From positions 1 through 22,546 of IMG/VR virus record IMGVR_UViG_3300022074_000407: a stretch of DNA of 22,546 nt; one strand, 5' to 3'. The notes beneath the pieces were generated by a model that searched no databases, had not been told where the DNA came from, and was given only the letters and a program-made list of their open reading frames with translations. The DNA is from a virus. How positions within the stretch are numbered: position 1 is the first letter of the stretch; the number at the start of each line of letters is the position of its first letter. The translations under genes were made by a program, and so were the position numbers. Positions 1 through 22,546 of this stretch are shown here, one piece after another.

Positions 1-23
1 ATGTTCTTTGGAGCAAGCTCCAT
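1..23 (-). CDS. Start of an unidentified gene, cut by the window edge
   Basis: A minus-strand ATG at 23 opens a frame reading MELAPKN and then leaves the window. A GGGAG ribosome-binding sequence lies at 38-34, ten bases upstream, a little long but usable. It would be the next gene of the recombination operon after the SSB-like gene. In related phages a helicase, polymerase or other replication gene often sits here, but seven residues are not enough to identify it. Confidence 0.4.
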
Positions 24-50
24 ATATTGTGTTCTCCCTAATGCTCAAGT

Positions 51-96
51 ATGGCCCAGCAGGTATGCGACAATAAGCGCATAAAGCTGGGCGCAT
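51..96. other. Intergenic stem-loop
   Basis: GCCCAGC (54-60) pairs with GCTGGGC (86-92), and inside it TATGCG (64-69) pairs with CGCATA (78-83), leaving an 8-nt loop and a small internal loop. ATG (51-53) can extend the stem with CAT (94-96) across one bulged base. On the plus strand four Ts follow at 97-100, so it could end plus-strand transcription. On the minus strand it would sit in the leader of the gene starting at 23, just before its ribosome-binding site. Confidence 0.6.
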
Positions 97-106
97 TTTT
101 AAAGCA

Positions 107-589
107 TTAAAATGGTATTTCGTCTGTGTTTTCTGATGCACTTGGCTTCTCCTCTTTTACAACCTTAGAAGGTGTTTCTTCCTTCACAGGTTTGTAGTTT
201 CTGCCATAATCATCATCAATTTGTAAATATTTCTTACCTTCCTTTTCAACTTCAATAATTTTACAAATCACAGATTTACCAACAAGACCATCGGTACTCC
301 AAGTTTCACTAAATTTATTTAGTCCAGCAGCAACCATAAGACCATTGAGTTTTGCTATACCAATATTTTCAGCCTTTGGGTTTCCACTATTTATTGTGTA
401 CCATTCTTTAACCTTTGCTTGTCCTTTAGGAAAAATAAAATCTAGCACCACCTTGCGGACAACACCATTTTTATCTTCTCCCTCAAACAACTCCTCTGTC
501 ATACATTTAATTTCATGTATGCCAGGCTCAATGCTTGTGCCTGATTCATCTCCAAGCACATCTTCTTTTTTATATTCTGAATAATCCAT
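107..589 (-). CDS. DUF669-type single-stranded DNA-binding protein
   Basis: This 160-residue protein probably coats single-stranded DNA during phage replication and recombination. The first ~115 residues (DYSEYKKEDVL, then a beta-rich core ending in KYLQIDDDYGRNYKP) resemble the DUF669 family of phage SSB-like proteins. A lysine/proline/glutamate linker follows, and the last residues are DEIPF, very close to the DDDIPF tip through which bacterial SSBs recruit partner proteins. An AGGG ribosome-binding sequence lies ~7 bases before the ATG at 589. It is last of the four genes SSB / small ORF / Sak4-like ATPase / nuclease, which supports a recombination role. The family name is from memory; the acidic tip is seen directly. 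Confidence 0.8.
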   Translation of the reverse strand: MDYSEYKKEDVLGDESGTSIEPGIHEIKCMTEELFEGEDKNGVVRKVVLDFIFPKGQAKVKEWYTINSGNPKAENIGIAKLNGLMVAAGLNKFSETWSTDGLVGKSVICKIIEVEKEGKKYLQIDDDYGRNYKPVKEETPSKVVKEEKPSASENTDEIPF

Positions 590-609
590 AATTTACCCTT
601 ACTTTAAAA

Positions 610-810
610 TTAACCTGGATCGTAAGAATCGTAGTCAGATAAATATTTGACTAAATCCTTACAATCCGCCTCAAGAGAAATAAGCCAATGCAGTCCGTCA
701 ACAGGTAAAGAATTGTCCTCTGGGTTGATTGCATCAATCTCATTGTTCAAAGCATCTCTGCACAACTCTAAGGTTTTCTTTACTCTATCGACTTCCCTTA
801 ATTCGCTCAC
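610..810 (-). CDS. Small acidic protein of unknown function, GTG start
   Basis: A 66-residue acidic, mostly helical protein (SELREVDRVKKTLELCRDALNNE...). It starts with GTG at 810, whose bases overlap the TGA of the ATPase gene upstream as GTGA, so it is probably translated by coupling to that gene. An AGGA sequence ~10 bases upstream may help. It has no motif I recognise. Its position between a Sak4-like ATPase and an SSB suggests an accessory role in the same recombination module, but nothing in the residues proves this. Confidence 0.65.
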   Translation of the reverse strand: MSELREVDRVKKTLELCRDALNNEIDAINPEDNSLPVDGLHWLISLEADCKDLVKYLSDYDSYDPG

Positions 811-1535
811 TTCAACATTTCCTCACGAATTGCTTTCCAATCCATAGGCATTTCACTTGGTAAACCATAACGATTCTTCGCTAGATAACCAGGTGCTTGC
901 GCGGTGAAGATAGTTCTATCTCCAGCAACAGTTTTGGTAGTCATACCGCCACCCTTACCTTTGACTTGCACAGTTCCAATTTTGTAGTTGGAAAAGAATA
1001 CTGCATCTGAATGTTCAACAATCAAGTCAGCAGCTTTCCTATGCAATTTAATTTCATGTCTGTCGTGTGGTTCTTGTGATGGATCTTCATACCTTTTGAT
1101 TTGGTTATGAGCAATTTGTAAAACTGTCATACCTTTATCTCTAAGCTGATTGAGTATTGATACATACTCCTTCCATCCATTGAGAGCAGCAACGTATCCC
1201 TTACCATAAGCAGGGGTGTCAATCTGCGCCCAACCATTTTCTTGACATACATGATCCCAAAGTAAAGTTTCGCACCAATCTAGTGAATCGACACAAACAA
1301 CTTTATACTCGTGATCTTCTGTTAGAAGTCCTTTTAAATTATCAATAAAATCAGCCCAAGACTTTGCAACAGGAAAGTGATCACACTCAATCTTTCCTAT
1401 GCCATCTTCTGATTGCACGATAATTACTTTACCCATGCTTGCAGCAAAGGTTGTTTTACCTATCCCTCCAGGCCCATATAAAACAATAATAGGTGGTTTT
1501 AATTTAGCCTTTTTTCTAATTGCAGCTAGACTCAT
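807..1535 (-). CDS. Sak4-like RecA-fold ATPase (AAA_24 family)
   Basis: A 242-residue P-loop ATPase, most likely a phage Sak4-type recombinase that pairs or anneals DNA strands with help from an SSB. Walker A is GPGGIGKTT at residues 21-29; Walker B is the hydrophobic strand ending VVCVD at 79-83; a sensor-type strand VLQIAHNQ lies at 138-145. The size fits a minimal RecA core without extra domains. The ATG at 1535 overlaps the stop of the preceding gene as ATGA, and its own stop overlaps the next start as GTGA, so translation is tightly coupled. Neighbours, an Fe-S nuclease upstream and an SSB-like gene downstream, match known Sak4 modules. An annealing or recombinase role is inferred from the family. 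Confidence 0.82.
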   Translation of the reverse strand: MSLAAIRKKAKLKPPIIVLYGPGGIGKTTFAASMGKVIIVQSEDGIGKIECDHFPVAKSWADFIDNLKGLLTEDHEYKVVCVDSLDWCETLLWDHVCQENGWAQIDTPAYGKGYVAALNGWKEYVSILNQLRDKGMTVLQIAHNQIKRYEDPSQEPHDRHEIKLHRKAADLIVEHSDAVFFSNYKIGTVQVKGKGGGMTTKTVAGDRTIFTAQAPGYLAKNRYGLPSEMPMDWKAIREEMLK

Positions 1536-1777
1536 TTAACCACCTCTACTTTTTTCTTTGGTGTTACAGCTTCTTTTAGAAGATTACTGTAATGCTTTGC
1601 AAGAATGTCTAGCTTTTCAACCTCAAAGTTTGCATTGCTAACAATCTCATTTTTTTGTCTGTTAATTAACATAACCTTGTCATAAACAAGTCTATGTTCC
1701 TCAGACAAATCGTTTACCTTATATTCTTTGTCGTCATCGGCAAAGCCAAAGGTAAGCTCTTCGTTCTCTTTAGTCAT
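1532..1777 (-). CDS. Small helical phage protein (DUF6447-like, tentative)
   Basis: An 81-residue charged protein. After an acidic N-terminus comes a short strand EYKVNDLSEEHRLVYDKV, followed by a long helix with a basic C-terminus (TPKKKVEVVK). A short 'xYxVxDLSEE' strand plus helix recalls the small DUF6447-type phage proteins, but I hold this loosely. GGAGAG lies ~5 bases before the ATG at 1777. It is placed between the nuclease (2-nt gap) and the ATPase (4-nt overlap), so it is co-translated with the recombination genes; its function is unknown. Confidence 0.7.
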   Translation of the reverse strand: MTKENEELTFGFADDDKEYKVNDLSEEHRLVYDKVMLINRQKNEIVSNANFEVEKLDILAKHYSNLLKEAVTPKKKVEVVK

Positions 1778-1779
1778 AA

Positions 1780-2502
1780 TTACTCTCCAGAGTTGTGTTT
1801 ATATTCATCACAATTAGCTTTGGCATTACAAAATCTGCAATGATCTCCAAAGTTATATTGTGGGCTTTCCTCATTGCAAGCATCTGTAGCTTGCTTTAAG
1901 TCTGTAAAACCCCATTCCACCAAGTTAGGTGCTGAGATTTCAAATGTCTTGATTTGGTTTTTGACTCTTGGTTGTACTATGGTTAGCTCCATAGTGATAT
2001 CAGGATTGCCACCTCCATATCTAGTTAGCGCACCCAAGCCATAGATCATAAGCTGTTTATTCTTCATGGCTTCTACATTCCACTTACCAGACTTTAAATC
2101 TATAACACAGATTCTATCTTCTGCTAATAAAATACAGTCAGCAGTACCATGACACTTGTCTGATATTTCATCTAAATAAACTTTTTCTTCTATCACGCTC
2201 CGCGCACCCAACTCTTTTTGTCTTTTCTGAATGTAATCTACATAGACTTCGGCACAGGCAACCATGTCTTCATCTACTTCAATCTCAAAATCTTCTACAA
2301 CTTCTTTACGATCAAGCCAATAATCGCGCAAGGTCATATCGCGCAAACGATCCTTGAGTAGCATTTCTGTCATAGAGTGAATGAGTGTTCCTGTAGCTGC
2401 TGGCAAGCCAACAGTATATTCTGCTTGATAGTTTAGGTATGCCGAAGCAGGGCATTTAAACCATCGATCAGCAGAGGAAGGGCTAAATATTGCGTGAGCC
2501 AT
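1780..2502 (-). CDS. PD-(D/E)XK nuclease with Fe-S cluster (DUF2800/Cas4-like)
   Basis: A 240-residue exonuclease-type protein of the RecB/Cas4/DUF2800 kind, expected to resect DNA ends for recombination. Visible catalytic motifs are H42 (GTLIHSMTE), D122 in GTAD, D135-x-K137 in VIDLKSGK, and Q150 in the following helix (NKQLMIYG). Four cysteines are spaced C17 ... C222-x2-C225-x5-C231, the layout that holds a 4Fe-4S cluster in AddB and Cas4. It is shorter than many DUF2800 proteins. It begins 20 nt inside the end of the HTH gene and is followed after 2 nt by the next gene. Nuclease and cluster assignments follow from motif geometry. Confidence 0.85.
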   Translation of the reverse strand: MAHAIFSPSSADRWFKCPASAYLNYQAEYTVGLPAATGTLIHSMTEMLLKDRLRDMTLRDYWLDRKEVVEDFEIEVDEDMVACAEVYVDYIQKRQKELGARSVIEEKVYLDEISDKCHGTADCILLAEDRICVIDLKSGKWNVEAMKNKQLMIYGLGALTRYGGGNPDITMELTIVQPRVKNQIKTFEISAPNLVEWGFTDLKQATDACNEESPQYNFGDHCRFCNAKANCDEYKHNSGE

Positions 2503-2695
2503 TAGATACTATTTTACCTTTTTCGTATTGTTCTATATATTCTCTATCGTATAAAACCTTGCCACCTATCTTAAAGAACTCAGGCCCTTGACCTTTGCCT
2601 CTTTGATTTTCTAAGGTGCGTGGACTGATCTTCCACCTTTGTGCAAGCTCTTTCGTGTCGAAAAATTTGCTAGTATCGGTATTTTCAAATTCCAT
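2483..2695 (-). CDS. Excisionase/AlpA-like helix-turn-helix protein
   Basis: A 70-residue MerR/excisionase-type DNA-binding protein. The core DTKELAQRWKISPRTLENQRGKGQGPEFFKIGGKVLYDREYIEQYE is the HTH_17 pattern: the recognition helix follows the turn at 'KIS', and the wing carries 'FFKIGGKVLY'. I chose the ATG at 2695 because GGGAG lies 5 bases upstream; an in-frame ATG at 2755 would add residues rich in Asn/Lys with no ribosome-binding site. It is first in the minus-strand recombination operon, close to the integrase, so it may direct excision or control the divergent promoters at 2696-2784. The choice between excisionase and repressor cannot be made here. Confidence 0.75.
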   Translation of the reverse strand: MEFENTDTSKFFDTKELAQRWKISPRTLENQRGKGQGPEFFKIGGKVLYDREYIEQYEKGKIVSNGSRNI

Positions 2696-2720
2696 AATAC
2701 TCCCTTTTTGTACTTTATAG

Positions 2721-2749
2721 TTGTTAAATTTACACGATAGCATTAGAAT
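2721..2749 (+). promoter_or_regulatory. Candidate sigma-70 promoter for the plus-strand island
   Basis: TTGTTA at 2721-2726 and TAGAAT at 2744-2749 are separated by exactly 17 bases, ahead of the only two plus-strand genes. On the opposite strand TTGCAT (2755-2750) and TAAATT (2732-2727), also 17 apart, could drive the HTH gene, so two divergent promoters would overlap in this 89-bp gap. The minus-strand one is weaker. Confidence 0.5.
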
Positions 2750-2784
2750 ATGCAATATAGTAAGTTAAATAAATAGGAGAAATA

Positions 2785-3087
2785 ATGAGTATAGATGATG
2801 TAACACCCGAGCAATGGGATAGAGCGATTGATAATAAAGCTACCAACAGACAAATCGGTGGCGATCATTATAAAAAGCTCAAAGTATCACCAACGGACTA
2901 CATTTACGCTAACAACTTGTCTTGGAATCTGGGTAATGTTGTTAAATATGTAACCAGAAATAAGGACAATGTTGTGAATGACTTGTTAAAAGCCAAGCAC
3001 TACATCGACTTAGAACTTGAGATGGTGCATGGTGTAGATGGTGAGGGTAACAACATTGGGCCTTATAGAATAGAAACTAAGGTCTAG
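2785..3087 (+). CDS. DUF3310 family protein (nucleotide kinase-like annotation)
   Basis: A 100-residue protein with the DUF3310 signature: QIGGDHYKKLKVSPTDYI, then 'NLSWNLGNVVKYVTRNK' and 'DLLKAKHYIDLELE'. This family is widespread in phages and often labelled a SaV-like nucleotide kinase, though no P-loop is visible and biochemical proof is thin. AGGAGA lies 5-6 bases before the ATG at 2785. With the gene after it, it forms a two-gene plus-strand transcript opposite to all other genes in the window, which suggests separate timing of expression. Family assignment is confident; the activity is not. Confidence 0.85.
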   Translation: MSIDDVTPEQWDRAIDNKATNRQIGGDHYKKLKVSPTDYIYANNLSWNLGNVVKYVTRNKDNVVNDLLKAKHYIDLELEMVHGVDGEGNNIGPYRIETKV

Positions 3088-3098
3088 GAGTTATGAAT

Positions 3099-3305
3099 AT
3101 GAACTTTGCAGACTTTGATGATCCTGTAAAAAACGAATGTGAAGGTAGAAAGCCTATACATTTGGACAGAGATTTAATGAGAGATTTTGTAATGTTTTGT
3201 CGTGCAAACGAAAAAGATCCTCAATGTGTAGCTGAATACCTAATTAAGTTAGGTATTCATACACCAAATGAGAATCGCGTTTGCATTGACATAAATAATT
3301 TATAG
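3099..3305 (+). CDS. Small hypothetical protein of the plus-strand island
   Basis: A 68-residue protein beginning MNFADFDD, with a predicted helical middle (LDRDLMRDFVMFCRANEKDPQCVAEYLIKLGI) that could be a small ribbon-helix-helix-type fold, though I do not recognise it. AGGAG overlaps the stop of the preceding gene; its spacing is 8 bases to the ATG at 3099 but only 2 to an ATG at 3093, so 3099 is preferred. The gene contains an 11-bp perfect inverted repeat (3233-3259), and its last 6 bases overlap the convergent integrase gene. Confidence 0.7.
   Translation: MNFADFDDPVKNECEGRKPIHLDRDLMRDFVMFCRANEKDPQCVAEYLIKLGIHTPNENRVCIDINNL
3233..3259. repeat. 11-bp perfect inverted repeat near the integrase
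   Basis: TGAATACCTAA (3233-3243) and TTAGGTATTCA (3249-3259) are exact reverse complements around a 5-base centre. Counted as 10-bp arms, the centre is 7 bases (ATTAAGT). It lies inside the small plus-strand gene, ~40 bp beyond the integrase stop codon. The geometry resembles a tyrosine-recombinase core site. There is no T-run on either side, so it is not an intrinsic terminator. Confidence 0.6.
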
Positions 3306-4148
3306 ATTACTTTCTATAATACTTTCTATGTGCTGACCAACTTTCTGCGCGTTGGCTATCGCTTGGTCTTGGTGAATATGAGCATACCTCTGGGTGGTTG
3401 CAATATCTTTATGACCAAGAAGCTGACCAACCTCTGATAAATTCATCTTTTGTAATGACCAGGATGCAAAGCTATGTCTAATATCATGGAGTCTCACATC
3501 CGCGCACCCCGCCTCGCGCTTGAATGTTTCCCATGCCCTTCTCGGTGTCTTGATACCAACGATATATTCACCGCTTTTATCTAGCTTATTCACCACATCC
3601 ATAGCCAAAGGCGGTAGATGAATGATCCTATCATCACCCAGCTTATCGGTTTTGTGATCTTTAATAACCAATGAATTACCTACTAAATCAGACCATTTAG
3701 CCTTTGCTATCTCCCCCTTCCGCGCACCCGTTAAGAGTAGCAGCTTGATAAATGCGACTGACTTCTTGTACTGATCTTTATTTGCGTACTTATCTAAGAC
3801 TGCAAACAGTTTTACTAGCTCGTCATTTGTGAGGTAGCGTTTGCGTTTGTTCTCTCTGTTTTTGTGGATGTGCGATGCGGGGTTGGTGTCAACCAAAGAT
3901 AAAGTGATTGCTAGGTTATACATAGCTTTTAAGATGCCTAGGCATTTATTAGCAACATAGGGTGCGCGATCACTTATATCAAAATGTAATGTTGCAATAT
4001 CACCACGAATGATAGTGGTTATATCCTTATGACCAAGTGTAGGTTGGATATTGTTGTTGTAGGTTTGTTTAATCTTATCTATTGTTTTAGTTCCTCTCCT
4101 AGATAAGTCTTTGCAATAGATAGTAAATAAATCGTCTAAAGTTTTCAT
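3300..4148 (-). CDS. int: Tyrosine recombinase (phage integrase)
   Basis: A 282-residue integrase that would insert the phage genome into a host attachment site. Residues 1-85 form the SAM-like core-binding domain; the catalytic domain follows with R143 (LLLTGARKGEI), K166 (IKDHKTDK), H221 and R224 (LHDIRHSFAS), H246 (LLGHKDIATT) and the nucleophile Y255 (QRYAH), a full set. The ATG at 4148 is chosen because GGGAG sits ~6 bases upstream; a longer frame from 4202 would run into the nuclease gene and has no such site. It lacks a long arm-binding N-terminal domain. Its presence means the phage is, or recently was, temperate. It converges on the plus-strand island with a 6-bp overlap. Confidence 0.95.
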   Translation of the reverse strand: MKTLDDLFTIYCKDLSRRGTKTIDKIKQTYNNNIQPTLGHKDITTIIRGDIATLHFDISDRAPYVANKCLGILKAMYNLAITLSLVDTNPASHIHKNRENKRKRYLTNDELVKLFAVLDKYANKDQYKKSVAFIKLLLLTGARKGEIAKAKWSDLVGNSLVIKDHKTDKLGDDRIIHLPPLAMDVVNKLDKSGEYIVGIKTPRRAWETFKREAGCADVRLHDIRHSFASWSLQKMNLSEVGQLLGHKDIATTQRYAHIHQDQAIANAQKVGQHIESIIESNL

Positions 4149-4176
4149 AACATCTCCCAATGTATAATTATGAAGT

Positions 4177-4575
4177 TTAGTGTATATTAGACAATATATC
4201 AAGAATGTTGTTTACAGCATCATTATTCTTCATGTGTTCGTCTGCTATGGTTATCTGGTTTTGATCTATAGGCTTGATAAAAACTGCGTTTCTATATTTA
4301 AGACAAACCAAAGCAAAGATATCAATGGCTTGGTGTTGATATTGTCTATCTCTGCTATGCGATCCTCTACGCATATCAAATCGCCAATTAACTCTGCCCT
4401 TGTTTATTTTAGATGATGTTTTAACTTGGACTTTGTAAAGTTTGTTTTCGTGTTCAAAGACTATATCTGCTTCTGAGCCATGCGGAACAACGAGAACTGT
4501 ATCGGAAACTTGAGAGAGGAGTGCTGCTGTGAGGTACTCACCTGATCGACCAATTCGTTCTGTGGCCCTTGGCAT
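4177..4575 (-). CDS. PD-(D/E)XK endonuclease-like protein
   Basis: A 132-residue small nuclease of the group I intron-endonuclease/Holliday-resolvase-like PD-(D/E)XK type. E13 in the first helix (RIGRSGEYLTAALL), D37 in SEADIVF and Q50-x-K52 in YKVQVKTSS are spaced as in this fold; a conserved-looking basic stretch RFDMRRGSHSRDRQY follows. It starts 5 nt after the stop of an internal virion protein gene and ends 28 nt before the integrase start, so it may be expressed with either. It could be a resolvase, a homing-type nuclease or a DNA-repair nuclease. The catalytic core is visible; the substrate is unknown. Confidence 0.75.
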   Translation of the reverse strand: MPRATERIGRSGEYLTAALLSQVSDTVLVVPHGSEADIVFEHENKLYKVQVKTSSKINKGRVNWRFDMRRGSHSRDRQYQHQAIDIFALVCLKYRNAVFIKPIDQNQITIADEHMKNNDAVNNILDILSNIH

Positions 4576-4580
4576 TTATG

Positions 4581-6188
4581 CTACTCGTTTTGTTCTGCCT
4601 CTTGCGCTAATAAACTTTGTATTCTTACGAGGTTTGCATAAGGTGAAGCCGATCTTGTGGCTTCTGCTACTGACATACTTAGACCAGGAATATCTTTAAC
4701 CAATGGTCTTGAAAGAACACCTGATCCATAAGCTGTCAATCCTGAAACCTTTGGACTTGTTCCTAATGCTGTTAATGCACCAACACCTAAGTCAGCTGCT
4801 CCTGTGGCTAGTACACCATATGGACTAATCTGTCCTGCTATACCTCTACCACCTAAAGGAGATAATGCTTGGCCTGCAACTCTTTCTGCTAAAAATAGAT
4901 CATCTACAGAATCTAAATTTCTAAAGTTCTCTAATCTTGCACCAAAGTTTGTATTTACATTATTACGCATTACTGATTGTAATTTTCTCAGAGCTGTATC
5001 AGCAGAGGCTTTGTTGCCACCAATTAAAGATTTTTGTATTTCGTCTAAAAGAGAGGCAGCATCAGAATAATCTTGCATTACTTTTGCATATTTTGGTTCA
5101 GCATCAACAATGGCTTTCTTAACTATATTTTTTGTTCTATCAACAGCAAAAGCAGCTTGTTTTGTTTTATCTGTAATTGATGGTTTTAAATCGTCAATAG
5201 CTATTTTTAAGGCATCAATACCTTCTACTGTATGCAAGGATTTATCTGCTTTCCATGCTTTAACAAGTTTATTAATTTCATCAATTTTAGTTTGTGTGGT
5301 TTTACCGCCCTTTAAAACTTTGCCTTTTTCTCCTGTAATATAAAATTCACCTAATTGATCTTTGATTAATTTTTCAACAGCATCAAAGTCTATTTTTTTA
5401 GATGAATCTATAGCTTCCATTCCTTGTTGATAAGCTAAATTCTTTTTTCTTCTCATTTCATCTATACCAGACTTAGCTTTGGCTACAGTCACTTCAGGCG
5501 ATTCTTTGCCTAAAATATTTCTTAAAAAAGCTGAAGATGCTTGACCGCCTTCTTGACCAGCCCTTACAGCAGTTTTTACTGCCTCTGCTCCTGCGCCTGT
5601 TAGTTTGCCTGATAATTCAGCAACACCTGCTCCTGTTGTTTTTGCAGTTTTTCCTACCAACATAAGAGGATCGACAGCTTGACCTACTTGAGATGCTTTA
5701 GCTCCTATTGTTCCAAGTTGTCCGGGTGCTTTTGCTGCTAATGTTCCGCCAAAAGTAAATATTGCAGAAACGTCTGACATAAAACCAACAGGATCTTCTG
5801 CGATAGTCCTTTTAATATTTTCCATGCCACCATATCGATTAGCTAAAAATCTACCAACATCTCTAGCAACTTTTTCATTTTCTTGTTCACCAGGTATTGC
5901 TAACTCAACAACTCCTTTCCCAAGGGTTGCAATATTTTTTGCAAAATCTAATGGTTCTCTTATTGGGTAAGTAATGTCTTTTCCAAATTGTACTGCGCTT
6001 GGAAATAAGTTTGCCATAGCTTGTGTAGCAACGTCTGTACCTGATAACTGTTTTTCACCAACGAATTGATTATTCTTAATTGCTCTTTTAATTTCTTTTT
6101 GTTTTTCTTGCTCTGATAGACTTGCAAAATCTTTAGACACCATCAAATCACCTTGAGGTATTTCTAAGATTGTAAATTCTTCGTTCAT
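4581..6188 (-). CDS. Internal virion / DNA ejection-type protein
   Basis: A 535-residue protein, last of the virion gene run. It has a soluble N-terminus (MNEEFTILEIPQGDL), Ala/Gly-rich semi-hydrophobic stretches (around 145-220 and 435-490) and a charged coiled middle (about 240-400). Alternating amphipathic and Gly/Ala-rich segments late in the tail module are typical of proteins carried in the capsid and ejected with DNA in podoviruses. No lytic transglycosylase motif is visible. Its ATG overlaps the stop of the gene upstream as ATGA. Function is inferred from composition and position. Confidence 0.65.
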   Translation of the reverse strand: MNEEFTILEIPQGDLMVSKDFASLSEQEKQKEIKRAIKNNQFVGEKQLSGTDVATQAMANLFPSAVQFGKDITYPIREPLDFAKNIATLGKGVVELAIPGEQENEKVARDVGRFLANRYGGMENIKRTIAEDPVGFMSDVSAIFTFGGTLAAKAPGQLGTIGAKASQVGQAVDPLMLVGKTAKTTGAGVAELSGKLTGAGAEAVKTAVRAGQEGGQASSAFLRNILGKESPEVTVAKAKSGIDEMRRKKNLAYQQGMEAIDSSKKIDFDAVEKLIKDQLGEFYITGEKGKVLKGGKTTQTKIDEINKLVKAWKADKSLHTVEGIDALKIAIDDLKPSITDKTKQAAFAVDRTKNIVKKAIVDAEPKYAKVMQDYSDAASLLDEIQKSLIGGNKASADTALRKLQSVMRNNVNTNFGARLENFRNLDSVDDLFLAERVAGQALSPLGGRGIAGQISPYGVLATGAADLGVGALTALGTSPKVSGLTAYGSGVLSRPLVKDIPGLSMSVAEATRSASPYANLVRIQSLLAQEAEQNE

Positions 6189-7117
6189 TGTTTTATTTTA
6201 TATGGTATGTTTTCAATGTCTTGCACTGTTGTTGTAGTTCCAAAACCAAGAGGCTCAACATCATAATTTAAACCAGAAAATACTAATTCAGGAGTTATAC
6301 CTAAAACATTGTAAGATTGATTTTTTGTATCTTTATATTGTGTCCAATCATTCCATAGGGCTTCGGCAGATTTCCTACCTAGATTTACAATATTTGCTCT
6401 AGTTTGTGCGCTAAAACCTTCACCTTTGGCTTTTTCTAATTCATTTTTTAAATTAGCATAAATACCTTGGAAATTACCAAAAGTTCTTACTTCACCTTCT
6501 CTTACAACAGAATCGTCAAGTTGTTTAATAAATTTAATCATTAAAGCATAAGATCCTGTTCCTGTATCGCTTTCTGCTGCATCAAGTAGTTGTTGGAAAT
6601 TTGTTAGACCTTTTTTTACAGGACTCCAAACTTTAGCTTCAACGCCTTGTTGTTTTAAAATATCTGATCTTAAATCTTCAGGTGTTTGTGGCCTGCCAAG
6701 TTCTGCAAACTTTAATCCTTGATCTAAATACCCTTTACCAATCAATTCAGAACCTAAAGTTTTATAGTATTCTCTATTTGTATCAAAATCAGACAATTTA
6801 TTAGTTTGAAATATTTGTTCTAATTCTTTCCTTTTCTTTTCTTGTTTAATTTGATTTTCTCTTTGAAGATTGGTACTTCTTCTTTCTTGCGCTCTACCTA
6901 CAATATCTCTACCTGCAAAAGCATCGGATAATCTGGCTGCAAGTTCTCGCATACCTTGTTGTTGGGCTTCTGTTCTTTTTTGTTGGTATTTATCAAATTC
7001 ATCTTTTGATAAATTCATTAGTTCGGTTTTAGTTAATAATTCGCCTTCATCGTCACCAAAGCCACCAAGCCTTGATACAAAGTTTCCACCGCTAGTTTTT
7101 AATTGTCCAAAACTCAT
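6185..7117 (-). CDS. Structural/ejection-type coiled-coil protein
   Basis: A 310-residue charged protein with a strong coiled coil at about 40-110 (KYQQKRTEAQQQGMRELAAR ... KQEKKRKELEQIF). The stretch GTGSYALMIKFIKQLDDSVVREGEVRTF at about 192-219 matches a motif I know from internal virion and tail-associated proteins of many phages ('...ALVYNFMKMLDPGSVVREGE...'). GAGG lies 5 bases before the ATG at 7117. It is translated just before the 535-residue protein with a 4-nt overlap, so the two are probably partners in the virion core. Confidence 0.7.
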   Translation of the reverse strand: MSFGQLKTSGGNFVSRLGGFGDDEGELLTKTELMNLSKDEFDKYQQKRTEAQQQGMRELAARLSDAFAGRDIVGRAQERRSTNLQRENQIKQEKKRKELEQIFQTNKLSDFDTNREYYKTLGSELIGKGYLDQGLKFAELGRPQTPEDLRSDILKQQGVEAKVWSPVKKGLTNFQQLLDAAESDTGTGSYALMIKFIKQLDDSVVREGEVRTFGNFQGIYANLKNELEKAKGEGFSAQTRANIVNLGRKSAEALWNDWTQYKDTKNQSYNVLGITPELVFSGLNYDVEPLGFGTTTTVQDIENIPYKIKQ

Positions 7118-7125
7118 AAAGACCT

Positions 7126-8229
7126 CTAACTAAATATGCCTGCGATAGTTCCTAAGATATCGCCTGCGCCTGTTTTTTTCTTTTCTCTTTGACTCATTAA
7201 AGCAGGTACACCACTTAGTGCTTGCGTGAGTGCGCCTAATTGTTGTTGTCCATAACCTTGCGCTCTCAAGAACTCGTTGTAAGCCTGATCCATAGCTCTT
7301 TGTTGTAGAGCTTGTTGTTGACCACCAATACCACCAAGTAAACCTAAACCTCTGTATTGATCTTCTAACTGTCCACCAAGCAATCCTGCTTGGAATTGTC
7401 TAGTTCTAAGATCAAGTTCAGGTTGCATCAAGGCTGCTCTGCCAGCTATGTCTAGTTCTGCCATACCTGTTTGTTGAGCTAATCTTGCTTGCTCTAATGC
7501 TCTTTGTTGTGCTTGTTCTGAACCTAAAAGCCCGGCTTGTTGCTGTAATTGTGCTTGTTGTAAGGCAAGTTGTTGTCCTTGTTCAGATCCAAACATACCA
7601 AGTTGTTGTTGTCTAGCTAAATCAGCTTGTGCTGCTTGTTGTGCTTGGCTAAATCCTCTTTCTCTTTGCCCAGCAACAGTTCTAGCCATTTGCTCAATGA
7701 ATGGCCTTTGTGATTCTTGCTCTAATAATGCAGATCTTGAACCGCCAAAAGCACCTGCGCCAATAGCTCTTGATTGTGACATACCTCTAGCAATATCAGC
7801 TTGCCTTTGTATGTCAGCCATTGTTTGATCGATAACTTGTTGTTGATAAGGAGATTGATAAGCGCCAATATCTACATCTAGTAAACCTGTAAATTGAGGA
7901 GCTTGAACATCTCCTATCTGCGCACCGCCATATGTAGGTATATCTCCTATTTGTGGAGTTGTGCCTGTGACCGGGGTTATGGTTGGTGCTTGCATAGTCG
8001 CTAATTCTTGTATGCCTGCTCTTGGATCATAGCCCATTGAGGACTCAAACAATCCTCTTGTAGCTTGCATTTGTCTTAACTGATCTGGATTAAAGCCAGC
8101 TACTTGTGCGCCTGTATATGGTATAAATGGTTGTTGTGCAATAGATTTTCCTGCTCGGAAAACATCTTCGTACATTTGCCTTTGGAAAGCTGGTACTTCA
8201 GCTTTACTTGTAGTTGATCCTTTACTCAT
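7126..8229 (-). CDS. Gln/Ala-rich internal virion protein
   Basis: A 367-residue protein. After a conserved-looking N-terminus (FNPDQLRQMQATRGL, ~46-60) and a proline/threonine-rich linker come the motif SPYQQQVIDQTMADIQRQ and then ARGMSQSRAIGAGAFGGSRSALLEQE (about 126-172), a pattern frequent in podovirus internal/ejection proteins. Residues 200-315 are very rich in Gln, with near-repeats FGSEQGQQLALQQAQL and LGSEQAQQRALEQARL that suggest long helices. The end (ILGTIAGIFS) is hydrophobic. It overlaps the upstream gene by 4 nt and is followed by the other two internal-type proteins. Confidence 0.7.
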   Translation of the reverse strand: MSKGSTTSKAEVPAFQRQMYEDVFRAGKSIAQQPFIPYTGAQVAGFNPDQLRQMQATRGLFESSMGYDPRAGIQELATMQAPTITPVTGTTPQIGDIPTYGGAQIGDVQAPQFTGLLDVDIGAYQSPYQQQVIDQTMADIQRQADIARGMSQSRAIGAGAFGGSRSALLEQESQRPFIEQMARTVAGQRERGFSQAQQAAQADLARQQQLGMFGSEQGQQLALQQAQLQQQAGLLGSEQAQQRALEQARLAQQTGMAELDIAGRAALMQPELDLRTRQFQAGLLGGQLEDQYRGLGLLGGIGGQQQALQQRAMDQAYNEFLRAQGYGQQQLGALTQALSGVPALMSQREKKKTGAGDILGTIAGIFS

Positions 8230-8624
8230 AGTTCTTTTCTAATTAAATATTCTGGCTCAAAGCCTAAATGTTTTAGTTTTCTTAACCATCCTTTTCGACC
8301 ACCGCCATATAATCTTTTACATCCTGCGGCTTTTGCAAACGCCTCTATAGATGGCAACATTTCTTCTAATTCTTTGTAATCTCCACCACAAAATAACAAA
8401 TTTAATGCTGTATTCTGTGGGAATACTACAAATTCTGTGACCATTACAGATTTCTCTGCGGGCCACAAATGGAATAATCCATGCCTTATTTTATCTTCAA
8501 TATCGTCTAATGTATAGGAATCTTGGTGTTTGATAGCCTTCGCAATCCAATGTTTACAGCGATTCCATTCAATCTCCCAAGCATCTTTCTTGGGGAACTC
8601 GACAATATTAGTCGCCTTTTCCAT
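8226..8624 (-). CDS. GNAT-fold-like phage protein, probably virion-associated
   Basis: A 132-residue protein whose second half (LLFCGGDYKELEEMLPSIEAFAKAAGCKRLYGGGRKGWLRKLKHLGFEPEY) has the layout of small acetyltransferase-fold phage proteins: strand, helix 'IEAFAKAAGCKRL', then 'GRxGWxxxLKxLGF'. T7 gp13, a protein needed for virion assembly, has a comparable fold, which fits this position next to the internal proteins. The classical acetyl-CoA-binding R/QxxGxG/A loop is not clear, so it may not be an enzyme. I prefer the ATG at 8624; the frame extends two codons to a TTG at 8630. Confidence 0.6.
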   Translation of the reverse strand: MEKATNIVEFPKKDAWEIEWNRCKHWIAKAIKHQDSYTLDDIEDKIRHGLFHLWPAEKSVMVTEFVVFPQNTALNLLFCGGDYKELEEMLPSIEAFAKAAGCKRLYGGGRKGWLRKLKHLGFEPEYLIRKEL

Positions 8625-8973
8625 ACTCAATAATGCTTAAAACCAAGTCAATATTTGCATGGTTGACTTGTGCTTTGATGATTTCACCTTGCAGTAGAAT
8701 TATCCCTGCGTTAGTTTGTAATTCTTCAGTAGCGTGTGCTGTTATGTTTTTTTGTTTATAGATAAAAAACTCATTAGAGCTAGTGTCGGTAATTGATACA
8801 TCTAAATTGGTTTGCTGATTACCATGATCGCAAGCTAAAAAACCTTTAACAATTGCAAAATCAAAGTCACCACCCGTAGGTGCTGTATATATTGTTTGCT
8901 GTGTTGTGGCCGCAAAAGAATATTTAACATTGATAGCACGCTGTATGTACTGTCGTTGTGAGGATAAATCCAT
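8608..8973 (-). CDS. Small beta-rich virion protein
   Basis: A 121-residue protein with alternating short strands (NVKYSFAATTQQTIYTAP; FFIYKQKNITAHATEELQT; GEIIKAQVNHANIDLVLSIIEYG) as in small beta-sandwich proteins that decorate heads or tails. It sits directly after the gp10-like tail gene (stop and start joined as TAATG) and overlaps the next gene. A decoration or tail-accessory role is a guess from composition and context; I do not recognise a named family. Confidence 0.6.
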   Translation of the reverse strand: MDLSSQRQYIQRAINVKYSFAATTQQTIYTAPTGGDFDFAIVKGFLACDHGNQQTNLDVSITDTSSNEFFIYKQKNITAHATEELQTNAGIILLQGEIIKAQVNHANIDLVLSIIEYGKGD

Positions 8974-10481
8974 TATCTTTTACCTCTATTCTTTACATCT
9001 AAGCGTATATTACCGACTTGGAAGTCTTGCGTTTTGCTGCCTGTGACTGTCATTTGTACTTGACGTGCGGTAAATCTTGCATCGGTATAGCCATCATTTT
9101 CAAAGGTAAATGATCCAAAATCTTGTTCCGCACCAAGCGGAGTAAATTTACCTTTGAAACTAAGGGTTACACCAGGTAAAGAGTTTGCTTCTTCGTCTGG
9201 AATAATCTGATTGCATTGCACATATCTATCACCATTGCCGATTTGTATTGGCCCTGTTTGACAGAAAGGTACTTGAGAATTAATGCTAGGTGAATTATCT
9301 AAAGATGTTGATTCGTGTTCGTAAACAAAACCACTAGAATCACCTGCGATTGGATAAGTAAATGCACCTTGGTCAATCCATGCACCACGATCCATAGAAC
9401 CTATCGACCATACATTATCAACATAGTTCCATATCACATATTTGTTTGATGAATATTGCGAATCGCCTACAGGGAATCCCCACCATATTTCGTTAAAATT
9501 AGAGTTATGTCCACCCCATGATGCGGCTCTACCTGCAACATTAATGTTGTCAAAGACATAATCATGCACATCGCATTTAATCTCTCTAACCACACCATCA
9601 TAAACAAAGAATGAGTTTTCACCCATCCATGCTAAAAAGTTACCCGTAGATACTACAGCTTTAGGGCTTATAGATTTACAGTTTTGACCTGCATCGGCAA
9701 TACCATAAACAAAAGGTGAGCCAGAATAATACATTCTGTTGATACCTGTATCACTAAAAATTATGACATCGGATCTAAACTTAACAGCAAACAAGGCTCG
9801 TCCACCTGTGGGAATAATTAAATCACCTGCGGTATTGGTTGCTTTTGATGTCCAAGTATTACGATCTTCTCTGGTTGACCATGCAATCTTTCTTGGATCA
9901 CTGGCTGAACCTATAGCCACTAAATGTCTTTCATTAGTTACCAGTGTTGATAAATTACCTGTAGGTGCGTTGGTGACTACAGTTGCAATGGTGTCGGCTG
10001 TACCGCCTGAGTTTGGTCGCCATTTGTAGATTTTGCCATCTTTAGAAAAGGTAAAGACTAAATCCTCACCCCAGTTATCAAAAGAAAAATAACCTGCTTG
10101 TAAAACTAAGCCTGATTGACTTCTTGCATCGCCATAATCTTCAACACCCCAATGATAAGCACCATAGCCCAAAGGATCATCGCTTGCATCATTTACAAAA
10201 CCTACGGGTGTTATATCTGTCCAAGTATTGTTATATAAAACATAAACCTTTTGTCTTGTGCCAACTGCAAGGATGTTTTCACCTGTGTTGTCTTTGTGTG
10301 CAAATAGACCAATAACTCCACCTGTAAGTGCTGAATCTCTTAATTTGTCCCAACCACCGATAGGTTTTAGGTAGCCATTCTCAAAACGAACTAAATCACC
10401 ATCTACCCAACGACCTTTGTTTGCGTAGTCAGTTCCGTTTTTTACGATCCCTGCTGGGGGTGTTATTGGAAATAATGCCAT
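8973..10481 (-). CDS. P22 gp10-like tail hub/stabilisation protein (beta-propeller)
   Basis: A 502-residue protein. Propeller-like repeats alternate hydrophobic strands with turns such as VIGLFAHKDNTGENILAVG, KDGKIYKWRP, DVIIFSDTGINRMYYSG, FLAWMGENSFFVYDGVVREI and YVIWNYVDNVWSIGSM. The opening PPAGIVKNGTDYANKGRWVDGDLVRFENGYLKPIGGW is a familiar start for podovirus proteins of the P22 gp10 group, which close the tail channel and keep DNA inside the head. Its length is close to that of P22 gp10 (about 470). It lies between fibre genes and internal proteins, the expected place for a tail hub part. Confidence 0.75.
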   Translation of the reverse strand: MALFPITPPAGIVKNGTDYANKGRWVDGDLVRFENGYLKPIGGWDKLRDSALTGGVIGLFAHKDNTGENILAVGTRQKVYVLYNNTWTDITPVGFVNDASDDPLGYGAYHWGVEDYGDARSQSGLVLQAGYFSFDNWGEDLVFTFSKDGKIYKWRPNSGGTADTIATVVTNAPTGNLSTLVTNERHLVAIGSASDPRKIAWSTREDRNTWTSKATNTAGDLIIPTGGRALFAVKFRSDVIIFSDTGINRMYYSGSPFVYGIADAGQNCKSISPKAVVSTGNFLAWMGENSFFVYDGVVREIKCDVHDYVFDNINVAGRAASWGGHNSNFNEIWWGFPVGDSQYSSNKYVIWNYVDNVWSIGSMDRGAWIDQGAFTYPIAGDSSGFVYEHESTSLDNSPSINSQVPFCQTGPIQIGNGDRYVQCNQIIPDEEANSLPGVTLSFKGKFTPLGAEQDFGSFTFENDGYTDARFTARQVQMTVTGSKTQDFQVGNIRLDVKNRGKR

Positions 10482-10515
10482 AGCCTTATTGTATAAGAGC
10501 TTGGTTTATGTGTCA

Positions 10516-11085
10516 TTAAGAAGATGGAGCTGTAGGCCATTCTCCTAAAGGTCTTGTGCCTGTTTCTGGGTCGTAAACATAAAGTGCTTCTAACCCATCA
10601 ACATCGCTTACACCATCAATTAAACCCTTCATGGTCGATGCGGTTGATCTAACATTAGTTCTAAAGGTTGACCAATCTGAAGGTATAGCTGTTCCAGACT
10701 CTTGATTTCTTACAACCAACCAATCGTTTGGTTCTAATAATGAGTAAGCCTGGCTATCTATAACTTCTTTGTGTAATGTTTTAAGGCCTTTATTTACATT
10801 ACCATCATCATCAGTTGAATCATCTAATGGTCTTGCAGTTGCAGTTCCGTATGAAGCGGTGACTGTATCGTCTGCAAAAGTAAATGATTGATCGGTGTTA
10901 ATGTAATATTCAGGGTTTTTATAATTGGTGTTATCAATAACGACCTCATATATACCGATACCCTCAAGATCATCGCTTGACCATACGCTAAAAATATTGG
11001 CAGGATAGTTTACATCCCCAATAGTTATAGCTTTAGGGTTGTTATAAACCTTGCTTATTTCGTTGTTTTCTACTAATGCCCACAT
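10516..11085 (-). CDS. Tail fibre assembly-type protein
   Basis: A 189-residue protein starting MWALVENNEISKVYNNPKAITIGDVNYPANIFSVW. This N-terminus is common in marine phage proteins encoded just downstream of tail fibre genes. The C-terminal half (VNKGLKTLHKEVIDSQAYSLLEPNDWLVVRNQESGTAIPSDW) has the helix plus 'L..TDWxVxR' pattern of fibre assembly (DUF4376-like) chaperones. AGGA lies 7 bases before the ATG. It follows the receptor-binding-type genes, as a chaperone would. The family link is by pattern memory only. Confidence 0.6.
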   Translation of the reverse strand: MWALVENNEISKVYNNPKAITIGDVNYPANIFSVWSSDDLEGIGIYEVVIDNTNYKNPEYYINTDQSFTFADDTVTASYGTATARPLDDSTDDDGNVNKGLKTLHKEVIDSQAYSLLEPNDWLVVRNQESGTAIPSDWSTFRTNVRSTASTMKGLIDGVSDVDGLEALYVYDPETGTRPLGEWPTAPSS

Positions 11086-11104
11086 AATTAATTCCTATTA
11101 TATA

Positions 11105-12148
11105 TTATCTTGCTGTTGTTGGTATCCCTGTTGATGTTGTAAATGGATTCTCTGCAAATGCTAAAAAAATATAAGTGGCATTGGATGTACCTATGTCATT
11201 GTTATTTGACCTTACTTTTACACCATTACTTACAAAATCACATAATACTGTGGTTGAATCAAATTCAGCATTACCTCCATTGGCATAAAAATATCTACCA
11301 CTAGGATTTATACCGTCTCGTTTATTATCAAACATCAACCAGTTACCTGTGTTGTCAGTTCTTTTGCATACAAAAAATGCAGGTTTAAATCCTGTATAAA
11401 CAAATGTACCATCTGCATTTCCATTACCTGTATATTTTCCAAACTTGCTATAGCCTTGCTTTTCTTTAAAAGCATAACAAACTGTGTTTTTGCTTGAAGC
11501 TGTAAAGGCTTGTGATAATGTAATCAAGGTGCTTGTAGGTGCCGCTCCCCAAGATACTGTAGCCGCATCGCCTGTTGTATTCCATGCCACATATTTATCA
11601 CTTTGGTCTCCCATACCAACATGGTTTACCCACCAACCAAAATCATTATTTCTTGCTTTAATCATAAAAAATTCAGGAACTCCGCCCAAACCATGCCCAA
11701 TTGTTGTGTTGCCTGACGATGCACTTGTAAACGTACTAATACTAAATCCTGCTGTTGTATTTACTTGTAATGTATTAGTGGTATTGCCTTCTGTATTAGA
11801 TGATGTTGTACCACTGTTACAATGCCATTGCCAAGCTACATAAGGAACATTATTGGTATTGACTTCTCCTAAATCGCCTACTGTAAAGCCATCAGTATTA
11901 AAAGCCTTTACACCAGTTGTTAAGGTTGCTTCTGTACTACCAAAATCAGTGAAAAGTCTTTTGGTTGCTCCTCTGGTACTGTCGTAAGTTGATGGGCTTA
12001 CTCCTGCTGTTCTGTACTTTATAATAACCCAGTCAGGTTGCAAATCAGAGTTTCCACCATTTGTTACTGTTCTAGGGTCGTTACCATCACCTGTATAGAG
12101 GGTGGTTTGAAAATGTGCTGAACCATCATCTATTGTTGTATAAGCCAT
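11105..12148 (-). CDS. Receptor-binding-type tail protein with three ~95-residue repeats (DUF7483-like)
   Basis: A 347-residue beta-rich protein made of three diverged copies of one domain, about residues 17-110, 134-228 and 236-334. Each copy has an opening YTG-G-type strand, a 'PDWVIIKYR / PEFFMIKAR / PAFFVCKRT' strand, a W/F-rich middle, and an end strand 'YVAWQWH / VCYAFKEK / YIFLAFAENPF'. Such domains occur in marine phage tail proteins, usually after LamG or SPRY domains in the same chain. Here the lectin domains are in the gene just upstream, joined by TAATG. A cell-surface recognition role is inferred. Confidence 0.75.
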   Translation of the reverse strand: MAYTTIDDGSAHFQTTLYTGDGNDPRTVTNGGNSDLQPDWVIIKYRTAGVSPSTYDSTRGATKRLFTDFGSTEATLTTGVKAFNTDGFTVGDLGEVNTNNVPYVAWQWHCNSGTTSSNTEGNTTNTLQVNTTAGFSISTFTSASSGNTTIGHGLGGVPEFFMIKARNNDFGWWVNHVGMGDQSDKYVAWNTTGDAATVSWGAAPTSTLITLSQAFTASSKNTVCYAFKEKQGYSKFGKYTGNGNADGTFVYTGFKPAFFVCKRTDNTGNWLMFDNKRDGINPSGRYFYANGGNAEFDSTTVLCDFVSNGVKVRSNNNDIGTSNATYIFLAFAENPFTTSTGIPTTAR

Positions 12149-13602
12149 TATCCGTACTCCGCTAAGTTTTTAGTACAAATTGCATAGTAGCCTGATGGCG
12201 GTGCGTATTCGAAAACACCATATCCATTTGCATCACTTGCTGCACTTGAAACTGGAAAAGCATTATAACCACCATAGTTTACAAAAAAGTTTCTAAGTGG
12301 TTGATACATAGAAGTACAAATCATATGAGGTTCGTCTGCTACTGCAAAACCACCTGTACCACTAGAACCACTTGTAGGGTCTCCATCGGCTGAACCATTA
12401 TTATGCCAAGCACCACCATTAATTCTTGAATAAACAAAATTATTATCCATATCTAGTGCGATTCCTAATATGTCACCTGAATTTACAGTATTGGTAGGCG
12501 GACTAATTGCACTACCATCATCATATCTAAATCTTGTTGAATCCCAGTACCATCCTATACCATCACCACTTGATTGACCACCATAGAAACTTGCATATCC
12601 ACTATTTCCAAATCTAGCAGTAGGCACAATACTTGTCATAATAGCATCGCCATCAATCGTACCTGGATGTTTTGCTTCAAAATACCATTTACCGCTAGAT
12701 AAAGATACAGATGCCATATTGGTTCGCCAACCTGTACCTGAACCTGTAGTAAGTTTTGTACCGCCTTCAGTATGTGTAATGGTGTCTGTGCTTGAAAAAG
12801 GTTGAATTAAAAGTGGAGTACAAAAATTATTAGTCGGTGTGTCAGTTGCTTGATCTGCGGCTGTGATGTTGCTTAAATTATTTGCATCATGTCCTTCACC
12901 ACTTGTATCTGTACCCAATGCAGAAGAATCTTTAAACTCATATTTAAAACCTTGAGTTCCATAACCACTGCCTGTGTATTCTTTGGGAATCCAAATACCA
13001 CTATCAGAATCATATTCACCAAAATCAGATGCTTGTGCCGCTGTTCCATTTAGATAATAAACATCAGCCATATACCCACTAAAACCCTCACTGCCACCAA
13101 AAAACTCACCTAAGCGTAAATAATTATCGCTTCCTGAACCAGCTTGACCAAAGTCAAAATCTTCGTTTTGCGACATATTTGTATAAGTAGAATTATTAAA
13201 ATTTGTTATTCTATCTCCATTTATATACCATTTTACTCTGTCTGATGCTGTGCTTTGTGTTGAATCAACTTGAACCACGATATGATACCAAGCCGCAGTA
13301 TCTCGCATAAGCATTTCAGGGTCAGCATATACTTCACTACTTCCGTTATACAAAATTAATCTTGGTCTATCATTAGACATAATTTGTATGTTGCTATAAC
13401 CACAACTAAAAATAGTATGATAATCTTGGCTTAGTTCAGTTCTTTTAATCCAAGCACTAAAAGTCCAAGTTTTTCTATTCCCTGATGCCGCGTTTGATGT
13501 AAATATTTGTTCGCTATTAGCTCTTTCAAACTTCAAAGAGTTATCAATATCGTACCCAGTAGATATGCTTCCTCTATTTGCTGTACGCTGTAGCGTTTCC
13601 AT
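12148..13602 (-). CDS. LamG-SPRY lectin-type tail protein
   Basis: A 484-residue protein likely to bind the host surface. Residues about 20-235 are a LamG/concanavalin-like domain (KTWTFSAWIKRTELSQ; WYHIVVQVDSTQ; VKWYINGDRI; GFSGYMADVYYLNG). Residues about 300-470 are SPRY-like (SLSSGKWYFEAKHPG; GDGIGWYWDS; NSGDILGIALDMDNNFVYSRINGGAW). It ends with EYAPPSGYYAICTKNLAEYG, a short conserved-looking tail that in similar phage proteins leads straight into the repeat domain found here in the next gene. Its stop shares a base with the next start (TAATG). Confidence 0.85.
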   Translation of the reverse strand: METLQRTANRGSISTGYDIDNSLKFERANSEQIFTSNAASGNRKTWTFSAWIKRTELSQDYHTIFSCGYSNIQIMSNDRPRLILYNGSSEVYADPEMLMRDTAAWYHIVVQVDSTQSTASDRVKWYINGDRITNFNNSTYTNMSQNEDFDFGQAGSGSDNYLRLGEFFGGSEGFSGYMADVYYLNGTAAQASDFGEYDSDSGIWIPKEYTGSGYGTQGFKYEFKDSSALGTDTSGEGHDANNLSNITAADQATDTPTNNFCTPLLIQPFSSTDTITHTEGGTKLTTGSGTGWRTNMASVSLSSGKWYFEAKHPGTIDGDAIMTSIVPTARFGNSGYASFYGGQSSGDGIGWYWDSTRFRYDDGSAISPPTNTVNSGDILGIALDMDNNFVYSRINGGAWHNNGSADGDPTSGSSGTGGFAVADEPHMICTSMYQPLRNFFVNYGGYNAFPVSSAASDANGYGVFEYAPPSGYYAICTKNLAEYG

Positions 13603-13603
13603 A

Positions 13604-14317
13604 TTATGTTTGTGCTAGGTTTTGGACTCTGCCTATTTCTTGCCATACTGAGCCGTTGTATCTAAATGCTAATATGTCAGTTTTGTTAGCTGTAGCTGTT
13701 ATTGTCGGTGCTGTACTCGCTGCAAATTCAAATATGGTGTTCCAAGCGATTGTTCTTGCTGTTGCACCTTGAGCTATTTCTACAGAAATAATTGCACCTT
13801 CTACAGCGTTAGTTGGTGCTGCAAAAGTCGTGTTTTCTGTAGTCACATGATATGCGTTAGCTGCTGCTGCCGCATCCCAAGCTATTGAGTTAGAGCTTGA
13901 GGTTATTGCAACTTGTGTAATGTTTGCTGAAGTTGAGGCGGTAATAACTTTTGGAAAAGTAGCCTTTTGGTTTTCATCAATAGAAACTGCTGGTGTTGTA
14001 CCAACTGTTGATCCTGAACCAATAACTAGGTCGTCTGCGCTATCATCAAGACCAATATAAAAGTCTTGGGCGTTACCATCAAAGACAAGTTTAGTATCTT
14101 CTGCATCGCCATCGCCTATTGTTAAACTTGGGTTAGTACCCTTGAGAATAACTGCACCACCGAAGTCAACTTGGCCCATATCAACCGCAGTTCCAGATAA
14201 ACTGAAAATGCCATCAACAGTATCCAAGTCGGTATTTATTTTTGTACCCCAAGTGTTAGTTGATGCACCAACCTCTGGTTTAGTTAAGTTTAAATTTGTT
14301 GTAAATGTATCTGCCAT
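13604..14317 (-). CDS. Tail fibre protein
   Basis: A 237-residue beta-rich, lysine-poor protein. The N-terminus [32 protein letters not shown] is a widespread trunk motif of marine and cyanophage tail fibres. The middle ([36 protein letters not shown]) has the regular strand-turn pattern of fibre shafts, and the end ([19 protein letters not shown]) is a usual fibre closing motif. Its start at 14317 is preceded by an AAGGAAAG sequence. It sits one base upstream of the lectin gene and probably forms part of the same adhesion apparatus. Confidence 0.8.
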
Positions 14318-14328
14318 AAATCTTTCCT

Positions 14329-14874
14329 TTAAGCTGCTTCTTGTTTGCCTAATTCAGTCCAAGTTGTGTCTGCAACAACTTGTTCAGTCCATTTTAAACC
14401 ACCACTCGCTGAAAAACTACTAATTCCTGAAATGTCTTCAAAGCCACGATCAATCTGAGTACCCACCGCAGTCATGCTTGAGGTTTGCGCTATGGTAGCT
14501 GAAACAGTAAGTGTATATCGACCAGTTGCGGTCATGTTTGAAACAACTGGCCCTATGGATGCGCCTCTATCTATTTGTCGACCAATAGCTGTCATGCTAG
14601 AGGTTTGAGCAGAAGCACCTACTCCTAAATGGATTCTATGACCAGTTGAGGTCATTCCGCTTGTTTGTGCGGATGTTGCTACACCACGATCAATCTGCAC
14701 GCCTACAGCAGTCATACTGCTTGTTTGTGCAATGGTTGCAATACCTCTGTCTATCTGCTTCGCTGAAGCAGTCATAGAAGAGGTTTGTGCGGATGTGGCT
14801 TGTGCTAGGTGATACTGAAGATCCCCATAGTTGGATTTACCATAATTGTATAACCCGTAGCCTACTTGGGCCAT
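14329..14874 (-). CDS. 20-residue tandem repeat tail protein
   Basis: A 181-residue protein with a Tyr/Gly-rich N-terminus ([17 protein letters not shown]), then seven units of exactly 20 residues (26-165), of which five follow the pattern A[18 protein letters not shown]. The unit at 106-125 is diverged and the last is degenerate. The end ([11 protein letters not shown]) is non-repetitive. Exact unit length suggests a beta-solenoid or fibrous shaft. It lies among tail fibre genes, four bases after the previous gene. No named family comes to mind; a fibre or spike role is inferred. Confidence 0.75.
14380..14799 (-). repeat. Seven 60-bp coding tandem repeats
   Basis: These bases encode residues 26-165 of the repeat protein as seven in-frame 60-bp units without spacers. 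The best-kept units share the codons for AQTSSMTA and QIDRG at the same phase. DNA differences between units are spread over the length, so the array is old rather than a recent duplication. Confidence 0.85.
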
Positions 14875-14878
14875 GTTA

Positions 14879-15271
14879 TTAAGCTAATGTAATGTCTAAG
14901 TCGCCAGCATCAAATCTGAATACATCTCCACTTGATACAACCTTTGAGGCAGTCAAACTTGCATAAGCAAGCAAGTTACCAGAGCTTGAGGCATCCATAA
15001 TGCCTACAGCTACAACTGTTCCATAGTCTGCGGTTGCAGTTGGATATTCTACAGCAGCAGCGTTAGTTGCTGTGGTTGGGGATGTACCTGATACATTGAA
15101 TGTAGCAGTTTGTCTTGCATAAGCTCCACCTGAAACTTCAGTACCGCCACCAGTATCAGTTGGTGCTACAGTAAATAAAGCCACATATAATGTTGTTGGT
15201 GCAGTATAAGCAGTTCCGCCAAATACATGATCTAATACTTTATCTTCTAAATAATCGCTAAATCCAGCCAT
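14879..15271 (-). CDS. Phage tail fibre-type protein (small beta domain)
   Basis: A 130-residue protein: GFSDYLEDKVLDHVFGGTAYTAPTTLYVALFTVAPTDTGGGTEVSGGAYARQT, then beta strands ending VSSGDVFRFDAGDLDITLA. This matches a very common family of small phage proteins annotated as tail fibre proteins, recognisable from 'YLE..(V/I)LDHV.G', 'YVALFT' and 'GTEVSGGxYARQ'. Length is normal for the family. GGAG lies 6 bases before the ATG at 15271. It follows the adaptor gene and precedes the repeat protein. Confidence 0.82.
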   Translation of the reverse strand: MAGFSDYLEDKVLDHVFGGTAYTAPTTLYVALFTVAPTDTGGGTEVSGGAYARQTATFNVSGTSPTTATNAAAVEYPTATADYGTVVAVGIMDASSSGNLLAYASLTASKVVSSGDVFRFDAGDLDITLA

Positions 15272-15280
15272 TTATTTCTC

Positions 15281-15931
15281 CTAGTTATTATTCCAATAGT
15301 GTATGTTCTTACGAACTTTTCCGTAGGTTCTTCTTCTTTGCATCAAAGAACCCTTACCAAACTCAGCTTTCTCTTGCTCTAGTCGCATTTCTTCTAGGGC
15401 TTTTTCAAACTGAGCAGTAAACAATGGTACTCGTTCATCTTCCATTAGAAATATTGATGCGTGTTTTAATGCTCCGTACAAGTAAAGATCTGGGTTTCCC
15501 GTTGATACAAAATTACTTGTATTAGAGTCAGAAAGTGCATCAATCTTTCCGTAGTAGGTTAATTGTAATGTATAACTTGCATCAGGGATAGGTGCAAGTT
15601 CTAAAGTGTTGTCAACGATTGCATAGTAAATAGGTTGACCGTTTTTGTTATTAATTGATTTTCTATACACATCAAGCGATTCAATAGACATTTGCATAAG
15701 CGGTCTAAAATCATTGGATGTAATTTCAATGTTGATAGCCTCTAACCAATCGGTAGGTAAAGATAGATATTGATTTTCAGCAGTAGCAGTTGCACGCTTA
15801 ATCATGTCTGCAACTCTTAATCTACGATTAAGTTCAGCCTCAGTATTATCAATAAATATATCTATTTCAGATGTTAAATCTGATCTGTTTAGATAATTAG
15901 CTATGTTAGTTTTAAGCTCTGCGTATGTCAT
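15281..15931 (-). CDS. Head-tail adaptor protein (SU10/P22 gp4-like)
   Basis: A 216-residue helical protein that probably connects the portal ring to the tail. The start MTYAELKTNIANYLNRSDLTSEIDIFIDNTEAELNRRLRV, followed by LSLPTDWLEAINIEI and a beta-hairpin with 'LELAPIPDASYTLQLTYYGKI', is the usual layout of SU10-type adaptors; the C-terminal helix is charged (FEKALEEMRLEQEKAEFGKG). The ATG overlaps the upstream stop as ATGA. Position after the capsid genes and before the fibres agrees with the role. Confidence 0.8.
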   Translation of the reverse strand: MTYAELKTNIANYLNRSDLTSEIDIFIDNTEAELNRRLRVADMIKRATATAENQYLSLPTDWLEAINIEITSNDFRPLMQMSIESLDVYRKSINNKNGQPIYYAIVDNTLELAPIPDASYTLQLTYYGKIDALSDSNTSNFVSTGNPDLYLYGALKHASIFLMEDERVPLFTAQFEKALEEMRLEQEKAEFGKGSLMQRRRTYGKVRKNIHYWNNN

Positions 15932-16218
15932 AGTTTACCTTGCCATGTTCTAAAGACTTTATTATCAGAATGATTTAACCACTTTCTCCATTGTTTCATG
16001 TCATTCGCCCAGCCTTCTCTACAGGCTCTTTGATACACCACTAAGGGTACTTCTGCGACATGGCGTAAATCTTTGCCTGGCTTGTTCTCTGATAATGCTT
16101 TGCAATGCTCTATAACGGGAGCAATATCTTGGGTGGTGTGATAAACAACCTTATTATCTTCCGTAGCAAATTCATTGGTAAAACCAGTCTTGTGATCAAT
16201 AATTGTTCGTCTTGCCAT
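15928..16218 (-). CDS. Small conserved phage structural-region protein
   Basis: A 96-residue basic protein (ARRTIIDHKTGFTNEFATEDNKVVYHTTQDIAPVIEHCKALSENK ... HVAEVPLVVYQRACREGWANDMKQWRKWLNHSDNKVFRTWQGKL). The ending 'HVAxVPxxVYxxxxREG ... KWLNxxDNxxFRTWxGxL' recurs next to capsid or adaptor genes in many podoviruses, but its function is unknown to me. It is the first gene after the capsid terminator, and no Shine-Dalgarno sequence is visible before the ATG at 16218. Confidence 0.7.
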   Translation of the reverse strand: MARRTIIDHKTGFTNEFATEDNKVVYHTTQDIAPVIEHCKALSENKPGKDLRHVAEVPLVVYQRACREGWANDMKQWRKWLNHSDNKVFRTWQGKL

Positions 16219-16277
16219 ATTGTTAATAATTTTATCATTGACTAAGGCTTTTAGGGAAATAACTTTATAGATAAATA

Positions 16278-16296
16278 AAATGACATCGTGTCATTT
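16278..16296. promoter_or_regulatory. Palindromic operator-like site upstream of the tail operon
   Basis: AAATGACA (16278-16285) and TGTCATTT (16289-16296) are a perfect 8-bp inverted repeat around TCG. The site lies between the capsid terminator and the first tail-module gene, about 60 bp ahead of its ATG. A TATAAA (16269-16264, minus strand) nearby could be a -10 box. It could be a repressor or activator site, or a small hairpin in the leader. Confidence 0.45.
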
Positions 16297-16309
16297 ATAT
16301 TAGTTAGAT

Positions 16310-16347
16310 AAAAAAATGGGAGCTAATGCAAATGCACTAACTCCCAT
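16310..16347 (-). terminator. Intrinsic terminator after the major capsid gene
   Basis: Read on the minus strand, ATGGGAG pairs with CTCCCAT, and the stem continues through TTAGTGC/GCATTAG (two G-T pairs) to an ATTT loop, about 14 bp in all; seven Ts follow at once. It starts 14 nt after the capsid stop codon. It should limit transcription into the tail genes, keeping capsid transcript levels separate. Confidence 0.9.
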
Positions 16348-16360
16348 CCGTCCCAGATAA

Positions 16361-17296
16361 TTAGGATGTGCTTAAATCTGCAACAACACCATGAGCAGCT
16401 TCGTTGGACACTTCTAGTCCATACTCAACTACGATCATTTTTGTTTCTGCATCACCAATAGTAGCTATATCTACTGTTTGGAAATTTCTTAAATAAGCAA
16501 CTTTAGCAAATTCTGGATCTACTAAAAGAAGCGATCTTTCTCTTGATCTGTTTGATGGAACGATTTTGAGTTCACCAAAGTCAGATGAATAGATAGATAC
16601 TGAAGCCTCTACAGTATTTTGATCCACAAATTGTCTAGCTTGTGATCTGCCTGTGAAACCACTAATAACTTGTTTGTTATGTGGGCCACAAATAGCCAAT
16701 GATGGTTCACCACCATTTGAGAAAGCTAACTCAAGTGTATCTTTGAGTAGAGTTTCAGTTAAAGCTCTTTGAGTTCCGTCAGTTGGAGCAGCACCACCGC
16801 CTGTAGAAGCACCTGAAGTACCTCTTGAGTCGTTTGATGTGATCCAAGATTCAAAACCACCAGTTACACGAGCAGTTGTCGCATTACCAGTTGTTTTAGC
16901 TCCTTTTTGACAGAGAGCCTCTTCCATATCTCTTTTAAGGGCTTTAGACATAATAGCAAGTTGATGTGCCATTTCTGACCTTTTACCTGCTGGATCTGAA
17001 CCCTCTTGAGATCCTGTTACAGTTGCATCTCTTTTTGAGATCATACATACGTTGCTTGCTCTTACAGTAGCAGTTGAAGCTGCTCTTGAAAGTTCGAAGC
17101 CTTCTAATTCTCCACTTGCACTTGGTGTAGGTAGAGATTCTGTTTGCCAATCAAACACCACATTGCTCACATTTCGTGTACCGATTGAGGACATGAACGG
17201 AGTTTGCATAGGAGAGATGTTGTAAATGATATTACTTAAATCTTCTCTATCAGCAGTTGCGGTGTAAGTATCAAAAGCGTTAGTTACTTTTGCCAT
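16361..17296 (-). CDS. Major capsid protein (SU10/DUF5309-like)
   Basis: A 311-residue HK97-fold capsid protein. The N-terminus MAKVTNAFDTYTATADREDLSNIIYNISPMQTPFMSSIG is the hallmark of SU10-like/DUF5309 capsid proteins, followed by VFDWQTESLPTPSASGELEGFE and the C-terminal LLLVDPEFAKVAYLRNFQTVDIATIGDAETKMIVVEYGLEVSNEAAHGVVADL. Length is typical. AGGAG is 7 bases upstream of the ATG. It follows the scaffold gene and ends at a strong intrinsic terminator, the usual plan for a highly expressed capsid unit. Confidence 0.93.
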   Translation of the reverse strand: MAKVTNAFDTYTATADREDLSNIIYNISPMQTPFMSSIGTRNVSNVVFDWQTESLPTPSASGELEGFELSRAASTATVRASNVCMISKRDATVTGSQEGSDPAGKRSEMAHQLAIMSKALKRDMEEALCQKGAKTTGNATTARVTGGFESWITSNDSRGTSGASTGGGAAPTDGTQRALTETLLKDTLELAFSNGGEPSLAICGPHNKQVISGFTGRSQARQFVDQNTVEASVSIYSSDFGELKIVPSNRSRERSLLLVDPEFAKVAYLRNFQTVDIATIGDAETKMIVVEYGLEVSNEAAHGVVADLSTS

Positions 17297-17314
17297 AATA
17301 TTACTCCTTGTAAA

Positions 17315-18322
17315 TTACTTTAATAATTGTTCAAAAACTTTAGCTGCATCTGAGGGTTTCCCAGTTTTAGCTAACCTTTGTTTTGCTTTCTTCACAGGAG
17401 TTACTGATCTTGGTCGGTTCGTAGTACCAGGTCTTGCAACCCTAGCCTTTGCTTTTTCCGTTGGTTTTTTCTTAGTTGCTTTAACAGTTTTGTTTTGCAA
17501 CCAAGCATTTCTTAAACCAAGTAAGGCTCGGTAGTCATATATTTGATTAATTTCATCTTGGGTATAACCAAGATCATTAATCGCATAGTCACGAATAGCA
17601 TTTTTTTCTTTTTGGGCTAATTCTGCATCTTGCCATTCTGGCAAAACTTCAAGCAATTTATTTTGACTATACTCAACATATTGTTGAAGTTCTTGTTGTT
17701 GCTTTACATAAGACTCCTCTTGAAGTCTTTTTTGTTCAGCATTAACAGCACTTAGTCTTGCTCTTTTATCATCCCAAACCTGCTTTTCTCTGACATAAGC
17801 GATTGGATCATCTTCATATAACTTGTTCCAATCTGGCTCGTTTGCCAATTCACCCTTTAATTGGGTTTCCATCTCAGGTAACAACTGTGCGTAAATAGCA
17901 TCCTTTTGCGCTAATTCTTGTTGCTGTTGCTCAATGGTTTTCCGTTGTTGCGACAGCTCTTGAGTTTTGCGCGTGTAATCTTGCTGACGTGAATATCCGC
18001 TTTGGAGTTCCTCAAGCGTGACCTCTACCTCTTCTCCGTCAACTCTGACTTTGTAGTGGGTGGGTTGCTCTTGTTCGTCCTCAACCTCAGTTTGTTCTTC
18101 GTCATCAATTTGATCATCAAAATCGGATTCTTCATCTTCAACCATCTCTTCTTCAAGTTCGGCTGCTTCTGGTAATTCATCCTCTTCAATGACTTCCTCT
18201 TCTACTTCATTTGTGACTGCTTCTTTAACTGTTTCCTCTTGAGGAGTTAAGAAACTTTCAAACGCAGAAGTAGCTAGTTCTCCTTCAGTTTGTAAAGCAG
18301 TCGGTTTTCCGTTATTGCTCAT
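17315..18322 (-). CDS. Capsid scaffolding protein
   Basis: A 335-residue protein with a very acidic N-terminal third (residues ~28-85, nearly all E/D), then the motif YKVRVDGEEVEVTLEELQSGYSRQQDYTRKTQELSQQRK, a long Gln-rich coiled coil (~125-215) and a basic C-terminus (KATKKKPTEKAKARVARPG). The 'VDGEEVEVTLEEL..GY.R..DYT+KTQ' motif is diagnostic for scaffold proteins of this phage type, and the basic tail would contact the capsid shell. AAGGAG lies 5 bases before the ATG. It is directly upstream of the capsid gene with an 18-nt gap. Confidence 0.9.
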   Translation of the reverse strand: MSNNGKPTALQTEGELATSAFESFLTPQEETVKEAVTNEVEEEVIEEDELPEAAELEEEMVEDEESDFDDQIDDEEQTEVEDEQEQPTHYKVRVDGEEVEVTLEELQSGYSRQQDYTRKTQELSQQRKTIEQQQQELAQKDAIYAQLLPEMETQLKGELANEPDWNKLYEDDPIAYVREKQVWDDKRARLSAVNAEQKRLQEESYVKQQQELQQYVEYSQNKLLEVLPEWQDAELAQKEKNAIRDYAINDLGYTQDEINQIYDYRALLGLRNAWLQNKTVKATKKKPTEKAKARVARPGTTNRPRSVTPVKKAKQRLAKTGKPSDAAKVFEQLLK

Positions 18323-18384
18323 AAATACTCCTTATGTGTATTTATAAGTATTTTATATGAATTTATTTAAAAAAGAAAAGATTT

Positions 18385-18648
18385 TTAGCCTACGCTACGA
18401 ATCTTATTGATATGTGCTTTAGTGAGTTTGCCTTTCTCTGCAATGATTCTAAGATGTTTTTCTATCTCAGGTATTAATAAAATTGATCTATGTAAGTCCT
18501 CTCTGATATTCACATCTTTTATATCACGAGAGTTTAACCAAAAGTTGATGTATTCGTTTTTAAGGTTTTCTACAACTTCCTTAAATACATCTGAGTTTAA
18601 TATTTGTTCGGCTTGTTCAGCCTTGACAGCTTCTTCGTGTGTTGGCAT
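18385..18648 (-). CDS. Small helical phage protein of unknown function
   Basis: An 87-residue helical protein (EEAVKAEQAEQILNSDVFKEVVENLKNEYINFWLNSRDIKDVNIREDLHRSILLIPEIEKHLRIIAEKGKLT). Its pattern 'RA..IL.(D/S)..F.E.....+.Y...W..(S)..RD...RE.L......L...E.HL+.....GKL' is common among phage proteins encoded close to portal and scaffold genes; its role is not known to me. The start codon directly follows the TAA of the preceding gene (TAAATG), so translation is coupled. A 62-bp AT-rich gap separates it from the scaffold gene. Confidence 0.75.
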   Translation of the reverse strand: MPTHEEAVKAEQAEQILNSDVFKEVVENLKNEYINFWLNSRDIKDVNIREDLHRSILLIPEIEKHLRIIAEKGKLTKAHINKIRSVG

Positions 18649-19254
18649 TTATTTAACTAGTGGTGTTTTCCCAATTCCAAATAAACCTTGTATTGCTTGT
18701 TGTTTTAAATCATCTTTAAATTTATCAAAGGTGTTTTGCGCACCTGTGATACCTGATCCAATTCTACCAAGGCCACCAAACAATCCACCGACTTGTGGTT
18801 GTGGCATTTGTGGAATGTTTAACTGAGGCATCCTAAAATCAATGTTTGGTCTAATGTTTGAAAAATCAAAATCCCTTATATCAAAATCACCAGGCATAAA
18901 GTCACCAGGCATAAAATCTCTTGGTGGTGGCATCCTTACATCTTCAACATTTGGTCTAGGCATTGGCAAAGGTACAACCCCAAGATCAGGTAGGGGTGGT
19001 CTGTTAATATCTTCTTGTGTATAACCGCCCGGTTGGTCAGGTGAATATGAAACCCCACTTGAAATCATTTGTGATGCAGGTATTCCGCCTGCTATTGATC
19101 TTGCATAATCAAAACCACTTGAATAAGACGTGTCAGGTGCAACGTAACTTGTATTACCCATTCCACCCATTCTACCAAATCCCCTATTTGGATCATATGG
19201 GTTTTTTATTGGTAGTCCTGTTGGTAAGCCTGTAAAAAAATTAAATCCGTTCAT
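18649..19254 (-). CDS. Disordered Pro/Gly-rich protein
   Basis: A 201-residue protein rich in Pro, Gly, Met, Phe and Asp, with little predicted fold. It contains a direct repeat DFMPGDFMPGDF at about 113-124 and a row of P-M/P-Q turns (RMPQLNIPQMPQPQ). The C-terminal 45 residues (GGLFGGLGRIGSGITGAQNTFDKFKDDLKQQAIQGLFGIG) are amphipathic and may bind membrane or another protein. It sits between the lysis cassette and the scaffold. It could be a minor head protein; I do not recognise a family. Confidence 0.65.
   Translation of the reverse strand: MNGFNFFTGLPTGLPIKNPYDPNRGFGRMGGMGNTSYVAPDTSYSSGFDYARSIAGGIPASQMISSGVSYSPDQPGGYTQEDINRPPLPDLGVVPLPMPRPNVEDVRMPPPRDFMPGDFMPGDFDIRDFDFSNIRPNIDFRMPQLNIPQMPQPQVGGLFGGLGRIGSGITGAQNTFDKFKDDLKQQAIQGLFGIGKTPLVK
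18887..18916. repeat. 15-bp tandem duplication
   Basis: TCACCAGGCATAAAG at 18887-18901 is followed at once by TCACCAGGCATAAAA (18902-18916), one base different. It encodes the doubled FMPGD unit in the disordered protein, and looks like a recent slippage duplication. Confidence 0.8.
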
Positions 19255-19255
19255 A

Positions 19256-19495
19256 TTAAGTTGTAATTAGTTTATCTATTTTAGCATCAAGTTTATCTAT
19301 TTTGTCTATTAATCTTTGAAATTCTATTGTGTGTTCATTTCTTGTTAGATAATCTCTTGCTACTTCTTCTCTAGTTTTATTGAGCAAAATATCAACCCGC
19401 TTAACTTCAGCTTCATTTTTTCTTATGCCATAGACTAAAGGTGCTAAGACCAAAGTAACTATGATATTCCAAACGATGTAGCCTGAGATCTCCAT
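19256..19495 (-). CDS. Membrane protein of the lysis cassette (holin- or spanin-like)
   Basis: A 79-residue protein with one N-terminal membrane segment (YIVWNIIVTLVLAPLVYGI, residues 6-24) and a charged coiled-coil C-terminus ending FQRLIDKIDKLDAKIDKLITT. One transmembrane helix plus a long coiled coil next to an endolysin fits an accessory holin, an antiholin or an inner-membrane spanin subunit; the sequence cannot separate these. It starts 11 nt after the endolysin stop codon and is followed by the disordered protein gene after one base. Confidence 0.7.
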   Translation of the reverse strand: MEISGYIVWNIIVTLVLAPLVYGIRKNEAEVKRVDILLNKTREEVARDYLTRNEHTIEFQRLIDKIDKLDAKIDKLITT

Positions 19496-19506
19496 ATCAA
19501 TAAAAG

Positions 19507-19878
19507 TCAGTAGCTCCAGATGTGAGGGCGTGGGCTATAATTTTCCACTTCTGCGATATCCAAATGTATAAATCGTCCATTGCCTTTTTGATTAACTCCT
19601 ATGCCTGTAAAACCATGTGCTATACCTTTGTATAACACCTCTAATGCTTTTTGGTGACTAACAGCTATATCAACTGCTAGACCTAGTGCGTGTGTGCCTG
19701 GCTTGCTTTTCTTAGCTTCTATAGGATGTTCGGGACATCTATAGCCAGATGATATAACTAGGGGGAATCCTAGGTCATCACGCAATGTTTGTAGTTTATC
19801 AACTAATTTATGATTTATCTCGTTTTTACCACAATGTTTGCACTTGAATTCATCAAGTTTAAAGTTTTTCCAAGTCAT
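19507..19878 (-). CDS. Endolysin, M15-family peptidase
   Basis: A 123-residue zinc peptidase that would cut peptide cross-links of the cell wall at lysis. The core SSGYRCPEHP (43-52), GTHALGLAVDI with H63 and D70, and FIHLDI with H105 are the substrate loop and the three zinc ligands of the Peptidase_M15A/D-Ala-D-Ala carboxypeptidase group; it ends in PHIWSY as many do. An N-terminal CKHCG pair may add a small zinc site. There is no signal peptide, so export needs the holin encoded just upstream, whose stop overlaps its ATG (ATGA). Confidence 0.92.
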   Translation of the reverse strand: MTWKNFKLDEFKCKHCGKNEINHKLVDKLQTLRDDLGFPLVISSGYRCPEHPIEAKKSKPGTHALGLAVDIAVSHQKALEVLYKGIAHGFTGIGVNQKGNGRFIHLDIAEVENYSPRPHIWSY

Positions 19879-20342
19879 CTTTTGTTTGAGCTTCCGAAAT
19901 AGAATGAAATCACGCTTGTAAATATGCCCGTAATCGCGCCGATAACTATCATCGTCACGTCATCGTTTGCCTCTGGCTGCGGGTAGAGAGTTATGATTGC
20001 AATATAGCTAAAGAAACCAACAGCACATGAAATACCTAAAATTTTAGGTGTCCAATCATTGCTGAATTTATCTCTAGCATCTTGCACATCTTCGGTTTCT
20101 AGTGCAAAAACATCAACCTCAAGCTCTTTCATTTGCACTTCAAAATCTTTCTCTGCTTTTTTGAGAGCAACCATTTGATCGGCTGTAAGATTTTGCATTG
20201 CATTTTCTATAGACTTTGGACTGTTAGGTACGCCCAATACACTACTTAATATTTGACCAGCTTGGCCACCTAAAGGGCCACCTAAAGCTGCTCCAAGTGT
20301 GGGTGCTAAACTACCTACTATGCTTTTTATTTTGTTTTTCAT
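19875..20342 (-). CDS. Holin (GTA_holin_3TM-like)
   Basis: A 155-residue membrane protein. The N-terminus is Gly/Ala-rich and amphipathic (SIVGSLAPTLGAALGGPLGGQAG), a charged helix follows, then EDVQDARDKFSNDWTPKILGISCAVGFFSYIAII and a last membrane segment MIVIGAITGIFTSVISFYFGSSNKR. The '(V)xDAR...DWTPKIL' motif before the first strong transmembrane helix is typical of 3-TM holins shared by phages and gene transfer agents. It would form the membrane lesion that releases the endolysin, with which it overlaps by 4 nt. No strong ribosome-binding site is visible. Confidence 0.85.
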   Translation of the reverse strand: MKNKIKSIVGSLAPTLGAALGGPLGGQAGQILSSVLGVPNSPKSIENAMQNLTADQMVALKKAEKDFEVQMKELEVDVFALETEDVQDARDKFSNDWTPKILGISCAVGFFSYIAIITLYPQPEANDDVTMIVIGAITGIFTSVISFYFGSSNKR

Positions 20343-20433
20343 TTTTTTTCTTTTGTCGCTTGGTATTGTTTTCCATGTACTTGCTTAATTCAGCAAAGGT
20401 TTCAAATCTAATTTTTTTCTCAGGCTTACTCAC
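20311..20433 (-). CDS. 40-residue basic peptide, GTG start
   Basis: This short frame begins with GTG at 20433 and reads (M)SKPEKKIRFETFAELSKYM, then an Asn/Lys/Gln-rich basic tail ending in KHSR. Its GTG overlaps the TGA of the upstream micro-gene as GTGA, the same coupling used elsewhere in this genome, and this is my main reason to call it. It runs 32 nt into the holin gene in another frame. Function is unknown. Confidence 0.5.
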   Translation of the reverse strand: MSKPEKKIRFETFAELSKYMENNTKRQKKKNEKQNKKHSR

Positions 20434-20576
20434 TTGTGCTTGGTAATAACTTCAAACTCAGCAGAAGTAGATGCTCCTTTATGCGGTACAAACTTACCTT
20501 TATTTTTCATCAAACGATAACCTTTACCAACTTTCATAAAATGATAGCCTTTTGGAGCTTTAACTTTCTTTTTCAT
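20430..20576 (-). CDS. 48-residue basic peptide
   Basis: It starts MKKKVKAPKGYHFMKVGKGYRLMKNKGKFVPHKG and ends in FEVITKHK. The first half has two 'GYHFM.VG/GYRLM.NKG' beta-like units, a pattern seen in tiny marine phage proteins. Its ATG at 20576 overlaps the previous stop as ATGA and its stop overlaps the next start as GTGA. High net positive charge suggests nucleic acid binding; this is inference. Confidence 0.7.
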   Translation of the reverse strand: MKKKVKAPKGYHFMKVGKGYRLMKNKGKFVPHKGASTSAEFEVITKHK

Positions 20577-20692
20577 TTTCTTTTTTTCTTAGCTTTTTTA
20601 AGTTTTTTAAAGTCTGCGCTAGTAATTTTAGTTCTAGGCTTTGCAACTCTAGCAAGTTTCTTTTGTTTTGGTGAATATTTGCTAAATGGCAT
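20573..20692 (-). CDS. 39-residue Lys/Arg-rich peptide
   Basis: It reads MPFSKYSPKQKKLARVAKPR followed by a helix TSADFKKLKKAKKKRK. 'MPF(S)K.SPKQKKLARVA.P+..IT.ADF..L' is a pattern I have seen in small marine phage genes near structural modules. The start shares one base with the upstream stop (TAATG) and the stop overlaps the next start (ATGA). It is strongly basic; DNA or RNA contact is likely but unproven. Confidence 0.72.
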   Translation of the reverse strand: MPFSKYSPKQKKLARVAKPRTKITSADFKKLKKAKKKRK

Positions 20693-20754
20693 TATTTTTT
20701 AACCTTTTTCTTTTTGCCTTTCTTTTTTTTAGGCTTTCCATATCCGTAACCCAT
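20692..20754 (-). CDS. 20-residue Gly-Tyr/poly-Lys peptide
   Basis: A tiny gene: MGYGYGKPK and then an almost pure Lys run with single Gly and Val, 20 residues in all. A good ribosome-binding site (GGAG, 5 bases upstream) sits at the end of the preceding gene, and the stop shares a base with the next ATG. Very short Gly-Tyr plus poly-Lys peptides recur in marine phages. The strong RBS makes real translation likely. Confidence 0.6.
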   Translation of the reverse strand: MGYGYGKPKKKKGKKKKVKK

Positions 20755-20755
20755 A

Positions 20756-20995
20756 TTAACTCCTTTTCTTTGACTTTTTAGGCCTTAATAAATCTGCATC
20801 CGCCTTTCTTGCACCGCCTTTGCCTGTCGCAAAACTGCGAACACGCCCGGAAGCCCAACCATGAGCAGATACACCTGGACGAGAACCAGAGCTGTAGTAA
20901 GCACCAAGCCCACGTTTGTAGACTTTTCTGAGTGTAGACTTAGATATTCCGCTTGATTTGGAATACTTATCTATGACTTCTTCTTTACTTGCCAC
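20756..20995 (-). CDS. DUF5824-like small basic protein, GTG start
   Basis: A 79-residue protein: (M)ASKEEVIDKYSKSSGISKSTLRKVYKRGLGAYYSSGSRPGVSAHGWASGRVRSFATGKGGARKADADLLRP. The 'L+KVY+RG..A+..G.RPG......W...RV.SF..G.......D.DL' motif is that of DUF5824, found in many marine phages, with unknown function. It starts with GTG at 20995, supported by GAGGG 6-7 bases upstream, and overlaps the previous gene by 11 nt. A small helix-rich DNA-binding or structural role is a guess. Confidence 0.8.
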   Translation of the reverse strand: MASKEEVIDKYSKSSGISKSTLRKVYKRGLGAYYSSGSRPGVSAHGWASGRVRSFATGKGGARKADADLLRPKKSKKRS

Positions 20996-21173
20996 TTTTA
21001 GCCCTCATTTTTGAGATTCGATTCATCATTGCAGGTGTTAATTTACCTGCTCTGTAAAGTTTAGCTGTTCGTTTGATTTCTGCTTCGCGCTTTTTCTTAT
21101 TCTTAGCGCCTGAAACATATTTTTTTGGAACACCCCCTTTGGTTTTTGGAACTTTCCTAAACTTACGTTTCAT
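20985..21173 (-). CDS. 62-residue basic protein
   Basis: It starts MKRKFRKVPKTKGGVPKKYVSGAKNKKKREAEIKRTAKLYRAGKLTPAMMNRISKMRAKSGK. The part 'GVPKKYVSG.KN+KKREAEIKRTAKLY+.GKLT...M.RI.+.R' is a recurring motif in marine phage micro-genes and often lies beside DUF5824 genes. I use the ATG at 21173, which overlaps the stop of the preceding peptide as ATGA, rather than a TTG two codons earlier. It is highly basic and helical; function is unknown. Confidence 0.78.
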   Translation of the reverse strand: MKRKFRKVPKTKGGVPKKYVSGAKNKKKREAEIKRTAKLYRAGKLTPAMMNRISKMRAKSGK

Positions 21174-21271
21174 AGCCAATGATTAATCTTATCTTTAATG
21201 AATTCTTTGTGTTTATCATAGACTAAATAACCTACGACACCTACGAGTATAATTATTATTAATATTTCCAT
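21170..21271 (-). CDS. 33-residue single-pass membrane peptide
   Basis: It starts MEILIIIILVGVVGYLVYDK and ends in a charged tail with KEFIKDKINHWL. Residues 2-18 form one hydrophobic helix, so the peptide should sit in the inner membrane with a basic cytoplasmic tail. Its TGA overlaps the next ATG (ATGA), which supports it as a gene. No Shine-Dalgarno is visible; a TATAAT lies 6 bases before the ATG, so it may be made from a leaderless message. It could modify holin action, by position only. Confidence 0.6.
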   Translation of the reverse strand: MEILIIIILVGVVGYLVYDKHKEFIKDKINHWL

Positions 21272-21277
21272 AGTAGG

Positions 21278-21306
21278 ATTATACCTACCATTTCTTACAA
21301 GACCAA
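21278..21306 (-). promoter_or_regulatory. Candidate promoter with perfect -10 box
   Basis: On the minus strand TTGGTC (21306-21301) and TATAAT (21283-21278) are 17 bases apart. The -10 box is perfect, the -35 box matches three of six. It is flanked by GTAGG and CCTAC arms, so it also lies within a 16-bp inverted repeat. The predicted start of transcription is at or next to the ATG of the membrane peptide (21271). It could add transcription for the micro-gene and lysis cluster. Confidence 0.45.
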
Positions 21307-21536
21307 TATCTAGGGGTTAGCTTATCTGGTGGGTTGGTATCGCACTTATGTCTAGCACGAAAGGATTTTCTTCTTTTGGGTTGGTCTTTTTTGATTGTCA
21401 TTTTGGGATCACCAAAGCGAACAAGTTTTACTTTGTCACCTTTCTTTGCAAGTACAGCAAACTTTTTAGATTTGCCTGGTGTTCTTTTGGGTTTGTTATA
21501 ACCGCTAAATCTTTCACCTCTGTATGTAATCGCCAT
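21285..21536 (-). CDS. DUF6321-like small basic protein
   Basis: An 83-residue protein: MAITYRGERFSGYNKPKRTPGKSKKFAVLAKKGDKVKLVRFGDPKM, then RRKSFRARHKCDTNPPDKLTPRYWSCKKW. The 'GYNKPKRTP...K+AVLAK.GDKVKL(V/I)RFG' and 'RRKSF+ARH......DK.+.+YW' blocks are those of DUF6321, a family of unknown function frequent in marine phages. Two cysteines in the C-terminal block might bind a metal with the nearby His. Its ATG shares a base with the upstream stop (TAATG). Confidence 0.82.
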   Translation of the reverse strand: MAITYRGERFSGYNKPKRTPGKSKKFAVLAKKGDKVKLVRFGDPKMTIKKDQPKRRKSFRARHKCDTNPPDKLTPRYWSCKKW

Positions 21537-21709
21537 TAGTGTAAAGTTTTCTCCTCGAAACTTATGATCTCTGAGTTTTCATTTACCTGACCACCTGACA
21601 TAAGTATCATTATTTGAAGTGCATGATCTTTATTTTTAGCTTTGATCTCAGAACCTTTATAGATCATATCTCCTTCCATTACTTCAATGTCAAATATTTT
21701 GTGGGACAT
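21536..21709 (-). CDS. 57-residue small protein after the portal gene
   Basis: It reads MSHKIFDIEVMEGDMIYKGSEIKAKNKDHALQIMILMSGGQVNENSEIISFEEKTLH, a compact beta-alpha-beta-like protein. Unlike its neighbours it is slightly acidic. I place the start at 21709, 20 nt inside the portal 3' end; a longer frame from 21784 would lie deeper within portal coding sequence. The pattern '(F)xIEVxE...+.G..I.A.....AL+.....GG' recalls small phage proteins of unknown role. Its stop overlaps the next ATG by one base. Confidence 0.65.
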   Translation of the reverse strand: MSHKIFDIEVMEGDMIYKGSEIKAKNKDHALQIMILMSGGQVNENSEIISFEEKTLH

Positions 21710-22546
21710 TTCCAGTAAATAGTCCTTGAGCTTGGTCTTTTGCAGTTTGCCTGATAGTTTCTCGGTCACGCTCCATGATAGCATTTATTTCTGCTATGTT
21801 GACCTGGGTTCCATATTTACCAATAAGTTCTGCGGCTTTAAGTCTAATCTGTGCTTCTTCAATATCTCTGTTTCGATCATCGTCCATGATAATCTTCATG
21901 CGATCTGTTTCTGCATCAATGATAGCTTTCTGTGCTTGGACTTGTGCTTTTTGTGCTTCAGCTTGTGCGAGTAACTCAGCCGCATCAGGCTTAGTTTCTT
22001 GCGGTGCGGGTGGCATTGGTGGTACTTCAGTATTGACAAAGGATTCAGGATCTTTAAATCCTGCCATCTCGATCATTCTTGCAAGTGTGTTTGAATATTG
22101 CTGTAAGGACACCATAGGATTGCTTGGCCCTAGAGTTTGTAAGATTTGTTCTTGTTTGCCTGCGAGTGAGCCAAGGATTGCAAACTTCTCTTCGTCTGAA
22201 GATTTAGAGATTGCAACATTACATACTAGGTCTTTGTCAGCATCCCAATATCTAGGATCAACCGGAACAAACTTACCATTAAGCCTGAAGACATCTTGTG
22301 CATTTTGATGTTTGATAACCAAGTTATTAACCAAAGTAAATAGATCTTTCATACCGCCTTCGGCAAAGTGTCTGCAAATTAATTCGATACGACCTTGTGC
22401 GCCAGACATGGTTGCTGCTACCGCAGCTTTGGTGCTTGATTGTAAAGCATCAGCATTTAAGCCTGCTGAAGCCTTAGATACACCTGTTCTATTTTCTTTA
22501 CTTTCATCTAAGTAACCAAGAACAGGGAACGCTTCCTTGCCAACAA
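21690..22546 (-). CDS. Portal protein, C-terminal part (cut by window edge)
   Basis: The frame is open to the window end and adds about 45 residues before the first internal Met. The segment GYLDESKENRTGVSKASAGLNADALQS is the well-known portal motif (RTGV..A..GL..DALQ) of P22-like portals, followed by RIELICRHFAEGGMKDLFTLVNNLVIKHQ. The C-terminus holds a long Ala/Gln/Glu-rich coiled coil (AELLAQAEAQKAQVQAQKAI ... MKIIMDDDRNRDIEEAQIRLKAAELIG), as in other podovirus portals whose ends form a barrel. The portal ring is the vertex through which DNA is packaged. The N-terminal part and presumably the terminase lie beyond the right edge. Confidence 0.88.
   Translation of the reverse strand, partial: VGKEAFPVLGYLDESKENRTGVSKASAGLNADALQSSTKAAVAATMSGAQGRIELICRHFAEGGMKDLFTLVNNLVIKHQNAQDVFRLNGKFVPVDPRYWDADKDLVCNVAISKSSDEEKFAILGSLAGKQEQILQTLGPSNPMVSLQQYSNTLARMIEMAGFKDPESFVNTEVPPMPPAPQETKPDAAELLAQAEAQKAQVQAQKAIIDAETDRMKIIMDDDRNRDIEEAQIRLKAAELIGKYGTQVNIAEINAIMERDRETIRQTAKDQAQGLFTGNVPQNI

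Follow-up and report, generated by a model that had tools for sequence, protein, structure and literature searches.

Gene order at the locus

The window analysed here, a fragment of an ocean phage genome, comprises the whole 22,546-nucleotide stretch of record IMGVR_UViG_3300022074_000407. Nine small frames (A to I), all on the minus strand between 20311 and 21709, follow one another with TAATG (-1), ATGA or GTGA (-4), -11 and +1 junctions and one +13 gap. The start of A overlaps the 3' end of the portal gene by 20 bases, and the 3' end of I overlaps the next gene by 32. The lengths and junctions given for the nine frames in a preliminary description were confirmed, as were the two GTG starts (E and I). 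The features are as follows.

21690..22544, minus strand: C-terminal part of an SU10-type portal (PF23899, 2.8e-60; phrog_1216, portal); upstream anchor gene, runs off the window
21536..21709, minus strand: A, 57 aa, acidic, pI 5.2; portal-linked relatives, selection in its own frame
21285..21536, minus strand: B, 83 aa, net +21 (phrog_7595, 1.8e-22); pN/pS 0.134; domain as in the ICP1 Gp125 C-terminus, DUF5754/Tlr6F-like (weakly)
21170..21271, minus strand: C, 33 aa, hydrophobic, presumed membrane peptide; 18 relatives, pN/pS 0.172, p 5e-6
20985..21173, minus strand: D, 62 aa, net +22, GVPxKY motif (phrog_38321, 3.5e-10); pN/pS 0.176
20756..20995, minus strand: E, 79 aa, GTG start, net +15, DUF5824 (PF19141, 2.6e-14); pN/pS 0.174
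20692..20754, minus strand: F, 20 aa, 55% Lys, no acidic residue; AAGGAG upstream; pN/pS 0.286, p 7e-12
20573..20692, minus strand: G, 39 aa, net +16, KITxAD motif (alignment); pN/pS 0.206; homologue in HTVC106P
20430..20576, minus strand: H, 48 aa, net +12, APxGxHxM...LMK...HKG motif (alignment); pN/pS 0.241
20311..20433, minus strand: I, 40 aa, GTG start, net +9; 15 relatives, pN/pS 0.177, p 2e-8
19875..20342, minus strand: J, 155-aa membrane protein, holin by position (phrog_1544, 4.3e-26, function unknown)
19507..19878, minus strand: K, 123-aa M15 peptidase/endolysin, downstream border (PF08291, 1.2e-13; phrog_894, endolysin, 6.5e-35)
17315..18322, minus strand: head scaffolding protein, acidic, net -30 (phrog_3927, 1.4e-55)
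16361..17296, minus strand: SU10-type major capsid protein (MCP; PF17236, 3.9e-88)

The cluster has the portal on one side and lysis genes on the other, with the scaffold and MCP genes further downstream; the portal and MCP matches identify an SU10-type head module. A scan for promoters and terminators gave no convincing sign of a break in the operon. The cluster had been described as lying between portal and holin, of which the portal assignment stands. J matched no holin family in Pfam, PHROG or NCBIfam, GTA_holin_3TM (PF11351) included; it was rejected as a confirmed holin and is so called by position only. Relatives have PF11351 genes in this position; the one in L090 matches at 2.1e-17.

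Purifying selection and charge

Translation of the nine frames had been argued from their conserved coupling, and comparison with relatives bears this out. Each has a pN/pS of 0.13-0.29 in its own frame (Fisher p <= 5e-6), and shifted frames showed no significant purifying selection. For A, 119 portal-linked relatives gave an independent-pair pN/pS of 0.226 (p 4.5e-55). The order portal-A-B-(C)-D-E-F-G-H-(I)-J-endolysin is kept, together with its junctions, in dozens of marine viral contigs. As judged from these alignments, all nine frames look like genes that are translated and kept by purifying selection. Relatives with frameshifts or stops had been named as evidence to the contrary; selection held for all nine, but F appears to be frameshifted in one relative (L099) and is missing from several. 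The place of C in another relative (L112) is filled by an unrelated 35-aa hydrophobic peptide.

A-rich strands are expected to yield lysine-rich peptides, and the frames might accordingly be spurious small ORFs of AT-rich DNA. We rejected this reading, whose probability we consider negligible: each frame is under purifying selection, and basic products are not seen for the remaining genes of this AT-rich window. Furthermore, the poly-lysine gene class occurs at 0.42 per kb on the sense strand (52 blocks), compared with 0 on the antisense strand and 0.017 per kb elsewhere.

The description of the products as mostly very basic applies to seven of the nine, A being acidic and C neutral and hydrophobic. 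The summed charge of the cluster is +102 versus -106 for the 24 other genes of the window, at similar GC, and the small ORFs of 52 distinct blocks have a median net charge of +78. Exchanges in B, D, E, F and G comprised 43 between lysine and arginine versus none between lysine and glutamate, and each of the 26 variants of F found across 44 relatives contains no Asp or Glu. Positive charge persists while families are lost or replaced.

Protein families and their occurrence in other phages

The 79-aa protein E, previously called DUF5824-like, is a member of that family by the Pfam cut-off (53.9 bits against 25). DUF5824 itself has no known function, and a literature search found no paper on it; the structure model of E is helical (pLDDT 86). 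E forms the C-terminal domain of a CRP-823 protein sited between the portal and the protease-MCP, is joined to B in a single protein in Melnitz (gp18) and is encoded adjacent to B in HTVC008M. In alignments, the GVPxKY motif of D is conserved and the KITxAD motif of G is invariant. The alignment of H takes in HTVC106P, HTVC104P and CRP-901, and a capsid-like gene is found a short way ahead of H in L271, L278 and L300. Searched with tblastn, isolated phages yielded no match to D or G; G was located in HTVC106P only through reading of the frames. No NCBIfam entry matched any of the nine and no library searched assigns them a function, in keeping with the earlier statement that the set has no described function; the single families are known DUFs or PHROGs, one possibly Tlr6F-like.

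B had been described as DUF6321-like, an assignment that we rejected. PF19846 gave no match to the window protein and weak, below-cut-off matches to five of 77 B-family members (best 0.0067); a true DUF6321 member (4e-19) adjoins H in L314. Besides its phrog_7595 match, B spans nearly the whole DUF5754/Tlr6F profile (PF19058) at 12.3 bits, below the Pfam cut-off of 27.4. The same profile is weakly matched by 50 of the 77 phage family members (best E 1.2e-4); no match exceeded the cut-off in eight related phage records, and none of 14 controls gave a signal. Tlr6F-like proteins, of unknown function, are described as conserved across almost all polinton-like viruses, in many giant viruses and in some phages (PMC4642659). 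B resembles the DUF5754 proteins of polinton-like viruses, virophages and giant viruses in its small size and weak profile match, although every B-family match lies below the cut-off; a common origin of B and Tlr6F is suggestive only.

An AF2 model of B (pLDDT 87) matched XkdF and ICP1 ORF125 in BFVD. Foldseek also returned W8QE68 (E 0.029, TMq 0.60) and V9SE36 (E 0.18), neither established as Tlr6F; the structural matches among eukaryotic-virus proteins were one from an iridovirus and one from a marseillevirus. Comparison of the B and E folds with the PDB gave no significant match. At the sequence level, B corresponds to the C-terminus of ICP1 Gp125, annotated as a 'capsid protease' and of the XkdF family (PF14550), with 43-44% identity over B residues 3-81, whereas the window protein stands alone without the protease domain. 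B in cyanophage KBS-S-2A and E in MED4-184 occupy equivalent places in two head operons. However, B and E also occur within a cytidyltransferase-like protein, and B of HTVC106P lies beside an M15 peptidase, apart from head genes; thus, a head location is not universal.

The gp25-gp30 block of the Pelagibacter phage HTVC106P matches the window in the order of B, a 20-aa poly-lysine ORF that its annotation omits, G and H, and continues into basic proteins whose counterparts elsewhere match DUF5872. Unlike the window cluster, it adjoins the M15 peptidase rather than the portal, and D and E were not seen there. Overall, members of these families turn up in unrelated phages within regions for the head, tail or lysis.

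In several relatives, effector enzymes lie in or near the slot between A and B: ART-PolyVal (8e-9), Zeta_toxin (2e-16) and RelA_SpoT (4e-7). Groups of these insertions have common N-termini, the Zeta_toxin and RelA_SpoT insertions sharing one. RusA/PDDEXK-like and lysis genes are interspersed in this region.

Candidate functions of the cassette

The best explanation, in our judgement evenly poised between right and wrong, is that the cluster forms an exchangeable cassette whose small, mostly basic proteins lie in the head interior, are probably ejected and work like IPI-IPIII and Alt of T4. We favour it because coupled, selected genes lie within a head-lysis module, charge is kept despite family turnover, the families recur in virion-morphogenesis regions, B is built into a capsid protease and some relatives add effector enzymes. 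The small basic proteins would be made late, together with the head proteins, and would get into the procapsid through their affinity for the acidic scaffold or for packaged DNA. They may then stay with the DNA inside the capsid and be delivered alongside it. Many would probably be ejected into the next host cell, where they might shield the entering genome or affect the host machinery. For C, an accessory role in the membrane or in lysis is more likely, and for A that of a partner linked to the portal.

Each of the small internal proteins is present in T4 heads at approximately 360 copies, alongside Alt, and other basic proteins substitute in relatives (PMC9026906). Seven of the nine window proteins are likewise small, basic, exchangeable and presumably made with the head. 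An ADP-ribosyltransferase belongs to the T4 cargo (PMC9026906), and relatives of the window carry ART-PolyVal. In contrast to the T4 proteins, those of the window, which show no sequence relation to them, are encoded by far smaller and more numerous genes in one coupled block. Read by eye, the nine N-termini have no capsid-targeting sequence in common, nor did the window yield a prohead protease.

The earlier suggestion of head or packaging proteins is upheld in its direction by the ICP1 fusion and the cyanophage head operons; DNA condensation and presence in the virion stay hypothetical. A literature search found no virion proteomics of these families, and a review of ICP1 notes no complete proteomics of its virions. 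Takeover of the host had been offered as the alternative: a purely early role is less likely from the position of the genes, but the exchangeable effectors in the same cassette suggest that a role in the head and one in the host may coexist, as in T4.

The fusion of B to a capsid protease, together with the position of the cluster between the portal and an acidic scaffold, would also suit accessory factors for head assembly or maturation that partner the scaffold, portal or protease and are not retained in the mature head. We regard this as rather improbable; each family is variably present in close relatives, which is unusual for assembly cofactors, and effector enzymes occupy the same slot.

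The strong turnover of gene content, the interspersed RusA/PDDEXK-like and lysis genes and the membrane peptide C near the lysis genes could instead indicate a moron-like accessory region. Its products would use the late operon to act in the producing cell on the ribosome, nucleoid, RNA polymerase or lysis timing. B and E, however, are repeatedly fused or adjacent to head genes in unrelated phages, and H lies shortly after a capsid-like gene, and we regard this reading, too, as rather improbable.

The extreme charge, the keeping of lysine-arginine and avoidance of lysine-glutamate exchanges in five families, the acid-free F and the weak likeness of B to Tlr6F, which occurs in polinton-like and giant viruses, raise another reading, namely phage protamines packaged in high copy mainly to neutralise and condense the genome, like the core proteins of adenovirus, baculovirus and ascovirus. 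Were copy numbers those of the T4 internal proteins, 102 x 360 would give approximately 37,000 positive charges, close to half the number of phosphates that a 38-kb genome carries. Protamine-like core proteins such as ascovirus P64 are also very basic (PMC6163548), but they show no homology to the window proteins, whose head association is hypothetical. Against this reading, B and E are predicted to be folded domains with conserved non-basic residues rather than simple protamines. Moreover, there is reportedly no evidence of much neutralisation of phage dsDNA by basic proteins, and dense packing leaves little room (PMC3281028). We think it unlikely, and a high-copy finding in virions would overturn that accepted view. 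There is also a broader version, which we consider rather improbable: marine tailed phages would package protamine- or histone-like micro-proteins to neutralise DNA, from a toolkit (DUF5754/Tlr6F-like, DUF5824, DUF5872, DUF6321, poly-lysine) partly shared with polinton-like and giant viruses. If true, it would provide a function for the Tlr6F family.

Head-interior cargo, if confirmed, would carry the T4 internal-protein concept over to small marine phages of the SU10 type and offer a way of learning what Tlr6F-like proteins do. The idea is testable because the isolate HTVC106P carries a similar gene set, including the poly-lysine ORF. Selection on these families is strong and the ocean phages that carry them are widespread, yet annotation overlooks several of the genes: the poly-lysine ORF of HTVC106P, and three basic ORFs of CRP-901, H among them.

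Layout and conservation of the nine genes

The nine frames listed in the preliminary description were all found as given. They lie on the minus strand and are flanked by the end of the SU10-type portal gene (P) and by a gene encoding a 155-aa membrane protein (J), a positional holin:

A, minus strand, 57 aa
B, minus strand, 83 aa
C, minus strand, 33 aa
D, minus strand, 62 aa
E, minus strand, 79 aa, GTG start, DUF5824
F, minus strand, 20 aa
G, minus strand, 39 aa
H, minus strand, 48 aa
I, minus strand, 40 aa, GTG start
J, after I, 155 aa, membrane protein
K, after J, 123 aa, M15 endolysin

The window, a virus record of 22,546 bases, is probably a fragment of a virus genome. Its portal and capsid match SU10 models of Pfam, and its scaffold protein matches a scaffold PHROG. 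A near relative of the portal was found in only one contig among bacterial genomes, binned as Candidatus Pelagibacter, which is a weak hint as to the host. A 201-aa Pro/Met-rich protein lies between the lysis genes and the scaffold (18649-19254); its position is constant in relatives, with its sequence weakly kept (about 30-45% identity).

Relatives were drawn from three viral scans (80 portal loci, 79 further DUF5824 loci and 78 further loci of the 83-aa protein). The conserved synteny and purifying selection expected of genuine genes were borne out: the order P-A-B-(C)-D-E-F-G-H-(I)-J-K is kept with nearly identical junctions, and in-frame median NG86 dN/dS was 0.10-0.41 per gene, against 0.86-1.99 in shifted frames. 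Stop-to-stop frame lengths cluster tightly. Non-overlapping sequence pairs gave pN/pS values of 0.23 (A), 0.13 (B), 0.17 (C), 0.18 (D), 0.17 (E), 0.29 (F), 0.21 (G), 0.24 (H) and 0.18 (I), with Fisher p from 5e-6 to 5e-102, these counts taking metagenomic contigs as samples and related sequences being not fully independent. Even the 20-aa F is constrained, its 26 variants in 44 relatives each having 9-15 Lys/Arg and zero Asp/Glu. F is absent from several relatives and its frame appears shifted in one (L099); A-I otherwise show in-frame constraint. Because the frames are conserved, we infer that A-I are translated.

Charge of the encoded peptides

The characterization of the peptides as mostly very basic holds for seven of the nine (pI 10.3-11.7), but not for A, which is acidic (5.2), or C, which is neutral. 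Net charge summed over the nine is +102 in 461 residues, compared with -106 for the 24 other genes of the window; thus the lower GC of the cassette (0.35 versus 0.38) does not explain its charge. Across 52 distinct portal-to-endolysin blocks, the net charge in small ORFs had a median of +78 (range 32 to 111), which persists despite gain and loss of families. F-like ORFs occurred at 0.42/kb on the sense strand of these blocks, 0 on the antisense strand and 0.017/kb outside them. Within B, D, E, F and G, 43 Lys-Arg exchanges were counted and not one Lys-Glu exchange; no such bias was seen in H and I. DNA condensation is possible as the main role of such peptides, but runs contrary to the current view (PMC3281028).

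Occurrence of the families in other phages

B (phrog_7595) corresponds to the C-terminal domain of ICP1 Gp125, a protein that matches the XkdF protease (7.5e-10), is annotated in many ICP1 records as 'capsid protease' and is described in a review as a predicted scaffold protease (PMC9040626). In BFVD, the predicted B structure (pLDDT 87) matched XkdF, ICP1 ORF125 and further phage proteins and, less strongly, iridovirus and marseillevirus proteins. B weakly resembles Tlr6F (DUF5754), a family of unknown function that is reported to be conserved in almost every polinton-like virus, in many giant viruses and several virophages, and in some phages (PMC4642659, PMC12220804); as all matches obtained to PF19058 fell below the Pfam cut-off, we claim likeness rather than membership.

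Stand-alone B proteins occur in cyanophage KBS-S-2A (between minor head protein and coat genes), in Kolga (near a head morphogenesis gene) and in HTVC106P. In cyanophage MED4-184, E takes the place that B has in KBS-S-2A, and in CRP-823 it is the C-terminal domain of a protein encoded between the portal and protease-MCP genes. E also adjoins the B gene in HTVC008M and is joined to B within Melnitz gp18, whose N-terminus is cytidyltransferase-like. A role as assembly cofactors is a live alternative for the cassette proteins.

H was found in HTVC103P, HTVC104P, HTVC106P and CRP-901. In L271, L278 and L300 a capsid-like gene is followed by one small basic gene, H and a tail-tube-like gene (the 'capsid-like' and 'tail-tube-like' assignments being our own sequence readings). 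HTVC106P (L253) has the order B, poly-Lys 20-mer, G, H; its 20-aa ORF MYMKKKKKKKAKKKSKKKKY (3251-3313, between gp30 and gp29) is missing from the annotation and is the counterpart of F in an isolated phage. Basic families near cassette-type genes include DUF5872-like and DUF6321. An annotation gap in CRP-901 (L255, 2618-3138) contains three basic ORFs (54, 91 and 47 aa) just before the B gene, the last being H. In L314, H is immediately followed by a true DUF6321 protein (5134-5400; 4e-19); a poly-Lys ORF and basic genes of the DUF5872-like type lie upstream.

Effector inserts and the probable role of the cassette

In about ten relatives, the interval between A and B, or its vicinity, holds a gene encoding 150-355 aa (slot inserts in L004, L006, L015, L033, L054, L063, L069, L073 and L080). 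Effector domains differ among them, comprising an ADP-ribosyltransferase of polyvalent proteins (ART-PolyVal, 8.1e-9), a zeta toxin (2.1e-16) and RelA/SpoT (4.2e-7); some inserts are unknown proteins. The zeta-toxin and RelA/SpoT proteins have a common N-terminal sequence, and another group shares the N-terminus MAMTPETQK...QPxSIAAP. Cargo sent to a fixed place would be expected to show just this pairing of a shared N-terminus with exchangeable effector domains.

The most likely reading is that the cassette codes for cargo of the head interior, comparable to IPI-III and Alt of T4, of which about 360 and 40 copies, respectively, enter the prohead core; these are in good part ejected, and T4 relatives substitute other basic proteins (PMC9026906). 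The cassette proteins would enter the procapsid, may bind DNA and would be ejected. This reading rests on the genes, their selection, charge and position, the fusions and the effectors. Late host-directed peptides are likewise a live alternative. The putative timing of expression is judged from position only. Placement of the cassette, of which we found no published description as such, with the internal-protein kind is conditional on virion evidence.

A RusA/PDDEXK-like nuclease gene lies within the portal-to-lysis stretch of L112 (1628-1978) and L028 (2127-2501), its group being found in 19 relatives. Three other SU10-portal relatives (L035, L061 and L071) encode, downstream of the cassette, secreted proteins of lipoprotein-like and repeat-rich types; on visual inspection these look similar to a curli-type secretion cluster (CsgG-like, curlin-like).
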